Assembly (NCBI RefSeq): GCF_036826855.1
Contig: NZ_CP104578.1
Coordinates: 7,932,501-7,996,500 of the forward strand
DNA: 64,000 nt
Direction of reading: 5' to 3'
Source of the DNA: Streptomyces sp. SJL17-4
GTDB taxonomy: Bacteria > Actinomycetota > Actinomycetes > Streptomycetales > Streptomycetaceae
This document shows positions 1-64,000 of this stretch, one piece after another. The translations under genes and the position numbers were made by a program. The notes beneath the pieces were generated by a model. It was not told the DNA's origin and searched no databases. It saw nothing but the letters and a program-made list of their open reading frames with translations. Position 1 is the first letter of the stretch. Every line of letters begins with the position of its first letter.

Positions 1-381
1 CCGGAGGAGCCGGAGCTCGCGAACGGCTGGTACTACCGGCCCACCGTCCTCGCCGGCGTCACCCCGGAGATGCGGATCCACCTGGAGGAGGCCTTCGGGC
101 CGGTCGCCACGGTGTACCCGGTCCGCGACATCGAGGAGGCCGTGACCGTAGCCAATGACTCGCCGTTCGGCCTCAGTTCCAGCGTCTGGACCCGCTCCCC
201 GGAGGACGTCGCCTTCTTCGTGCGCGACCTGGAGGCCGGGGGCGTGTTCGTCAACGGCATGACGGCCTCGCACCCCGCCCTCCCCTTCGGAGGGATCAAG
301 CGCTCCGGGTACGGCCGTGAGCTCTCCGGCCACGGCATCCGCGAGTTCTGCAACGCGACGACGGTCTGGCAGCGCGCCTGA
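1..381 (+). CDS. Aldehyde dehydrogenase, C-terminal part (succinate-semialdehyde dehydrogenase type)
   Basis: This is the last 126 codons of an NAD(P)+-dependent aldehyde dehydrogenase that begins upstream of the window. The frame is open from base 1 to the TGA. Visible family signatures are EEAFGPV (the conserved cofactor-binding Glu), NDSPFGLSSSVW and PFGGIKRSGYGRELSGHGI. The last of these, followed by REFCN, is typical of the GabD1-type succinate-semialdehyde dehydrogenases of actinobacteria, cytosolic enzymes that oxidise succinic semialdehyde to succinate. The catalytic Cys and most of the Rossmann fold lie outside the window, so the substrate is an inference from the C-terminal motif only. 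The neighbouring PHP gene is convergent. Confidence 0.85.
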   Translation, partial: PEEPELANGWYYRPTVLAGVTPEMRIHLEEAFGPVATVYPVRDIEEAVTVANDSPFGLSSSVWTRSPEDVAFFVRDLEAGGVFVNGMTASHPALPFGGIKRSGYGRELSGHGIREFCNATTVWQRA

Positions 382-437
382 CCACCCACGCCCGCCCAGG
401 CCCGAGTCGCCCCTCACCCCCTCACCCCCTCACCCCC

Positions 438-1463
438 TCAGTCCCGGGTCCACTCCAACAACCGTTCCGCCGACCACGTGTTGATCACCCGGTCCTCCGG
501 CACTCCGCACTCCTCCGCCCTCGCGCAGCCGATGATCTGCCACTCCAGCTGCCCGGGCGCGTGCGCGTCCGTGTCCACCGCGACGTGCGTGCCCGCCGCC
601 ACCGCGAGTCGCAGCAGCCGCCGTGGCGGGTCGAGCCGTTCCGGGCGACTGTTGATCTCGACGGCCGTCCCGGACTCGGCACAGGCGGCGAACACCCGCT
701 CCGCGTCGAACTCCGACTCCGGCCGCAGCCGTCCGCCCGCCACCAGGCGGCCCGTGCAGTGCCCGAGCACGTCCATCAGCGGGTTGCGCACGGCCCGTTC
801 GAGCCGACGGGTCATCGCCTTCGCGTCCATCCGGAGCTTCGAGTGCGCCGAACCGACCACCAGATCGAGTCGGTCGAGCAGCTCGGGCTCCTGGTCGAGC
901 GAGCCGTCCTCCAGGATGTCGCACTCGATCCCGGTGAGCAGACGGAACGGCGCCCACTCCTCGTTCAGCCGGGCCACCACGTCCAGTTGCTCGAGGAGCC
1001 GCTCGGCCGACAGACCCCGCGCCACCGTGAGCCGGGGCGAATGGTCGGTGAGCACCGCCCACTCATGGCCGAGAGCCGCAGCCGTACGGCCCATGTCCTC
1101 GATCGTGGCGCCGCCGTCGGACCAGTCCGAGTGGAGATGACAGTCGCCGCGCAGCGCCGCCCGCAACGCCTCGCCCCCGCTCGTCGGTCCGGCGGTCCGC
1201 AGGGACTCCTCCAGCTCCGCCTCCAGCCTGGCCAGATACCCGGGGACCTGACCGTCGAGCGCCTCGCGCACCACCGCGGCCGTCTTCGGCCCGAGGCCCT
1301 TCACGGACTCCAGGGTGCCCGCCGCCACACGCTCGGCGGCCTCGCCCTCCGGCAGGTCGGAGACCGCGGCGGCGGCCGTCCGGAAGGCACGCGCCCGGTA
1401 CCCCGGCGCCTGGGCGCGTTCAAGGAGGAACGCGATCCGGTTCAGGGCGGCCACAGGGTCCAT
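438..1463 (-). CDS. HhH-PHP domain phosphoesterase (PolX C-terminal-like)
   Basis: 341 aa. An N-terminal helix-hairpin-helix region resembles the DNA polymerase X 8-kDa/fingers part (GLGPKTA at about residues 56-62). It is followed by a PHP metal-dependent phosphoesterase domain with the first metal motif DCHLHSDWSDGG (HxH at 109/111), then LTDHSPR, GIECDIL, GSAHSKL, LGHCTGR and a final DTDAH. This is the domain pair found at the C-terminus of bacterial PolX without the nucleotidyltransferase part, so a phosphoesterase or nuclease is likely and the substrate is unknown. I chose the ATG preceded by GAGGAG at 7 nt over a longer frame whose extra 34 residues look non-coding. It starts 16 bp after the stop of the SpoIIE-type phosphatase gene and is probably co-transcribed with it. 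Confidence 0.8.
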   Translation of the reverse strand: MDPVAALNRIAFLLERAQAPGYRARAFRTAAAAVSDLPEGEAAERVAAGTLESVKGLGPKTAAVVREALDGQVPGYLARLEAELEESLRTAGPTSGGEALRAALRGDCHLHSDWSDGGATIEDMGRTAAALGHEWAVLTDHSPRLTVARGLSAERLLEQLDVVARLNEEWAPFRLLTGIECDILEDGSLDQEPELLDRLDLVVGSAHSKLRMDAKAMTRRLERAVRNPLMDVLGHCTGRLVAGGRLRPESEFDAERVFAACAESGTAVEINSRPERLDPPRRLLRLAVAAGTHVAVDTDAHAPGQLEWQIIGCARAEECGVPEDRVINTWSAERLLEWTRD

Positions 1464-1479
1464 GACGTCGCTCCTCGTT

Positions 1480-3570
1480 TCAGGTGCCGTGTGCGACGTC
1501 GGCCGGCACCTCCACCGGACCGATCTCGCACCACACGGCCTTGCCCTCGCCGCGCGGCTCGACACCCCACCGTGACGCCAGCGCGTCGAGCAGCATCAGT
1601 CCGCGCCCCGAGGTGGCGGCCTCGCCGGGGGTACGCCGCCGGGGCCAGGCGCTCGACCGGTCCTGCACCGACAGCCGTACCCGCCGCACCGGTTCGGGCA
1701 GCACCTCCAGGGTGAGCACCGCACCGCCCTCCGTGTGCAGCAGGACGTTGACGAGCAGCTCCCCCGTCAACAGTTCGGCGTCGTCGGCCAGTTCCGACAT
1801 GCCCCAGTCCCGCAGCGCCTGCCCCACGGCCGCGCGCGCGTCCGACAGGCCCTGGGGGTCGGCCTGGTGGATGTACTGGTGGATGCGCGGCGCGCGGGGC
1901 GTGCCCGGGTCCGGGCTGCGCCGCAGCACCAGGAGCGCCACGTCGTCCCCCGAGCCCCAGCGTTCCCACAGTCGCTCGGAGAGGTGGTCGGCGAGCGCCT
2001 CCGCCTGCGGCGGGCCGCTGCTGATCGCCCCCGACAGCGCGGCGAGACCGGTCTCGATGTCCGACCCGGGCTGCTCGACGAGTCCGTCCGTGTACAGCAC
2101 CAGCGTCTCCCCGGGGACGAGGTCGAGCCGTGTCTCCGGGAACTCCTCGTCGCCGAACACCGTCGCCAGCCCCAGCGGCAGCCCGCCCCGCAGCTTGGGC
2201 TGTCCGACCCGGCCGTCGGTGTGCCGGATCAGCGGCCCGAGATGCCCGGCCCGTACGGCACGCAGCGTGCCACTCCCCAGATCCACCTGGGCGTACGTGC
2301 AGGTGGCGAACCGGTTGGTGTCCAGCTCGGCGAGAAACCGGGACGCGCGGGCCAGCACCGTCGACGGGGCGTGGCCCTCACCCGCGTACGCACGCAGGGC
2401 GATCCGCAGCTGCCCCATGATGGCGGCGGCGTGGGTGTCGTGCCCCTGGACGTCGCCCACGACGATGCCGACCCGGCCGCGGGGCAGCGCGATCACGTCG
2501 TACCAGTCGCCGCCGACCTGCCGCCCGCTCCACGCCGCGTGGTACCGCACGGCGATCTCGCCGCCGGTGATCCGCGGGATCCGGCGCGGCAGCATCGTCT
2601 CCTGGAGCCCGGTGGCCAGCTCCCGCTCCTCGTCGAAGAGGATGGCCCGCTGGAGGGACTGGGCGACGATGGCCGCGAGTCCGAGAGCCAGGTTGCGCTC
2701 GTCGGCGTTGAACGAGGTACGGCCCCGGTAGAACAGGGCCATGCCGCCGAGCGACCGCGCCTGCGCCACCAGCGGCAGATAGCAGGCCGCCCGGAAGTCG
2801 AGGCGCGCCAGGTAGGGGGCCAGCTCGGGGAAGTCCCGCCCGAGCGAAGGGAACGAGGAGACGAACCGGGGCCGCCCGCTGAGCACCGCCTCGGCCAGGG
2901 GCATGCCCCGGTCGAGCCGCCGGATGCGGAGGTCGTCGAGTGCGTCGAGGGTTTCGCCGCTGAGCGCGATGATGTTCAGCGAGCCGTTCTCGACGAGCCC
3001 GAGCGCCAGGCCGTCCGCGCCGAGCCTGGCGAGTCCGCCGGGCCCGGTCAGGGAGGCCGTCACGTCGTCCACGGTCACCGCGCGCGACAGCGCGGCCGTC
3101 GTCCGCTCGACGATGTTCGTCTGGACCTCACGCCGCTTCTCCAGCTCCTGGACGAACGCGAAGCGCGTGACCTCGGCGGTCGTGTCCCGCACGACACCGA
3201 CGATCCGCCGCGCCCGCCCGTCCGGCGAGCGCAGGATCCGCGCCTGCACATGCGTCCAGTGGGGTGGGCCGTCGGTCTGGGGGATGGGGAAGTGCGCGGT
3301 GTACGACACCTCGCCGCTGGTGACCGCCTCCCGGACGACTCCCTCCAGCCTGGTCCGCTCCTCGGGGGCGAGACGGGCGATCAGCGACACCGGGCGGCCG
3401 TCGTAGGCGTCCGGGGCAACCCCGAAGACCAGCAGCCCGGACCTGTCGACATCGATGGTGCCCGTGTCGAGATCCCAGTCGAAGCTGCCGGTCCGGTTCA
3501 TGGCGAGCCACTCGGCGGGCCCGATATCGCCATTGCGCGTACGCCGGTCTTCATCGGTCATCCTCCCCAT
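1480..3570 (-). CDS. PAS-GAF-SpoIIE PP2C phosphatase with C-terminal HATPase domain
   Basis: About 696 aa and soluble. In order: a PAS domain (residues about 20-150), a GAF domain (about 170-335), a SpoIIE/PP2C-type Ser/Thr phosphatase domain with the metal motifs GGDWYD and VGDVQGHD plus LYTDGLVE, and a C-terminal histidine-kinase-like ATPase domain (LLVNVLLHTEGG) of the RsbW anti-sigma type. Proteins of this build occur in large numbers in Streptomyces and act on anti-sigma-factor antagonists in response to a ligand or redox signal sensed by PAS/GAF. Two starts are possible (MGRMTDED at 3570 or MTDED at 3561). The purine run GGGGAGG abuts the second ATG too closely, so I took the first. The PHP gene follows after 16 bp. 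Confidence 0.85.
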   Translation of the reverse strand: MGRMTDEDRRTRNGDIGPAEWLAMNRTGSFDWDLDTGTIDVDRSGLLVFGVAPDAYDGRPVSLIARLAPEERTRLEGVVREAVTSGEVSYTAHFPIPQTDGPPHWTHVQARILRSPDGRARRIVGVVRDTTAEVTRFAFVQELEKRREVQTNIVERTTAALSRAVTVDDVTASLTGPGGLARLGADGLALGLVENGSLNIIALSGETLDALDDLRIRRLDRGMPLAEAVLSGRPRFVSSFPSLGRDFPELAPYLARLDFRAACYLPLVAQARSLGGMALFYRGRTSFNADERNLALGLAAIVAQSLQRAILFDEERELATGLQETMLPRRIPRITGGEIAVRYHAAWSGRQVGGDWYDVIALPRGRVGIVVGDVQGHDTHAAAIMGQLRIALRAYAGEGHAPSTVLARASRFLAELDTNRFATCTYAQVDLGSGTLRAVRAGHLGPLIRHTDGRVGQPKLRGGLPLGLATVFGDEEFPETRLDLVPGETLVLYTDGLVEQPGSDIETGLAALSGAISSGPPQAEALADHLSERLWERWGSGDDVALLVLRRSPDPGTPRAPRIHQYIHQADPQGLSDARAAVGQALRDWGMSELADDAELLTGELLVNVLLHTEGGAVLTLEVLPEPVRRVRLSVQDRSSAWPRRRTPGEAATSGRGLMLLDALASRWGVEPRGEGKAVWCEIGPVEVPADVAHGT

Positions 3571-3769
3571 TGTCGAACCCGCGCCCCGTCGACGCCATGG
3601 CGGTGACACGGCGTGGCGCGAGTTCGCCTCGGCGGGAGAGCGGTCGGATGCCGGCCGGACGGCGACCGGACGGCGGCGGAGCGCCGCGAGGGGCGTGCCG
3701 CGCGCCGGTCCCGCGACGCCGCACGGAAATGCCGGTGGGCCCCGGCGTGCGGCGGGGCAGAATGGGCCG

Positions 3770-6700
3770 GTGCAGCCGCCCTACCGTGTTCTCGGTCCGT
3801 GCCAGGCCCTCCGTACCGACGACGGGACGGAGGCCGTCCTGAGCGGTGCCAGGCTCCGAGCCCTGCTCACCGCCCTCGCGGCCGCCGGCGGGCGGGCGGT
3901 GGGCACGCGGGCGCTGATCGACCAGGTGTGGGGCGACGCCGACCGTGCCGCGGACTCGGACCAGGACCGTACGGCGGCGCTCCAGGCCCTCGTCGGGCGT
4001 CTGCGCCGGGCCCTGGGCCGGGAGGCCGTCGTCTCCGCGCCCGGCGGCGGCTACCGGCTGGCCGCGGAGCCGGACGCCGTCGACCTGTTCCGCTTCGAGC
4101 GGCTCGCCGCCGAAGGCTCCGCCGCCCTCGCCGCCGGGCAACCGACGCCGGCCGCCGCCCTCCTCGACGAGGCCCTCGGGCTCTGGCGCGGGCCCGCCCT
4201 CCTGGATCTGCCCGGCCGGGACACCGACCCCCTGGTCGTACGGGTCGAACAACGGCACGCACAGGCGCGACGCGACCGGCTCGCGGCCGACCTGGCCCTG
4301 GGACGTGCCACGGAGGTCCTCGCGCCACTCGCCGCCCTGGCGGCGGGAGAACCGCTCGACGAACCCGTCCAGGCCCTGCGGATCCGCGCCCTGAGCGCGG
4401 CCGGGCGGCCCGCCGAGGCCCTGGCCGTGTACGAGGAGGTGCGCGCGGGCCTCGCGGACCGGCTGGGGACCGATCCGGGACCCGAACTGCGCACCCTCCA
4501 CGCCGACCTCCTGACGGACGCTGCGTCCCCTCCTTCACCTGCCGCGCCGGAGAGGGCGGAGCCCGCGGTCGGTCTTCCCGCCCGGCTGACCTCCTTCATC
4601 GGTCGGGACGACGACCTGGGCGCGCTCGCCGCCGAGTGGGGCGACCGGCGGCTCGTCACCCTCACCGGGCCGGGCGGCGTCGGCAAGACCCGGCTCGCCC
4701 TGGAAGCGGCCGAGACGTACCAGGACGGCCCGGTCCACCTCGCCGAACTCGCCTCCGTGCGCGAGGAGTCCACGGTCGCCGCGGCCGTCCTCAGCGCGGT
4801 GGGCGCCCGCGAGACGCACGTCTGGCACCGCGCCGTGGCCGCCGGGGCGGACCCGGAGGACCCGTTCGCCGAGCTCGTCGAACACTGCGCCGGGCGGCGG
4901 ATGCTGCTCGTCCTCGACAACTGCGAGCACCTGGTCGCCGCGGCGGCACGACTCGCGCACGTCCTGCTCACGCGCTGCCCGGAGCTGCGGATCCTTGCGA
5001 CGAGTCGGGAGCCGTTGGGGGTGCCGGGGGAGGTGGTGCGGCCGTTGGGGCCGTTGCCGGTGGGGATGGCGTTGCGGTTGTTGGGGGAGCGGGGTGCTGC
5101 GGCGCGGCCGGGGTTCGTGGTGGCGGAGGATCCGGGGGCGGCGGAGGAGGTGTGCCGGCGTCTGGACGGTCTGCCGTTGGCGATCGAGTTGGCGGCGGCG
5201 CGGTTGCGGTTGTTGTCGGTGCGTCAGATCGCGGATCGGTTGGACGACCGGTTCCGGTTGTTGACGTCGGGGGCGCGGACGGTGTTGCCGCGTCAGCAGA
5301 CGTTGCGGGCGGTGGTGGACTGGTCGTGGGATCTGCTGGAGGAGCCGGAGCGGGCGGTGCTGCGGCGGCTCGCGGTGTTCACGGGTGGTGCGGATCTGGA
5401 GGCGGCGGAGGCGGTGTGCGGGGGTGTGGGTGCTCCGGACGTGCTGGACGTGCTGGGTGCGCTGGTGGACAAGTCGTTGGTGGTGGCGGGGCCGGGCCGG
5501 GACGGGGAGGGGATGCGGTTCCGGCTCCTTGAGACGGTGGCGGAGTACGCGGGGGAGCGTCTGGGGGAGTCGGGGGAGCGGGCGGCGACGGAGCGGCGTC
5601 ATCTGACGTACTACCGGGAACTCGCCCGGCGCACCGATCCGGAACTGCGCGGCGCCGGGCAGGTCGCCGCCATCGCCCGCCTGGAGCGCGAGCACGGCAA
5701 CCTGCGCGGGGCCCTGCGGACGGCCGTCGCGCTCGGCGACGAGCAGGAGGTGCTCTGCCTCGTCCACTCCCTCACCTGGTTCTGGCAACTGCGCCACCAC
5801 CAGGTCGACGCCCGTACCTGGGCCGTGGAGGCCGGCCGGCTCGGCCCCGACCCCTTCCAGGAGCCCGTCCGCCCGGCCGAGCCGTTCGACGGCCGGTGTA
5901 CGGACCTCCCGCCACCGTGGAGCGGAGAGCGCCTCCGGGAGGCCCGGCGTGGCGGGCGGCTCTACGCGCTCGCGACGCAGGGCGGCCAGGGCGCCACCGC
6001 GTTCGAACACCCCGAGACCCGCGCCAGGCTCACCTCGGTGGTCTCCGCGTACCGCCCCGGTCTTCCGCAGACCTGCTGCCAGCCGGGGACGATGTGGCAC
6101 TTCGCCCGCCTCATGACCGGAGAGTTCACCGGCCTCGACGAGACCCTGACGGCGATCGTCGACGCCTGCCGCGTCCACGCCCCCGGCTGGGACCTGGGCT
6201 TCGCCCTCCTCGTACGGGCCAAGCTCGTCGTGCACGGACCCGACGACGCCGCAGAGGCGCTCGCCCTCTTCGAGGCCGCGGGGGATTCCTGGGGCATCGC
6301 CGAATCCCTCGCCGCCCGTGGCGAGGCCTACGAGCGCGCGGGCCGGCTCGCCGAGGCCGCCGCCGACTTCGAGCGGGCCACGGACGCCGCGGCCCACGTC
6401 GGCGCACGCTCCCAGGTGCCCCTCTACACCGCGCGCCTGGCGGCCGTACGGCTCCGGCTCCGGCCCGAGGGGGACCCGGCGGCCGAACAGCTGCTCGCCG
6501 AGGCCGCCGACGCGGCCGGGGAGTGGGGCGCCGAGATCGCCGGCTCGGCACGGCTGCTGCTCGCCCAGCACTACGGCCACACCGGCCGCACCGGTCTCGC
6601 CCGAGCTCAGCTCTCCCGGCTGGAGGGCGAGTTCGGTGAGGTGACCCCGGCCCTCTTCTGGGGTCTCGCCGGAGGAACGTGGGCCTGGCTCGACTGCCTC

Positions 6701-7087
6701 GACGGCGCCTACGACCGGGCCGTGGAGCGGCTGGCACGCGCCGTCGCGGACGTGGAGACCCTCGCCCACCTGGTCGCCCCGTACCTGGTCGTCACCCAGT
6801 TCGCGACGGCCGCGTGGGCGCTCGGCGGCCGGGGCGGGCCGGGCGACGCGGAGACCGGGGCGCGGCTCCTCGGCGCGTACGACGCCCACGCCGACTCCGG
6901 CACGGACGGCGGCTTCCGCCCGTTCACGCCCGAGACGGAGGCCCTGATCAGGGCGCGCGCCGAGGAGACCCTCCGCGCGGCGCTCCCCTCGGAGACGTAC
7001 ATCCGCCGATACGAGGAAGGGACGGGGCTCACGGCCCGTACGGCCGCGGAGCTCGTCCGGAACCCGGGGGAGCCACAGGCCTCCTGA
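3770..7087 (+). CDS. AfsR/SARP-family regulator: OmpR-like DBD, BTAD, STAND ATPase, TPR
   Basis: About 1105 aa. The N-terminus is a winged-helix DNA-binding domain (residues about 1-90, ending GGGYRLAAEPD), then a bacterial transcriptional activation domain (BTAD, about 95-240). A STAND/NB-ARC ATPase follows, with P-loop GPGGVGKTRLAL near 301-312, Walker B RRMLLVLDNCEH and GLPLAIELAAARL. A long C-terminal TPR region completes it. Members activate secondary metabolism or stress genes after ATP-dependent oligomerisation. The GTG start is set by the conserved PYRVLGP beginning, although the frame is open much further upstream. Odd: roughly bases 4990-5610 (end of the NB-ARC region and the following winged helix) use TTG, GTG, GCG and GGG codons, whereas the rest of the gene uses C-ending codons, as if recombined in from another source. 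Confidence 0.85.
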   Translation: MQPPYRVLGPCQALRTDDGTEAVLSGARLRALLTALAAAGGRAVGTRALIDQVWGDADRAADSDQDRTAALQALVGRLRRALGREAVVSAPGGGYRLAAEPDAVDLFRFERLAAEGSAALAAGQPTPAAALLDEALGLWRGPALLDLPGRDTDPLVVRVEQRHAQARRDRLAADLALGRATEVLAPLAALAAGEPLDEPVQALRIRALSAAGRPAEALAVYEEVRAGLADRLGTDPGPELRTLHADLLTDAASPPSPAAPERAEPAVGLPARLTSFIGRDDDLGALAAEWGDRRLVTLTGPGGVGKTRLALEAAETYQDGPVHLAELASVREESTVAAAVLSAVGARETHVWHRAVAAGADPEDPFAELVEHCAGRRMLLVLDNCEHLVAAAARLAHVLLTRCPELRILATSREPLGVPGEVVRPLGPLPVGMALRLLGERGAAARPGFVVAEDPGAAEEVCRRLDGLPLAIELAAARLRLLSVRQIADRLDDRFRLLTSGARTVLPRQQTLRAVVDWSWDLLEEPERAVLRRLAVFTGGADLEAAEAVCGGVGAPDVLDVLGALVDKSLVVAGPGRDGEGMRFRLLETVAEYAGERLGESGERAATERRHLTYYRELARRTDPELRGAGQVAAIARLEREHGNLRGALRTAVALGDEQEVLCLVHSLTWFWQLRHHQVDARTWAVEAGRLGPDPFQEPVRPAEPFDGRCTDLPPPWSGERLREARRGGRLYALATQGGQGATAFEHPETRARLTSVVSAYRPGLPQTCCQPGTMWHFARLMTGEFTGLDETLTAIVDACRVHAPGWDLGFALLVRAKLVVHGPDDAAEALALFEAAGDSWGIAESLAARGEAYERAGRLAEAAADFERATDAAAHVGARSQVPLYTARLAAVRLRLRPEGDPAAEQLLAEAADAAGEWGAEIAGSARLLLAQHYGHTGRTGLARAQLSRLEGEFGEVTPALFWGLAGGTWAWLDCLDGAYDRAVERLARAVADVETLAHLVAPYLVVTQFATAAWALGGRGGPGDAETGARLLGAYDAHADSGTDGGFRPFTPETEALIRARAEETLRAALPSETYIRRYEEGTGLTARTAAELVRNPGEPQAS
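4990..5610 (+). other. Segment of atypical codon usage inside the SARP-STAND gene
   Basis: Within one uninterrupted reading frame, third positions switch abruptly from mostly C to mostly G. TTG leucine codons, rare in the flanks, occur about seventeen times, and GGG, GTG and CCG dominate. At about base 5610 the usage switches back (GAACTCGCCCGG). The encoded residues are the most conserved part of the STAND module (GLPLAIELAAA, LLTSGARTVLPRQQTL, VVDWSWDLL), where homologous exchange between paralogues would be easiest. This suggests a gene-conversion tract or a transferred segment. Confidence 0.6.
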
Positions 7088-7589
7088 CCACCAGGACGAC
7101 GCGCGGCGACCAGGTCAGCGGGTCGGCGCGCAGGGCGTCGAGGGCGGACGGGTCGGCCATCGGGCTGGTGATCGGGGTGGCGATCGCCGGGTAGTCGCCG
7201 TACAGCGGGCGTACGGTCAGGTCGCCGGCGGTGGGCAGGGACTGCCGCCCGGGCAGCGGGCGGTGGCCTACGTCCGGGGCGCGGACCCGGCCGAGCTGTA
7301 CGGCGAAGGCGGCGGACGGGCCGAACATGCCGACCGCGTCCCCGGGCCGCGCGGACCGCGCCCAGCGGGTGGCGGGCCCTTCACCGGCGGCTTCGTTCCC
7401 GTCCCCGTGGAGGAAGAAGTCGACGTCGACGGTCCCGGTGGCCGGGTCGTGAGCCCGGACGGCGTAGCTCCCCATCCACGGCCGCTCGGCCTCGGGGAGC
7501 GCGGCGTACGCCCCGTACCAGCGCATCACGTCGCCGGAGGGCCGCAGGGGGAGGGGGAGGGGCGGGGGATCGGTCGCGGTCCGGGGCAT
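7029..7589 (-). pseudogene. Degenerate siderophore-interacting protein (SIP/ViuB family)
   Basis: The frame opens at an ATG with a strong AAGGAG 5 nt upstream. It encodes a recognisable middle part of a siderophore-interacting FAD-binding protein: RWYGAYAALPEAERPWMGSY, then a degenerate VRAHDPATGTVDVDF stretch, LHGDG, GPATRWARSARPGDAVGMFGPSAAFA. Family members reduce ferric siderophores with NAD(P)H. The roughly 70 N-terminal FAD-fold residues before the WY motif are missing. The sequence then jumps to SLPTAGDLTV, skipping the usual LLAGD nucleotide-binding stretch, and ends in unrelated residues. About 186 aa remain of a usual 250-290. Its 3' end overlaps the convergent SARP gene by 59 bp. 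I read it as a decayed gene with an intact translation start; a small working protein cannot be excluded. Confidence 0.5.
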
Positions 7590-7680
7590 CGGGACTCCTT
7601 GGCCGGCCGGCGTTGTGCCCCGACCTTCCCGGGCCGCACCGACAGCGGACCGACACCGCGTCGACACGGCGGGTGGGGGA

Positions 7681-7758
7681 GGCAGGGGAGGCGGGGGAGC
7701 CGGGGAAGGCAGGGGAGCGGGGGAAGGCAGGGGAGCGGGGGAAGGCAGGGGAGCGGGG
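7681..7758. repeat. G-rich 18-bp tandem repeat
   Basis: Three perfect copies of an 18-bp unit, GGGGAAGGCAGGGGAGCG, run from 7702 to 7755, preceded by two decayed copies. They lie between the divergent SIP remnant and the 66-aa gene. The plus strand is a run of G3-G5 tracts that could form G-quadruplexes. Translated in the plus frame it gives a GEGRGA repeat, but I see no reason to call it coding. Confidence 0.8.
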
Positions 7759-7871
7759 ATGCCGGGCGACCCGCACCGGCCGGGCCGCACGGCCGCGCCG
7801 CCGCTCCCGGATGCGGACCCGGTGGCCGGACACGAGAATGGCCAGTGCCGGACGAACACGTAGGAGGCGGC

Positions 7872-8072
7872 ATGAACGCTGAGCCCGACAAGACGTCCCT
7901 GGGGGACTTCCCGACGCCCGACCGGCTGCTGCATTCCGGGTCGGAGGGCGAGTTCACGGCCGAGGACCTGGTCCTCGCCTCCGGCCGTGACGTGACTCCG
8001 AAGACCCTCGCCTGGGCGGAACGCCGTATGGCGGAGAAGGGTCGCGCCTCCATGGACGAGCTGCTGCCGTAG
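7872..8072 (+). CDS. Small conserved actinobacterial protein, function unknown
   Basis: 66 aa, starting MNAEPDKTSLGDFPTPDRLL, with an excellent ribosome site (TAGGAGG, 4 nt before ATG) and ordinary streptomycete codon use. It is acidic, has no Cys, no membrane segment and no signal peptide. The C-terminal half, DVTPKTLAWAERRMAEKGR, looks helical. I do not recognise a characterised family. It stands alone: the upstream neighbour is on the other strand, and a strong terminator hairpin follows about 100 bp after its stop, so it is probably transcribed as a single gene. The start and frame are well supported; no function can be given. Confidence 0.7.
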   Translation: MNAEPDKTSLGDFPTPDRLLHSGSEGEFTAEDLVLASGRDVTPKTLAWAERRMAEKGRASMDELLP

Positions 8073-8125
8073 GCCGTCACGGCCCGGGCGTCGGCACGAT
8101 CCGCGGATCAAGCGATCCGCAGCGG

Positions 8126-8178
8126 CTCTCGACAACCCCTCGAACAACCCCCTGGAACAACCCCCTCGACAACCCCTC
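8126..8178. repeat. Short C-rich tandem repeat
   Basis: Four imperfect copies of a roughly 13-bp unit (CTCGACAACCCC and CTGGAACAACCCC variants) lie directly before the terminator stem downstream of the 66-aa gene. I see no reading frame of note. Confidence 0.6.
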
Positions 8179-8212
8179 GGCCCCGGTTCGGCAGCTGCGA
8201 ACCGGGGCCGAG
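8176..8212 (+). terminator. Strong hairpin terminator
   Basis: A perfect 15-bp stem, CTCGGCCCCGGTTCG paired with its complement, has a 7-nt loop GCAGCTG. There is no U-tract, as is usual in Streptomyces. It ends the 66-aa gene transcript and insulates the next promoter. Confidence 0.75.
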
Positions 8213-8257
8213 GGCCGTCCGGACCCGACCCGACCCGCCCCGAGGCTTCCGCATTTG

Positions 8258-8271
8258 TGGAACACGTTCTA
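8258..8271. promoter_or_regulatory. KstR-like operator
   Basis: TGGAACACGTTCTA matches the mycobacterial KstR consensus TnnAACnnGTTnnA at every fixed position. It lies 95 bp before the start of the FadE26-like acyl-CoA dehydrogenase gene. A second perfect match lies between the fadD19-like and echA19-like genes. Binding by a KstR-type TetR repressor is an inference. Confidence 0.55.
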
Positions 8272-8366
8272 CCGTGGCCGCCGTCGCGCGTCGCACCGAC
8301 CGACCGGTGCCGCCGAGGACCCGCAGGACCGCCGCCGCAGGACAGCCGCCACGGGAGGCCCGCCCC

Positions 8367-9557
8367 ATGCACCTCGCATACACGCCCGCTCAGAACAGCC
8401 TGCGCGCCGAGCTGCGTGCGTACTTCGCCGAGCTGGTTCCGGAGGACGTCCACACCCGCTACGCGGACCCGGCGGCGCAGAAGCGGTTCTACCGGGAGAC
8501 CGTGCGTAGGCTCGGCGCCGACGGCTGGCTCGGGGTCGGCTGGCCGATCGAGTACGGCGGGCGGGGGCTGACCCCGATGGAGCAGTTCATCTTCTTCGAC
8601 GAGGCCGCGCAGGCGGGCGTACCCCTGCCGCTCATGGCGCTGAACACCGTCGGACCGACGATCATGCGTTTCGGCACCGACGAGCAGAAGGCGTACTTCC
8701 TGCCGCGGATCCTCTCCGGCGAGATCGACTTCGCCATCGGCTACAGCGAGCCCGACGCGGGCACCGACCTCGCCGCCCTGAAGACCCGCGCGGTCCGGGA
8801 GGGGGACGAGACCACCGGTGCGTACACGGTGAACGGGCAGAAGATCTGGACCACGAACGGCGACACCGCCGACTGGGTCTGGCTCGCGGTCCGCACCGAC
8901 CCGGACGCGCCGCCGCACAAGGGCATCACGATGCTGCTCGTCCCGACGAGCGACCCCGGCTACTCCTGCACGATCATCAACACCCTCGCCTCGCACGACA
9001 CCACCGCCAGCTACTACGACAACATCGAGGTCCCCGCCTCGCGCCGGGTCGGCGACGAGAACAAGGGCTGGCGTCTGATCACCAACCAGCTCAACCACGA
9101 GCGCGTCACTCTCGCCGCCCACGGCACGATGGCGATCCGCGCGCTCCACGACGTCCAGCACTGGGCCGCCGCCACCCCGCTCACCGACGGCCGGCGCGTC
9201 ATCGACCTGCCCTGGGTCCGCCGCACCCTGGCCCGCACCCACGCCCGGCTCGACGCGATGAAACTCCTCAACTGGCAGATGGTGAACGCCGTCCAGCACG
9301 GCACCCTCACCCCCCAGGACGCCTCCGCCGTCAAGGTCTACGGCTCCGAGGCCCGCCGCGACGCCTATGCGGCCCTCATGGAGGTCGTCGGCGCGGTGGG
9401 CGCCCTCAAGGAGGGCTCGGCGGGCGCCGTCCTCCACGGTGAACTGGAACGCGGCTATCGCTCCGCCGTCATCTTCACCTTCGGCGGCGGCAACAACGAG
9501 ATCCAGCGCGAGATCATCTCCTGGATCGGCCTGGGCATGCCCCGCGTCCGCCGCTAG
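8367..9557 (+). CDS. FadE26-like acyl-CoA dehydrogenase
   Basis: 396 aa, a cytosolic FAD enzyme that introduces an alpha-beta double bond into an acyl-CoA. Motifs: GWPIEYGGRG, GYSEPDAGTDLA, KIWTTNG and TFGGGNNEIQREII near the end. The sequence is close to mycobacterial FadE26 (ChsE4), which works with FadE27 as a heterotetramer on sterol side-chain CoA thioesters. The place where homotetrameric enzymes carry the catalytic Glu (YEGT) reads FGGG here (about 372-375), fitting a subunit that needs a catalytic partner, but no partner gene is adjacent. The ATG with GGGAGG upstream was chosen; a longer frame adds 31 Arg/Pro-rich residues. A KstR-like site lies in its promoter region, linking it to the catabolic cluster at 43-49 kb. 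Confidence 0.85.
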   Translation: MHLAYTPAQNSLRAELRAYFAELVPEDVHTRYADPAAQKRFYRETVRRLGADGWLGVGWPIEYGGRGLTPMEQFIFFDEAAQAGVPLPLMALNTVGPTIMRFGTDEQKAYFLPRILSGEIDFAIGYSEPDAGTDLAALKTRAVREGDETTGAYTVNGQKIWTTNGDTADWVWLAVRTDPDAPPHKGITMLLVPTSDPGYSCTIINTLASHDTTASYYDNIEVPASRRVGDENKGWRLITNQLNHERVTLAAHGTMAIRALHDVQHWAAATPLTDGRRVIDLPWVRRTLARTHARLDAMKLLNWQMVNAVQHGTLTPQDASAVKVYGSEARRDAYAALMEVVGAVGALKEGSAGAVLHGELERGYRSAVIFTFGGGNNEIQREIISWIGLGMPRVRR

Positions 9558-9611
9558 GCCCCCGACCCGGGGCCGGCGGCGCCGTTCGGCCTCGTCCGCT
9601 CGGTTGTGTCA

Positions 9612-10124
9612 TCAGTCGATGCGCGGGCTGCGCCGCTCCACGAGAACGGTGTCGCGCCAGACTCCGTGGTGGCGGCCGACGCGCTCGCGTGTGCCGATGA
9701 CCCGGAAGCCCGCACGGGCGTGGACGGCGAGGCTGGCGGCGTTCTCGGGGAAGATGCCGGACTGAATGGTCCAGATCCCCGCTGCCTCGGTGGAGTCGAT
9801 GAGCGCCTTCAGCAGCGCCGAGGCGACGCCGCGTCCCCGTGCCTCGGGGTGCACGTAGACGGAGTGTTCGACGACACCGGCGTATGCGCACCGGTCGGAG
9901 ACCTTCGTGGCGGCCACCCACCCGAGGACCCGGCCGGCCTCGTCGAGCGCGGCGAAGCGATGCTCGGGCAGCTTGGCCGCGTCGAACTGCTCCCAGGTCG
10001 GTGCGACGGTCTCGAAGGTCGCGTTGCCCTCGTCGATGCCGGCCTGGTAGATCGCGACGACCTGCTCGGCGTGGTCGGCCGTGAGGGGTGCGACGGTGAG
10101 GGCGCGGGTGGCTGATCCGGTCAT
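9612..10124 (-). CDS. GNAT N-acetyltransferase, PAT/MnaT type
   Basis: 170 aa single GNAT domain. VHPEARGRGVASALLKAL is the acetyl-CoA pyrophosphate-binding motif A, and ENAASLAVHARAGFRVIGT is the characteristic C-terminal motif. The N-terminal AIYQAGIDEGNATFET and the VWRDTVLVERR ending place it with phosphinothricin acetyltransferase/MnaT-like enzymes, which acetylate the amino group of phosphinothricin, methionine sulfoximine or similar amino acids in the cytosol. The natural substrate cannot be told from sequence. I used MTGSATRAL as the start, with GGAAG upstream; a longer frame adds 14 Arg/Pro-rich residues. It converges on the acyl-CoA dehydrogenase gene. Confidence 0.85.
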   Translation of the reverse strand: MTGSATRALTVAPLTADHAEQVVAIYQAGIDEGNATFETVAPTWEQFDAAKLPEHRFAALDEAGRVLGWVAATKVSDRCAYAGVVEHSVYVHPEARGRGVASALLKALIDSTEAAGIWTIQSGIFPENAASLAVHARAGFRVIGTRERVGRHHGVWRDTVLVERRSPRID

Positions 10125-10392
10125 GGGGCGGAGTCTTCCAGACGGAGGCCGGGGGAGGAGGCTCATGAATTCGATACATGTCTATGTTGACGTTTGTCGA
10201 TGCAGGCGTCCGGCATCCGGGCGGGAGCGGCGGTGCGGGAGTGGTCCCACGTGCGAGGACTCCGGTCGCGGGTGGCCGACCCACCGGCGTGGCCATACGG
10301 GCCCCAGTGGTGGCCAGTTGCCCGTGCTCGACGCGGCCGGCGTGGAGGGCAGGGTTCCGGCGTAGCCTGAACGGGACGAGGGAGGACGCGCC

Positions 10393-11262
10393 ATGACACA
10401 GGACGCCGACCCGGGGCTCTTCGGACCCCGTTCCGTGACCTGGCAGGTGCACAGCGACCCGGTGATGTGGATCGCGGGTGTGCGGGCGCTGTGGCTGCAG
10501 GCGCTGCACCCCGTCGCCGTACGCGGCGTCATGATCAACAGCAGCTTCCGGAAGGATCCCTGGGGGCGGCTGATGCGGACCGCGGACTTCGTCGGGACCC
10601 TGAGTTACGGAACGACCGAGGCCGCCGAGGCCGCCGGGGCCCGGGTGCGCCGAATCCATCGGCGGCTCGGCGTGGACGACCCGGAGCTGCTCCTCTGGGT
10701 GCACTGCGCGGAGACCGACTCGTACCTCTCGGTCGCCCGCCGCTCGGGCATCCCCCTCACCGACGCCCAGGCCGACCGCTACGTCGGCGAACACCGCACC
10801 TCGGCGCGGCTCGTCGGGCTCGACCCGGCCACCGTCCCCGGATCCACCGCCGCGCTCGCCGCCTACTTCGAGACCGTACGCCCCCGGCTCGCCGCCGGCG
10901 CGGACGCCCGTACCGTCGAGGACTTCCTGCGCAGGCCGCCCGTGAAACCGGCGCTCGTACCGGCGCGCGAGGTGATCTGGCGGCGCGTCACGGCGCTCGC
11001 GTACGACACTCTGCCCCCCTACGCCCACGCGCTCTACGGCCGTCCCGCGCCGCCGCCGGGGACCGTCACCCGCCGCCTCGCCGCCACGGCCGACCTGCTG
11101 CGCCGCATCCCCGCCCGCCTGCGCTGGCGGCTGCCGCCCGGGCACATCCTCCGTGCCATGGACCGGCTCGGCCCGGAGACCCGGCCCGACCCTTACGCGT
11201 ACCCCGCCCCGTACCCACTGTCCGAACCGCCGTCCATACTGGAGGAGCCGGGGAAGGCGTAG
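10393..11262 (+). CDS. MpaB-type oxygenase (DUF2236, Lcp-like)
   Basis: 289 aa belonging to the DUF2236/MpaB oxygenase family, a helical haem-fold group that includes latex-clearing proteins and fungal MpaB. Typical features are GPRSVTWQVHSDPVMWIAGVR, QALHPVAVRGV, DPWGRLMRTADFV and ELLLWVHCAETDSYL. The His residues in LHPVA and VHCAE are the likely haem or structural positions of the family. There is no signal peptide, so it is cytosolic. Substrates of bacterial homologues are mostly unknown. The start has GGGAGG 7 nt upstream. The kinase-TPR gene begins 25 bp after its stop, so the two are probably co-transcribed. Confidence 0.8.
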   Translation: MTQDADPGLFGPRSVTWQVHSDPVMWIAGVRALWLQALHPVAVRGVMINSSFRKDPWGRLMRTADFVGTLSYGTTEAAEAAGARVRRIHRRLGVDDPELLLWVHCAETDSYLSVARRSGIPLTDAQADRYVGEHRTSARLVGLDPATVPGSTAALAAYFETVRPRLAAGADARTVEDFLRRPPVKPALVPAREVIWRRVTALAYDTLPPYAHALYGRPAPPPGTVTRRLAATADLLRRIPARLRWRLPPGHILRAMDRLGPETRPDPYAYPAPYPLSEPPSILEEPGKA

Positions 11263-11287
11263 GAATCGACGGGGGCGGCAGCACACG

Positions 11288-13648
11288 ATGGGGGACTCGA
11301 GACTGATCCAGGGCCGGTACCGCCTGCACGAGGTCATCGGTCGCGGGGGCATGGGCGAGGTGTGGCGCGCCACCGACGAGGCGCTCGGCCGCGGGGTCGC
11401 CGTGAAGTGCCTCAAGCCGATCGGACCGCAGCAGGACCCCCAGGTCCTCACCGTGGTCCGCGAGCGGTTCCGGCGCGAGGCCCGGGTCGCCGCCGCGCTC
11501 CAGCACCGGGGCATCACCGTCGTGCACGACTTCGGCGAGTACGACGGCGTGCTCTTCCTCGTCATGGAGCTCCTGGAGGGGCGCAACCTCAGCCAGCTCC
11601 TCGCCGCCAACGCCCAGCATCCGCTGCCCGTCCACGACGTCGTCGAGATCGCCGACCAGGTCGCCGACGCCCTCGCGTACACCCACCGGCACGGGATCGT
11701 GCACCGCGATCTGAAGCCCGCGAACATCATGCGGCTGAGGGACGGGACGGTGAAGATCTGCGACTTCGGCATAGCGCGCCTCGGCGCGGACGTGGGCTTC
11801 ACGTCCAAGCTCACCGGCACGGGCATCGCCATGGGCACGCCCCACTACATGTCGCCCGAGCAGATCGGCGGCGGCGAGGTCGACCACCGCAGCGACCTGT
11901 ACTCGCTGGGGTGCGTGCTGTACGAACTCGCCACCGGTGTCCCGCCCTTCGACCTGGGCGACTCCTGGGCGATCCTCATCGGACACCGCGACACGGTGCC
12001 GAGTCCGCCGCGCGCGCACCGCGCCGAACTCCCGGACTACTTCGACCGGATCGTCGTCGACCTGCTCGCCAAGGCGCCGGCGGAGCGACCGGCCGACGCG
12101 GGAGACCTGCGCCGCCGGATCGTGACGGGGCGGGTCTCGCCGTCCCTGCCGGGGGCGGGCCCCGCGGGCCCCGCGCAGGCCGGGGCGACCGTCGTTCCGG
12201 GCCCTGGTTCCGCGTCCGGCCCCGGTTCCACGTCCGGATCCGGACCCGGTTCAGCGTCCGGACCCGGTTACGTCTCCGGGCCCGGCCTCCTTGCCGGCTC
12301 CGGTGCCGGACCCGGCGTGACCGCCCCCATGCCCGCGTGGCTCCGGGCGATCACCGGCGGGCACCGGCCCGCCGACGCCGCCACCGTGCCCCGCCCGGTC
12401 GCGCACGACCCCGCCGCGGCCGTCCTCACCACGGAGTGGACGACCGCCGCCACGGGCACCACCGGCGCGCCGCCCGCTCAGCAGCAGCAGCCCGCGCCGG
12501 CGCGCCCCGCCGCCTCCGCGGAGCTGATCGCCGTGCTCGCCGGCCGGTACCGGGCGGGCATGGGCCTCGGACGGCTCGGCCGCTGGGAGGAGGCCGAGTC
12601 GGTGCACCGGTCCGTCGCCGAGCACCGTTCGGCGGCCCTCGGCGAGGACCACCCGGACACCCTGGCCAGCCATTACGAGGTCGGCTTCGCCCTCGCCCGG
12701 CTCGACCGCCCCGCCGACGCGCTGCGCGTCTTCGGCATGGTCGCCGCCGCCCGCGCGCGCGTCCTCGGCGAGGACCACCCCGACACCCTCGCGGCCCGGC
12801 AGGAGCGGGCGTACGCGCTCGGCCGCCTGGGACGGCACCCCGAGGCGTACGAGGTGTACGTCACCGTGCTCGCCGCACGCGAGCGCACCGTGGGCCCCGA
12901 CCACCCGGACACCCTGCGCTGCCGGCACAACCTCGCCTTCACGCTCGGTCGCCTGGGCCGCTTCGAGGAGTCGTACCGTACGGCGCACGAGGTCGCGGAG
13001 GCACGGGCCCGACTGCTCGGCGAGGAGCATCCGGACACGCTCGTGACCCGGCGCGAAGTGGCATACACGCTCGGGCGGTTGGGGCGGGGCGACGAGGCAC
13101 TCGCCGAGTACCGCGCGGTCGCCGACGCGCGCGCCGCGGCCCTCGGGCCCGACCACCCGGACACCCTCACCGCCCGCTACGAGACCGGAGTCCTCCTCGG
13201 CCGACTCGGGCAGGCCGCGGACGCGCTGGGCGTCTGCCGCGACCTGGTCGCCGCCCGCACCCGCGCACAGGGCGCCGACGGCCCCGAGACCCTCCGGGCC
13301 CGCCACGCCCTGGCCGTCAACCTCGGCCGCCTCGGCCGCTGGCAGGAGGCGCTCACCGAGTCCGAGAGCGTCCACGCGGACCGGGAGCGGGCCCTCGGGC
13401 CGGATCACCCGGACACCCTGCTGAGCCGCCGGGAGACCGCCGTCGCCCTCGGTCGCCTCGGCCGCTGGGACGAGGCACTCGCCTCGCACAGCGCGGTCGC
13501 CGCCGCCCGCACCCGGCTCCTCGGTCCGGCCCACCCCGACACCCTCGCGGCCCTGGACGACGAGGCCCACTGCCTGGAGCGCCTGGGCCGCCACGCCGAG
13601 GCCGCCGCCCTCCACCTGAGAGCGGCCACTCCACCGCCGCGGAGCTGA
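11288..13648 (+). CDS. Ser/Thr protein kinase fused to a kinesin-light-chain-type TPR array
   Basis: 786 aa. A Hanks-type kinase domain covers about residues 10-280: glycine loop IGRGGMGEVW, Lys in VAVKCLK, catalytic HRDLKPANIM and DFG in ICDFGIAR. It is followed by a low-complexity linker of GPGS repeats (about 300-345) and a long C-terminal array of about eight 42-residue TPR units. Each unit has LGxDHPDTLxxR and LGRLGRxxEA, the pattern of kinesin-light-chain and NB-ARC-TPR proteins. No transmembrane helix is present, unlike PknB-type kinases, so it should be cytosolic and probably binds partners through the TPRs. It is likely co-transcribed with the MpaB-type gene. Kinase activity is well supported; substrates are unknown. 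Confidence 0.9.
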   Translation: MGDSRLIQGRYRLHEVIGRGGMGEVWRATDEALGRGVAVKCLKPIGPQQDPQVLTVVRERFRREARVAAALQHRGITVVHDFGEYDGVLFLVMELLEGRNLSQLLAANAQHPLPVHDVVEIADQVADALAYTHRHGIVHRDLKPANIMRLRDGTVKICDFGIARLGADVGFTSKLTGTGIAMGTPHYMSPEQIGGGEVDHRSDLYSLGCVLYELATGVPPFDLGDSWAILIGHRDTVPSPPRAHRAELPDYFDRIVVDLLAKAPAERPADAGDLRRRIVTGRVSPSLPGAGPAGPAQAGATVVPGPGSASGPGSTSGSGPGSASGPGYVSGPGLLAGSGAGPGVTAPMPAWLRAITGGHRPADAATVPRPVAHDPAAAVLTTEWTTAATGTTGAPPAQQQQPAPARPAASAELIAVLAGRYRAGMGLGRLGRWEEAESVHRSVAEHRSAALGEDHPDTLASHYEVGFALARLDRPADALRVFGMVAAARARVLGEDHPDTLAARQERAYALGRLGRHPEAYEVYVTVLAARERTVGPDHPDTLRCRHNLAFTLGRLGRFEESYRTAHEVAEARARLLGEEHPDTLVTRREVAYTLGRLGRGDEALAEYRAVADARAAALGPDHPDTLTARYETGVLLGRLGQAADALGVCRDLVAARTRAQGADGPETLRARHALAVNLGRLGRWQEALTESESVHADRERALGPDHPDTLLSRRETAVALGRLGRWDEALASHSAVAAARTRLLGPAHPDTLAALDDEAHCLERLGRHAEAAALHLRAATPPPRS

Positions 13649-13719
13649 GGGTCGGGGGCCGCAGAGCTGAGTGGCCGGGTCCGCCGCGCCCACGCCCCAG
13701 TCGCCGGCGCTGCCTCCGG

Positions 13720-13895
13720 CAGGCCGGGCGACAGTCAGGCCGGGCGACAGTCAGGCCGGGCGACAGTCAGGCCGGGCGACAGTCAGGCCGGGCGACAGTC
13801 AGGCCGGGCGACAGTCAGGCCGGGCGACAGTCAGGCCGGGCGGCAGTCAGGCCGGGCGGCAGTCGGGCCCGGCGGCAGTCAGGCCTGGCGACAGC
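13720..13895. repeat. 16-bp minisatellite, eleven units
   Basis: Eleven uninterrupted units of CAGGCCGGGCGACAGT. The first seven are identical, the eighth and ninth differ by one base, and the last two are more diverged. The graded decay points to recent expansion from the left. Because 16 is not a multiple of 3, any frame through it encodes a 16-residue repeat, which explains the apparent open frames here. No spacers, so not a CRISPR array. Confidence 0.9.
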
Positions 13896-13970
13896 CTCGC
13901 CCGTGGCAGCCCGCCCGGCGACAGGCCCGCCCGTGGCAGCCCGCCCGGCGACAGGCCCGCCCGTGGCAGG
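13896..13970. repeat. 30-bp tandem repeat, about 2.5 units
   Basis: Two adjacent perfect 30-bp copies (13901-13930 and 13931-13960) plus partial copies, each containing CCCGCCCGGCGACAGG, a relative of the neighbouring 16-bp unit. The 489-bp gap between the kinase and the oxidoreductase gene holds only these repeats and about 170 bp of unremarkable sequence before the next start. Confidence 0.8.
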
Positions 13971-14137
13971 CAGGTCCGGCGACAACCGCCCGGCGACGTG
14001 CTCGCCCGCGACAAAACCGCCCACGACAGGCGCGATCCCGGCGGGTGAACGAGGCGGGTCCCGAGCCAGGTGCGTTCGCCGCGACCCCGCCCGTGCCGTC
14101 CTCTTCCCCGGTCGTCGCCTCCGTGTGAGCATGAGCC

Positions 14138-15718
14138 ATGACTGCCCCTGACCTGCTCCCGGACGCCCGGCCCGCCTCCCGCTCGTACGACGCCGTCGTC
14201 GTCGGCGGAGGGCACAACGGCCTCGTCGCCGCCGCCTACCTCGCCCGCGCCGGGCGCTCCGTGCTCGTCCTGGAGCGGCTCGGCTCCACCGGTGGGGCGG
14301 CCGTTTCCACCCGGCCGTTCGCCGGGGTCGACGCGCGCCTCTCCCGGTACTCGTACCTCGTCTCGCTCCTCCCGGAGAAGATCGTGCGCGAGCTCGGGCT
14401 GCGGTTCGCCGTACGGAAACGGTCCATCTCCTCGTACACCCCGAAGGGCGACGGGGGCCTGCTCGTCGGCGGCGGCACCGACCGCACCCGCGCCTCCTTC
14501 GCCGAACTCACCGGGTCCGACCGCGAGTACCAGGCCTGGCAGGCCTTCTACGAGCGCACCGCCCGCGCCGCCCGGCGGATCTTCCCCACTCTCACCGAGC
14601 CCCTCCCCAGCCGCGCCGCGCTCCGCGCCCGCGTGGACGACGCCGACACCTGGCGGATGCTCTTCGACGAACCCCTGGGCGTCACCGTCGAGCGGGAGTT
14701 CGCCGACGACCTCGTCCGCGGCGTCGTCCTCACCGACGCCCTCATCGGCACCTTCACCGACGCCCACGACCCGACGCTCCTCCAGAACCGCTGCTTCCTC
14801 TACCACGTCATCGGCGGCGGCACCGGCGACTGGGACGTACCCGTCGGCGGCATGGGTGCCCTCACCGACGCCCTCGCCGACGCGGCCCGCGCCGCCAGTG
14901 CCGACATCCGCACCGGCCACGAGGCCACCCGGATCGAGACGGACGGGCAGCGCGCCGCGATCTCCTACCGCACCGTCGACGGCGAGGCCACCGTCGAGGC
15001 GGCCCACGTCCTCGTCAACGCCTCGCCCCGCGACCTCGCCGTCCTCCTCGGCGACACGCCGCCGCCCACGCCCGAAGGCGCCCAGCTCAAGGTCAACATG
15101 CTGCTGACCCGGCTGCCGAAGCTCCGCGACCGTTCCGTCGACCCGCACGAGGCCTTCGCCGGCACCTTCCACATCGCCGAGGGGTACGGTCAGCTGGCCG
15201 CCGCCCACGCCGAGGCCGCCGCCGGCCGGCTGCCCTCCGCGCCGCCCTCCGAGATCTACTGCCACTCCCTGACCGACCCCACGATCCTCGGCCCCGACCT
15301 GGCCGCCACGGGCCACCACACTCTCACCCTGTTCGGGCTGCACACCCCCGCCCGGCTGTTCGCCGCCGACAACGACGGCACCCGCGCCGCGCTCCTCGCG
15401 GCCACCCTCGAACAGCTCGACGCCCACCTCGACGAGCCGATCGCCGGCTGCCTCGCCCTCGACGCGGACGGCCGTCCCTGCATCGAGGCGAAGACCCCGC
15501 TCGACCTCGAACGCGAGCTGCGCCTCCCGGGCGGCCACATCTTCCACCGCGACCTCTCCTTTCCGTACGCGGAGGAGGACGCGGGCGAAGCCCCGGGCCG
15601 CTGGGGCGTCGAGACCCGCCACGCCAACGTGCTGCTGTGCGGCGCGGGCGCGATCCGGGGCGGGGGAGTCAGCGGCATCCCCGGCCACAACGCGGCGATG
15701 GCGGCGCTGGGACGGTGA
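14138..15718 (+). CDS. CrtI/PYROXD2-like FAD-dependent oxidoreductase
   Basis: 526 aa. The N-terminal dinucleotide-binding motif is VVVGGGHNGLVAAAYLARAG, followed by VLVLERLGSTGGAA. The C-terminal CGAGAIRGGGVSGIPGHNAA is the usual second FAD-contact segment of the phytoene desaturase superfamily. Overall it matches the PYROXD2-like branch rather than true carotenoid desaturases, and no crtB, crtE or other carotenoid gene is near, so a role in carotenoid synthesis is unlikely. It is a soluble flavoprotein oxidase or dehydrogenase of unknown substrate. The ATG has only a weak ribosome site. It stands alone behind the minisatellite. Confidence 0.8.
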   Translation: MTAPDLLPDARPASRSYDAVVVGGGHNGLVAAAYLARAGRSVLVLERLGSTGGAAVSTRPFAGVDARLSRYSYLVSLLPEKIVRELGLRFAVRKRSISSYTPKGDGGLLVGGGTDRTRASFAELTGSDREYQAWQAFYERTARAARRIFPTLTEPLPSRAALRARVDDADTWRMLFDEPLGVTVEREFADDLVRGVVLTDALIGTFTDAHDPTLLQNRCFLYHVIGGGTGDWDVPVGGMGALTDALADAARAASADIRTGHEATRIETDGQRAAISYRTVDGEATVEAAHVLVNASPRDLAVLLGDTPPPTPEGAQLKVNMLLTRLPKLRDRSVDPHEAFAGTFHIAEGYGQLAAAHAEAAAGRLPSAPPSEIYCHSLTDPTILGPDLAATGHHTLTLFGLHTPARLFAADNDGTRAALLAATLEQLDAHLDEPIAGCLALDADGRPCIEAKTPLDLERELRLPGGHIFHRDLSFPYAEEDAGEAPGRWGVETRHANVLLCGAGAIRGGGVSGIPGHNAAMAALGR

Positions 15719-15820
15719 CGCCCAAGCGGCCGCGTTGACGTCGCCGCCTCCCCGCCTGTGGTGTGAAGCTGATCTGCGAGCGCGCTTAAGAAATCCTCGA
15801 TGGACCGCGAGCGCTCCGTA

Positions 15821-15837
15821 CGGAAGATTCTCTTCCG
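15821..15837. promoter_or_regulatory. Perfect inverted repeat before tdh
   Basis: CGGAAGA-TTC-TCTTCCG, 7-bp arms and a 3-bp centre, lies 63 bp before the tdh start. It could be an operator or a short leader hairpin. Two GCGAGCGC direct repeats lie just upstream. No regulator can be assigned. Confidence 0.4.
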
Positions 15838-15900
15838 GGGATCTTGGGCGCGCTGTCGTGCCCGCACCCCGCACATCACAGGACACGCACGTCGGGAGCC

Positions 15901-16941
15901 GTGGCATTGAAGGCGTTGGTCAAGCTGAAGGCGGAGCCGGGACTCTGGCTCACGGACGTGCCCGAGCCGGAGACCGGTCCCGGAGACGTACTCATCAAGG
16001 TGCAGCGGACCGGTATCTGCGGGACCGACCTGCACATCCGCTCCTGGGACGGCTGGGCGCAGAAGACGATCGCCACGCCGCTCACCCTCGGCCACGAGTT
16101 CGTCGGCGAGGTCGTCTCCGTCGGCCGTGACGTCGCCGACATCGCCGTCGGCGACCTGGTCAGCGGCGAGGGCCACCTCGTCTGCGGCAAGTGCCGCAAC
16201 TGTCTGGCCGGCCGCCGCCACCTCTGCCGTGCCACCATCGGCCTCGGCGTCGGCCGGGACGGCGCGTTCGCCGAGTACGTGGCGCTCCCCGCGTCCAACG
16301 TGTGGGTCCACCGCGTCCCCGTCGACCTCGACATCGCCGCGATCTTCGACCCCTTCGGCAACGCCGTGCACACGGCGCTCTCCTTCCCGCTCGTCGGCGA
16401 GGACGTCCTCGTCACCGGCGCGGGCCCGATCGGCATCATGGCCGCCGCCGTCGCCAAGCACGCCGGCGCCCGCAGCGTCATGATCACCGACGTCAGCGAG
16501 GAGCGCCTGGCGCTGGCCCGCAAGACGGGCGTCACGCTCGCCCTCAACGTCGCCGAGCAGACCATCGCCGACGGCCAGCGCACCCTCGGGCTCAAGGAGG
16601 GCTTCGACGTCGGCCTGGAGATGTCCGGCAACCCGCGCGCGATGCGCGACATGGTGGCCAACATGACCCACGGCGGCAAGATCGCCATGCTGGGCCTGCC
16701 CAGCGAGGACTTCGCCGTCGACTGGGCGAAGATCGTCACCTCCATGATCACGATCAAGGGCATCTACGGCCGCGAGATGTTCGAGACCTGGTACGCGATG
16801 TCGGTGCTCCTGGAGGGCGGGCTCGACCTCTCGCCCGTCGTCACCGGACGCTACGCGTACACCGACTTCGAGGCCGCCTTCGACGACGCGGCCTCCGGCA
16901 AGAGCGGCAAGATCATCCTCGACTGGACTGCGGGAGCCTGA
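15901..16941 (+). CDS. tdh: L-threonine 3-dehydrogenase
   Basis: 346 aa, a zinc-dependent medium-chain dehydrogenase that oxidises L-threonine to 2-amino-3-ketobutyrate with NAD+. Catalytic zinc ligands are in GICGTDLH and GHEFVGE; the structural zinc site is the four-Cys [15 protein letters not shown]. The Rossmann motif is [27 protein letters not shown] at the start and [12 protein letters not shown] are Tdh-specific. The GTG is supported by the protein start and a GGGAG just before it. kbl begins 3 bp after its stop, so the two form the threonine-to-glycine operon. Confidence 0.95.
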
Positions 16942-16944
16942 CCC

Positions 16945-18144
<1,200 letters not shown>

Positions 18145-18150
18145 GGCGGG

Positions 18151-18170
18151 CGCAGGCCCCGCGGCCTGCG
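18151..18170 (+). terminator. Hairpin after kbl
   Basis: CGCAGGCC and its complement form an 8-bp stem with a CCGC loop, 7 bp after the kbl stop and just before the LysR start. It probably ends or attenuates the tdh-kbl transcript. Confidence 0.4.
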
Positions 18171-18181
18171 AGACTGGGGGC

Positions 18182-19090
18182 ATGATCGAAGCGCGGCGGT
18201 TGCACATCCTCCGTGCGGTGGCCGACCACCGCACGGTCACGGCGGCGGCCGCCGCGCTCTATCTCACCCCCTCCGCCGTCTCCCAGCAGCTCGCCGCCCT
18301 GGAGCAGGAGACCGGCCACCGGCTGGTGGACCGCAGCGCCCGCGGCGCCCGCCTCACCCCGGCCGGCGAGATCCTGCTCAGCCACGCCAACGCCGTCCTC
18401 GCCCAGTTGGAGCGCGCCGAGTCCGAACTCGCCGCCTACGGCTCCGGCGAGGCCGGTACGGTCACGGTCGCCGCCTTCGCCACCGGCATCGGACTCGTGG
18501 TGGCCCCGGCCATCAGGGCACTGGCCGACTCCGCCCCCGGCATCCGGGTCCGGGTGCGGGACGCCGAGGGCGACGAGAGCCTGATGATGGTCCTCGACCG
18601 GCAGGTCGACGTGGCCGTCGCGGTCGAGTACCGGGGCGCGCCGGGCGAGGACGACGCCCGCCTCACCCGCGTCCCGCTCTACGCGGAGCCCTTCGACGCG
18701 GTCCTGCCGCCCGGCCACCCGCTGGCGGCCGGCGAGCGGGTCGCGCTCGGCGACCTCGCGAAGGACGCCTGGATCGGGCAGTCCGCCGGCAATCCCTGCC
18801 ATGACGTCACCGTCCTGGCCTGCGAGTACGCCGGGTTCACGCTGAACCCGGAGCACTCGTCCGACGACTTCCGCGCCGTCGTCGCCCTCGCGGCCGCGTC
18901 CGCCGGTGTGGCGCTCGTACCGCGTTCGGCCCTGCGCGGCATGGAGCTCACGGGAGTGGAGGTCCGCCCGATCGAGGGCGTCGCCCCGACCCGCAGGGTC
19001 TTCGCCGCCGTCCGGCGAGGCGCGGAGAACCACCCTCTGATCAGCCCCGTACTGACCGCCCTGGGCGTGGCGTCGGAATCCGGCGCCTGA
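18182..19090 (+). CDS. LysR-family transcriptional regulator
   Basis: 302 aa. The N-terminal winged helix (LHILRAVADHRTVTAAAAAL, then TPSAVSQQLAALEQETGHRL) is typical of LysR regulators. It is followed by the two-lobed effector domain of the periplasmic-binding type, starting near AGTVTVAAFATGIG. It would act as a tetramer on DNA in response to a small ligand, often a metabolite of the neighbouring pathway. The threonine/glycine operon lies directly upstream in the same direction, so control of tdh-kbl is possible but unproven. The last codons lie inside the first unit of a 23-bp tandem repeat. Confidence 0.9.
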   Translation: MIEARRLHILRAVADHRTVTAAAAALYLTPSAVSQQLAALEQETGHRLVDRSARGARLTPAGEILLSHANAVLAQLERAESELAAYGSGEAGTVTVAAFATGIGLVVAPAIRALADSAPGIRVRVRDAEGDESLMMVLDRQVDVAVAVEYRGAPGEDDARLTRVPLYAEPFDAVLPPGHPLAAGERVALGDLAKDAWIGQSAGNPCHDVTVLACEYAGFTLNPEHSSDDFRAVVALAAASAGVALVPRSALRGMELTGVEVRPIEGVAPTRRVFAAVRRGAENHPLISPVLTALGVASESGA

Positions 19091-19195
19091 AGGACGCGAC
19101 GTCCGGCGCCTGACGGACGCGACGTCCGGCGCCTGACAGACGTGACATCCGGCCCCGGACGGGCTCGATATCCGGCCCCGGCGGGTTCGATCTCC
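19082..19195. repeat. 23-bp tandem repeat overlapping the LysR stop
   Basis: Five head-to-tail units of about 23 bp: GGCGCCTGACGGACGCGACG followed by TCC, with progressive divergence to the right. The first unit contains the LysR stop codon, so repeat expansion has set the end of that gene. A further decayed unit may lie inside the coding end. Confidence 0.8.
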
Positions 19196-19252
19196 GCCAA
19201 ACGCCGTTCGCGTGCTGGCGGAGCCCCGTACGCCCCACCAGACTGGGGAACC

Positions 19253-20038
19253 GTGGAAACCATGGTGCCTGTCAGTCGCGGCGAAGTCTGGGCGGACGAC
19301 GCGGGAGGGGACGGACTGCCGCTGGTCCTGCTCCATCCCGGCGTCGGCGACTCCTCGGTGTGGGACCCGCTCCTGCCGGCGCTCGTCGCGGGGCGCCGGG
19401 TGGTCCGCTACGACGTGCGCGGTTACGGACGCTCACCCGCGCCCACCGCCGAGTACTCCCCGGTCCGCGATCTGGCCGAGGTCCTCGACCACTTCGAGAT
19501 CGAGCGGGCGGTGCTGGTGGGCTCCAGCATGGGCGGCGCCACCTCGGTCGACTTCGCGCTGGAGGCGCCCGAGCGGGTGGCGGGCCTCGCCCTCCTCGTT
19601 CCCGGCGTCTCCGGGTACGACGGGCTGGCCACGGGCGAGTTCTTCGAGCGCCTGGAGACGCTGGCCAAGGCCGGCGACACGGACACCATCGTCCGGCTCG
19701 CCCTCCGCGCATGGGCGCAGGCCGGCGGCGGTACCCCCGAGTCCGATCCGGCCGCGGCGGCCCTCTGCCGGGCCGTGCTGCCCGCCTGGTTCAGCAACAT
19801 CGGCCACCAGCTCACCGGCCCGCCCGCCTTCGACCGGCTCGGGGAGATCTTCGCGCCGACCCTGCTCGCGCTGGGCGAGCAGGACCGGCCGGAGGTGGTG
19901 CGCTGCAACGAGGAGATGGCCGAACGCATCCCGGGCTGCCGCCTCGTAAGGCTGCCCGCCTCCGACCACTACCCGACGCTCCGGGAACCGGAGCACGTCG
20001 TCCGGCTGATCGAGGAGCTGTACGCCGAGGCGGCCTGA
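19253..20038 (+). CDS. Alpha/beta hydrolase
   Basis: 261 aa single alpha/beta-hydrolase domain. Oxyanion region LLHPGVGDSSVW, nucleophile elbow GSSMGGATS, probable acid Asp in ALGEQDRPEV and catalytic His in ASDHYPTLREP. This is the build of small esterases, lactonases and C-C hydrolases; substrate unknown. It is cytosolic, with no signal peptide. The GTG lies 4 nt after GGGG; a downstream ATG three codons later is an alternative. A longer open frame reaches back into the 23-bp repeat and is not credible. Transcribed alone. Confidence 0.85.
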   Translation: METMVPVSRGEVWADDAGGDGLPLVLLHPGVGDSSVWDPLLPALVAGRRVVRYDVRGYGRSPAPTAEYSPVRDLAEVLDHFEIERAVLVGSSMGGATSVDFALEAPERVAGLALLVPGVSGYDGLATGEFFERLETLAKAGDTDTIVRLALRAWAQAGGGTPESDPAAAALCRAVLPAWFSNIGHQLTGPPAFDRLGEIFAPTLLALGEQDRPEVVRCNEEMAERIPGCRLVRLPASDHYPTLREPEHVVRLIEELYAEAA

Positions 20039-20162
20039 GCTCCGGCCCCCGGCGAGACGCCCGCCCACGCGTTCGTCTCATCCCCCCGGTGAGAACTTCC
20101 CGCCGGGGACCGTACCTCACATGATCACTTGTACGCAGTTCGACCAGGTGTACGCATCCGGC

Positions 20163-21965
20163 TCAATCGGCCGACCTGCTCCAGCCGTTCGCCTCGATCC
20201 GCGCCCCGTCCGCCGGCCGCGCCTCGTCGAACACCGGGCGTCCCGCTCCGTCGAGGAGTCGCAGCCCGTCCACGTACACGCCCCGTCCCACGTACCGCTG
20301 GTCCGTCGTGTACCGCCAGCGCAGGAGGGTGTCCGTCACGGGCAGCGGGGCGGACACGGTGTGCCAGACGCGGCCGGACCAGCCGCCCGCCGTGCCCGTC
20401 GGGTGGTCGGTGCTCCCGTCGGTGGTGAAGGGCACCGGCCGCCAGGTCGTGCCGCCGTCGGCCGAGGCCTCCAGGGCGGCCGTGTCGGCGCCCGGCTCGG
20501 TGTCCCACCACAGCGCGCACTCCAGGTGTGCGGCTCCCGGCACATGAGGGAGCGTCAGGGTGGCGGTCGTGGCGCTCGCCATGCCGGAGAACCAGGACGT
20601 ACGGCCCCGGTGGGGGCGGACGGGGACGGCGCGGGCCAGGCTGTTCGCCGCGGCGACGCGGGGAGCCGATCCCGAGCGCCAGGAGCGCACCGGGTGGACG
20701 GAGTTGCCGAGGACGATCAGGAACGCGTCGGTGGTCGGGTCGAGGACCAGGCTGGTGCCGGTGAACCCGGTGTGTCCGGCCGTCCGGGGCGTGGCCATCG
20801 CGCCCATGTACCAGTGCTGGTACAGCTCGAAGCCGAGCCCGTGCTCGTCGCCCGGGAAGGCGGTGTTGAAGTCGGTGAACATCAGCTCCACCGAGGCGGG
20901 GGAGAGGATGCGGGCCCGGCCGTACGCCCCGCCGTTGAGCAGGGTGCGGGCGAGGATCGCGAGGTCCCAGGCGCGGGAGAAGATCCCGGCGTGGCCCGCG
21001 ACGCCGCCCAGGCTGTGGGCGTTCTCGTCGTGGACCTCGCCCCGCACCATGCCCCGGTCCAGGCCGGACCACGGCGGGCGGGCGTCCTCGGTGGCGGCGA
21101 TCCCCGGCCGCCAGGAGAGCGGTGGATTGAAACGAGTGCGGTGCATCCCGAGCGGAGCGGTGATCTCGTCGTGGAGCAGGACATCCAGACCGAGACCGGT
21201 GATCTCCTCCAGGATCAGCTGAAGCGTGATCAGATTCAGATCCGAGTACAGGTACCTCGACCCCGGCGGGTTCGCCAGGGCCTCGTCCCAGATCAGCCGC
21301 AGCTTCCCCTCCCGTGTCGGCTCCTTGTACAGCGGGATCCACGCGCGGAACCCCGAGGTGTGGGTGAGCAGCTGACGGACCGTCACGTCCTGCTTCCCGC
21401 CGCCGCCGAACTCCGGCAGGTACGCGGTGACCCTCTCCTCCAGCTCCAGCGCCCCGCGCTCGATCTGCTGCACGGCGAGGATCGAGGTGAACAGCTTCGA
21501 TACCGACGCCAGGTCGAAGACGGTGTCCTCGGCCATCGGGACCTGCTCGTGCGGCGGCAGCTCCACGCCGGTGTCGGTCTTCTCGTCGTACGCCGCGTAC
21601 CGCACGGCCATGCCGATCGGCCGGTGCAGAGCCACCGTCCCGCCCCGCCCGGCGAGCAGCACGGCGCCCGCGTACCAGGGGTGCGCGGGGGAGGGGCCGA
21701 GGAAGGACTCGGCGTCCGTGACCAGTCGGTCCAGGTGCTCCGGCAGGAGCCCCGCCCGCGCGGCGGACCCGCGCCGCAGGGTCGTCCCGCGGGCGCCCGC
21801 GCCGGCGCCGCCGCCCCGGGCATCCACGCGGCTCCCCGGCTCCGGTTCCTGTGCCGCCGCGGCCCCCGGAATCGAACCGATCATCAGCGCACCTCCCAGG
21901 GCGAGGACGCCGCCGCCGAACGCCCGGCGGCTCGGGCCCCGGCCCGTCCTGGACTCCTCCGTCAT
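20163..21965 (-). CDS. Tat-exported beta-lactamase-family serine hydrolase with C-terminal beta-sandwich
   Basis: 600 aa. The N-terminus has a twin-arginine signal (PSRRAFGGG, then a hydrophobic stretch to GAAAA), so it is exported folded. The catalytic domain of the class C/penicillin-binding type has SVSK (S154, K157), YSDLN in the Tyr position and HTGFTG as the third motif. Members include D-aminopeptidases, esterases and N-acetylmuramate-linked enzymes. A C-terminal region of about 150 residues with beta-rich SWFSGMASATTATLTL and ECALWWDTEPGAD resembles the MAM/immune-inhibitor-A type adhesion fold. The ATG has GAGAGGG upstream. The divergent spacer contains two GAAAG/CTTTC inverted repeats. 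Confidence 0.85.
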   Translation of the reverse strand: MTEESRTGRGPSRRAFGGGVLALGGALMIGSIPGAAAAQEPEPGSRVDARGGGAGAGARGTTLRRGSAARAGLLPEHLDRLVTDAESFLGPSPAHPWYAGAVLLAGRGGTVALHRPIGMAVRYAAYDEKTDTGVELPPHEQVPMAEDTVFDLASVSKLFTSILAVQQIERGALELEERVTAYLPEFGGGGKQDVTVRQLLTHTSGFRAWIPLYKEPTREGKLRLIWDEALANPPGSRYLYSDLNLITLQLILEEITGLGLDVLLHDEITAPLGMHRTRFNPPLSWRPGIAATEDARPPWSGLDRGMVRGEVHDENAHSLGGVAGHAGIFSRAWDLAILARTLLNGGAYGRARILSPASVELMFTDFNTAFPGDEHGLGFELYQHWYMGAMATPRTAGHTGFTGTSLVLDPTTDAFLIVLGNSVHPVRSWRSGSAPRVAAANSLARAVPVRPHRGRTSWFSGMASATTATLTLPHVPGAAHLECALWWDTEPGADTAALEASADGGTTWRPVPFTTDGSTDHPTGTAGGWSGRVWHTVSAPLPVTDTLLRWRYTTDQRYVGRGVYVDGLRLLDGAGRPVFDEARPADGARIEANGWSRSAD

Positions 21966-21988
21966 GTCCACCCTCTCCCACAGCCCTT

Positions 21989-22031
21989 TGAAAGAAAACT
22001 TCAGCCACGCCGGAAAGATCTGAAACTTTCC
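21989..22031. promoter_or_regulatory. Two A/T-rich inverted repeats upstream of the serine hydrolase
   Basis: TGAAAGAAAACTTCA (21989-22003) and GGAAAG-N8-CTTTCC (22012-22031) lie within 70 bp upstream of the serine hydrolase start, in an otherwise GC-rich spacer. Spacing and symmetry suggest a dimeric regulator. RpiR/MurR- or ROK-type control of a cell-wall sugar enzyme is one possibility, as inference only. Confidence 0.4.
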
Positions 22032-22077
22032 TACCGGAGTCGAGGTGCGCCACGGAAGCGTCCGGTCCCGCAAAGAA

Positions 22078-22094
22078 TCTGACGATGCATCAGA
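22078..22094. promoter_or_regulatory. TCTGA-N7-TCAGA operator, copy 1
   Basis: TCTGACGATGCATCAGA followed by AAAAC, 44 bp before the oxidoreductase start. A second copy with the same flanks (AA on the left, AAAAC on the right) lies in front of the echA19-like gene. The length and symmetry fit a TetR-family repressor site. Confidence 0.6.
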
Positions 22095-22137
22095 AAACCT
22101 CTTCCCTCCGACGCGCCGCTGCGGCATCCTGCCGCCC

Positions 22138-23247
22138 ATGAAGACGGAGCTGAGTCGCACCCTGGGGATCGAGCACGCCATCTTCGGCTTCACGCCCTTC
22201 CCCGCGGTGGCCGCCGCACTGACCAGAGCAGGCGGGTTCGGCGTCCTCGGCGCGGTCCGCTACACCGCCCCCGACGACCTCGCCCGCGACCTCGACTGGA
22301 TGCAGGAACACACCGACGGCCTGCCCTACGGTCTCGACGTCGTGATGCCGGCCAAGAAGGTCGAAGGGGTCAGTGAGGCCGAGGTCGAGGCCATGATCCC
22401 GGAGGAGCACCGGGCGTTCGTCCGCGCCACGCTCGCCAAGCACGGAGTGCCCGAACTCGCCGAGGGCGAGGCCTCCGGCTGGCGCATCACCGGCTGGATG
22501 GAGCAGGTCGCCCGCAACCAGCTCGACGTGGCCTTCGACTACCCGATCAAACTCCTCGCCAACGCCCTCGGCTCCCCGCCCCCCGACGTCGTCGCCCGCG
22601 CCCACGACCACGGCGTCCTCGTCGCCGCCCTCGCCGGAAGCGCCCGGCACGCCCGGCACCACGCCGACGCCGGGATCGACGTCGTCGTCGCCCAGGGCTA
22701 CGAGGCCGGAGGCCACACCGGAGAGATCGCCTCCATGGTGCTCACCCCCGAGGTCGTCGACGCCGTGTCCCCGCTGCCCGTGCTCGCCGCCGGCGGTATC
22801 GGCAGCGGCGAGCAGATCGCCGCCGGACTCGCCCTCGGCGCCCAGGGCGTCTGGCTCGGCTCGATCTGGCTCACCACCACCGAGGCCGAACTGCACTCCC
22901 GCGCCCTCACCGCCAAACTCCTCGCCGCCGGTTCCGGCGACACCGTCCGCTCCCGCGCCCTGACCGGCAAACCCGCCCGTCAGCTCCGCACCGAGTGGAC
23001 CGACGCCTGGGACGACCCGGCGGGACCCGGCCCGCTCCCCATGCCGCTCCAGGGGCTCCTTGTCGCCGAGGCCGTCTCCCGTATCCAGCGGTACGAGGTC
23101 GAACCGCTCCTCGGCACCCCCGTCGGGCAGATCGTCGGCCGGATGAACGCGGAGCGCAGCGTCCAGCAGGTCGTGGACGAGCTCACCCGCGGCTTCGAGA
23201 AGGCCGTCGACCGCATCAGCCGCATCGCCGGACGGAGCGAGGCATGA
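22138..23247 (+). CDS. Nitronate monooxygenase-like FMN oxidoreductase
   Basis: 369 aa TIM-barrel flavoprotein of the nitronate monooxygenase/2-nitropropane dioxygenase family. Signs are GGFGVLGAVRYT, QGYEAGGHTGEI (the conserved GGH at the active site), LPVLAAGGIGSGEQIAAGLALGAQGVWLGS and SRALTGKPARQLRTEW. In mycobacterial steroid catabolism a member of this family (IpdC) reduces a ring-degradation CoA intermediate. The tight coupling here to an acyl-CoA ligase (4-bp stop/start overlap) and the operator shared with the sterol-like cluster suggest a CoA-thioester substrate. That is inference; plain nitronate oxidation remains possible. Confidence 0.8.
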   Translation: MKTELSRTLGIEHAIFGFTPFPAVAAALTRAGGFGVLGAVRYTAPDDLARDLDWMQEHTDGLPYGLDVVMPAKKVEGVSEAEVEAMIPEEHRAFVRATLAKHGVPELAEGEASGWRITGWMEQVARNQLDVAFDYPIKLLANALGSPPPDVVARAHDHGVLVAALAGSARHARHHADAGIDVVVAQGYEAGGHTGEIASMVLTPEVVDAVSPLPVLAAGGIGSGEQIAAGLALGAQGVWLGSIWLTTTEAELHSRALTAKLLAAGSGDTVRSRALTGKPARQLRTEWTDAWDDPAGPGPLPMPLQGLLVAEAVSRIQRYEVEPLLGTPVGQIVGRMNAERSVQQVVDELTRGFEKAVDRISRIAGRSEA

Positions 23248-24800
23248 GCCGGTCAGCCACAGCCACCGGATTCTGGGCACAGGCCACCGCCGACCCCGGC
23301 CGTACGGTCCTGATCGCACCCGACGGCGAGGAGTGGACCGCCGGACGGCTGCACGCGGAGGCGAACCGCCTCGTCCACGGCCTGCGCGCCGCCGGCCTCG
23401 AACGCGGTGACGCCTTCGCCGTCGTCCTCCCCAACGGCCCCGAGTTCTTCACGGCCCATCTGGCCGCCTCCCAGGCCGGGTTCTATCTCGTCCCGGTCAA
23501 CCACCACTTCGTCGGCCCCGAGATCGCCTGGATCGTCGCCGACTCCGGCGCCAAGGTCCTCGTCGCCCACGAGCGGTTCGCCGAGGCCGTGACCCTCGCC
23601 GCCGACGAGGCCGGGCTCCCCGCCACCCACCGGTACGCCGTCGGTACGATCCCCGGCTTCCGCCCGTACGGCGAACTCCTCGAAGGGCACGACGCGAGCC
23701 CGCCCGCCGACCGCACCCTCGGCTGGGTCATGAACTACACCTCCGGCACCACCGGACGGCCCCGGGGCATCCGCCGTCCGCTCCCCGGAAAGCTCCCCGA
23801 GGAGACCCATCTCGGCGGCTTCCTCGGCATCTTCGGCATCCGGCCGGCCGACGGGAACGTCCACCTCGTCTGCTCGCCGCTGTACCACACGGCCGTGCTC
23901 CAGTTCGCCGCCGCGGCCCTGCACATCGGGCATCCACTGGTCCTGATGGACCGATGGACGCCGGAGGAGATGCTCCGCCTGATCGACCGGTACGACTGCA
24001 CCCACACCCACATGGTCCCCACCCAGTTCCACCGCCTGCTCTCCCTGCCCGAGGAGGTACGGAACCGGTACGACGTCTCCTCGATGCGCCACGCCATCCA
24101 CGGCGCCGCGCCGTGCCCCGAGCACGTCAAGCGGGCGATGATCGACTGGTGGGGCCGGTGCGTCGAGGAGTACTACGCCGCGAGCGAGGGCGGCGGCGCG
24201 TTCGCGACCGCCGAGGAGTGGCTGAAGAAGCCCGGGACGGTCGGCCGGGCCTGGCCGATCAGCGAACTCGCCGTCTTCGACGACGACGGGGTCCGGCTGC
24301 CGCCGGGTGAACTCGGCACCGTCTACCTGAAGATGAACACCGGCGGATTCCAGTACCACAAGGACGAGGCGAAGACCGCGAAGAACCGCATCGGTGACTT
24401 CTTCACCGTCGGGGACCTCGGCGTCCTCGACGAGGACGGCTATCTCTTCCTGCGCGACCGCAAGATCGACATGATCATCTCCGGCGGGGTCAACATCTAC
24501 CCGGCCGAGATCGAGGCCTCCCTCCTCGCCCATCCCGCCGTCGCCGACGCCGCCGCCTTCGGCATCCCGCACGCCGACTGGGGCGAGGAGGTCAAGGCAG
24601 TTGTCGAGGCGGCCGCGGGGTACGAGCCCGGGGCGGCCCTCGCCGAGGAGATCCTGGCCCACTGTGCCGAACACCTCGCCGGCTTCAAGCGCCCGAAGTC
24701 GGTCGACTTCGTCCCGGCCATGCCCCGGGACCCCAACGGAAAGCTGTACAAGCGCCGCCTGCGCGACCCGTACTGGGAGGGCCACGACCGCCCGCTCTAG
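23244..24800 (+). CDS. Acyl-CoA synthetase (FadD4-like AMP-forming ligase)
   Basis: 518 aa ANL-superfamily ligase that activates a carboxylic acid to its CoA thioester through an acyl-adenylate. Core motifs: NYTSGTTGRPRGIRR (P-loop), YYAASEGGG, FTVGDLGVLDEDGYLFLRDR hinge, ISGGVNIYPAEIE and the catalytic Lys in DPNGKLYKRRL. It resembles the mycobacterial FadD4 group. Its ATG overlaps the stop of the flavin oxidoreductase (ATGA), so both are translated from one message controlled by the TCTGA-N7-TCAGA site. Substrate unknown; a hydrophobic or ring-derived acid is inferred from context. Confidence 0.85.
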   Translation: MSRSATATGFWAQATADPGRTVLIAPDGEEWTAGRLHAEANRLVHGLRAAGLERGDAFAVVLPNGPEFFTAHLAASQAGFYLVPVNHHFVGPEIAWIVADSGAKVLVAHERFAEAVTLAADEAGLPATHRYAVGTIPGFRPYGELLEGHDASPPADRTLGWVMNYTSGTTGRPRGIRRPLPGKLPEETHLGGFLGIFGIRPADGNVHLVCSPLYHTAVLQFAAAALHIGHPLVLMDRWTPEEMLRLIDRYDCTHTHMVPTQFHRLLSLPEEVRNRYDVSSMRHAIHGAAPCPEHVKRAMIDWWGRCVEEYYAASEGGGAFATAEEWLKKPGTVGRAWPISELAVFDDDGVRLPPGELGTVYLKMNTGGFQYHKDEAKTAKNRIGDFFTVGDLGVLDEDGYLFLRDRKIDMIISGGVNIYPAEIEASLLAHPAVADAAAFGIPHADWGEEVKAVVEAAAGYEPGAALAEEILAHCAEHLAGFKRPKSVDFVPAMPRDPNGKLYKRRLRDPYWEGHDRPL

Positions 24801-24912
24801 GGGCGCCCGCCCCTCGGGTCGGTGTGCCGTCCCCCGTAGACTCCGTCCGCGAGGAGGTCGCCCACGGCGACCGCCTTCCCCGTTCGGCACGGAGCTTGAG
24901 AGGGACAACACG

Positions 24913-25617
24913 ATGGCGGGCCGCGATCCCTTCGTACTGGACGACCCCGTGGGTGAGTCCCTCCGGGGCAGCCATGCCCACCTCGCCCGCCGCGTGGGCC
25001 GGGCCGCCACCTATCTGCCGGACGTCTCGACCTTCGCCGCCGTGTCCACCGACCCGGACCCGGCGAGGTGGGCCGACCTCACCGAACTCCTCGGCCGGGG
25101 CGAGTTCGCCGACATGTTCAGCTGCCCGGTTCTCCCGCCGTCGGACTGGGAGCCCGTCTTCGTCCTGGAGGGCCGTCAGATGATCCGGCCCGGCGACGGC
25201 GCCGCCGGGGCTCAGGGAGACGACGCGGACGACCGCGTGGTCGAACTGGGTGCGGACAGCGTGCCCGAGATGCTGGACCTCGTCGAACGCACCCGGCCCG
25301 GTCCGTTCTGGTCCCGCACCCCCGAACTCGGCACCTACCTCGGTGTCCGCGAGAAGGGCACGCTGGTAGCCATGGCCGGCGAGCGGCTCCGGCCTCCTGG
25401 CTGGACCGAGATCAGCGCGGTCTGCACCGCGCCCGAGGCCCGCGGGCAGGGCCACGCCGCCCGCCTGGTCGGCGCGCTCGCGGCCCGTATCGAGGCGCGG
25501 GGCGAAGGAGCCTTCCTCCACGTGGCCGAAACGAACACCGGCGCGATCGCCCTCTACGAGAAGCTCGGCTTCGTGACGCGCAAGCACGTGACCTTCCGCG
25601 GTTTCCGCACCCCGTAG
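24913..25617 (+). CDS. GNAT-family acetyltransferase (FR47-like)
   Basis: 234 aa. The C-terminal half is a GNAT domain of the FR47 kind: ISAVCTAPEARGQGHAARLVGALA is the acetyl-CoA-binding motif, and HVAETNTGAIALYEKLGFVTRK the C-terminal one. The N-terminal half (residues 1-110) is a second, degenerate GNAT-like lobe, as often seen in this family. The start has GAGAGGG upstream. It lies 112 bp behind the ligase gene, possibly beyond a short hairpin at the ligase stop codon (GGGGCG/CGCCCC), so co-expression is uncertain. Substrate unknown. Confidence 0.8.
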   Translation: MAGRDPFVLDDPVGESLRGSHAHLARRVGRAATYLPDVSTFAAVSTDPDPARWADLTELLGRGEFADMFSCPVLPPSDWEPVFVLEGRQMIRPGDGAAGAQGDDADDRVVELGADSVPEMLDLVERTRPGPFWSRTPELGTYLGVREKGTLVAMAGERLRPPGWTEISAVCTAPEARGQGHAARLVGALAARIEARGEGAFLHVAETNTGAIALYEKLGFVTRKHVTFRGFRTP

Positions 25618-25632
25618 GCCCCGCGGCCGGTC

Positions 25633-25895
25633 TCAGGGCCGGACTGCCGGCAATTCGTCGGGTTCGGCCGCGAAGAGCAGGGCCGGGTCGAAGTCCATGC
25701 CGGTGAAGTGGCCGGCGAGTTCCAGCGACAGAGAACGCCGTGCATCCGGATCCAGAAGGTCAGGAACCGGCGGAGGGTCACGGACGGGGCGGGATGACCC
25801 GCGGCCCAGTCCCGGTGGTCCTCCAGGCGGCCGTCGAACGAGGTCGCGGCGCCCTCTCGGGGGAGCGCCGCGCACGCGTCGAGCGGCGTCGTCAT
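25633..25895 (-). pseudogene. TetR regulator remnant (C-terminal half, frameshifted)
   Basis: Read in two frames, the sequence gives HPAPSVTLRRFLTFWIRMHG and, after a shift near 25734, SLELAGHFTGMDFDPALLF. Together these are the C-terminal ligand-binding domain of TetR regulators of the WHG/TetR_C_13 type. The HTH half is gone: the sequence changes into the start of the divergent SRPBCC remnant at the point where the TetR N-terminal half should continue. A deletion joining the two remnants explains this. No functional regulator can be made. Confidence 0.65.
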
Positions 25896-26397
25896 GATTC
25901 CCGCGTCCGCCACCGGGCCGAGATCGTGATCGACGCCCCGCTGAGCACCATCTGGAAGCTCCAGACCGACGTGGAGCGCCGGCCGTCCTGGCATGCCCCC
26001 GTCGAGTCCGTGGAGCGTCTCGGCCACGGCCCCCTCCGCAGGGGTGCGGCCTTCCGGTGGACGCTGCCGATCCCGCCCCATCCCTCGACTCCCGCCACCA
26101 GCCTGGAGATCACCTCGACCGTCCGGCAGATCAAGCACCACGCGTGCATCCGCTGGACCGGCCCGGCGATCGGCGAAGGGCTGCGCATCGACGGCGTCCA
26201 CGTGTGGAACTTCACCGAGCTCAAGGGCGGCGGCGTGCGGGTCGGTACCGAGGAGACCGACACGGGCCCTCAGGTCGAAGCGGACGTTCCGACCGCGAAC
26301 TCGCTCCTCCGTGAGGGCCTCGAAGCGTGGCTGCGGGGACCTGAGGTCCGCCGCCGAAGCTCCTACGAAACTCCGGGCACGGCCCGGGAGCGAGTGA
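25894..26397 (+). pseudogene. SRPBCC (polyketide cyclase/dehydrase-like) pseudogene
   Basis: The body encodes a clear START-like SRPBCC domain: AEIVIDAPLSTIWKLQTDVE, SWHAPVESVERLG, FRWTLPIPPH, VWNFTELKGGGVRVGTEE, SLLREGLEAWL. The only plausible ATG (25894) is out of frame with this body. Near 26335 an extra G in the run CGGGGAC throws the end out of frame; correcting it restores DLRSAAEA and a stop at 26397. With two frame defects and a 35-bp overlap into the convergent nitroreductase gene it is very probably dead. Such proteins bind hydrophobic ligands. Confidence 0.6.
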
Positions 26398-27349
26398 GCG
26401 CCGGGACCAACTGCGCCTCCTCGTACGTGAAGTGCTCCTCCAGTCGGGTCGCCAGCCGGTCCACCTCGGTGCGGAGGGTCGCCGGTGCCGCTCCCGAGGC
26501 GAGGAGCGCCTCCAGCTCCTCCACCGTACGCGCGACCACCTTGTGCTCCTCGCGCATCCGGTCCAGCGAGTCGGACAGCTCCGGGAACTCGCGCTCCAGG
26601 AGGTCGAAGGCGCTGTCCTCGTTGTGGTGATGGGCGTGCAGCGCCCCGCAGAAGGTCAGGCAGTGGCGGGCGAGCCGGCGGCCGAGGGTCGGGGTGTCCC
26701 GTACCACTGCACCTGTCGCGTCCGTCGAGCCCGCCGGGTCCGAGGCGTCCTCCGCCGCGTCCGTCGAGCCCGCCGGGCCCGAGGCGTCCTCCGCCGAGCC
26801 CGCCGCATCCGTCGCCTCCTCCGCCGCGGACCCCAGTCCCTCGCGTAACGCCGCCAGTTCGGCGCGCAGTTCGGCGTGGACCTTGATCAGGTGGTCGGCG
26901 ATCGCCCGGTGTCGCGCCGGGTCCCCGAGGTCGACGCGGTGCAGGGCGACGACCGGGATGGTCCTGTCCGTGGCTGCCTGGTAGGCGGCGAACCCCGGGT
27001 CGCGGTCCGCCTGTTCCGCGTACAACCGGTCCCGCTCCTCGCCCTCCGTCACCACCGCCGTCGCCCCGAAGCGCTCGACGGTCCCCTCCGGGGTGCCCAG
27101 CTCGACGGTCACGTACGGGTCGGCGCTGAGGTTGTGGAACCAGGCCGGGTGCTTCGGGCCGCCGGCGTTCGACGCGAAGACGAGAAGCCGTGCCCCGTCG
27201 CGCATGTAGACGGCGGGGTTGGTGTGTGCCTGCCCGCTGCGGGCGCCCGTCGTGGTGAGCAGGAGCAGGGCCGCGCCCTCGAACATCCCGCCCACCCGGC
27301 CGCCGTTGGCCCGGAACTCCTCGATGACCTGCTGGTTGAAATCGGGCAT
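26363..27349 (-). CDS. F420-dependent nitroreductase (Ddn family) fused to a hemerythrin domain
   Basis: 328 aa. Residues 1-145 are a deazaflavin(F420)-dependent nitroreductase/quinone reductase domain: LLLLTTTGARSGQAHTNP, then FASNAGGPKHPAWFHNL and DPYVTVELG. Residues about 215-320 are a hemerythrin-like four-helix domain with HCLTFCGALHAHHHNED, REEHKVVARTVEEL and LEEHFTYEEAQLVP, giving the usual His/Glu di-iron ligands. The linker contains a 39-bp direct duplication. The gene has a TTA leucine codon (residue 168, bases 26846-26848), so its translation should depend on bldA tRNA. It diverges from a marR gene across a perfect 17-bp palindrome. Likely role: redox or oxygen/nitrosative stress defence. 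Confidence 0.85.
   Translation of the reverse strand: MPDFNQQVIEEFRANGGRVGGMFEGAALLLLTTTGARSGQAHTNPAVYMRDGARLLVFASNAGGPKHPAWFHNLSADPYVTVELGTPEGTVERFGATAVVTEGEERDRLYAEQADRDPGFAAYQAATDRTIPVVALHRVDLGDPARHRAIADHLIKVHAELRAELAALREGLGSAAEEATDAAGSAEDASGPAGSTDAAEDASDPAGSTDATGAVVRDTPTLGRRLARHCLTFCGALHAHHHNEDSAFDLLEREFPELSDSLDRMREEHKVVARTVEELEALLASGAAPATLRTEVDRLATRLEEHFTYEEAQLVPALTRSRAVPGVS
26718..26795. repeat. 39-bp direct duplication in the domain linker
   Basis: Two adjacent 39-bp units differing by one base encode two 13-residue copies (ASGPAGSTDAAED type) in the linker between the nitroreductase and hemerythrin domains. Being a multiple of 3 it keeps the frame and lengthens the linker. Confidence 0.85.
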
Positions 27350-27387
27350 GGCTGTGCCTTCCGGTAGCATCGACCCCGACGGATCTA

Positions 27388-27404
27388 TTTGCTTTGAAAG
27401 CAAA
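27388..27404. promoter_or_regulatory. Perfect 17-bp palindrome, MarR operator
   Basis: TTTGCTTT-G-AAAGCAAA, two perfect 8-bp arms, sits midway between the divergent nitroreductase-hemerythrin and marR starts. AT-rich symmetrical sites of this size are typical MarR boxes, so autorepression and control of the reductase are likely. Confidence 0.7.
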
Positions 27405-27424
27405 GCTAAGAAGGAGGGTGTGAG

Positions 27425-27907
27425 GTGTCAACCGCACACGAGGGGGACGAGGCCGCCGACGGGCCGGAACTCGACGAGGCCGTGCGCACATTGCTGCTGC
27501 TCATGCCGCGGATGGTCTCGCGGGCGAAGCGCATCAGGATTCCCGACGAGCTGCAGACGCTCACGCTCGCGCCCCGCCATCTCTCCCTGCTCGCCTATCT
27601 CCTGTTCGACGGGTCTCTGAGCGTCAACGAGCTCGCCGCCCGCCTGGAGGTCGCCCCGACGACCGTGAGTCTCATGGTGGGGGACCTGGCGAAGAAGGGC
27701 GTACTGGAACGGGCCGAGGACCCCGCCGACCGCAGGCGGAAGATCGTCTCCATCGCGCCGGCGCACGCCGCCGCCATCGACGGCTGGCTCGGTCGCAGCG
27801 CCGATGCCTGGCGCTCCGCCCTCGCCCCGCTCGACGCGGCGCAGCGGCGGATGTTCCTCGAGACCCTCACCGCGTACGAGCGCGGCCTCAGTGACCCCTT
27901 GGAATGA
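27425..27907 (+). CDS. MarR-family transcriptional regulator
   Basis: 160 aa winged-helix regulator. The recognition region is SVNELAARLEVAPTTVSLMV, with the wing KKGVLERAEDPADRRRKIVS (the DxRxxR motif of MarR proteins). It would act as a dimer, releasing DNA on binding a phenolic or an oxidant. It starts with GTG behind AAGGAGG. The palindrome 20 bp upstream is the obvious target, giving joint control of itself and the divergent F420 nitroreductase-hemerythrin gene. The antiporter gene follows directly, possibly with a 4-bp overlap. Confidence 0.9.
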   Translation: MSTAHEGDEAADGPELDEAVRTLLLLMPRMVSRAKRIRIPDELQTLTLAPRHLSLLAYLLFDGSLSVNELAARLEVAPTTVSLMVGDLAKKGVLERAEDPADRRRKIVSIAPAHAAAIDGWLGRSADAWRSALAPLDAAQRRMFLETLTAYERGLSDPLE

Positions 27908-27948
27908 CCGAACCGGGCGAAAGCCCCCTTTGTGGCAGGATGCGGATC

Positions 27949-29046
27949 ATGAGTTCGAGCACGGCGTCATTGACACGGCAGTGGACAACCTGGGGGCCGG
28001 TGGTGGCGGCGCTTGTGCTTGTCGCGGCCTGGGGGCGTGACCTGCCGGGCTTCGCCGTCGGGGTCATCGCGCTCTGCCTGCTCGCCGCCGTCCTCGCCGC
28101 GGTCCACCACGCCGAGGTCATCGCCCACCGGGTGGGCGAACCCTATGGCTCGCTCGTCCTCGCCGTGGCCGTCACCGTCATCGAGGTCGGACTCATCGTC
28201 ACACTGATGGTGGGAGGCGGCGAGAAGACCTCGACCTACGCGCGTGACACCGTCTTCGCCGCCGTCATGATCACCTGTAACGGCATCGTCGGCCTCTCCC
28301 TCCTCGTCGCCGCGCTCCGCAACCGGGTCGCGGTCTTCAACGCCGAGGGCTCCGGTGGTGCGCTCGCCACGGTCTGCACCCTGGCCACGATGACGCTGGT
28401 CCTGCCGACCTTCACCACCAGCCACCCGGGCCCCGAGTTCTCCTCCGCCCAGCTCGGCTTCGCGGCCGTCGCCTCCCTCTGTCTGTACGCGGTGTTCGTC
28501 GGCGTCCAGACCGTACGGCACCGGGACTACTTCCTCCCCGTGCCGCGTCCCGGCCAGGACTCGGCGGACGAACACGCGGACCCGCCCACCCGGCGCGACG
28601 CCTGGACCAGCCTCGGCCTCCTCGTCGTCGCGCTCGTCGCCGTCGTCGGCAACGCCAAGCTGATCTCACCGACCATCGAGGACGGAGTCCAGTCGGCGGG
28701 CCTCCCCAAGGCGGTCGTCGGTGTCGTCATCGCCCTGATGGTGCTGCTGCCCGAGACCCTCGCCGCCGTCCGCGCGGCCCGCAGGGACCGCGTCCAGACC
28801 AGCCTCAACCTCGCGTACGGCTCCGCCATCGCCAGCATCGGCCTGACGATCCCGGCGATCGCGCTCGCCTCGATCTGGCTGTCCGGGCCCCTGGTGCTCG
28901 GCCTGGGCCCGCTCCACATGGTCCTGCTCGTCCTCACCGGGGTGGTGAGCGCCCTGACCGTGGTGCCCGGACGGGCCACGCTCCTCCAGGGCGGCGTCCA
29001 TCTCGCGATCTTCGCCGCCTTCGTCTTCCTGTCGTTCAGCCCCTGA
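27949..29046 (+). CDS. Calcium/proton antiporter, ChaA type (CaCA superfamily)
   Basis: About 365 aa, an integral membrane protein with about eleven hydrophobic segments. Two inverted cation-binding repeats are visible: GEPYGSLVLAVAVTVIEVGL and, later, VLLPETLAAVRAARRDRVQ followed by LNLAYGSAIASIGLTIP. The acidic residues in these helices bind the cation in ChaA/CAX exchangers, which extrude Ca2+ (or Na+/K+) against H+. I chose MSSSTASL, directly before the first membrane segment. An ATG 45 bp upstream that overlaps the marR stop (ATGA) is an alternative and would give full coupling to marR. Confidence 0.85.
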   Translation: MSSSTASLTRQWTTWGPVVAALVLVAAWGRDLPGFAVGVIALCLLAAVLAAVHHAEVIAHRVGEPYGSLVLAVAVTVIEVGLIVTLMVGGGEKTSTYARDTVFAAVMITCNGIVGLSLLVAALRNRVAVFNAEGSGGALATVCTLATMTLVLPTFTTSHPGPEFSSAQLGFAAVASLCLYAVFVGVQTVRHRDYFLPVPRPGQDSADEHADPPTRRDAWTSLGLLVVALVAVVGNAKLISPTIEDGVQSAGLPKAVVGVVIALMVLLPETLAAVRAARRDRVQTSLNLAYGSAIASIGLTIPAIALASIWLSGPLVLGLGPLHMVLLVLTGVVSALTVVPGRATLLQGGVHLAIFAAFVFLSFSP

Positions 29047-29134
29047 CATCCCGTTCGGTATCCGAGGTACGGGCCCGTTGGGCGCTCCCGCACGGTACTT
29101 GACCTCCCGTCCGGTGGGCGCGGAGGATCACGGC

Positions 29135-30661
29135 ATGGATCGACTCCTCAGCCGCGCCGTCGACGGTGTCCTGCGCATGAGCGCCCAGCGCGTCCCCGAC
29201 CGGATCGCCCTCCGCTACGCCGACCGGACCTGGACGTACGCCGAGCTGGACGCGGCCGTCTCCACCGCCGCGGCCGTCCTGCGGGAGCCGCACCACGGCC
29301 TCGGCCTGCCCGAGACCGCCCGGGTCGCGACCTACGGCCACAACTCGGACGCCTACCTCATCGCGTTCCTCGCCTGCTCCCGGGCGGGCCTGATCCATGT
29401 GCCGGTCAACCACCACCTGACCGGCGAGGACCTCACGTACCTCCTCGAACAGTCCGAGACCTCCCTGGTGCTCGCCGACCCCGCCCTCGCGGAGCGCGTA
29501 CCGGACGGATTCCCGGTCAAGGCGCTGCGGGACGCGCCCGGTTCACTCCTCGACGCGCTCGCGGAGCCGGAGGCGTACGACACCGACCGTGACGCCCGGG
29601 AGTTCGTCCAGCTGCTCTACACCTCGGGGACCACCGCGCTGCCCAAGGGCGCGACGATGACCCACCGGGCCCTCGTCCACGAGTACGCGAGCGCGATCGA
29701 GGCGCTCGACCTCCACGAGGACGACCGGCCGGTGCACGCGCTGCCGCTCTACCACTCGGCCCAGATGCATGTCTTCCTGCTGCCCTATCTCGCCGTCGGC
29801 GCCGAGAACACGATCGTCGACGGACCCGACCCGGCCGTCCTCTTCGATCTGATCGAGGCGGGCCGCGCCGACAGCCTCTTCGCCCCGCCGACGGTGTGGA
29901 TCGGCCTCGCCAACCACCCCGACTTCGCGAGCCGCGACCTGTCGGCCCTGCGCAAGGCCTACTACGGGGCCTCGATCATGCCCGTACCGGTCCTCGAAGG
30001 GCTGCGCGCACGGCTGCCCGGACTGCGCTTCTACAACTGCTTCGGCCAGTCCGAGATCGGCCCGCTCGCCACCGTCCTCGGCCCCGACGAGCACGAGGGC
30101 CGGATGGACTCCTGCGGCCGGCCCGTCCGCCACGTCGAGGCGCGGGTCGTCGACGAGGACGGCAAGGAGGTGCCCGACGGCACCCCCGGCGAGATCGTCT
30201 ACCGCTCGCCGCAGCTGTGCGACGGGTACTGGCGCAAGCCCGAGGAGACCGAGGCGGCCTTCCGCGGCGGCTGGTTCCGCTCGGGAGACCTCGCCGTCCG
30301 CGACGCCGAGGGCTATCTCACCATCGTCGACCGGGTGAAGGACGTCATCAACTCCGGGGGCGTGCTGGTCGCTTCGCGCCAGGTGGAGGACGCGCTCTAC
30401 ACCCACCCCGGCGTCGCCGAGGTGGCCGTGATCGGCCTCCCCGACGACCGCTGGATCGAGGCGGTCACGGCGGTGGTCGTCCCCCGAGGCGAGGTCACCG
30501 AGAGCGAACTCCTCACCCACGCCCGGGAGCACCTCGCCCCCTTCAAGGCCCCGAAGCGCATCCACTTCCTCCCGGAACTGCCCCGCAACGCCAGCGGGAA
30601 GATCCTGAAGCGCGATCTCCGGGACCGGTACGCGGACGGTCAGGCGGGCTTGAGGCAGTAG
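29135..30661 (+). CDS. Fatty acyl-CoA synthetase (AMP-forming)
   Basis: 508 aa ANL ligase. P-loop YTSGTTALPKGATMTHRAL, YYGASIMP, FGQSEIGP (A5), RSGDLAVRDAEGYLTIVDR hinge, INSGGV, and the catalytic Lys in NASGKILKRDL. The organisation fits medium/long-chain or aryl acyl-CoA synthetases (FadD/CaiC group); it converts a free acid, ATP and CoA to acyl-CoA in the cytosol. The start has GGAGG 7 nt upstream. No catabolic partner is adjacent. The 3' end overlaps the convergent kinase gene by 22 bp. Substrate unassigned. Confidence 0.85.
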   Translation: MDRLLSRAVDGVLRMSAQRVPDRIALRYADRTWTYAELDAAVSTAAAVLREPHHGLGLPETARVATYGHNSDAYLIAFLACSRAGLIHVPVNHHLTGEDLTYLLEQSETSLVLADPALAERVPDGFPVKALRDAPGSLLDALAEPEAYDTDRDAREFVQLLYTSGTTALPKGATMTHRALVHEYASAIEALDLHEDDRPVHALPLYHSAQMHVFLLPYLAVGAENTIVDGPDPAVLFDLIEAGRADSLFAPPTVWIGLANHPDFASRDLSALRKAYYGASIMPVPVLEGLRARLPGLRFYNCFGQSEIGPLATVLGPDEHEGRMDSCGRPVRHVEARVVDEDGKEVPDGTPGEIVYRSPQLCDGYWRKPEETEAAFRGGWFRSGDLAVRDAEGYLTIVDRVKDVINSGGVLVASRQVEDALYTHPGVAEVAVIGLPDDRWIEAVTAVVVPRGEVTESELLTHAREHLAPFKAPKRIHFLPELPRNASGKILKRDLRDRYADGQAGLRQ

Positions 30662-32280
30662 TCCCGCTGGACCGTCTCGGTGTACGGGAGGCTGTCGGTC
30701 CGCGCGCTCCACTCGATGCCGCAGTCGGTGAACGCGTCCCGGGGGGACTCGACGACCTCGACGACCTTCAGCTGTGTCCCGTCGCCGCACGCCCGCTCCG
30801 TCCAGAGCACGCCGGTGGCGACGAAACCCGCGTCACCCTGTTCGGCGCCGAGACAGTCCCCGGCCTCGACATGCGGGGACACGCACAGCTTCTGCGCCGC
30901 CCAGCGCTCGACCACCGACGTGCCGACGGCGCAGGCGCGTTCCACCCCTGCCGCCAGGACGACGACCCGGGCGTCGCGCCCCGCGCAGTCGACCTTGCGC
31001 GGCTCGCTGGGGCTGAACGTCTCGGTGCCGGTACGGACGTTCGCGAGGCAGTTCCCGGCGACAGGGACCCCCTGACCGCCACCACCGTCGAACTGAGCCT
31101 GGCGATAGACCATGTAGCCACCCGTGGCCAGGAGCAGGGCGACAGCAGCCGCGACCGCTCCCCGGACCCACCGCCGCCGACCGGCCGGGACGCCCGCCCG
31201 CGCAGGCTCCGGCGTCGACCCACCACCCGACGGGGGAGTGGGGGTGGAAGCGGGCGTCGGCGGGGGAGCGGGGCCTCGGGGTGGTGCCGTGCGGGTGGGC
31301 GCCTCATGGGGCGAGTCGGGCACATCCGGCGCATCGGGTGCGTGAGGTGCTGCCGGTTCCCCCGGGGAGTCGACATCCGGCGCTGCGTCGTCCGGCCGCG
31401 GCGCCACGAAGTCCTGGTGGGCCCGGATCGCGTCCGTCCACGACGTGGGGAGCAGCTCCCTCCCACCGGTCGGGTCCTTCGCGAAGCCGGCGAGCAGGCC
31501 CGCCGGCGTCGGTCGGTCCGCCGGGGACAGGGCGAGAAGAGGGAGGACCAGGTCCCGCAGCTCCGCCGGCAGGTGGAGATCGTCGACCTCGGCGCGCTGG
31601 ACGCGGGCCAGCAGCCGGAACGCGTCGTTCACCGGCCCGTACGGGGACCGGGACGTCGCCAGATGGAGCAGTGTCGCCCCCATGGAGTACATGTCGGACG
31701 CCACCGTCGACGCCTCGCCACGCGCCTGCTCCGGCGAGGTGAAGGCCATCGTGCCCAGGGTCAGCGTGGTGCGGGTCAGGTCGAGGGCGTGGGAGATGCC
31801 GAAGTCGATGAGGCGGGGGCCGGACAGCGGCAGCAGTACGTTGCCGGGTTTCACGTCGCGGTGGACGACGCCCGCGCGATGGAGGTCCGCGAGGGCCTCG
31901 GCCATGCCGACGGCGATCCAGCGCACGGCTGGTGCGGGGAGCGGGCCCGCCTCCCGGACGAGCTCGCCGAGCGAGGGTGCGGGGATGTACTCGGTGGCCA
32001 TCCACGGCCTGGGGGCCTGCGCGTCCGCGTCCATCACGGAGACCGTGAACGCGCCCGTGACGCGGCGGGCCAGGGCGACCTCACGGGCGAAGCGCCGACG
32101 GTCGGACTCCTCGGGCACGCCGTCGGCGAGCAGCGTCTTCACCGCGACCAGCCGACCGCTGACGGTGCGACCGAGATAGACCCGCCCCATGCCGCCGGAA
32201 CCGATCCGGCCGATCAGCCGGTACGCGCCCAGCCGACGCGGGTCGTCCCCCTGTAACGGCTCCAGTCGTGGCCCGCCCAT
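30640..32280 (-). CDS. Transmembrane Ser/Thr protein kinase with Cys-rich extracellular domain
   Basis: 546 aa. Hanks-type kinase domain at about residues 18-275: IGSGGMGRVYLG, VAVKTLL, HRDVKPGNVLL, LIDFGISHA and a SPEQ activation segment. A Pro-rich juxtamembrane region follows, then one membrane helix (VRGAVAAAVALLLATGGYMV) and about 150 extracellular residues with at least seven Cys in LANV-, VDCAG-, RACAV- and CLGAEQ-type contexts, suggesting disulphides. Topology is PknB-like with the sensor outside, but without PASTA repeats. Codon 9 is TTA (bases 32254-32256), so translation should depend on the bldA tRNA and thus on developmental stage. Confidence 0.9.
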   Translation of the reverse strand: MGGPRLEPLQGDDPRRLGAYRLIGRIGSGGMGRVYLGRTVSGRLVAVKTLLADGVPEESDRRRFAREVALARRVTGAFTVSVMDADAQAPRPWMATEYIPAPSLGELVREAGPLPAPAVRWIAVGMAEALADLHRAGVVHRDVKPGNVLLPLSGPRLIDFGISHALDLTRTTLTLGTMAFTSPEQARGEASTVASDMYSMGATLLHLATSRSPYGPVNDAFRLLARVQRAEVDDLHLPAELRDLVLPLLALSPADRPTPAGLLAGFAKDPTGGRELLPTSWTDAIRAHQDFVAPRPDDAAPDVDSPGEPAAPHAPDAPDVPDSPHEAPTRTAPPRGPAPPPTPASTPTPPSGGGSTPEPARAGVPAGRRRWVRGAVAAAVALLLATGGYMVYRQAQFDGGGGQGVPVAGNCLANVRTGTETFSPSEPRKVDCAGRDARVVVLAAGVERACAVGTSVVERWAAQKLCVSPHVEAGDCLGAEQGDAGFVATGVLWTERACGDGTQLKVVEVVESPRDAFTDCGIEWSARTDSLPYTETVQRDYCLKPA

Positions 32281-32497
32281 GCCGAGTCCCCCGCTCCCGG
32301 TGACGCCTGGGACCGGAGTGGTCCCGCCCCTGCCGCTGACCGTACGCGATCAGGCGTCTCCGCAGGAGCCGTTCGCGCCCGACCGGCCAGGTCCGCCACG
32401 GTGAGGTGTGGTCGGCCAGGGCCGCCGACCAGGGCCGGCGACCAGGGCCGCCGGCCGGCGGCTGCCGGTCCTGGGGATCAGGGTCGGGCAGGGCCCT

Positions 32498-33787
32498 TCA
32501 GGACGTCTTCCGCAGGTCCACGATCCGCTTGATCTTGCCCACCGAGCGCTCCAGGGTCTCCGGGTCGACCACCTCGACCGCGACCGAGACCCCGATCCCG
32601 TCCTTGACCGCCGCCGCGATCGTCCGAGCCGCCTCCGCGCGCTGCTCGCCCGTCGCGCCCGCGCGGGCCTCGGCCCGTACGGTCAGTGCGTCGAGCCGGC
32701 CCTCCCGGGTCAGCCGGAGCTGGGAATGCGGGGCCACGGCCGGGGTGCGGAGCACGATCTCCTCGATCTGGGTGGGGAAGAGGTTCACCCCACGCAGGAT
32801 GATCATGTCGTCGCTGCGCCCCGTGACCTTCTCCATCCGCCGGAACACCCGCGCGGTCCCCGGCAGCAGACGGGTCAGATCGCGCGTCCGGTAGCGGACG
32901 ATCGGCATGGCCTCCTTGGTGAGCGAGGTGAAGACGAGCTCCCCCTCCTCCCCGTCCGGCAGCACCTCGCCCGTGAACGGGTCCACGATCTCCGGGTAGA
33001 AGTGGTCCTCCCAGATGTGCAGGCCGTCCTTGGTCTCCACGCACTCCTGCGCCACACCGGGGCCGATCACCTCCGACAGGCCGTATATGTCGACCGCGTC
33101 GATCGCGAAGGCCTCCTCGATCTCCTTCCGCATCGCCTCCGTCCACGGCTCGGCGCCGAAGACGCCCACCTTCAGGGAGGTCGACCGCGGGTCCACGCCC
33201 TGCCGCTCGAACTCGTCGAGCAGCGTCAGCATGTACGAGGGGGTCACCAGGATGATCTCGGGGCGGAAGTCCTGGATGAGCTGCACCTGCCGGGCCGTCA
33301 TGCCCCCCGACGCGGGGATCACGGTGCACCCGAGCCGCTCCGCGCCGTAGTGCGCGCCGAGTCCGCCCGTGAACAGGCCGTATCCGTACGCCACATGCAC
33401 CTTGTGCCCGGGGCGCGCCCCGGCGGCGCGCAACGAGCGGGCGACCACGTCCGCCCACATGTCGAGGTCGCCGTCGGTGTAGCCGACGACGGTCGGCCGG
33501 CCCGTGGTGCCGCTGGAGGCGTGGATGCGCCGGATCCGGGACTGGTCGACGGCGAACATGCCGAAGGGGTAGTGGTCGCGCAGGTCCGTCTTGGCGGTGA
33601 AGGGGAAGCGGGCCAGGTCCGCGAGCGTACGGCAGTCGTCCGGGGTCACCCCGGCCGCGTCGAAGGAGCGCCGGTAGAAGTCCACGTTCTCGTACGCGTG
33701 GCGCAGGCTCGCCCGCAGCCGCTCCAGCTGGAGGGCCGCCAGCTCCTCGCGTCCGAGCCGTTCGCCGCTGTCCAGCAGTTCCGTCAT
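32498..33787 (-). CDS. paaK: Phenylacetate-CoA ligase
   Basis: 429 aa, the compact ANL ligase that activates phenylacetate to phenylacetyl-CoA at the entry of the paa pathway. Typical PaaK features: PFTAKTDLRDHYPFGMFAV, the Ser/Thr/Gly loop ASSGTTGRPTVVGYT, GVFGAEPWTEAMR, YGLSEVIGPGVAQEC, PIVRYRTRDLT and GRSDDMIILRGVNLFPTQIE. Length is normal. The ATG has GGAGGAG upstream. No paaABCDE or other ring-cleavage gene is in the window, so it is an isolated ligase that may also serve other aryl-acetates. A palindrome resembling PaaR operators lies just upstream. Confidence 0.92.
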   Translation of the reverse strand: MTELLDSGERLGREELAALQLERLRASLRHAYENVDFYRRSFDAAGVTPDDCRTLADLARFPFTAKTDLRDHYPFGMFAVDQSRIRRIHASSGTTGRPTVVGYTDGDLDMWADVVARSLRAAGARPGHKVHVAYGYGLFTGGLGAHYGAERLGCTVIPASGGMTARQVQLIQDFRPEIILVTPSYMLTLLDEFERQGVDPRSTSLKVGVFGAEPWTEAMRKEIEEAFAIDAVDIYGLSEVIGPGVAQECVETKDGLHIWEDHFYPEIVDPFTGEVLPDGEEGELVFTSLTKEAMPIVRYRTRDLTRLLPGTARVFRRMEKVTGRSDDMIILRGVNLFPTQIEEIVLRTPAVAPHSQLRLTREGRLDALTVRAEARAGATGEQRAEAARTIAAAVKDGIGVSVAVEVVDPETLERSVGKIKRIVDLRKTS

Positions 33788-33817
33788 CGCGCCACTCCTC
33801 CACGGTCGTAAAACGGA

Positions 33818-33835
33818 CGACCGATCATTCGGTCG
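33818..33835. promoter_or_regulatory. PaaR-like palindrome upstream of paaK
   Basis: CGACCGA-TCAT-TCGGTCG, flanked by AACGGA and TCCGTT that extend the dyad to about 31 bp, lies 30 bp upstream of paaK. The ACCG-N6-CGGT core is shared with the described corynebacterial PaaR (TetR family) site, though the central bases differ. Repression relieved by phenylacetyl-CoA is inferred. Confidence 0.6.
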
Positions 33836-33982
33836 ATCCGTTCCCGGTCAGTAAATCCGGAGGTACCGGGGGTTTGGCAAGAGGTCGGGGCAAGGTTCCC
33901 GGCTTTATGCCTCCATCACACCTTGGGGTGTTTTGGGTGAGTTCGGGCAGGGTGTGCGGTCCCGGCGGGGAAGGGTGGCCCC

Positions 33983-35203
33983 GTGACCACCACCACGACC
34001 AACGACGCCGACACTCCCCAGATCCACTTCTGGGCCGTCCCCGACCTCACCGGCCTCGACTTCGACCCGCTGCTCGCGAAACTGCTGCACGAGGACCCCG
34101 TCACCCGGGTCCGGCTGCCCCACGGCGAAGGCCACGCCTGGCTCGTCACCCGGTACGAGGACGTCAAGTTCGTCTCCGTCGACCCCCGCTTCAGCCGCCA
34201 GGCCGTCTGGGGCCGATCCATCACCCGGGTCGCCCCCCACTTCATCCCGATGGAGGGCGCCGTCGGCTTCGCCGACCCGCCGGACCACACCCGGATGCGC
34301 CGGGTCGTCGCCCGCGCCTTCAGCGCCCGCGCCCTGCGCACCCTGCGCGACCACGCCCAGGACGTCATGGACCGGCTCCTCGACCGGGTCGAGGAGCACG
34401 GCGCCCCCGCGGACCTGATGGAACTCGTCAACCGGCCCTTCCCGCTCGCCATGGTCAGCGAACTCATGGGCGTACCCGAGGGCGACCAGCCGCTGATGGC
34501 CCGCTGGTCCGACACCATCATCTCCGCCGCCGCCGGCCGGGAGGCCAGCGAGCAGGCCAAGGCCGACATGGGCCGCTACTTCACCGAACTCATCGGCCGC
34601 AACCACGGCACCGGCAAGGAGACCCTCGCCGCCGTCCTCGCCGACGCCGTCGACGACGACACCCTCACCGAGCACGAGGCCGTCGGACTCGCCGTCCTCA
34701 TCCAGATCGGCGGCGCCCACGCCGTCCGCAACAACAGCGCCAACATGGTGTACGCGCTGCTCACCCACCCCGAGCACCTCGCCCGGCTGCGCGCGGAGCC
34801 CGAGCTCGTCCCGCAGGCCGTCGACGAGCTCCTCCGCTACATCCCGCACCGCAACGCCGTCGGCCTCTCCCGGATCGCCCTGGAGGACGTCGAGGTCGGC
34901 GGGGTCACCATCCCGTCCGGCGACCCGGTCTACGTCTCCTACCTGACGGCCAACCGCGACCCCGCCGTCTTCCCCGACCCCGAACGCCTCGACTTCGACC
35001 GCGGCTACAACCCGCACGTGGCCTTCGGACACGGCCCCCACTACTGCCCCGGCTCCGCGCTGGCCCGCATCGAGTCCGAGATCCTCGTCGACTCCCTGTG
35101 GACCCGCTTCCCGGACCTGCGGCTCGCCGTCCCCGAGGACCAGCTCCGCTGGCAGCGCGGAGCCCTCATCCGCGGCCCCGAGACCCTCCCGGTCACCTGG
35201 TGA
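33983..35203 (+). CDS. Cytochrome P450 without the usual I-helix threonine
   Basis: 406 aa soluble bacterial P450. C-helix HTRMRRVVARAF, ExxR in DELLRY (E282, R285), and the haem loop FGHGPHYCPGSALAR with Cys355. In the I-helix, where most P450s have A/G-G-x-D/E-T-T, this one has IGGAHAVRNNSANM (about 242-254), lacking the acid/alcohol pair used for proton delivery. That points to substrate-assisted chemistry or a peroxide- or isomerase-like activity. GTG start behind AAGGGTGG. A cupin gene follows after 31 bp and is probably co-transcribed. No ferredoxin or reductase gene is adjacent, and no biosynthetic cluster is evident. Confidence 0.88.
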   Translation: MTTTTTNDADTPQIHFWAVPDLTGLDFDPLLAKLLHEDPVTRVRLPHGEGHAWLVTRYEDVKFVSVDPRFSRQAVWGRSITRVAPHFIPMEGAVGFADPPDHTRMRRVVARAFSARALRTLRDHAQDVMDRLLDRVEEHGAPADLMELVNRPFPLAMVSELMGVPEGDQPLMARWSDTIISAAAGREASEQAKADMGRYFTELIGRNHGTGKETLAAVLADAVDDDTLTEHEAVGLAVLIQIGGAHAVRNNSANMVYALLTHPEHLARLRAEPELVPQAVDELLRYIPHRNAVGLSRIALEDVEVGGVTIPSGDPVYVSYLTANRDPAVFPDPERLDFDRGYNPHVAFGHGPHYCPGSALARIESEILVDSLWTRFPDLRLAVPEDQLRWQRGALIRGPETLPVTW

Positions 35204-35234
35204 CCGGGCATCCGCCGAGAGGAGCCGGCGCCCC

Positions 35235-35825
35235 GTGACAGCCACCGCGATCGGACCGGGCGGCGGCCTCATCGTGCCGCCCGGCCACGGAAAGACCCTG
35301 ACCACCGCCGCCCAGCACGTCACCTTCAAGGTCACCGGCGAGCACACCCGTACCGCTTCCACGTTCGAGGTCGTCGTCCCGCCCGGCTTCGACGTCGGCG
35401 CCCACGCCCACGGGCACAGCGAGGAACTCTTCTACGTCCTGGAGGGCGAACTCGACGTCCTCGCCTTCGAACCGCTCGTCCGCACCAAGGACAGCTGGCG
35501 GGAATGGGAGTCCGCCTCGGGACAGCGGGCCGTGCGCGCGACCGCCGGCACCCTCATCCTGGTGCCGCCGGGCTGCCCGCACGCCTTCGCCAACCCCACC
35601 GGCGACCCCGTCCGCATGCTCTTCCAAGCCTCGCCCCCGCCCGACCACGAGCGGTACTTCGAGGAACTCATGGACATCCTCGGCTCGGGCGGCGAGGTCG
35701 ACCACGGGGCCATCGAAGCGCTCCGCATCCGCTACGACATCGACCAGATCACCCCGCTCCGGCACGACGCCGACCGGATCCGGGGAGCCGAGGCCCCGGC
35801 CGGTAATCCTGTTGCCCGGCCCTGA
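35235..35825 (+). CDS. Cupin-domain protein
   Basis: 196 aa with one conserved beta-barrel cupin. Motif 1 is HAHGHSEELFYVLEGELD (two His and a Glu as metal ligands); motif 2 is ILVPPGCPHAFANP with the third His. It is the usual fold of metal-dependent dioxygenases, isomerases and sugar or small-molecule binders. The C-terminal helical tail after YFEELMDIL is longer than the minimal domain. Being just behind the P450 on the same strand, it may process or bind the P450 product; this is inference. GTG start behind GAGAGGAG. Confidence 0.85.
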   Translation: MTATAIGPGGGLIVPPGHGKTLTTAAQHVTFKVTGEHTRTASTFEVVVPPGFDVGAHAHGHSEELFYVLEGELDVLAFEPLVRTKDSWREWESASGQRAVRATAGTLILVPPGCPHAFANPTGDPVRMLFQASPPPDHERYFEELMDILGSGGEVDHGAIEALRIRYDIDQITPLRHDADRIRGAEAPAGNPVARP

Positions 35826-35848
35826 CCAGGGGTGTTGGAGTGGCCGGC

Positions 35849-36625
35849 ATGGAACCCCAGCACCTCCGTGACCTGTACGACCGTCAGCTCCGCCGCGACG
35901 CCCGCCCCGACGGGCCCGGTTGCCGCATCGAGCGCGTCGGCGACGTCGTCCGCCAGACCGGACCCGCGCACGCCTGGAACGGCGTCCTCTGGTCCGGTCT
36001 CGACGCCGCGGCCGCCGACCGCGCCATCGCCGGGCAGATCGACCACTACCGCGCCGAAGGCCTGTCCTTCGAGTGGAAGCTGTACGCCCACGACACCCCC
36101 GCCGACCTCGGCGACCGGCTGATCGCCGCGGGCTTCACCGCCGAGGACCCCGAGACCCTGATGGCCGCCGAGGCCGCCGCGCTGCCCCACGACGTACCGC
36201 TGCCCGCGGGCGTCGAACTCCGCGCCGTCACCGACGAGTCGGGGGTGCGCCAGGTGGCCGAGGTCCACGAACGCGCCTTCGGCACCGACAGCACCCACCT
36301 CGAACGCCAGCTCCTGGACCGGCTCGCAGCCGACCCCGACACCGTCACCGCCGTCGTCGCCCTCGCCGACGGCGAACCCGTCAGCGCCGCCCGCCTCGAA
36401 CTCTGCCCCGGAACCGACTTCGCGGGCCTCTGGGGCGGCGGCACCGTCGAGGCCTGGCGAGGCCGCGGCCTCTACCGCGCACTCGTCGCCCACCGCGCGC
36501 GCATCGCGGCCGAACACGGCCACCGCTACGTCCAGGTCGACGCGGCCGACACGAGCCGCCCCATCCTCCAACGCCTCGGATTCCGCACGCTTTCCACCAC
36601 GACCCCCCACACATACGGCGGGTAG
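35849..36625 (+). CDS. GNAT-family acetyltransferase
   Basis: 258 aa. The C-terminal GNAT domain shows ELRAVTDESGVRQVAEVHER, VVALADGEPVSAARLEL and GGTVEAWRGRGLYRALVAHRAR (acetyl-CoA pyrophosphate loop), then RLGFRTLSTTTPH. The N-terminal 110 residues form the lobe typical of two-part streptomycete GNATs. I chose ATG (MEPQHL) because GGAG lies 8 nt before it; a GTG three codons earlier overlaps that site. It starts 23 bp behind the cupin stop, so P450, cupin and GNAT may form one unit. Substrate unknown. Confidence 0.82.
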   Translation: MEPQHLRDLYDRQLRRDARPDGPGCRIERVGDVVRQTGPAHAWNGVLWSGLDAAAADRAIAGQIDHYRAEGLSFEWKLYAHDTPADLGDRLIAAGFTAEDPETLMAAEAAALPHDVPLPAGVELRAVTDESGVRQVAEVHERAFGTDSTHLERQLLDRLAADPDTVTAVVALADGEPVSAARLELCPGTDFAGLWGGGTVEAWRGRGLYRALVAHRARIAAEHGHRYVQVDAADTSRPILQRLGFRTLSTTTPHTYGG

Positions 36626-36730
36626 AACGACCCCCTCCCCCCGGCGCCCCCGGGGACCGGGACGACCGCGTGTCCGGAAACGATAGGGTGCCGTCCGGCA
36701 AGTGAGGTCTGCGTGGGGAGACACGAGTTC

Positions 36731-38695
36731 ATGAGTGGTCAGCAGTCGGGACGAGCGGGCGGCGCGGGCGAGGTCTTCCAGCCGCTCGCGGCGGACGATC
36801 CCACCACGGTCGCGGGATACCGGCTCGCCGCACGGCTGGGAGCGGGCGGCATGGGCAAGGTGTACCTGTCGTACACCCCCGGGGGCCGGCCCGTCGCCAT
36901 CAAGCTGATCCGCCCCGAGTTCGGCGAGGACGCGGAGTTCCGCCGCCGCTTCGCGCAGGAGGTGCGCTCCGCGCAGCGCGTCCAGGGGCTCTTCACCGCG
37001 CCCGTGATCGACGCCGACCCCGAGGGGGCGCAGCCCTGGCTGGCGACCGCCTACGTCCCCGGCCCCTCGCTCGCCGACGCGGTCGTCTCCCACGGCGCAC
37101 TGCCCGTGGAGACGGTGCTGCTGCTCGTCGCGGGCATGGCCGAGGCCCTGCACGTCATCCACGGCGCCGGGATCGTGCACCGCGACCTCAAGCCGTCCAA
37201 CGTGCTGCTCGCCGCCGACGGGCCCCGCGTCATCGACTTCGGCATCGCCCACGCGGCCGACGCGACCTCGCTCACCGGCAGCGGGGTCACCATCGGCACC
37301 CCGTCGTTCATGGCGCCCGAGCAGGCCGCGGGACGCAAGGTGACCGCGGCCACCGACGTCTTCGCGCTCGGACAGGTCGCGGCGTACGCGTCGACGGGGG
37401 TCCCGGCGTTCGGCGAGGGGACCTCGCACGGCGTCCTCTACCGGATCGTGCACGAGGAGCCCGACCTCAGCGCGGTGCCGGAGCGCCTGAGCGAGCTGGT
37501 CACCCGGTGCCTCGCGAAGGACCCCGAGGCACGGCCGTCGCTCGCCGAGATCATCCAGCTCTGCCAGGCGGCGAACGCGGCGACGGTGCTCCGCAGGCCC
37601 GAGGACTGGCTGCCCGGGGCGGTCTCCGCCGACATCACGGCCCGCGCGGCTGCTCCGGCGCCCGTCCAGACGCCGCCGCCCCCGACGACCGCGCCCACGA
37701 CCGCGCCCACGGGCGGCTACACGCCCACCGCTCCGGCCGGACCGTCCGCGCCCGCCGCTGCCTACTCGCCGACCGCCCCGTCGACGCCGGCCCCGTCGAC
37801 CTCGGCTCCGCCGGCCGCCCCGCCGGGCGCGTATGGGCCGTCCGCCGGACACCGGGCGACGCCGCCGCCCGGGCCGTACAGCACGCCCCCGCCGCACGCG
37901 GCGCCGACCCACGCGGGACCGGCGCACACCGCACCGACCCATGCGGCACCCGGCCACGTCTACCCGCCGACGCCGACGCCGGGGCCGTACCCGCCGTCCT
38001 CGTACCCGCACCCCGGAGCCCCGGGCGGGCCGATGTCCACGCCGCCCGGCGCGCGGCGCGGCTCGGCCAAGAAGGGGCTGCTCGTCGCCGTGGCCGCCGT
38101 GGTCGCCTTCGGGGCCGTGGGCGGTGTCACCGCCTACACGCTCCTGAAGGACAAGGAGCAGACGAAGGCGTCGGACAACGACAAGCCGAGCGGTACGGGA
38201 GGCCCGACGGCTTCGGGAACCACCGGAACCACCGGAACCCCGGAAACCACCGGCACCGGTGGAACCAGCGGCACGCCGAGCGCGAAGCCCCCCACGGCGT
38301 CCGCCGCGGCGCCCGCCGACTTCAAGAACATCAACCTCACCGCCGGCTACCACCTGACCCTCGGGGACGAGGTCGTAAGGCCCCAGGACGGCGAGGACGG
38401 CGGGTACGAACTCTCCTACGACACCGGCGGTTACCTCGACTCCGAGAGCAGCGGCGGAACCATGGTGCTCCTCGACCCGGGGCAGGTGGGTTCGCTCGAC
38501 GTGTGCCGCGCGGAAACCCGGTTCACCCAGGACGTCTACGTGAACAAGCTGTCCCAGGGCCGCCAGCTCTGCGTCACGACAGGGACCGGCCACATCGGCC
38601 TCGTCACCGTGAAGGGCATCTCACCGGAGGACTCGCCCAGCACCTACATGACGCTCGACGTGACGGTCTGGCGCAACGCGGCCTCCACGTCGTAG
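36731..38695 (+). CDS. Transmembrane Ser/Thr protein kinase
   Basis: 654 aa. Kinase domain at about residues 27-290: LGAGGMGKVYLSYT, VAIKLIRPEF, HRDLKPSNVLL, VIDFGIAHAAD and a PSFMAPEQ activation loop. A long Pro/Ala/Thr-rich linker (about 305-440) follows, then one membrane helix (KKGLLVAVAAVVAFGAVGG) and a Thr/Gly-rich stalk with repeated TTGT/TTGTPETTG. A small extracellular domain of about 120 residues contains two Cys (LDVCRAE and QLCVTT). The topology is a sensor kinase with an unknown external ligand. GGGGAG precedes the ATG. The stop is one base from that of the convergent Cys-cluster gene. Confidence 0.9.
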   Translation: MSGQQSGRAGGAGEVFQPLAADDPTTVAGYRLAARLGAGGMGKVYLSYTPGGRPVAIKLIRPEFGEDAEFRRRFAQEVRSAQRVQGLFTAPVIDADPEGAQPWLATAYVPGPSLADAVVSHGALPVETVLLLVAGMAEALHVIHGAGIVHRDLKPSNVLLAADGPRVIDFGIAHAADATSLTGSGVTIGTPSFMAPEQAAGRKVTAATDVFALGQVAAYASTGVPAFGEGTSHGVLYRIVHEEPDLSAVPERLSELVTRCLAKDPEARPSLAEIIQLCQAANAATVLRRPEDWLPGAVSADITARAAAPAPVQTPPPPTTAPTTAPTGGYTPTAPAGPSAPAAAYSPTAPSTPAPSTSAPPAAPPGAYGPSAGHRATPPPGPYSTPPPHAAPTHAGPAHTAPTHAAPGHVYPPTPTPGPYPPSSYPHPGAPGGPMSTPPGARRGSAKKGLLVAVAAVVAFGAVGGVTAYTLLKDKEQTKASDNDKPSGTGGPTASGTTGTTGTPETTGTGGTSGTPSAKPPTASAAAPADFKNINLTAGYHLTLGDEVVRPQDGEDGGYELSYDTGGYLDSESSGGTMVLLDPGQVGSLDVCRAETRFTQDVYVNKLSQGRQLCVTTGTGHIGLVTVKGISPEDSPSTYMTLDVTVWRNAASTS

Positions 38696-38696
38696 T

Positions 38697-39512
38697 TCAG
38701 GACGCCCAGTGCGCGGGGCGCTCGAAACCCTCCGGAAGGCGGGTCGCGGCGTTCCCGCGCGCCGCGTTCAGCTGGGGCTGCGTCAGGAAGAGGGCGCCGG
38801 TCAGGTCCGCACCCGACAGATCGGCGTCCCGCAGGTCCGCGCCGATCAGATCCGTCAGCGACAGATCGGCACCCGTCAGATCGGCGGCGATCAGGAGCGC
38901 CCCGCGCAGGTCCGTGCCGCGCAGCTTCGCCCCGCGCAGCCTCTTGCCGATCAGGTCCGCCCCGCGCCGGCTCTTCGGCTTCCCGCCGGCCGTGGCGCGG
39001 ACGAGCTCGCTCGTCCGCAGGAGCAGCTGGTTCACCTCGGCGCGCACGTCCGGCACCCTCAGCTTCTCCAGGTCGTCCGCCGAGCCCCCGGTGAGCGCCT
39101 CGACCCGGGCGAGCGCCGTCCGCAGCTCGGCGTGGACGGGACGGGCCGCCGGGCGGGCCAGCGCCTCCGTGAGGTAGCGCAGCAGCTCGTGGAGCTGGCG
39201 CATCACGTAGAACACGTCGTACATCCGGCTCGCGGTCTCCGGCGCCTCGCGCCAGGACACACCGCCGAAGGTCACCTGGGAGACCTGCTGGCCGGCGCCG
39301 AAGCAGTCGTACACCGTGCAGCCCTGGAAGCCGCTCGTCCGCAGCCGGGTGTGGATGCCGCAGCGGAAGTCCTCCTGGAGGTTCCGGCAGGGCTCGCCCG
39401 GCGCCTTGTTCACGGCGAAGTCGGCCGACTTCGCGAAGGGCAGCGCCACGCAGCACAGGCCGAAGCAGTTGGCACAGTCGCCGCGCAGGGCGGATTCCCG
39501 GGTCTCGGGCAC
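38697..39512 (-). CDS. Cys-cluster plus pentapeptide-repeat protein
   Basis: 271 aa. The first 75 residues hold eight Cys: C13, C16, C20, C21, C42, C51, C65 and C70 (DCANCFGLCCVALPF at the start), a pattern like the YkgJ-type zinc/iron-binding cluster. A helical middle part follows. The C-terminal part (about 195-255) is a pentapeptide-repeat helix with A(D/K)L-type units (GADLIGKRLRGAKLRGTDLR, then ADLTGADLSLTDLIGADLRD). Pentapeptide proteins often mimic DNA or act as scaffolds; the metal cluster suggests a regulated or redox form. GTG chosen, with GAAGGA upstream, because the longer frame has no Cys-cluster homology before it. Confidence 0.75.
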   Translation of the reverse strand: MPETRESALRGDCANCFGLCCVALPFAKSADFAVNKAPGEPCRNLQEDFRCGIHTRLRTSGFQGCTVYDCFGAGQQVSQVTFGGVSWREAPETASRMYDVFYVMRQLHELLRYLTEALARPAARPVHAELRTALARVEALTGGSADDLEKLRVPDVRAEVNQLLLRTSELVRATAGGKPKSRRGADLIGKRLRGAKLRGTDLRGALLIAADLTGADLSLTDLIGADLRDADLSGADLTGALFLTQPQLNAARGNAATRLPEGFERPAHWAS

Positions 39513-39615
39513 GGTGGAACGGTTCCTTCGCTGGTCGGGGACGGTCCACTCACCGTATCGCGCTCCCCTCCAAACCCGTTGCAGAGATCGTTCGTGGCCC
39601 GCGAGGATCGGCGCC

Positions 39616-41136
39616 ATGCCGACATTCACCTCGTACGACGGAACCGAACTCGCCTACCGGATCGAAGGGGAGGGCGAACCCCTGGTGTGCCTCGCGGGCG
39701 GGCCGCTGCGTGACGCCGCCTACCTCGGTGACCTGGGCGGACTCACCGCGCACCGGACCCTGGTCCTGCTGGACGCACGGGGGACCGGGGCGAGCGCCGA
39801 GCCCGCCGACCCCGGCACGTACCGCTGCGACCGGCAGCTCGGCGACGTCGAGGCGCTCCGCGTCCACCTCGGCCTGGAGCGGATCGACCTGCTCGGCCAC
39901 TCGGCGGCCGGCAACCTGGCCACCCTGTACGCCGCCGCCCACCCCGAGCGGATCCGCTCCCTCGTCCTCGTCACCTCCGCGAGTCGCGCGCTCGGCGTCG
40001 GCACCACCGACGAGGAGTGGGACAAGGCGCTCGAGGTCTTCGCCGACCGGCCCTGGTACGCGCGGGCCAGGGCCGCGCTCGACTCGATCGGTCCGAACAC
40101 CCCGCTGACCGGTGTCCGCGAGATCGTCGCGCCCTTCGCGTACGGCCGCTGGGACGCGGCCTCCCAGGAACACGCGGCCCGTGAGGCCGAGCAGATGAAC
40201 TGGGAGGCCGCCCCCGCCTACCACGGCGAGGGCGCGTACACCCCGGAGGCGACCCGTCGCGCGATCACCGCGCTCACGGCGCCGGTCCTCGTCCTGGCGG
40301 GGGAGTACGACGCCGGCCCCACCCCGGCCAAGGCCGCCGAGGCCGCCGCCCTCTTCCCGGACGCCGAGCTGGTCGTCCTGCCGGGCGCCGGACACTTCCC
40401 GTGGGTGGACGACGCGGAGGCGTTCGTCCGCACCCTCGCCGCGTTCCTCGACCCGGAGGTCCGTACCGTCACGGTGGACGGCGTCCGCCTCGCCTACCGG
40501 GTACGGGGCTCCGAGGACGCCCCGCCCGTCGTCCTGGTCCACGGGCGGGGCGAGAACAGCACCACCTGGACGCGGATAGCGGCGGAGCTCGCCGCCGACC
40601 ACCGGGTGTACGCGGTCGACCTGCGCGGCCACGGACTCAGCGACCGGCCCGGCACCTACGGCTTCGACACCTTCCGCGACGAACTCGGCGGCTTCCTCAA
40701 GGCCCTCGGCCTCGCCGGCGCCACCGTCGTCGCCCACTCGATGGGCGGCGGGGCCGCCTGTCTCCTCGCGGCCCGGGAACCGGACCTCATCGGGCGGCTC
40801 GTCCTGGAGGACGTCCCCGTGTTCTTCCCGCTCGATCCGCCGCGCCCCCCGGCCGACCGCCCCGAGGGTCCGCTCGGCTTCGACTGGGAGATCGTCCCGT
40901 CCACCAACGCCCAGCTGAACGCCCCCGACCCCGCCTGGCGCGAGGAACTCCCCGCCATCACGGCCCCGACCCTTCTCGTGGCGGGCGGCCCGACCAGCCA
41001 TGTCCGCCAGGACCAGCTGGCCTGGCTGGCCGACCGCATCCCCGACGCCCGGCTCGTCACCGTCGGGGTGGGGCACCTCGTCCACACGGACGCCCCGGAG
41101 GAGTTCCTCGCCGAACTGCGGGAGTTCGGACTCTAG
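39616..41136 (+). CDS. Tandem alpha/beta hydrolase (two domains in one chain)
   Basis: 506 aa containing two complete alpha/beta-hydrolase domains. Domain 1 (about 1-285): LVCLAGGPLRDAAYLG, nucleophile GHSAAGN (S96), acid in LAGEYDAGPTP, His in GAGHFPWVDD; it resembles proline iminopeptidase-like enzymes. Domain 2 (about 288-506): VVLVHGRGENSTTW, nucleophile AHSMGGGAAC (near 375), His in VGVGHLVHTDAPEEF. Both begin with a similar (T)SYDGTELAYRI / VDGVRLAYRV strand, as expected from fusion or duplication. Both triads look intact. Substrates unknown; cytosolic. GCGAGGA precedes the ATG. Confidence 0.88.
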   Translation: MPTFTSYDGTELAYRIEGEGEPLVCLAGGPLRDAAYLGDLGGLTAHRTLVLLDARGTGASAEPADPGTYRCDRQLGDVEALRVHLGLERIDLLGHSAAGNLATLYAAAHPERIRSLVLVTSASRALGVGTTDEEWDKALEVFADRPWYARARAALDSIGPNTPLTGVREIVAPFAYGRWDAASQEHAAREAEQMNWEAAPAYHGEGAYTPEATRRAITALTAPVLVLAGEYDAGPTPAKAAEAAALFPDAELVVLPGAGHFPWVDDAEAFVRTLAAFLDPEVRTVTVDGVRLAYRVRGSEDAPPVVLVHGRGENSTTWTRIAAELAADHRVYAVDLRGHGLSDRPGTYGFDTFRDELGGFLKALGLAGATVVAHSMGGGAACLLAAREPDLIGRLVLEDVPVFFPLDPPRPPADRPEGPLGFDWEIVPSTNAQLNAPDPAWREELPAITAPTLLVAGGPTSHVRQDQLAWLADRIPDARLVTVGVGHLVHTDAPEEFLAELREFGL

Positions 41137-41191
41137 GGGGACTCCCGGCGGATCGGCCCCTGTCGATCGCGTCGTCGTGAGGCAGCCGAGG

Positions 41192-41542
41192 TCACCCGCC
41201 GTGGCGCTCCTGGGCGGCCATCACCTCGTCGCCGTGCTCGAAGGCCCACGCGCCGAAGGCGTCGATAGGACCGAGCAAGGTCCGTCCCAGGTCGGTGAGT
41301 TCATAGCTGATCCTGGCCGGCGTGCCGTCCTCGACGTGCCGCTCCACCAGGCCGTTGAACTCCAGCCGCCGCAGTGTCTCGGTGAGGACCTTGGAGCTGA
41401 TGCCGCCGATGCGTTCGCGGAGTGCGCCGTGGCGGCTCGGGCCCTGCCGCAGGGACCAGAGCACCACGGCGTTCCAGGTGTTCGACAGCAGGTCGAAGGC
41501 GAGGCGGGCGCGGCAGTCGGCGAGGTAGGCGTCGTGAGTCAC
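41192..41542 (-). CDS. HxlR-family transcriptional regulator
   Basis: 116 aa winged-helix protein of the HxlR/MarR-like group. LLSNTWNAVVLWSLRQGPSRHGALRERIGGISSKVLTETL would be the full recognition core; its visible keys are the W-N-x-x-V-L start, the GGISSKVLTETLRRL helix and the LVERHVEDGTPARISYELT wing. The usual redox Cys near the N-terminus is present (ADCRARL). The GTG start is set by homology; the ribosome site is weak. It diverges from the F420-reductase-like gene across about 76 bp that contain GTACC-AGAT-GGTGC, a probable operator. Confidence 0.82.
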   Translation of the reverse strand: MTHDAYLADCRARLAFDLLSNTWNAVVLWSLRQGPSRHGALRERIGGISSKVLTETLRRLEFNGLVERHVEDGTPARISYELTDLGRTLLGPIDAFGAWAFEHGDEVMAAQERHGG

Positions 41543-41618
41543 GTACCAGATGGTGCCCGACCGCCTTCCTAGTGTCGTTCCCGAGGCGCTGAAGGACAGC
41601 GCCGAGAGGGGATGGACG

Positions 41619-42275
41619 ATGAGGATCGGCGTACTGGGAACGGGCAACATGGCGGACGCCCTGGCCACCCACTGGGTACGGGCGGGACACGAGGTGCTCG
41701 TCGGGGGCCGCGACGAGAACAGGGCGCGGCGTCTCGCGGGCCGCCTGGGCGGCGGAACCGGATACGGGAGCCTGCGCGCGGCGGCCGGATTCGGCGACGT
41801 GGTCCTCGCCGCGCTGCCGTACGGGGCGGGCGAGGAGGTCGTCGGCGAGCTGCGGGCACCCCTGGCCGGGAAGGTGCTGCTCGACTGCTCCAATCCCGTG
41901 GGACCCGGCTTCCGGCTCCTCACGGACGGCGGCCCCTCGGCCGCGGGGCTTCTCGCGGCCGCCGCCCCCGACGCACGGGTCGTCAAGGCCTTCAACCTCT
42001 GCCACGAGGACGTGTGGAGGATGGACCCTCCCGTCTTCGACGGGCAGCGTCTGGCCGTCCCGGTGTGCGGCGACGACGACACCGCGCTCGCGCTCGTACG
42101 GCAGTTGGTCCGGGACGCGGGCTGCGCACCGCTGACCGGGGGCGGCCTCGACAGGGCGGGGCTCCTGGAGGCGACGGCCGCGCTCTACATCGGGCTGTGG
42201 GTCGGGGAGAACGCGGACGCCCGGGCGATGGCGCCGCCCCTGGCGTTCGCGACGGGGCCGGGAGAAACGCCGTAG
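41619..42275 (+). CDS. NADP-binding reductase of the F420:NADP oxidoreductase family
   Basis: 218 aa single Rossmann-type domain. It starts MRIGVLGTGNMADALATHWV (dinucleotide fold), then VLVGGRDENRARRL (phosphate-binding Arg positions that favour NADP), AALPYGAGEEVV and LDCSNPVG. This is the architecture of archaeal and actinobacterial F420-dependent NADP reductases and related NAD(P)-binding proteins that lack a second catalytic domain. GAGGGG precedes the ATG. It is divergently paired with the HxlR regulator, which probably controls it, a common arrangement for stress- or quinone-induced reductases. Confidence 0.8.
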   Translation: MRIGVLGTGNMADALATHWVRAGHEVLVGGRDENRARRLAGRLGGGTGYGSLRAAAGFGDVVLAALPYGAGEEVVGELRAPLAGKVLLDCSNPVGPGFRLLTDGGPSAAGLLAAAAPDARVVKAFNLCHEDVWRMDPPVFDGQRLAVPVCGDDDTALALVRQLVRDAGCAPLTGGGLDRAGLLEATAALYIGLWVGENADARAMAPPLAFATGPGETP

Positions 42276-42310
42276 GGCTCCTGGATGTGTTGATCACGAG
42301 CGTGGTGCCC

Positions 42311-42348
42311 CGCGCCGTTCATGGGCCGATCGGCCCATGAACGGCGCG
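42311..42348. terminator. 38-bp perfect palindrome, terminator
   Basis: Two perfect 19-bp arms (CGCGCCGTTCATGGGCCGA and complement) meet without a spacer, 36 bp after the reductase stop. As RNA it folds into a long hairpin with a tight loop; as DNA it could extrude a cruciform. It should terminate the upstream message. Confidence 0.75.
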
Positions 42349-42445
42349 CCTCGGTCGTGGGCGCGGACGCCGGTGGAGGATCGGAGGGGCGCCGCCCTCG
42401 GACGGTGCCCGGCAGCGCAACGGCGCGATACGACAGGAGCCAGGT

Positions 42446-42856
42446 GTGACCACTCGTCTCAACCCCTACCTCAACTTCTCCGGCGACGCGAAGCAGGCCC
42501 TGGAGTTCTACAAGCAGGTCCTCGGGGGCACCCTCAGCCTCAACACGTACGGCGGGTTCGGCGCCGAGGCGCCGCCCGGATACGCCGAGAAGATCATGCA
42601 CGGCATGCTGGAGACGCCCAGCGGCTTCACGCTGATGGGCGCCGACAACCCGCCGGGGACGGAGAAGCCGGGGAAGGGCTTCGCGGTGAGCCTGAGCGGC
42701 GACGACGCCGAGGAGCTGCGCGGCTACTGGGAGAAGCTGTCCGAGGGCAGCGCCGTCTCGGTCCCCCTGGAGAAGCAGATGTGGGGCGATGTGTTCGGCA
42801 TGTGCACGGACAAGTTCGGGGTCACGTGGATGGTCAACATCACCGAGGCGGGCTGA
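42446..42856 (+). CDS. PhnB-like VOC-family protein
   Basis: 136 aa vicinal-oxygen-chelate fold of the PhnB/DUF1428-like branch. It starts with RLNPYLNFSGDAKQALEFYK, then GGTLSLNTYGG, HGMLETPSGFTLMGAD and ends with DKFGVTWMVNI, a hallmark of this group. The usual metal ligands of glyoxalases are only partly kept, and PhnB-like proteins have no firmly known activity. ACAGGAG lies just before the GTG. It is convergent with the fadD19-like gene and does not look like part of that cluster. Confidence 0.85.
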   Translation: MTTRLNPYLNFSGDAKQALEFYKQVLGGTLSLNTYGGFGAEAPPGYAEKIMHGMLETPSGFTLMGADNPPGTEKPGKGFAVSLSGDDAEELRGYWEKLSEGSAVSVPLEKQMWGDVFGMCTDKFGVTWMVNITEAG

Positions 42857-42903
42857 ACCGGCTCCGGTTCGCAGACGTTCCCGCGGAGAACGCGTGACGC
42901 GCC

Positions 42904-44547
42904 TCAGGCGCCTGACCCGCCTGCCGGGTTCGCGTCCGCCTCCACCGCCACCGTGCGGGCCCAGCGGTAGTCCGCCTTGCCGCTGGGGGAGCGCTGGATG
43001 CGGTCGGTGAGGACCAGCTGGCGCGGGACCTTGTACCCCGCCAGGCGGGGACGGCAGTGGGTCTGGAGGGTCTCCAGGTCCAGCGGCGGGGCGTCCGCGC
43101 GGAGCTGGACGACCGCGGCGACGTGGTTGCCCCAGCGGGCGTCCGGCACTCCGGCGACCAGCGCGTCGTACACGTCGGGGTGGGACTTGAGGGCCTGCTC
43201 CACCTCCTCCGGATAGACTTTCTCGCCGCCCGTGTTGATGCACTGGGAGCCGCGCCCGAGGACGGTGACCACCCCGGTCTCGTCCACGGTCGCCATGTCG
43301 CCGAGGAGCACCCACCGGACCCCGTCCCGCTCGAAGAACGTCTCGGCGGTCTTCTCCGGGTCGTTGTAGTAGCCGAGCGGCACGTGGCCGCGCTGCGCCA
43401 GCCGGCCGATCTCGCCGGTGGCGACGGGGGTACGGGTCACAGGGTCGACGACCTGGGTGCGTTCGTTGACGTGCAGCCGGAAGCCTCTGGCGGGGCCGGA
43501 GTCGTCGGTGGCGCGGCCGTTGGAACCGGACTCGGTGGAGCCGAAGTTGTTGAGGAGGAGCACGTTCGGCATCAGCTCCTGGAGCTGGGCCCGTACGGTC
43601 TCGGACATGATCGCCCCGGAGGAGGACAGACTGAACAGTGCGGAGAGGTCCGTGCCCTTCAGCGGCCCGCGCAGCGCGTCCACGAGCGGCCGCAGCATCG
43701 CGTCCCCGACCAGGGAGATGCTGGAGACCTTCTCCTTCTCCAGGGTGCGGAGGACTTCCTCCGGGACGTACTTGCGGTGCAGGACGACCCGCTGGCCGTA
43801 GTTGAAGGCGATGAACGCGGTCAGCGTGGAGGTGCCGTGCATCAGCGGCGGCGCGGGGAAGAACGTGATGCCGGCGCCGCCGGCGGCGACCCGCTCGGCC
43901 AGCTCCTCGGGGCGCTTCACCGGTTCGCCCGAGGGATCGCCGCCGAAGAGCCCCGCGAAGAAGAGGTCCTCCTGGCGCCACAGGACACCCTTCGGCATCC
44001 CGGTCGTGCCGCCGGTGTAGATGATGAAGAGGTCGTCGGCCGAGCGGGGCCCGAAACCGCGTGCGGGTGAGCCGGTGGCCTCCGCCTCGGCGTACGGGAC
44101 GCAGTCGAGGTCGGCCGCTCCCTCGGGTAGGGCGCCCACCCGCACGAGGTGCCGCAGCTTCTCCGTCTGCGGCAGCGCCGCCGCGACCCGGTCGGTGAAC
44201 TCGGCGTCGAAGACGAGCGCGGCGAGGTCGGCGTCCCGGTAGAGGTAGACGAGCTCCTCCTCCACGTACCGGTAGTTGACGTTGACCGGCACGATCCGTG
44301 CCTTGAGGCAGGCGAGGACGGTCTGCAGGTACTCGATGCCGTTGTAGAGGTGGAGGCCGAGGTGCTCGCCGGGCCGGATGCCCGCGTCGGTGAGGTGGTG
44401 CGCGATCCGGTTGGCGGCTTCGTCGAGCTCGGCGTAGGTGAGCCGACGCTCCTCGCCCGTCCCCGGATGATCGACGTACACCAGCGCCTCGCGGTCGGGG
44501 ACCGCGTCGACCACCGATTCGAACAGGTCGGCAAGGTTGTACTCCAC
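42904..44547 (-). CDS. FadD19-like steroid side-chain acyl-CoA synthetase
   Basis: 547 aa AMP-forming ligase. P-loop YTGGTTGMPKGVLWRQED followed by LFFAGLFGGDP, a combination typical of mycobacterial FadD19/FadD17. Also GSTESGSNG, LLGDMATVDETGVVTVLGR, INTGGEKVYPEEVE and the catalytic Lys in SPSGKADYRWA. FadD19 activates the C26/C24 carboxyl of cholestenoate-type side chains and is needed for C24-branched sterols. Length equals the family norm. GTG start behind AGGAGGA. It is divergent from the echA19-like gene, as fadD19 and echA19 are in Mycobacterium tuberculosis. Assignment to sterols rests on sequence resemblance and gene order. Confidence 0.82.
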   Translation of the reverse strand: MEYNLADLFESVVDAVPDREALVYVDHPGTGEERRLTYAELDEAANRIAHHLTDAGIRPGEHLGLHLYNGIEYLQTVLACLKARIVPVNVNYRYVEEELVYLYRDADLAALVFDAEFTDRVAAALPQTEKLRHLVRVGALPEGAADLDCVPYAEAEATGSPARGFGPRSADDLFIIYTGGTTGMPKGVLWRQEDLFFAGLFGGDPSGEPVKRPEELAERVAAGGAGITFFPAPPLMHGTSTLTAFIAFNYGQRVVLHRKYVPEEVLRTLEKEKVSSISLVGDAMLRPLVDALRGPLKGTDLSALFSLSSSGAIMSETVRAQLQELMPNVLLLNNFGSTESGSNGRATDDSGPARGFRLHVNERTQVVDPVTRTPVATGEIGRLAQRGHVPLGYYNDPEKTAETFFERDGVRWVLLGDMATVDETGVVTVLGRGSQCINTGGEKVYPEEVEQALKSHPDVYDALVAGVPDARWGNHVAAVVQLRADAPPLDLETLQTHCRPRLAGYKVPRQLVLTDRIQRSPSGKADYRWARTVAVEADANPAGGSGA

Positions 44548-44572
44548 CGTTCCTCCTGACCCCGGTTCGCAC

Positions 44573-44586
44573 TGACTCGGCGGTCA
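44573..44586. promoter_or_regulatory. TGAC-N6-GTCA dyad near the fadD19-like start
   Basis: TGACTCGGCGGTCA lies 26 bp before the GTG of the fadD19-like gene. It resembles the TCTGAC...GTCAGA site on the echA19 side with one extra central base, so the two could be bound by the same or a related TetR protein. Weak on its own. Confidence 0.3.
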
Positions 44587-44631
44587 TTAGAGCGCCGACC
44601 GGCGACAGGGGGAAGGGGGTGCGCAGAAGAA

Positions 44632-44648
44632 TCTGACTGAGTGTCAGA
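44632..44648. promoter_or_regulatory. TCTGA-N7-TCAGA operator, copy 2
   Basis: TCTGACTGAGTGTCAGA, with AA before it and AAAAC after it as in copy 1. The arms here extend to TCTGAC/GTCAGA. It lies 64 bp upstream of the echA19-like gene within the divergent promoter region. Confidence 0.6.
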
Positions 44649-44675
44649 AAACTATTGAACTGGACCCCGCGCTAC

Positions 44676-44689
44676 TGCAACCTGTTCCA
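44676..44689. promoter_or_regulatory. KstR-like operator
   Basis: TGCAACCTGTTCCA fits the mycobacterial KstR consensus TnnAACnnGTTnnA at all eight fixed positions. It lies 23 bp before the echA19-like start, in a position to block transcription of the cluster. Confidence 0.55.
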
Positions 44690-44711
44690 GAACTGGAGAC
44701 GGGAGACCCCC

Positions 44712-45521
44712 ATGGGTGGCACTGGTGGCACCGAACACCTCGGCGTACGGCGCGAAGGCGCCACGCTCGTCCTCACCTTGAACCGGCCCGAAGCCAAGAA
44801 CGCCCTCTCGCTGCCGATGCTCGTCGGCCTCTACGACGGCTGGCTGGAGGCCGACGCCGACGACGGCATCCGCTCCGTCGTCCTCACCGGCGCGGGCGGC
44901 TCGTTCTGCGCCGGCATGGACCTCAAGGCCCTGGCGGGCAAGGGAATGGAGGGCGAGCAGTACCGGGACCGGCTCAAGGCCGACCCCGATCTGCACTGGA
45001 AGGCGATGCTGCGCCACCACCGCCCCCGCAAACCCGTGATCGCCGCGGTGGAGGGGTACTGCGTCGCCGGCGGCACCGAGATCCTCCAGGGCACCGACAT
45101 CCGGGTCGCGGCCGCCTCGGCGACCTTCGGACTCTTCGAGGTCCGGCGCGGACTCTTCCCGATCGGCGGCTCCACGGTCCGCCTGCCCCGCCAGATCGCC
45201 CGTACTAACGCCCTCGAAATGCTCCTCACGGGCCGCCCGTACTCGGCGGACGAGGCCGCCAGGATCGGCCTCGTCGGCCGGGTCGTCCCCGACGGCACCG
45301 CGCTCGACGCGGCCCTCGACATCGCCGAACGGATCAACGCGTGCGGGCCGCTGGCGGTCGAGGCGGTGAAGGCGTCCGTGTACGAGACCGCCGAGATGAC
45401 GGAGACGGAGGGGCTGGCCGCCGAGCTCAAGCGAGGGTGGCCGATCTTCGACACGGCGGACGCGAAGGAGGGGGCGAGGGCGTTCGCGGAGAAGCGGACG
45501 CCGGAGTACCGGCGGGAGTGA
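44712..45521 (+). CDS. EchA19-like enoyl-CoA hydratase
   Basis: 269 aa crotonase that hydrates a trans-2-enoyl-CoA to 3-hydroxyacyl-CoA. Motifs: LTLNRPEAKNALS, GAGGSFCAGMDLKAL (oxyanion hole), AAVEGYCVAGGTEILQGTDIRVA (catalytic Glu in GGTE) and FGLFEVRRGLFPIGGSTVRL. The F-C-A-G-x-D form and the length resemble mycobacterial EchA19, the steroid side-chain hydratase. The chosen ATG has GGGAGA upstream; a longer frame adds 19 residues covering the KstR-like site. First gene of the rightward cluster. A 213-bp repeat element separates it from the DUF35 gene. Confidence 0.88.
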   Translation: MGGTGGTEHLGVRREGATLVLTLNRPEAKNALSLPMLVGLYDGWLEADADDGIRSVVLTGAGGSFCAGMDLKALAGKGMEGEQYRDRLKADPDLHWKAMLRHHRPRKPVIAAVEGYCVAGGTEILQGTDIRVAAASATFGLFEVRRGLFPIGGSTVRLPRQIARTNALEMLLTGRPYSADEAARIGLVGRVVPDGTALDAALDIAERINACGPLAVEAVKASVYETAEMTETEGLAAELKRGWPIFDTADAKEGARAFAEKRTPEYRRE

Positions 45522-45526
45522 GTCGT

Positions 45527-45739
45527 TCCCCACCCCGCCCCTTCCCGAAACCGGGGGCAAGCCCCCAGACCCCGTACGGCCTGCGGCCGTGCCCTCAAAC
45601 GCCGGGCGGGCTGAGTTTCCGCCGCTGGGCGGAACTTCAGCCCCGCCTGGGGGTCCCCCCACGCCCGCAAGGGCGTAGGGGGAGTTTGAGGCGCGGGGTC
45701 TGGGGCGGAGCCCCAGTTCGGGAAGGGGCGGGGTGGGGA
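45527..45739. repeat. Long inverted-repeat intergenic element
   Basis: Two complementary ends of about 46 bp (TCCCCACCCCGCCCCTTCCC on the left and its complement on the right, continuing inward to the CAGACCCC/GGGGTCTG ends) enclose about 120 bp with smaller hairpins, such as CCCCCACGCCC-GCAA-GGGCGTAGGGGG and a CTCAAACGCCGGGCGGG segment facing GTTTGAGGCG. This resembles a dispersed, non-coding streptomycete intergenic repeat (MITE- or REP-like). It sits between the first two genes of the rightward cluster and could attenuate or stabilise the message. Confidence 0.7.
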
Positions 45740-45808
45740 GAAGGCCCGCGCAGCGGCCCCGCCTGCACCGGCACATCACCCCACCCCCTCACCAAGGAGC
45801 CCCGCCCC

Positions 45809-46774
45809 ATGACGCCAACCCCCGCCTCCCCGTCGGAGACTCTCCGCGCTCCCCTCGTCGTCGAATTCCCCTTCACCCGCTCCCTCGGCCCCGTCCAGTC
45901 CGCCTTCCTCACCGGCCTCCGCGAGCGCACCGTCCTCGGCGTCCGCACCGAGACCGGAGCGGTCCTCGTCCCGCCCGTCGAGTACGACCCCGCCACCGCC
46001 GCCGAGCTCCGCGACCTCGTCGAGGTCGGCGCCACCGGCACCGTCACCACCTGGGCCTGGAACCCCGAGCCCCGCCCCGGGCAGCCCCTCCCGACCCCCT
46101 TCGCCTGGGTCCTCGTCCGCCTCGACGGCGCCGACACCGCCCTCCTGCACGCCCTCGACGCCCCCGGTCCCGAAGCCGTACGCACCGGTATGCGGGTCCG
46201 GATCCGCTGGGCCGCCGAACGCTCCGGCGCCATCACGGACATCGCCTGCTTCGAGCCGTACGACAGTGATCCCGTGGCCGAACCGGGCGCGCACGACGGC
46301 CGGTTCACCGACCCCGTCACCGGCATCGTCGCCGCCGCCCGCCTCGACTACACCTACAGCCCCGGCCGCGCCCAGACCCGCTACCTCCACGCCCTCACCG
46401 AGCGCCGGACCGTCGGCGAACGCTGCCCCTCCTGCACCAAGGTGTACGTGCCGCCCCGCGGCGCCTGCCCCACCTGCGGCATCGCCACCACCGACCAGGT
46501 CGAGGTCGGCCCGCGCGGCACCGTCACCACGTACTGCATCGTCAACATCAAGGCGAAGAATCTCGACATCGAGGTGCCGTACGTCTACGCCCACATCGCC
46601 CTCGACGGCGCCGGGCTCGCCCTCCACGGCCGCATCGGCGGCATCCCGTACGACCAGGTCCGGATGGGCCTGCGCGTCGAACCCGTGTGGAGCGAGGACG
46701 GCCGCTACCCCGACCACTACCGGCCCACCGGCGAGCCCGACGCCGACTACGACACCTACAAGGAGCTGCTGTGA
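45809..46774 (+). CDS. Double OB-fold / zinc-ribbon protein (DUF35), Ltp partner
   Basis: 321 aa with two DUF35-type OB-folds. The N-terminal one (about 10-140) lacks the zinc ribbon; the C-terminal one has the full rubredoxin-like ribbon CPSCTKVYVPPRGACPTCG followed by an OB-fold. DUF35 proteins bind thiolase-fold proteins. In mycobacteria ChsH2-DUF35 forms the steroid side-chain aldolase with Ltp2, and Rv3521 precedes ltp4-ltp3. Here too the gene is followed by two thiolase-fold genes, the first overlapping its stop by 4 bp (GTGA). Likely role: acyl-CoA docking subunit of a retro-aldolase complex, by analogy. Confidence 0.82.
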   Translation: MTPTPASPSETLRAPLVVEFPFTRSLGPVQSAFLTGLRERTVLGVRTETGAVLVPPVEYDPATAAELRDLVEVGATGTVTTWAWNPEPRPGQPLPTPFAWVLVRLDGADTALLHALDAPGPEAVRTGMRVRIRWAAERSGAITDIACFEPYDSDPVAEPGAHDGRFTDPVTGIVAAARLDYTYSPGRAQTRYLHALTERRTVGERCPSCTKVYVPPRGACPTCGIATTDQVEVGPRGTVTTYCIVNIKAKNLDIEVPYVYAHIALDGAGLALHGRIGGIPYDQVRMGLRVEPVWSEDGRYPDHYRPTGEPDADYDTYKELL

Positions 46775-47838
46775 CGCCGCACCGGCCGGACCGAGAGGTG
46801 GCGATCGTCGCCTTCGCCCAGAGCGACCACCGCCGCCGCACCGACGACCTCTCCGAGGTCGAGATGGTCATGCCCGTCCTGCACGACGTCCTGCGGCAGA
46901 CCGGCCTCAGGACCTCCGACATCGGCTTCACCTGCTCCGGCTCCTCCGACTATCTGGCCGGCCGCGCCTTCTCCTTCACGATGGCCCTCGACGGCGTCGG
47001 CGCCTGGCCGCCGATCTCCGAGTCCCACGTCGAGACGGACGGCGCCTGGGCGCTGTACGAGGCCTGGGTGAAGCTCCTCACCGGCGAGGCCGACACCGCC
47101 CTCGTCTACTCCTACGGGAAGTCCTCGCCCGGCTCCGTCCGCGACGTCCTCACCCGCCAGCTCGACCCCTATTACCTGGCCCCGCTCTGGCCGGACTCCG
47201 TCGCCCTCGCCGCCCTCCAGGCGCAGGCCCTCGTCGACGCGGGCGCCACCGACGAACCCGCCCTCGCCGCGATCGCCGCCCGCAGCCGCGAGGACGCCAC
47301 CGCGAATCCCCACGCCCAGCTGCCCGGCGCCCGCCCCCAGGGCGAGTACGTCGTCCAGCCGCTGCGCACCGGCGACTGCCCGCCCATCGGGGACGGCGCC
47401 GCCGCAGTGATCCTCGCCGCCGGCGACCGGGCCCGCGAACTCTGCGCCCGCCCCGCCTGGATCCGCGGCATGGACCACCGCATCGAGGCCCACTCCCTCG
47501 GCGTCCGCGACCTCACCGACTCGCCCTCCACCCGCCTCGCCGCCGAACGCGCCGGAGCCTTCGAGGCGCCCGTCGACACCGCCGAACTCCACGCGCCCTT
47601 CACCTCCCAGGAGGTCGTCCTCCGCCGGGCCCTCGACCTCGACGAGAGCGTGAGGGTCAACCCGTCCGGCGGAGCGCTCGCCGCCAACCCCGTCATGGCC
47701 GCCGGCCTCATCCGGCTCGGCGAGGCCGCCGCCCGCATCCACCGGGGCGACTCCGACCGCGCCCTCGCCCACGCCACCTCCGGGCCCTGCCTCCAGCAGA
47801 ACCTGGTCGCCGTCCTGGAAGGGGACTCCGATGCCTGA
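46771..47838 (+). CDS. Thiolase-fold lipid-transfer protein, Ltp4-like
   Basis: 355 aa thiolase fold (IVAFAQSDHRRR, CPPIGDGAAAVILA, VNPSGGALAANPVMAAGLIRLGEAA, HATSGPCLQQN). The position of the nucleophilic Cys of true thiolases reads VETDGAW (residues 87-93), so it cannot do thiolysis in the classical way. This is expected for the Ltp/SCPx-like aldolases that cleave the steroid side chain. Gene order and length match mycobacterial Rv3522 (Ltp4). GTG start overlapping the DUF35 stop, with AAGGAG upstream. It overlaps the next gene by 8 bp, so translation of the three is coupled. Confidence 0.8.
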   Translation: MTPHRPDREVAIVAFAQSDHRRRTDDLSEVEMVMPVLHDVLRQTGLRTSDIGFTCSGSSDYLAGRAFSFTMALDGVGAWPPISESHVETDGAWALYEAWVKLLTGEADTALVYSYGKSSPGSVRDVLTRQLDPYYLAPLWPDSVALAALQAQALVDAGATDEPALAAIAARSREDATANPHAQLPGARPQGEYVVQPLRTGDCPPIGDGAAAVILAAGDRARELCARPAWIRGMDHRIEAHSLGVRDLTDSPSTRLAAERAGAFEAPVDTAELHAPFTSQEVVLRRALDLDESVRVNPSGGALAANPVMAAGLIRLGEAAARIHRGDSDRALAHATSGPCLQQNLVAVLEGDSDA

Positions 47839-48997
47839 AGAGCCCGTCGCCGTCGTCGGCATCGGCCAGACCAAGCACGTCGCCGCACGCCGGGACGTGT
47901 CGATCGCCGGACTCGTCCGCGAGGCCGCCGTCCGAGCCCTGGAGGACGCCGAGCTGACCTGGGCGGACATCGACGCCGTCGTCATCGGCAAGGCGCCCGA
48001 CTTCTTCGAGGGCGTGATGATGCCGGAGCTCTACCTCGCCGACGCGCTCGGCGCGGTCGGCAAGCCCATGCTCCGGGTGCACACGGCAGGATCCGTCGGC
48101 GGCTCCACCGCGCTCGTCGCCGCCAACCTGGTCGCCGCCCGCGTCCACCGGACCGTCCTCACCCTGGCGTTCGAGAAACAGTCCGAGTCCAACGCCATGT
48201 GGGGCCTCTCCCTGCCCGTGCCCTTCCAGCAGCCGCTGCTCGCCGGCGCCGGAGGCTTCTTCGCCCCGCACGTGCGCGCGTACATGCGGCGGACCGGCGC
48301 GCCCGACGCGATCGGCTCCCTCGTCGCGTACAAGGACCGGCGCAACGCGCTCAAGAACCCGTACGCCCACCTCCACGAGCACGACCTCACCCTGGAGAAG
48401 GTGCAGGCCTCCCCGATGCTCTGGGACCCGATCCGCTACTCCGAGACCTGCCCTTCCTCGGACGGCGCCTGCGCGATGGTCCTCACCGACCGGACGGGCG
48501 CGGCCCGTTCGCCCCGCCCGCCCGCCTGGGTCCACGGCGGCGCGATGCGCAGCGAACCGACCCTCTTCGCGGGGAAGGACTTCGTCTCGCCGCGGGCGGG
48601 CCGGGACTGCGCCGCCGACGTCTACCGACAGGCCGGCATCACCGACCCCCGGCGGGAGATCGACGCCGTCGAGATGTACGTGCCGTTCTCCTGGTACGAG
48701 CCGATGTGGCTGGAGAACCTGGGCTTCGCGGAGGAGGGCGAGGGCTGGAAGCTCACCGAGGCAGGGGTGACCGAACTCGACGGAGACCTGCCCGTGAACC
48801 CCTCCGGCGGGGTGCTCTCCACCAACCCCATCGGAGCCTCCGGGATGATCCGCTTCGCCGAGGCCGCGCTCCAGGTACGGGGCGAGGCGGGCGAGCACCA
48901 GGTCGACGGCGCACACCGGGCCCTCGGGCACGCCTACGGAGGCGGCGCCCAGTTCTTCTCCATGTGGCTCGTGGGAGACACCCCGCCCACCGGCTGA
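47831..48997 (+). CDS. Thiolase-fold lipid-transfer protein, Ltp3-like
   Basis: 388 aa thiolase fold: VAVVGIGQTKHVAAR, AVVIGKAPDFFEG, VNPSGGVLSTNPIGASGMIRFAEAA. The nucleophile region reads HTAGSVGGSTAL (84-95) with no Cys, and the second Cys position near the end is replaced in HAYGGGAQF by Tyr. Ltp2-type aldolases are reported to use Tyr and His residues instead of Cys, so this is probably the catalytic retro-aldolase subunit acting with the DUF35 protein and the Ltp4-like partner. Matches Rv3523 (Ltp3) in order. Its start overlaps the previous gene by 8 bp. Confidence 0.82.
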   Translation: MPEEPVAVVGIGQTKHVAARRDVSIAGLVREAAVRALEDAELTWADIDAVVIGKAPDFFEGVMMPELYLADALGAVGKPMLRVHTAGSVGGSTALVAANLVAARVHRTVLTLAFEKQSESNAMWGLSLPVPFQQPLLAGAGGFFAPHVRAYMRRTGAPDAIGSLVAYKDRRNALKNPYAHLHEHDLTLEKVQASPMLWDPIRYSETCPSSDGACAMVLTDRTGAARSPRPPAWVHGGAMRSEPTLFAGKDFVSPRAGRDCAADVYRQAGITDPRREIDAVEMYVPFSWYEPMWLENLGFAEEGEGWKLTEAGVTELDGDLPVNPSGGVLSTNPIGASGMIRFAEAALQVRGEAGEHQVDGAHRALGHAYGGGAQFFSMWLVGDTPPTG

Positions 48998-49033
48998 GCC
49001 ACGCCGTCCGGCCGGGCGCCTACCCTGGCGGTC

Positions 49034-49459
49034 ATGAACGCGGAACGTGATCTGACCCGGCTGCTCGCCGGGATGCGGCCCGAGCTCGACCCCGGCCGCT
49101 ATGTCTTCACCACGGTGGAGGGCCCCGCCCCGGCCGGGGTCGCCCCGGTGGTCACCGTCGCCGAGGACGAGGGCCTCACCCTCGTCGTACGCCAGGAGGA
49201 GGCGGACGCCGCCGCCCTCCCGTACGACTACGTGGCGGGCCGGATCACGCTGCGGGTGCACTCCGCGCTCGACGCCGTCGGGCTGACGGCCGCCGTCGCG
49301 GGGGCGCTCGCCGGGGCCGGACTCAGCTGCAACGTGGTGGCGGGCTTCCACCACGACCACCTCTTCGTGGAACACGCGCGCGCGGAGGAGGCTTTGGCCG
49401 TTCTCGAACGGCTCACGGATGACGGACCCGGCCTCGGCGACCCTCCGGGGCGCCCTTAG
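49034..49459 (+). CDS. ACT-domain protein (DUF2241-like)
   Basis: 141 aa with two ACT-type subdomains. YVFTTVEGPAPAGVAPVVTV and EGLTLVVRQEEAD form the first; ITLRVHSALDAVGLTAAVAGALAGAGLSCNVV and HHDHLFVEHARAEEAL the second, which is the signature of the COG3602/CASTOR-like ACT group that senses amino acids. It probably binds a small ligand and regulates a partner protein; no target is visible. It begins 36 bp behind the Ltp3-like gene but has no obvious metabolic link to it. Confidence 0.8.
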   Translation: MNAERDLTRLLAGMRPELDPGRYVFTTVEGPAPAGVAPVVTVAEDEGLTLVVRQEEADAAALPYDYVAGRITLRVHSALDAVGLTAAVAGALAGAGLSCNVVAGFHHDHLFVEHARAEEALAVLERLTDDGPGLGDPPGRP

Positions 49460-49634
49460 CCGGACTTCAGCGGTGCTCGCCACCGCTCTGCGCCGAGCCG
49501 AATGAGCCATGGACGACACGTCGGGATTTTGCTTGCCGTTTGACCGCCCCAGCTCACTCCTTCGGGCGTACGCTGGGACTTTCGCGGGGCCTCCCGTTCG
49601 GCACTCCTGACCGTGCGCCGGGCGCGCGCCCCCT

Positions 49635-52600
49635 GTGTGGGGGTGGAACGTAGCACGTCAGGACGGCGGGTCGGCCCGTCAGGGAGCCGGCCTCTTCGAG
49701 CGCGAGGCGGCGCTCACCGCGGCCGAGGAGGCGCTCGACCTCCTGACAGGGCTGGCGGACGAGCCGTTGTGGCCGGTCGCCGTCCCCTCACCCCGCGAGA
49801 CACGGGGCCCGCACCTGGTCGCCGTCCCCACCGGTGCGTCCACCCAGGACGCCGATCCCGCGACCGGCCCGCGGCCCGTGCCGGCCGACGGCGGCCCGGT
49901 CCCCGGCGGCAGGACCGGACTCCGGCCCGTGCCCGACTCCGGCCCCGCGCCGACCCCGGAGCCCCGGCCCGCACCGGGCTCCGAGCTCGGCTCCGCGCCC
50001 GACGCGGGGGCCGCTTCCTCCACCCGCCCCCAGGTCGTCCGCCGCGGCGGCATCCTCGCCTACGCCGCCCCCGCCGGCCTCGGCAAGACCACGCTGCTCG
50101 CCGAGATCCGGCGCCGCGCCGCCGCCCGCGGCTGCACCGTGCTCTCCGCGCGCGGCGGCGACCAGGAGCAGCGGGTCGCCTTCCACGTCGCCCGCCAGCT
50201 CCTCCAGCCGCAGCTGGCCCACGTCACCGACGCCGAACTGCGCGAACGCCTCGGCTCCTGGTACGACATCGTCGGCCCCGCCCTCGGTCTCCGCGCTTCC
50301 GCCGAGGGCTCGCCGCCCGACCCGCAGGGTCTGCGCGACGGGCTCGACTGGGTCCTCACCCATCTCGCGGTACGCCGCGCGCCCCTCGTCGTCGTCCTGG
50401 ACGACGTCCACTGGGCCGACCCCGAATCCCTCGGCTGGCTCGCCGCGTTCGCCCCGCGCGCCGAGGAGCTGCCCATGCTCCTCGTCGTCGCCTACCGACC
50501 CGACGAACTTCCCCCGGAGGGCGCGGAGTTCACCGGACACCGGTCCGGACAGCGGCCCCTGGGACTCGCCCCGCTCACCTCGTCCGCCGTGGCCCGGCTG
50601 GTTCGCGACCGCGTCGGCGCACACGCCGAGGACAGCTTCTGCCGCGATTTCTGGTCCGTCACCGCCGGCAATCCCTTCGAGGCGGTCGAGCTCGCCGCCA
50701 AGGTCTGCGACCGCGGCCTCGAACCCACCGCCGACGGCGCCCACGAGCTCCGCGACCTCTCCGCCGCCCTCAAGGGCAGCGGCCTCGTCACCCGGCTCGA
50801 ACGGCTCGGCCCCGCCACCGTCCGCCTCGCCTGGGCCTGCGCGGTCCTCGGCACCGAGATCTCACCCCAGCTCGCGGGCGCCGTCGCCGGTCTCGGCGGC
50901 GAGGCCGTGGCCGACTGCGCCGCCCGGCTGCGCGAGGCGCGGGTCCTCGCCGAGGCCGAAGAGGCGGACGATCCCCTCCAGTTCGTGCACCCCCTCATCG
51001 CGACCACCGTCTACCGGTCCATCCCCGACGCCACCCGCGTCGCCCTGCACGGTCAGGCCGCCTGGTGCGTCATCGACGCCGGACTCGGCCCCACCGCGGC
51101 CGCCCGCCATCTCCTTGAGACCCACCCCGAGGGCGACCCCTGGGTCGTCCACCAGCTGCGCGCCGCCGCCGGCGAGAACCTCCGCGCCGGAGCCCCCGAC
51201 GCGGCTCGCCGCTTCCTCGCCCGCGCCCTGCGCGAGCCGCCCGCCCCCGACGACCGGGCCGCCGTCCTCTACGAACTCGGCTGCTCCTCGCTCCTCACCG
51301 AGCCCGCCACCACCGTCAACCATCTGCGAGCCGCCCTGGAGGAGCCGGTCAGCGACCCGGCGCTGCGCCACGGCATCGTCTACCGCCTCGCCCAGGTCCT
51401 CGCCCACAGCGACCGGCTCGTCGAGGCCTCCGAACTCCTCGGCGAGGAGGCCCGGAAGGCCCCCGACGCCCGCAGCCGGCTGCGGATGCAGGCGGAGAAG
51501 TTCATGTGGGACGCCCTGCGCGCCGACGAACCCGAATCGCCCGCCCGGTCCCGGCGCCTCGCGGCCCTCGCGGACCGGCTCACCGGCCGCGACGTCACCG
51601 AGCGGTACATCATCGGGCTCCGCGCCTGGGACGCCACCCTGCGCGCCGAACCCGCCTCGATCGCGCTCAAGGAAGCCGAGCGCGCCCTCGAAGGCGGCCT
51701 CACCTGGGCCGACGAGAGCCGGGGCTTCGAGGTGCCGGTCCTCGTGGCCCTGCTCCACCTCTACGCCGACCGCCCCGGCCGCGCCGAGGAACTCTTCGCC
51801 GCCGGAACCGCCGAATTCGAGAAGCAGGGCTGGCGCGGGGCGCACCTCGCCTTCGCCTACACCCTCATCGGCTACATCCGCTTCCGGCGCGGCCGTCTGA
51901 TGGAGGCCGAGGACTTCGCCCGCGCCGGACTCCGCCTCGCCGAGCGCGTCGGCGCCCGCACCCCGGCCCTCTGGTACGCCACCGGCGTCATGATCGAGGT
52001 CCTCATCGCCCGCGGCCGTACCGACGAGGCCGTCCTTGTCGCCCGCGAGCACGACTTCGGCGAACCGTTCCCCGCCGCCGTCACCATCCCCGACTGCGAG
52101 ACCGTCCACGCCGAACTGCTCCTCGCCACCGGCCGCACCAAGGAGGCCGCCGAGGAGCTGGCCGCCGTCGGCAGGCGCCTGGACCCGCGGGGCAAGCGCA
52201 ACCCCTCCTGCTGCCCCTGGCAGCTCCACCTCGCGCTCGCCGAGGCGGCGACCTCCCCGGCGAAGGCCCTCGCCACCGCCCATGAGGCCGTCGCCCGCGC
52301 CCGTCAGTACGGGGCGCCCTCCGCGATCGGCCAGGCGCTCCGCGTGACCGCGGAGGTGTCCGAGCCCGCCGACCGCGTGAAGCTCCTGGAGGAGTCCGTC
52401 GACTGGCTCGACCAGTCACCCGCCGCGTACGAGCTGGCCCGATCCCTCGTCGGCCTCGGCGCGGCCCTGCGGCGCACCGAACGTGCCGGGGAGGCCGCCG
52501 AGCACCTGTACCGGGGTCTGGAAGCCGCCCAGGACTGCGGCGCCGACGCCCTCGTCGAGGTGGCCAGGGCCGAGCTAGCGGCGGCCGGACTCCGCCCCCG

Positions 52601-52826
52601 GGCGCTCCACCCCGCGGGCACGGACACGCTCACCGCCCGTGAGCGTGCCGCCGCCGATCTCACCGTCCGCGACCAGGACGCGGCCGCCGTCCTGGGCGTC
52701 GACGCCACCACGGTGGCCCGGCTCCTCTCGGCCGTCTACCGCAAGCTCGGAACCGACCGCACGGGCCTCGCGCAGGCCCTCAGGAACACCGGACGGGACC
52801 CCGGGGACCCCGCCGGACAGAGCTGA
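49635..52826 (+). CDS. LAL-type (large ATP-binding LuxR-like) regulator
   Basis: 1063 aa. After a short FEREAALTAAEEAL start comes an unusual Pro/Gly/Ala-rich insert (about 50-130), then the AAA-type ATPase with P-loop APAGLGKTTLLAEI (near 145-158) and Walker B LVVVLDDVHWADPESLGWLA. A TPR-like helical region occupies most of the rest. The C-terminus (DTLTARERAAADLTVRDQD, then VARLLSAVYRKLGTDRTGLAQAL) is a LuxR-type HTH with several consensus positions changed. Such regulators activate catabolic or antibiotic genes. The only in-frame early start is a GTG with no clear ribosome site. The 174 bp upstream show no convincing promoter. Confidence 0.85.
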   Translation: MWGWNVARQDGGSARQGAGLFEREAALTAAEEALDLLTGLADEPLWPVAVPSPRETRGPHLVAVPTGASTQDADPATGPRPVPADGGPVPGGRTGLRPVPDSGPAPTPEPRPAPGSELGSAPDAGAASSTRPQVVRRGGILAYAAPAGLGKTTLLAEIRRRAAARGCTVLSARGGDQEQRVAFHVARQLLQPQLAHVTDAELRERLGSWYDIVGPALGLRASAEGSPPDPQGLRDGLDWVLTHLAVRRAPLVVVLDDVHWADPESLGWLAAFAPRAEELPMLLVVAYRPDELPPEGAEFTGHRSGQRPLGLAPLTSSAVARLVRDRVGAHAEDSFCRDFWSVTAGNPFEAVELAAKVCDRGLEPTADGAHELRDLSAALKGSGLVTRLERLGPATVRLAWACAVLGTEISPQLAGAVAGLGGEAVADCAARLREARVLAEAEEADDPLQFVHPLIATTVYRSIPDATRVALHGQAAWCVIDAGLGPTAAARHLLETHPEGDPWVVHQLRAAAGENLRAGAPDAARRFLARALREPPAPDDRAAVLYELGCSSLLTEPATTVNHLRAALEEPVSDPALRHGIVYRLAQVLAHSDRLVEASELLGEEARKAPDARSRLRMQAEKFMWDALRADEPESPARSRRLAALADRLTGRDVTERYIIGLRAWDATLRAEPASIALKEAERALEGGLTWADESRGFEVPVLVALLHLYADRPGRAEELFAAGTAEFEKQGWRGAHLAFAYTLIGYIRFRRGRLMEAEDFARAGLRLAERVGARTPALWYATGVMIEVLIARGRTDEAVLVAREHDFGEPFPAAVTIPDCETVHAELLLATGRTKEAAEELAAVGRRLDPRGKRNPSCCPWQLHLALAEAATSPAKALATAHEAVARARQYGAPSAIGQALRVTAEVSEPADRVKLLEESVDWLDQSPAAYELARSLVGLGAALRRTERAGEAAEHLYRGLEAAQDCGADALVEVARAELAAAGLRPRALHPAGTDTLTARERAAADLTVRDQDAAAVLGVDATTVARLLSAVYRKLGTDRTGLAQALRNTGRDPGDPAGQS

Positions 52827-52882
52827 CCGCCCGGAGCCGCCCGGCGCGTCGCATCGCGCGCCGGGGCACGTACCATGGCCGT

Positions 52883-53383
52883 ATGTCCTTCCTCCGCCGC
52901 CGCAGCGCCGCCACTCCCGCGGGCCCGGACTTCGATGTCCTGGCCATGGACCCGGGGGACTGGCCCGGCAATCTCGGCGCCGGCCTGCTGCCCGCTCCCG
53001 ACGGCTCCTGCCAGGGTGTCTTCCTCCGGTACGACCTCTTCGGCGGCCGCGGCCCCGCGATGATCATCGGAAATCTGCCCGAGGGCTCCCCGGCGCGCGA
53101 GCTCGCCGACGGCCAGATCCCCTTCGAGGTGGCCCAGCTCCTCGCCGCCCTCGAGAACGACGAGCCGGTCGAGGTCCTCGACACCGAGGACGTCCCCGTG
53201 ATGCAGGGCGACAACCTCCTGATCGTCCGTCGCCTCAAGCTCTCCGAGAGCCGCATCTCCTGCGTCCAGTTCGACCGCAGCGACAACGTCCTCGTCACGA
53301 TCGCCAGTTGGGACCGGCCGATCACCGACGACCTGTACGCGCTGCTCAAGCCGCTGCCCGCCGAGCTGTTCCAGCAGGGCTGA
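52883..53383 (+). CDS. Conserved actinobacterial protein, function unknown
   Basis: 166 aa, soluble, acidic, with no signal peptide or membrane segment. Distinct stretches are LAMDPGDWPGNLGAGLLP, GVFLRYDLFGGRGPAMIIGN and NLLIVRRLKLSESRISCVQF. It looks like a single alpha/beta domain with one Cys. I recognise it only as a protein found in streptomycetes without assigned function. The frame, codon use and its 17-bp distance to the S4-domain gene suggest a real gene in a small operon with hslR. The ribosome site is poor. Confidence 0.7.
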   Translation: MSFLRRRSAATPAGPDFDVLAMDPGDWPGNLGAGLLPAPDGSCQGVFLRYDLFGGRGPAMIIGNLPEGSPARELADGQIPFEVAQLLAALENDEPVEVLDTEDVPVMQGDNLLIVRRLKLSESRISCVQFDRSDNVLVTIASWDRPITDDLYALLKPLPAELFQQG

Positions 53384-53400
53384 CGGGGGAGCGGGGGCCG

Positions 53401-53766
53401 ATGAGCGCACGCGTCGACAGCTGGATCTGGGCGGTCCGCCTCACCAAGACCCGCGCCCAGGCCGCCGCGGCCTGCCGGGCCGGACACGTCAAGGTCAACG
53501 GCGAACGGGCCAAGCCCGCCCAGTCGGTGAAGCCCGGCGACGAGGTCCGGGTCTTCCACGGCGGGCGGGAACGGATCGTCGAGGTCAAGGAACTCCACAC
53601 CAAGCGGGTCGGCCCCCCGGTCGCCGTCGAGGCGTACGTGGACAACAGCCCGCCCCCGCCGCCGCGCGAGCACGTGGCCGTCGCCGCCGTGCGCGACCGG
53701 GGCGCCGGACGCCCCACCAAGCGCGACCGCCGCGAACTCGACGAGCTGCGCGGCCGCCACTCCTGA
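53401..53766 (+). CDS. hslR: S4-domain RNA-binding protein, Hsp15 type
   Basis: 121 aa. The N-terminal S4 RNA-binding domain is complete: RVDSWIWAVRLTKTRAQAAA, RAGHVKVNGERAKPAQSVKPGD. A basic C-terminal tail follows (RPTKRDRRELDELRGR). This is the Hsp15/HslR group, which binds stalled 50S subunits carrying peptidyl-tRNA and helps recycle them after heat stress. GGGGGAG precedes the ATG. It ends in a strong bidirectional hairpin shared with geoA. Confidence 0.88.
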   Translation: MSARVDSWIWAVRLTKTRAQAAAACRAGHVKVNGERAKPAQSVKPGDEVRVFHGGRERIVEVKELHTKRVGPPVAVEAYVDNSPPPPPREHVAVAAVRDRGAGRPTKRDRRELDELRGRHS

Positions 53767-53774
53767 CCGTCGAC

Positions 53775-53803
53775 GGTGGAGCGGCCCGCGGGGCCGCTCC
53801 ACC
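53775..53803. terminator. Bidirectional terminator between hslR and geoA
   Basis: GGTGGAGCGGCCC-GCG-GGGCCGCTCCACC, a perfect 13-bp stem with a 3-nt loop, lies between the convergent stops of hslR and geoA and can serve both strands. Confidence 0.8.
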
Positions 53804-53809
53804 CCCGTC

Positions 53810-56145
<2,336 letters not shown>

Positions 56146-56167
56146 CCGGCTTTCGGCCACGTGTCCG

Positions 56168-58177
56168 TCAGGACTGTGAAACCCGCACGTCAGCGGCCTT
56201 CACAAAGGCCACCCGATGGCCGAACTGGATCTGGTAGTACTCCTCCTGACCCCGGACGACCGTGTGCCCGCTGCTGTCGAACACCGGCGCGAAGTAGTAC
56301 TCGCCCGGGGTCCGGTCGCCCACCACGTACCGCTGGCCGGCGAGCAACCCGTACGGCAGCGGCGACACCGCCTGCACCGGCACACCCGCCGGATACGCCG
56401 AGGCCTCCGGGTACGCTCGCCCGTACACCGGCACCGACGCCAGCCCCACACGGGGCGTCAGGACGAGACCCCGCGCGTTCACGGCGGTCGGCTCCTTCGC
56501 GGGATTCCGGAACCAGGCCTTCTGCCCGAGGTACCAGATCGCCGTCCAGTCGCCCCGGCGCTCCGCCACCGCGTAGCTCTGCCCGGTCGAGGCGCGAGCC
56601 CCGGTGTCGTTGACCCCGGTGGTCGAGTCCTGCCCGCCCGGCCGCAGACCGATGTCCTTCACCAGGGGCGCGTCGGCGCTCGGCCCGGTGTGCAGGCGCA
56701 CCGCCCCGCTGCCGTGCGGCGCGCACGCCTGGCCCGCCGTGACACAGCCCGTGTAGGCCGGCCGGTGGTCGCCGTAGTCGGGCCGGATCGTCACCACACC
56801 CGCGTGGGGACCGGCGCTCGGCGTGATCGGCCGGCCGAGCAGCGTGAAGTAGTGCGCCCAGTCCCAGTACGGCCCCGGGTCCGTGTGCATGCCCCTGATC
56901 GTGGACGTCACCGTCCCCGGCACGTTGTCGTGACCGAGGATGTGCTGCCGGTCGAGCGGGATGTCGTACCGGGCGGCGAGGTACCGCACGAGCCGCGCCG
57001 ACGACCGGTACATCGCCTCCGTGTACCAGGAGTCCGGCGCGGTGAGGAAGCCTTCGTGCTCAAGGCCCACGGACTTGGCGTTCACGAACCAGTTGCCCGC
57101 GTGCCAGCCGACGTCCTTGAGCGCCACGTGCTGGGCGATGTGCCCGTCGGAGGAGCGCAGCGAGTACTGCCACGAGACGTACGTCGGGTCCTGCACCAGC
57201 TTCAGGGTGACGTCCCAGGTGGCCTCGGTGTCATGGACGACGATGTAGTCGATCGACTGGGACACGGGCCGGTTCGCCCGGTCGTGGTTGCCGTAGTCGC
57301 CGTCGCCGAACTCCTCGTACGGCGCGGGGATCCACTCGCAGGCCACCGTGCGCGGACACTCCACGGGGCCGTCGGCGGGCCGGCGCAGGCCGAGGCCGGC
57401 GACCTGCGCGGTGTCGGGTGCGACCGCAGGGGCGGCCGCGAGCGTCACCACCTGCCCGCTGTCCGTCGTCCGCGACTCGCCGGACCGGATCACGTCGAAC
57501 ACGTCGTCGGCGTACGTGGCGGCGGTCGCCGAGTCGTCGGCGCCCGAGTACCGCGCCACCGCCCCGTACCAGTCGGCCGGGTCCGCGCTCGCCGGACGGC
57601 CGGACTCCCGCTGCGCGGCGGCGAGCAGCGCCGCCCCGCCCTCGATGTTCGCGGCCGTACGAGTGCGCAGCTCCTCGGCCGGGATCCCGGACAGCGCCGA
57701 CGCCCGCTCCAGGGTGCGCAGCCGCGCGGGCAGCGAACCGGCGGCCGGGACAGGGGCGGGCTCAGCCGCCTCCGCGCCGAGGGAGTGGCTCCCCGCGCCG
57801 GAGCGCACGGCGCGCGAGGAGTCGCCGCGCGCGTCCTCCGTCCCCTCCGAGTGGTGCGGGGGCGCCTCGGCGAGCGCCGTCACCGCGTCCGTCAGGTGCA
57901 TCGGCCCATAGCCACCGGTCACGCTCGGCGCACCACCGTGGGCGTCCCAGCGCGACTGGAGGTAGGAGACGGCGAGCAGCACACTCTCGGGCACGCCGTG
58001 CCGCGCGGCCGCCCGAGCGAACTGTTCCTGGAGGGCACTCGCCTCGGGCACCTCGGCACCGGCCGGTGGGGCGGCGGACAGCAGCGGCAGCAGCAGGGCG
58101 GCGGACGCGAGGACGCCCACGGTCTTCGGCAGGCGACGACGTGACGGCGGACTTCCGAGGGACGCGGAACGGAGCAA
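56168..58177 (-). CDS. Secreted N-acetylmuramoyl-L-alanine amidase (Amidase_2/PGRP)
   Basis: 669 aa. An N-terminal Sec signal peptide (basic RRRLPK, then VGVLASAALLLPLLSAAPPAGA) is followed by a helical region of about 200 residues like the lysozyme-type N-terminus of related peptidoglycan hydrolases. Next is an Amidase_2 zinc domain (IDYIVVHDTEATWD, VGLEHEGF, RQHILGHDNVPGT) and a C-terminal region with SH3-like repeats (AVRLHTGPSADAPLVKDIG). It should cut the lactyl-amide bond of peptidoglycan outside the cell. The start is TTG, supported by GGAGG 5 nt upstream and by the immediate signal peptide. A sigma70-type promoter lies about 60 bp upstream. Confidence 0.85.
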   Translation of the reverse strand: MLRSASLGSPPSRRRLPKTVGVLASAALLLPLLSAAPPAGAEVPEASALQEQFARAAARHGVPESVLLAVSYLQSRWDAHGGAPSVTGGYGPMHLTDAVTALAEAPPHHSEGTEDARGDSSRAVRSGAGSHSLGAEAAEPAPVPAAGSLPARLRTLERASALSGIPAEELRTRTAANIEGGAALLAAAQRESGRPASADPADWYGAVARYSGADDSATAATYADDVFDVIRSGESRTTDSGQVVTLAAAPAVAPDTAQVAGLGLRRPADGPVECPRTVACEWIPAPYEEFGDGDYGNHDRANRPVSQSIDYIVVHDTEATWDVTLKLVQDPTYVSWQYSLRSSDGHIAQHVALKDVGWHAGNWFVNAKSVGLEHEGFLTAPDSWYTEAMYRSSARLVRYLAARYDIPLDRQHILGHDNVPGTVTSTIRGMHTDPGPYWDWAHYFTLLGRPITPSAGPHAGVVTIRPDYGDHRPAYTGCVTAGQACAPHGSGAVRLHTGPSADAPLVKDIGLRPGGQDSTTGVNDTGARASTGQSYAVAERRGDWTAIWYLGQKAWFRNPAKEPTAVNARGLVLTPRVGLASVPVYGRAYPEASAYPAGVPVQAVSPLPYGLLAGQRYVVGDRTPGEYYFAPVFDSSGHTVVRGQEEYYQIQFGHRVAFVKAADVRVSQS

Positions 58178-58236
58178 GGCAGCCTCCAGGGGCGGGGGGG
58201 GGTGACACCGGGGCGTGCGGGGACCGAACCCGTACA

Positions 58237-58265
58237 GGGGTATCGGCTCCCGGACGATCCGTCAA
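58237..58265 (-). promoter_or_regulatory. Probable promoter of the amidase gene
   Basis: On the minus strand TTGACG, a 17-bp spacer and TACCCC form a reasonable -35/-10 pair. Transcription would start about 50 nt before the TTG codon. The leader contains a run of ten G:C pairs. The remaining 200 bp of this 301-bp gap show nothing I can name; I looked for a c-di-AMP (ydaO) riboswitch signature and did not find one. Confidence 0.4.
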
Positions 58266-58478
58266 TCACGCATACACCACGGGAAGTTCCCACGTCAGAG
58301 CGGGAATGGAGGCCATCTGGCGGAGTTTCGCGGAGACGGGTCCCGGGCCTGGGACGCGTCAGTGGAGTGGACCATTGGCTCGCCTCGCCCGGGGCGGAGA
58401 TGCCAGTGCGCCGCGTCCCGGTGTGTCGGCACCGGGCGCACGGCGCACCCCCCCCGTGTCGTCGGTCGGGCCCGCCGT

Positions 58479-59606
58479 TCAGCGCGTCCCGACCGCCGCG
58501 CGCACGGCCCGCCGTGCCATGGCGCAGTCGTCGTGCAGCCGCCTCAGGAGCAGCCGCTGTTCCTCACCGGGCGCGAGCGCGCCCGTGGGCACCGGTACGG
58601 AACCGGCAGGCGGAGCCTCCTTCATGGTGCGCTGCACCGCCGTCTCGTAGGTCCGGATCTCCCGCGTCAGCACGATCATCAGGTTCACCAGGAACGCGTC
58701 CCGGGAGGCCGGGCCCGCCTGCTGGGCGAGCTGACTGATCTGGCGCCGGGCGAGCGGTGCGTCGGCGAGCACCGCCCAGAGGGTCGCCAGGTCGTAGCCG
58801 GGCAGGTACCAGCCGGCGTGCTCCCAGTCGACGAGGACCGGTCCGGCGGGGGAGAGGAGGATGTTGGAGAGCAGGGCGTCACCGTGACAGAACTGGCCCA
58901 TGCCCTGGCGGCCGCCCGCGTGCGCCAGACCGTGCAGCAGCTTCTGCAGGTCGTCCCGGTCCCGGTCGGTGAAGAGACCGAGCTCGTGGTAGCGCGCGAT
59001 ACGGGTGCCGTAGTCCAGCGGTGCGTCGAACGTCCCGGCCGGCGGCCGCCACGCGTTGAGCCGGGCGATCGCGCCGAGCGCGGCCCGCACGTCGGCGCGG
59101 GGCGGAGCCTCGACGGGGTGGCGCGAGAGCGCCGCCGCCCGTCCGGGCATCCGCTCGATCACCAGCGTGCAGTTCTCCGGGTCGGCCGCGATCAGCCGTG
59201 GCGCCCGCACCGGCGGACGGTGGCGGACGAAGGAGCGGTAGGACGCTATCTCGTGCCGGAACCGCTCGACCCACGCGGGGGAGTGGTCCAGTAAACACTT
59301 CGCGACCGCCGTGGTCCGCCCGGTCGTTCCGACGATCAGTACGGAACGCCCGCTGCGCCGCAGCACCTGGACCGGATTGAACTCCGGGCAGATGCGGTGG
59401 ACGGAGGCGATCGCGATCTTCAGCTGCGCCCCCTGAGGGCCGGACAGATCGATTCTCCCGCTGATCGGCTGGGTACCCGTGCCGGCCACCCAGCGCCTCG
59501 GCCGTACGGCCTGCGGGGCGGGAGCGAGGTAGGGACCGGCGCCGGCCGGGACGATGCGGTGCTGCGGCCGGGGCGGGGCGGACACGGAGGACGATGCTGT
59601 GTACAT
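58479..59606 (-). CDS. Aminoglycoside phosphotransferase-fold (APH) kinase, bldA-dependent
   Basis: 375 aa. The APH/choline-kinase fold is shown by [19 protein letters not shown] (N-lobe), [12 protein letters not shown] (the HGD catalytic motif with the downstream Asn) and [20 protein letters not shown] (the metal-binding D). The first 50 residues are a Pro-rich extension. Substrate unknown; proteins of this kind phosphorylate small molecules and are not necessarily resistance enzymes. Codon 105 is TTA (bases 59292-59294), so expression should depend on bldA. It is divergent from nsdA, whose spacer holds an inverted repeat. GAAGGGA lies upstream of the ATG. Confidence 0.8.
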
Positions 59607-59765
59607 GGGTGACAGATCCCTTCGTGTGCCGACGAGTTGCGTGCGTCGCCCCGCCCGCCCCCGGTCCGCACCCTGGGGAATGAGGGCCGGTCGGCGGGGC
59701 GGGGTGGCGCGTTCCTACCTGACACCCGGGTGCGGGTGGCGGAACATCTCGCGCACCCTGGCGAA

Positions 59766-59787
59766 GCCTGGCGAATTGTCGCCAGGC
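59766..59787. promoter_or_regulatory. Inverted repeat in the phosphotransferase-nsdA spacer
   Basis: GCCTGGCGA-ATTG-TCGCCAGGC, perfect 9-bp arms, preceded by an extra direct half-site CCTGGCGAA 10 bp away. Three TGGCGA half-sites in 30 bp, 51 bp before the nsdA start, suggest an operator, perhaps for autoregulation. Confidence 0.5.
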
Positions 59788-59837
59788 CTATGACAGAGGG
59801 CTACTGTCAACTCAGCCGAGAACCTGGGGGCTTAGAC

Positions 59838-61331
59838 GTGACCGGACAAACCAACACCCGCCTGGCAGACCTGTTCGGCCTGGCCGGATGGTCCAAGGGC
59901 GAACTCGCGAGACTCGTCAACCGGCAGGCGGCGGCCATGGGCCACCCCCAGCTGGCGACCGACACCTCGCGGGTGCGGCGGTGGATCGATCGGGGCGAAA
60001 CCCCGCGCGATCCCGTCCCCCGGGTGCTGGCAGCACTGTTCACCGAGCGACTCGGCCGTGTCGTGACCATCGAGGACCTCGGGTTCGTACGACACGGGCG
60101 CAGCGGAAAGCGGCAGGACGTCAGGAAGACGGAGAACCCTGACGGGCTGCCCTGGGCACCCGATCGTACGGCGGCGGTCCTCACCGAATTCACGGGAATG
60201 GACCTCATGCTCAACCGACGCGGCCTGGTGGGCGCGGGTGCCGCGCTTGCCGCCGGCTCCGTACTCAGCAATGCCATGCACGACTGGCTGCAGACCGACC
60301 CCACTCGCCAGGGTGCCCCCCAACGGGCCACCGATCCCCTCCACGCCGACCCCGCTGGGTTCGACCGCTACGAGGCCGCCCCCATCGGATCGGAGGAGAT
60401 CGAGGCTCTGGAGCACTCGGTGGAGGTGTTCCGTGCCTGGGACGCCTCCCGGGGTGGCGGTCTCCAGCGCAAGGCCGTGGTGGGCCAGCTCAACGAGGTG
60501 GGCGGCATGCTCGCCTACCGCCACGCCGACCACCTTCAGCGACGCCTCTGGGGTGTCGCCGCCAACCTGGCCGTCCTGGCCGGCTGGATGTCCCACGACG
60601 TGGGCCTCGAACCCACGGCACAGAAGTACTTCGTGATCGCCGCCCACGCGGCCCGCGAGGGCGGCGACCGGCCGCGGGCCGGCGAGGCACTGTCCCGGGC
60701 CGCCCGCCAGATGGTGCACCTGGGCAGGCCCGACGACGCCCTCGACCTCATGAAGCTCGCCAAGGACGGCTCGGGCGAACGCGTCCTGCCCAGGACCCGG
60801 GCCATGTTCCACACCATCGAGGCCTGGGCGCAGGCCTCGATGGGCCGCGGCCAGGCCATGCGCCGGACCCTCGGCGAGGCCGAGGACCTGTTCGTGTCCG
60901 ACCGGCGCGACGAGAAGAACCCCAGCTGGATGCAGAACTTCGACGAGGCCGACATGCACGGCATGCAGGCCCTCGCCTACCGCACCCTGGCGGATCACGA
61001 CCCGGCCGCGGCCGTCCCCGCCCAGCGCCACGCCAAGCTGGCGCTCGAACTGCGGCGCGGGGGTCACGACCGCTCGAAGCTCTTCGACCACATCTCGCTC
61101 GCCTCGGCCTGCTTCATCGCCGACGATCCCGAGCAGGCCGACCGGTACGCCCGGCTCGCCCTGATGTCCATGGGGGAGACCTCGTCCCACCGCACGTGGG
61201 ACCGACTCCGGGAGATGTACCGGCTGACCGGGCAGTACGCCGGTTACGCGAAGATCGAGCACCTGCGCGAGGAGATCGAACTGGCCCTGCCGAGGTCCCC
61301 GGTCAACCGACCGAGGACGGGGCAGGCCTGA
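59838..61331 (+). CDS. nsdA: NsdA-type TPR regulator (negative regulator of sporulation and antibiotic production)
   Basis: 497 aa. The N-terminal HTH-like part begins VTGQTNTRLADLFGLAGWSK, continues with GELARLVNRQAAAMGHPQLA and RVRRWIDRGETPRDPVPRVL, and closely resembles Streptomyces coelicolor NsdA. The rest is a TPR-type helical repeat region (AHAAREGGDRPRAGEALSRA and similar). NsdA mutants overproduce antibiotics and sporulate early, so it represses development by an unresolved mechanism. I chose the GTG with GGGGG upstream; an ATG 16 codons earlier is possible. The divergent phosphotransferase gene and shared inverted repeat suggest joint control. Confidence 0.8.
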   Translation: MTGQTNTRLADLFGLAGWSKGELARLVNRQAAAMGHPQLATDTSRVRRWIDRGETPRDPVPRVLAALFTERLGRVVTIEDLGFVRHGRSGKRQDVRKTENPDGLPWAPDRTAAVLTEFTGMDLMLNRRGLVGAGAALAAGSVLSNAMHDWLQTDPTRQGAPQRATDPLHADPAGFDRYEAAPIGSEEIEALEHSVEVFRAWDASRGGGLQRKAVVGQLNEVGGMLAYRHADHLQRRLWGVAANLAVLAGWMSHDVGLEPTAQKYFVIAAHAAREGGDRPRAGEALSRAARQMVHLGRPDDALDLMKLAKDGSGERVLPRTRAMFHTIEAWAQASMGRGQAMRRTLGEAEDLFVSDRRDEKNPSWMQNFDEADMHGMQALAYRTLADHDPAAAVPAQRHAKLALELRRGGHDRSKLFDHISLASACFIADDPEQADRYARLALMSMGETSSHRTWDRLREMYRLTGQYAGYAKIEHLREEIELALPRSPVNRPRTGQA

Positions 61332-61492
61332 GGGGCCGAGCGCCGGGGGCGGGTGGGGGAGCCCCACGCGCGGGCGTGCTTCCGTGCGGGTGGGCTACCG
61401 TGCTGCCGTGCCACAGCGTCGTGGCGCGCCGGTGCGCGAGGCCGTGGTTGCGCTGCTGCGGCAGGTCCAGCGGCCGGTCGTCGCCCGGTGGT

Positions 61493-62962
61493 TCAGTGTC
61501 CGACCCGGACCACCATCACACAGGCGTCGTCCTCGCGCTGCTCCTCGCCGAACTCCTCGACCACCGCACGCACACCGTCCTGGGCGTCCCGCGCCCCGAT
61601 GAGCCGCCCGCCGAGCGCGAGCAGCCGGCGCGTGCCCGTGTCGTCCTCCGGACCGCTCCCACGGGTGAGGCCGTCGGTGTGCAGGACGAGCAGGTCACCC
61701 GGGAGCAGCCGCGTTTCGGCCTCGCTGTACACGGCGCCGGTCGTGGCCCCGAGGAGAACACCCTCGGGCCGCCGGAGAACGTGCCCCGTCCCGTCGCGGA
61801 ACAGCAGCGGGGCGGGGTGGCCGGCCTGCGCCCAGGTCAGTCTCTGGGTGACCGGATCGTAGCGGCAGCACATCGCACTGCCGAGCGCGGGCTGGACGGA
61901 GGTCTCCAGGAGCTGGTTGAGGTGACCCATCAGGGCGGCGGGCCGGATCCCGGCCACGGCCATGCCGCGCAGCGCGCCGAGGAGCATGGCCATCGACGAG
62001 GTCGCGGCGACCCCGTGGCCCGTCAGGTCACCGACGGTGAGCAGCGCGTCCCCGTCGGGCAGGGCCAGCGCGTCGTACCAGTCGCCACCGATCAGACCGA
62101 TGCTGGCGGCCGGGAGGTAGTGGGCGGCCACGTCGAGCGGGGCGGGGCCGTCGTGGGCGAAACGGAGCGAGCCGCGCCACGGTGGGAGCACCGCCTCCTG
62201 GAGCTGGACGGCGACCCGTCGCTCGGTCTGCTCGATGTGGCGGCTGCGCTCCAGGCTGTCCCGGCTCTCCCGGACCGCCCGCTCGCTGCGCCGCAGTTCG
62301 CTGACATCGCGGAGCACGGCCCACATCGAGGCGGTGCAGCCGTCGGCGTCGAGGACGGGCTCGCCCGTCATGTGCACGGTGCGCACGCAGCCGTCGGTCC
62401 GCACGATCCGGAACTCGCCGTCGATCGGCTTTCCGTCGATCAGACAGTCCGTCACCATGCCCTGGAGGACGGGCTGGTCCTCGACGAAGACCATCGTGGG
62501 CATCTCGTCCAGCGACATCGGGCCGCTCTCGCGCGTACGTCCGAAGATCTGGAACAGCTCTTCGGACCAGCTGACCTCGTCGGTCAGGAGGTTCCACTCG
62601 GCGCTGCCGACGCGGGAGAGCAGGGAGCCGGTGCGCTGGGGGGCGATCTCGCCGTACGCGGTGCCGGGGGCGGTGGGTAGCGCGGTGTCGGGGACCGTCT
62701 CCGTGGGTTCCTCGGTGCCGACCTGCTCCGGAACGCCCGCACGGAGCTGACCCAAGTGGGCGCCGAGGTCGTCGAGTTGGTGAACGGCCAGGTCGCACAG
62801 GGCGCGCTGCCAGCGCTGCTGGGGGTCGTCGTCGTTCACCACGGCTTCCCGGCGCACGGCGACGAGCTCGCCGCGCAGGCGGCGGGTCTGTGAGATCAGC
62901 GCGTCCACCGCGCCCGGCTCCGGCTGCTGGGCGGGGTGATCCGCGAACAGTGGGGACGGCAT
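61493..62962 (-). CDS. PAS-SpoIIE PP2C phosphatase
   Basis: 489 aa, cytosolic. After about 125 helical residues there is a PAS domain (WNLLTDEVSWSEELFQIFGR through GEPVLDADGCTASMWAVLRD), a short coiled coil (RAVRESRDSLERSRHIEQTE) and a SpoIIE-type PP2C domain with GGDWYD, VGDLTGHG and LHTDGLTRG. Metal-binding Asp residues are present. It lacks the HATPase domain of the first SpoIIE protein in this window, so it is a pure phosphatase of anti-anti-sigma factors under PAS control. The ATG has GGAG upstream. It stands opposite the edge gene, with about 185 bp between. Confidence 0.87.
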   Translation of the reverse strand: MPSPLFADHPAQQPEPGAVDALISQTRRLRGELVAVRREAVVNDDDPQQRWQRALCDLAVHQLDDLGAHLGQLRAGVPEQVGTEEPTETVPDTALPTAPGTAYGEIAPQRTGSLLSRVGSAEWNLLTDEVSWSEELFQIFGRTRESGPMSLDEMPTMVFVEDQPVLQGMVTDCLIDGKPIDGEFRIVRTDGCVRTVHMTGEPVLDADGCTASMWAVLRDVSELRRSERAVRESRDSLERSRHIEQTERRVAVQLQEAVLPPWRGSLRFAHDGPAPLDVAAHYLPAASIGLIGGDWYDALALPDGDALLTVGDLTGHGVAATSSMAMLLGALRGMAVAGIRPAALMGHLNQLLETSVQPALGSAMCCRYDPVTQRLTWAQAGHPAPLLFRDGTGHVLRRPEGVLLGATTGAVYSEAETRLLPGDLLVLHTDGLTRGSGPEDDTGTRRLLALGGRLIGARDAQDGVRAVVEEFGEEQREDDACVMVVRVGH

Positions 62963-63147
62963 GTCGTACTCCGATACAGGCGCGGCGCGGCCAGGCCAGG
63001 TGTGAAAGTGAGGCCCGTACAAGACTGTTGCACAGCCCGGGACGGCCCGTAAGAGCTTTGGCAACACTCGATCCGGTGGTGCTTCTGGCATATGTCAACG
63101 GCCCAGCGATTATCGGCCAGGGCACGACGGGTTACGGTGCGGGGGTG

Positions 63148-64000
63148 GTGAACGACGACGGAATCGGCACGGTGGGCACGGGCACGGCGGTCACGGGCGG
63201 GGCGGCCACGGGAACGCGAACGGGCACGACGGGAGTCCCTGGGACCGTAGTTACAGGTGTTGCGCATGGGACTCGTACGAGTGTGCCGGGGGTGACGGAA
63301 GGGGCGTTCCCGACCGCGTCGGACACCGCGCGTACGGGCCCCGGCACAACGGCGGCCGCCGCCAGCGGCACCGCCTTTCTGCTCGCCGCGGCGCCCGCCG
63401 GGCGCGGGCGCGCCATGGACGCCGCGTCCGTGCTGCCGGCCCTCGCCGCCGTGCCGCCCGGCGTCCTCACCGGAACCAGCACCGCCACGCTCGTCGAACT
63501 CGCCGATCCGCTCGACCCGCAGACCGTCCTCACCCGCCTGCGCGCCGCCGCGGCGAGCCCGGGCCCGCTCGTGCTCTGCCTCGCGGGGCAGCTCCATCTC
63601 GACCGCCGGCAGCAGCTGCCCCACCTCGCCCTCGCCCGCACCACCCCGGCGACCCTCCGCTACACGGCGCTGCCCTGGCACTGGCTCGCCGTCGAACTCG
63701 CCGCCCGCGCCCCCGGCACCACGACCGTCGTCGCGGACCTCGCGGCGGACCCCGCCGTATGGGAACGCCTCACCACCACACCGGACTTCCTGCACCTGGG
63801 ACCGGGGCCGACCCTCTACGGCAGCGTGACGCCCGCCCCGCGCAGGGGCGAGCCGCTCGCCCCCGCCTATCTGCGGTCCTGGGCGGAACTCTGGCGCTCC
63901 GGTGCCCGCCTCCCGTACGCCACGCTCCACGCGGAGTCCGCCGCGCAGGCGGCCGGGGCCGTGCCGGAGTCGTTCCTCCTGGCACCCGCTCCCGCTCCCG
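63148..64000 (+). CDS. Unknown protein, 3' end outside the window
   Basis: An uninterrupted frame of 284 codons from a GTG (behind GGGGGTG) to the window edge. The first 70 residues are very rich in Gly and Thr (GTVGTGTAVTGGAATGTRT). The rest has normal composition, with SPGPLVLCLAGQLHLDRRQQ, LALARTTPATLRYTALPWHW and TTVVADLAADPAVWERL. I do not recognise a characterised family; VLCLAGQ... followed by TVVADLAAD hints at an alpha/beta fold. The codon pattern supports coding. It is divergent from the SpoIIE-type gene. Confidence 0.6.
   Translation, partial: MNDDGIGTVGTGTAVTGGAATGTRTGTTGVPGTVVTGVAHGTRTSVPGVTEGAFPTASDTARTGPGTTAAAASGTAFLLAAAPAGRGRAMDAASVLPALAAVPPGVLTGTSTATLVELADPLDPQTVLTRLRAAAASPGPLVLCLAGQLHLDRRQQLPHLALARTTPATLRYTALPWHWLAVELAARAPGTTTVVADLAADPAVWERLTTTPDFLHLGPGPTLYGSVTPAPRRGEPLAPAYLRSWAELWRSGARLPYATLHAESAAQAAGAVPESFLLAPAPAP

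Follow-up and report, generated by a model that had tools for sequence, protein, structure and literature searches.

KstR-type palindromes in a Streptomyces genome as probable operators of a dispersed sterol side-chain module

Two palindromes in a Streptomyces genome, at 8258-8271 and 44676-44689 of a 64,000-nucleotide stretch of DNA (here, the window; G000:C1:7932501-7996500, from a one-contig genome of 8.54 Mb), are, judged from sequence, very probably operators of a KstR-type TetR repressor that controls a dispersed sterol side-chain module. In mycolic-acid bacteria, KstR is known to switch the cholesterol pathway. Our search of the open-access literature, with most subscription papers outside its scope, found no KstR regulon in Streptomyces.

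Consensus palindromes in the window and genome-wide

The two sites are as follows.

8258-8271, plus strand: putative KstR-type operator TGGAACACGTTCTA, an exact match to TnnAACnnGTTnnA, 5' of the fadE26-like gene
44676-44689, plus strand: putative KstR-type operator TGCAACCTGTTCCA, an exact match to TnnAACnnGTTnnA, between the fadD19-like and echA19-like genes

Both 14-mers lie where the initial annotation had placed them, and they are the only two exact matches to TnnAACnnGTTnnA in the window; the mean in shuffled sequences was 0.06, and 0 of 100 shuffles reached two. Based on gene boundaries from our own simple gene caller, both sites are located outside called genes, TGGAACACGTTCTA 95 bp 5' of the ATG at 8367 and TGCAACCTGTTCCA 22 bp 5' of the ATG at 44712. 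The latter had been described as a site in front of echA19, which is correct, but it also faces the divergent fadD19-like gene.

Genome-wide, TnnAACnnGTTnnA matched at 32 places compared to 5 for the reversed-pattern control. Seventeen of these matches are outside called genes, comprising the six sites of the regulon set described here, seven palindromes of a TTGAACnnGTTCAA family and four others (L036, L037, L038, and L040). Because 15 of the 32 matches are intragenic and 7 more belong to this other palindrome family, we dropped the idea that all 32 form one regulon, and a consensus match alone is far less specific than first claimed. The original argument that two perfect matches are hard to explain by chance therefore holds for the window but is insufficient by itself. 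The consensus alone is weak evidence, and it is conservation across species that carries the case. The predicted preference of consensus sites for lipid genes was recovered among the extragenic matches, 6/17 of which are at kstR or at genes resembling steroid side-chain enzymes; five of these six were examined in other genomes and were conserved to differing degree.

The TTGAACnnGTTCAA palindromes between genes are located at L018:4945 and 4986, L024:10688 and 10732, L025:4969, L033:5343, and L035:5279. Four copies make up two pairs with a spacing of 41-44 bp, and the family looks like a separate regulon that is also caught by the KstR consensus. A TetR gene of another kind adjoins the match in L036, and TGCAACCCGTTCCA is found at L040:4824, ~63 bp 5' of an alpha/beta-hydrolase-type gene.

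Predicted target genes

The predicted targets in the window are listed here; best hits both ways refer to a comparison with the 119-kb kstR region of genome G246 and were computed within the compared regions, not whole proteomes.

8367-9557, plus strand: fadE26-like acyl-CoA dehydrogenase gene (396 aa; PDB 4x28_A, 433.6 bits over residues 1-396)
42904-44547, minus strand: fadD19-like acyl-CoA synthetase gene, divergent from echA19 (NF005863, 739 bits, cut-off 543)
44712-45521, plus strand: echA19-like enoyl-CoA hydratase gene (269 aa; NF005864, 410.8 bits, cut-off of 316 reached)
45809-46774, plus strand: gene for a ChsH2-type protein with zinc ribbon and OB-fold (PF12172, PF01796; best hit both ways, 43% identity)
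46771-47838, plus strand: gene for a lipid-transfer-type thiolase, ltp4-like (NF005924, 569 bits, cut-off 419; best hit both ways, 55% identity)
47831-48997, plus strand: gene for a thiolase-domain protein, ltp3-like (NF006180, 719 bits, cut-off 514; best hit both ways, 66% identity)

The labels ltp3, ltp4, hsd4A, fadA5, and fadD19 are our assumed names for the loci so named. Likewise, we take PDB 4x28 to be FadE26-FadE27, presumably also known as ChsE4-ChsE5. The fadE26-like protein matched Tcur3483 at 426 bits, with the next other acyl-CoA dehydrogenase at 129 bits, and its gene and a G246 gene located 80 bp behind a KstR-type site are reciprocal best hits (50% identity). The L026 fadE27-type protein matched Tcur3481 at 180 bits and the other 4x28 chain at 159 bits. 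Of each of the two-gene steroid acyl-CoA dehydrogenases 4x28 and 6wy8 (Tcur3481-Tcur3483), one chain matches the window gene and the other the L026 gene, and both genes have a KstR-type site. Unlike in G246, in which the fadE27 counterpart directly follows that of fadE26, the two genes are ~3.5 Mb apart here. The FadE27-type gene (L026:3969-6327) adjoins a PaaE-like gene.

The echA19-like protein scored 367.5 bits against the EchA19 model NF051848, below its cut-off of 400, and its best PDB matches (6wyi and 4f47) are both named EchA19. The G246 gene that diverges from echA19 and the fadD19-like gene are reciprocal best hits (44.5% identity), and the divergence of these two genes over one operator is common to both genomes. 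Overall, best hits both ways with the G246 region included fadE26, fadE27, fadD19, echA19, the ChsH2-type gene, and the two thiolase genes and, further, kstR, fadE34, MaoC, SDR, cyp125 (57%), fadA5 (61%), and an Rv3520c-type F420 enzyme. Because other window genes without a nearby site also gave such hits, a best hit both ways is by itself no evidence of regulon membership. The product of cyp125 matched CYP125 structures at 515 bits versus 326 bits for CYP124. The predicted targets are spread over at least three distant regions, at 4.41, 6.03-6.08, and 7.94-7.98 Mb.

We take Rv3504 to be fadE26, Rv3515c to be fadD19, and Rv3516 to be echA19. The claim that both window sites lie upstream of genes with KstR-controlled relatives is borne out in that they correspond to mycobacterial promoters that bound KstR, as the M. 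tuberculosis probes Rv3515c/Rv3516, Rv3503c/Rv3504, and Rv3573c/Rv3574 did (PMC1995591). We note that an MpaB/Lcp rubber-oxygenase-type domain (PF09995) is encoded by the gene at 10393-11262, just past fadE26 and the gene at 9612-10124.

A divergent KstR-like regulator

The proposal had been a KstR-like regulon with its regulator elsewhere. A KstR-like TetR protein is indeed encoded 1.9 Mb away, at 6.055 Mb, together with its own conserved putative operator.

G000:C1:6055490-6056029 (L031:4452-5081), minus strand: KstR-like TetR gene (NF033703, 198.6-198.8 bits)
6056241, between divergent genes: putative operator at kstR/GT4, a strict match to TnnAACnnGTTnnA
L031:5309-6652, divergent from kstR: GT4 glycosyltransferase gene, with the putative operator ~54 bp before its start

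Among the NCBIfam models, NF033703 (cholesterol catabolism regulator KstR) matched this protein at 198.8 bits, and the runner-up model at 50 bits; by full-length score, the KstR model is thus above every other NCBIfam TetR model, which is in line with a place in the KstR clade in the broad sense. The curated cut-off of NF033703 (280 bits) was reached by the KstR-like protein in 0/61 genomes of the genus. Class-wide, 13 of 197 genomes were above this cut-off, all in family f4, which we take to be Mycobacteriaceae, and five genomes of family f26, presumably Nocardioidaceae-like, were at 260-275 bits. Among solved structures, KstR chains matched at ~144 bits over residues 17-198, below the top match, TetR protein 3bjb, which does not carry the KstR name (153 bits).

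Compared to KstR of G246, 32/50 DNA-binding residues are identical versus 44/132 (~33%) in the remainder of the protein, and the recognition helix reads GVALGTLYRYF here and DVAVGTLYRYF there. The protein scores 141 bits to this KstR and 97 bits to its paralogue, and in the regional comparison the two kstR genes are reciprocal best hits (42% identity). We rejected the possibility that it is the counterpart of the KstR paralogues of family f4, which scored at most 97 bits in G246, G107, and G207, while the KstR proteins of these genomes scored 141-142 bits. In a midpoint-rooted tree with several weak forks and long branches, the f4 paralogues cluster with f4 KstR, and the sequences of Streptomyces type are found with KstR-like proteins of other families. 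Because the regulator is below the NF033703 cut-off, has low identity outside the DNA-binding part and is placed by a weakly resolved tree, we call it a KstR co-orthologue, i.e., a putative divergent relative, and not KstR.

The gene is divergent from the GT4 glycosyltransferase gene and not from fadE34; a fadE34-like gene is located ~18 kb from kstR. The best solved match of the glycosyltransferase is 7qsg (430 bits).

Conservation of the sites in other genomes

The 30-locus sets contain only the best-scoring loci, own genome included, and the genomes are related so that the counts below are not independent events. The fadE26 site was strict in 29/30 same-genus loci and in 79/80 loci from named records (0.025 expected by shuffling); these named loci may overlap the genus genomes, and 78/80 are titled Streptomyces. 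After thinning by flank similarity, 45/46 named loci were strict. The fadE26-like protein of the window and its counterpart in Streptomyces sp. CB02980 share 98% identity. The site of kstR itself was strict in 29/30 loci and that of the fadE34-like gene in 23/23 loci from 22 genomes. The fadD19/echA19 site was strict in 16/30 orthologous loci, and its core AACnnGTT was present in 29/30; for the L026 fadE27-like site, these numbers were 21/30 and 26/30, with the site missing in 4/30.

At cyp125, the core was found in 24/27 same-genus loci and a strict site in 0/27. In our own genome, cyp125 and fadA5 are a divergent pair; AGTAACGAGTTCTA is located at 6027683, and TAGAACGCGTACTA, which has an altered core, is near fadA5. 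A further site fits the consensus perfectly:

6081379: site before a MaoC-type gene, a consensus match

A strict site is also found at maoC of one other genome (L249). In the fadE34-like operators (L132-L153), the 14-mer is often flanked by CAGA/TCTG arms, which extend the inverted repeat.

Putative promoter elements at the two sites

Both window sites are associated with candidate promoter elements.

8247-8252, plus strand: putative -35 element TTCCGC of the fadE26 promoter, 17 bp before the -10 element; the TTCC block is kept in at least 90% of 30 rows
8270-8275, plus strand: putative -10 element TACCGT of the fadE26 promoter; it overlaps the end of the operator by two bases
44655-44660, plus strand: putative -35 element TTGAAC for echA19, conserved as TTGAAc and separated by 17 bp from CAACCT
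44678-44683, plus strand: putative -10 element CAACCT inside the operator, conserved block CTGCAACCTGTTC
44632-44648, no strand assigned: second palindrome, TCTGAC-TGAGT-GTCAGA (TCTGACTGAGTGTCAGA), with arms conserved in the 30-row alignment

T makes up 13% of the window. At the fadE26 site, the final T of TAnnnT was present in 30/30 aligned loci and in 79/79 named-locus sites. Sites with GTTCTA also have TAnnnT, in either orientation, in 22/22 cases at fadE34, 26/26 at fadE27, and 29/30 at kstR. The predicted overlap of site and -10 element is the geometry of a repressor covering the -10 element, which is known from mycobacterial KstR (PMC1995591). The second palindrome, in the fadD19/echA19 intergenic region at 44632-44648, is possibly bound by a different regulator.

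Co-occurrence of kstR, the module and the sites

Based on orthologue-level matches, echA19 and cyp125 are present in the same 45 of the 61 genus genomes; for cyp125, the copy in G008 is a fragment, and weaker P450 matches in G031, G044, and G051 were excluded. fadE26 is present in 44/61, the L026 gene in 43/61, and the fadE34-like gene in 22/61 genomes (E<=1e-150; 17 candidates scored per genome). The KstR-like gene was detected in 57/61 (own genome included; E<=1e-20). Absence from the remaining four is based on up to 45 candidates scored per genome, of 60-78, and one of the four genomes is 82% complete. All four also lack the echA19 module (hypergeometric probability 0.0035, relatedness ignored). 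Twelve genomes carry kstR without the module, and kstR must therefore do something else too.

Strand matches to TAGAACnnGTTnnA, counted with G114 and G144 left out, had a mean of 8.44 (range 3-12; reversed control 1.8) in the 45 genomes with kstR and echA19, of 3.33 (range 1-5; reversed control 1.17) in the 12 genomes with kstR only, and of 2.25 (range 2-3; reversed control 0.75) in the 4 genomes lacking kstR; the ranges overlap between these groups. In the kstR-only genomes, the site at kstR is present in 11/12, and among 23 loci read of 40 matches, only two others are intergenic, one of them at maoC. In the genomes lacking kstR, 7 of 9 matches were read, and all 7 are inside genes. The GT4 gene and the operator stay with kstR in genomes without the sterol module, and this gene is the most widely kept putative target seen in the genus. 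A search of a plasmid collection, in which 1/91 records covered 80% of the query, led nowhere.

Ring-degradation enzymes

We searched for KshA and HsaC in genomes other than G114 and G144. KshA_C (PF19298) had no match in our own genome at E<=1e-10; among the 61 genus genomes, 14 had a match at this threshold and only 2 (G012 and G023) at E<=1e-80, which was reached in 18/19 controls from other genera. Similarly, our own genome lacked an HsaC match at E<=1e-30; in the genus, 10/61 genomes had one at this threshold and 2/61, again G012 and G023, at E<=1e-80, and matches were strong in 18/19 other-genus controls. One control, G243, has neither KshA nor HsaC; its KstR-like protein scores 203 bits. 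A search with NCBIfam for Hsa/Ksh genes beside KstR-like genes led nowhere. HsaABCD in G246 were named from gene order and size and are presumed identifications. As KshA and HsaC matches are lacking in our own genome at these thresholds, the regulon probably serves side-chain shortening only, and it is, on the genes found, apparently limited to side-chain degradation.

Proposed regulation and alternative explanations

We infer that the KstR-type repressor would bind the palindrome as a dimer, overlap the -10 element and thereby block transcription of the side-chain genes. In the window, fadE26, fadD19, echA19, and the ChsH2/Ltp genes would be repressed; elsewhere, fadE34, fadE27, the MaoC/SDR group, and probably cyp125/fadA5 would be. 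By analogy with mycobacteria, release would be brought about by a steroid acid from the early steps of side-chain oxidation or by the corresponding CoA ester, and CYP125 and FadD19, both in the module, would make the first such compounds. Without KshA and HsaC, removal of the side chain only would be the simplest outcome. The substrates could possibly be other acyl-CoAs.

The most serious alternative, which we nevertheless consider unlikely, is that the sites are real KstR-like operators of a regulon that serves non-sterols, e.g., polyprenoid or methyl-branched acyl-CoAs. It would fit with the scarcity of KshA and HsaC, for which our own genome has no match and only 2/61 genomes have strong ones, with a ligand part only ~33% identical to that of KstR, and with the retention of kstR and its site beside the glycosyltransferase gene in module-less genomes. 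However, the targets are specifically sterol-like, comprising both halves of a steroid-type acyl-CoA dehydrogenase, EchA19, a P450 closer to CYP125 than to CYP124, and an Rv3520c-type F420 enzyme, and a Streptomyces CYP125 hydroxylates cholesterol (PMC9728343).

The remaining alternatives concern the sites themselves. That a different TetR-family protein binds the AACnnGTT palindromes, with the KstR-like protein using another operator, could account for the occurrence of at least one other palindrome family that fits the same consensus and of a gene for another kind of TetR beside L036. We find this improbable given the conserved copy at the kstR-like gene itself (29/30), the intragenic position of all seven matches read, of nine, in the four kstR-less genomes, and a recognition helix close to that of KstR. 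Even less credible, to the point of being very improbable, is that conservation reflects core promoter elements (-10/-35) only and that the palindrome is incidental. With few exceptions, TAnnnT overlaps GTTCTA, the half nearer to the promoter, and part of the conservation is therefore due to the promoter, but the upstream AAC half is likewise preserved within the palindrome at each of the 79 fadE26 sites detected and also at fadE34, fadE27, and kstR. Moreover, the distance to the fadE26 start varies, and the palindrome itself is constant. Regulation by a KstR-type repressor of sterol side-chain genes is the reading that we prefer.

Relation to known systems

Mycobacterial KstR is Rv3574/MSMEG_6042 (Kendall et al. 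2007; PMC1995591). The predicted regulon resembles its regulon, as far as described in the accessible part of that paper, in the consensus TnnAACnnGTTnnA, a site at the promoter of the regulator itself, an operator over the -10 element, a near-identical recognition helix, and sites at counterparts of Rv3503c/Rv3504, Rv3515c/Rv3516, and fadE34. It differs in that the regulator is under the equivalog cut-off, kstR is divergent from the GT4 gene, the targets are dispersed, and KshA and HsaC have no match at the thresholds used. In addition, there are 8 TAGAACnnGTTnnA strand matches here compared to 23-43 in the 13 genomes with a KstR over the cut-off. The repressor of a KstR regulon would be expected to be released by 3-oxo-cholestenoic acid or its CoA ester (known effectors, PMC9782250).

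In S. coelicolor, SCO2319 was named a "possible orthologue" of KstR with 32% identity and no conserved synteny (PMC1995591), and it is probably the counterpart of the KstR-like regulator here. Unlike for the KstR-like gene described here, the relevant passage of that paper ties no operator or target to SCO2319, and it is the only report on SCO2319 in the open-access literature searched. CYP125A13 of Streptomyces peucetius is a CYP125 that acts on cholesterol (PMC9728343), and our own cyp125 product is likewise best matched by CYP125 structures; kstR does not occur in the accessible main text of that paper.

A comparative study placed the origin of KstR at the Mycobacterium-Rhodococcus ancestor (PMC3388012), and 55/57 Streptomyces genomes were counted as being without a steroid pathway in the accessible part of a survey (PMC4810484). 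A broader reading, which we offer tentatively and with doubt slightly outweighing confidence, is that many Streptomyces (45/61 sampled) would hold a KstR-repressed half pathway that yields acetyl- and propionyl-CoA, leaves the nucleus intact, and releases C19/C22 steroids to the soil, and that the KstR operator-regulator pair would predate that ancestor. In the same reading, the most broadly retained target would be the GT4 gene and no catabolic gene; its persistence in genomes without the module would point to an additional role, the modification of a lipid of sterol-like or polyprenoid type. If true, there would be a regulated side-chain module in many Streptomyces that pathway surveys missed, in a genus with easy genetics. 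One could then ask directly what KstR-type proteins respond to where the rings are not to be degraded, and C19/C22 steroids might be obtained by this route with their rings intact.

Finally, KstR-like genes of family f17 (L222, L223, L225, L230, L231, and L232) have GATAACGTGTTCTC, ...CCT or ...CTT, near their starts, which is possibly a variant operator.
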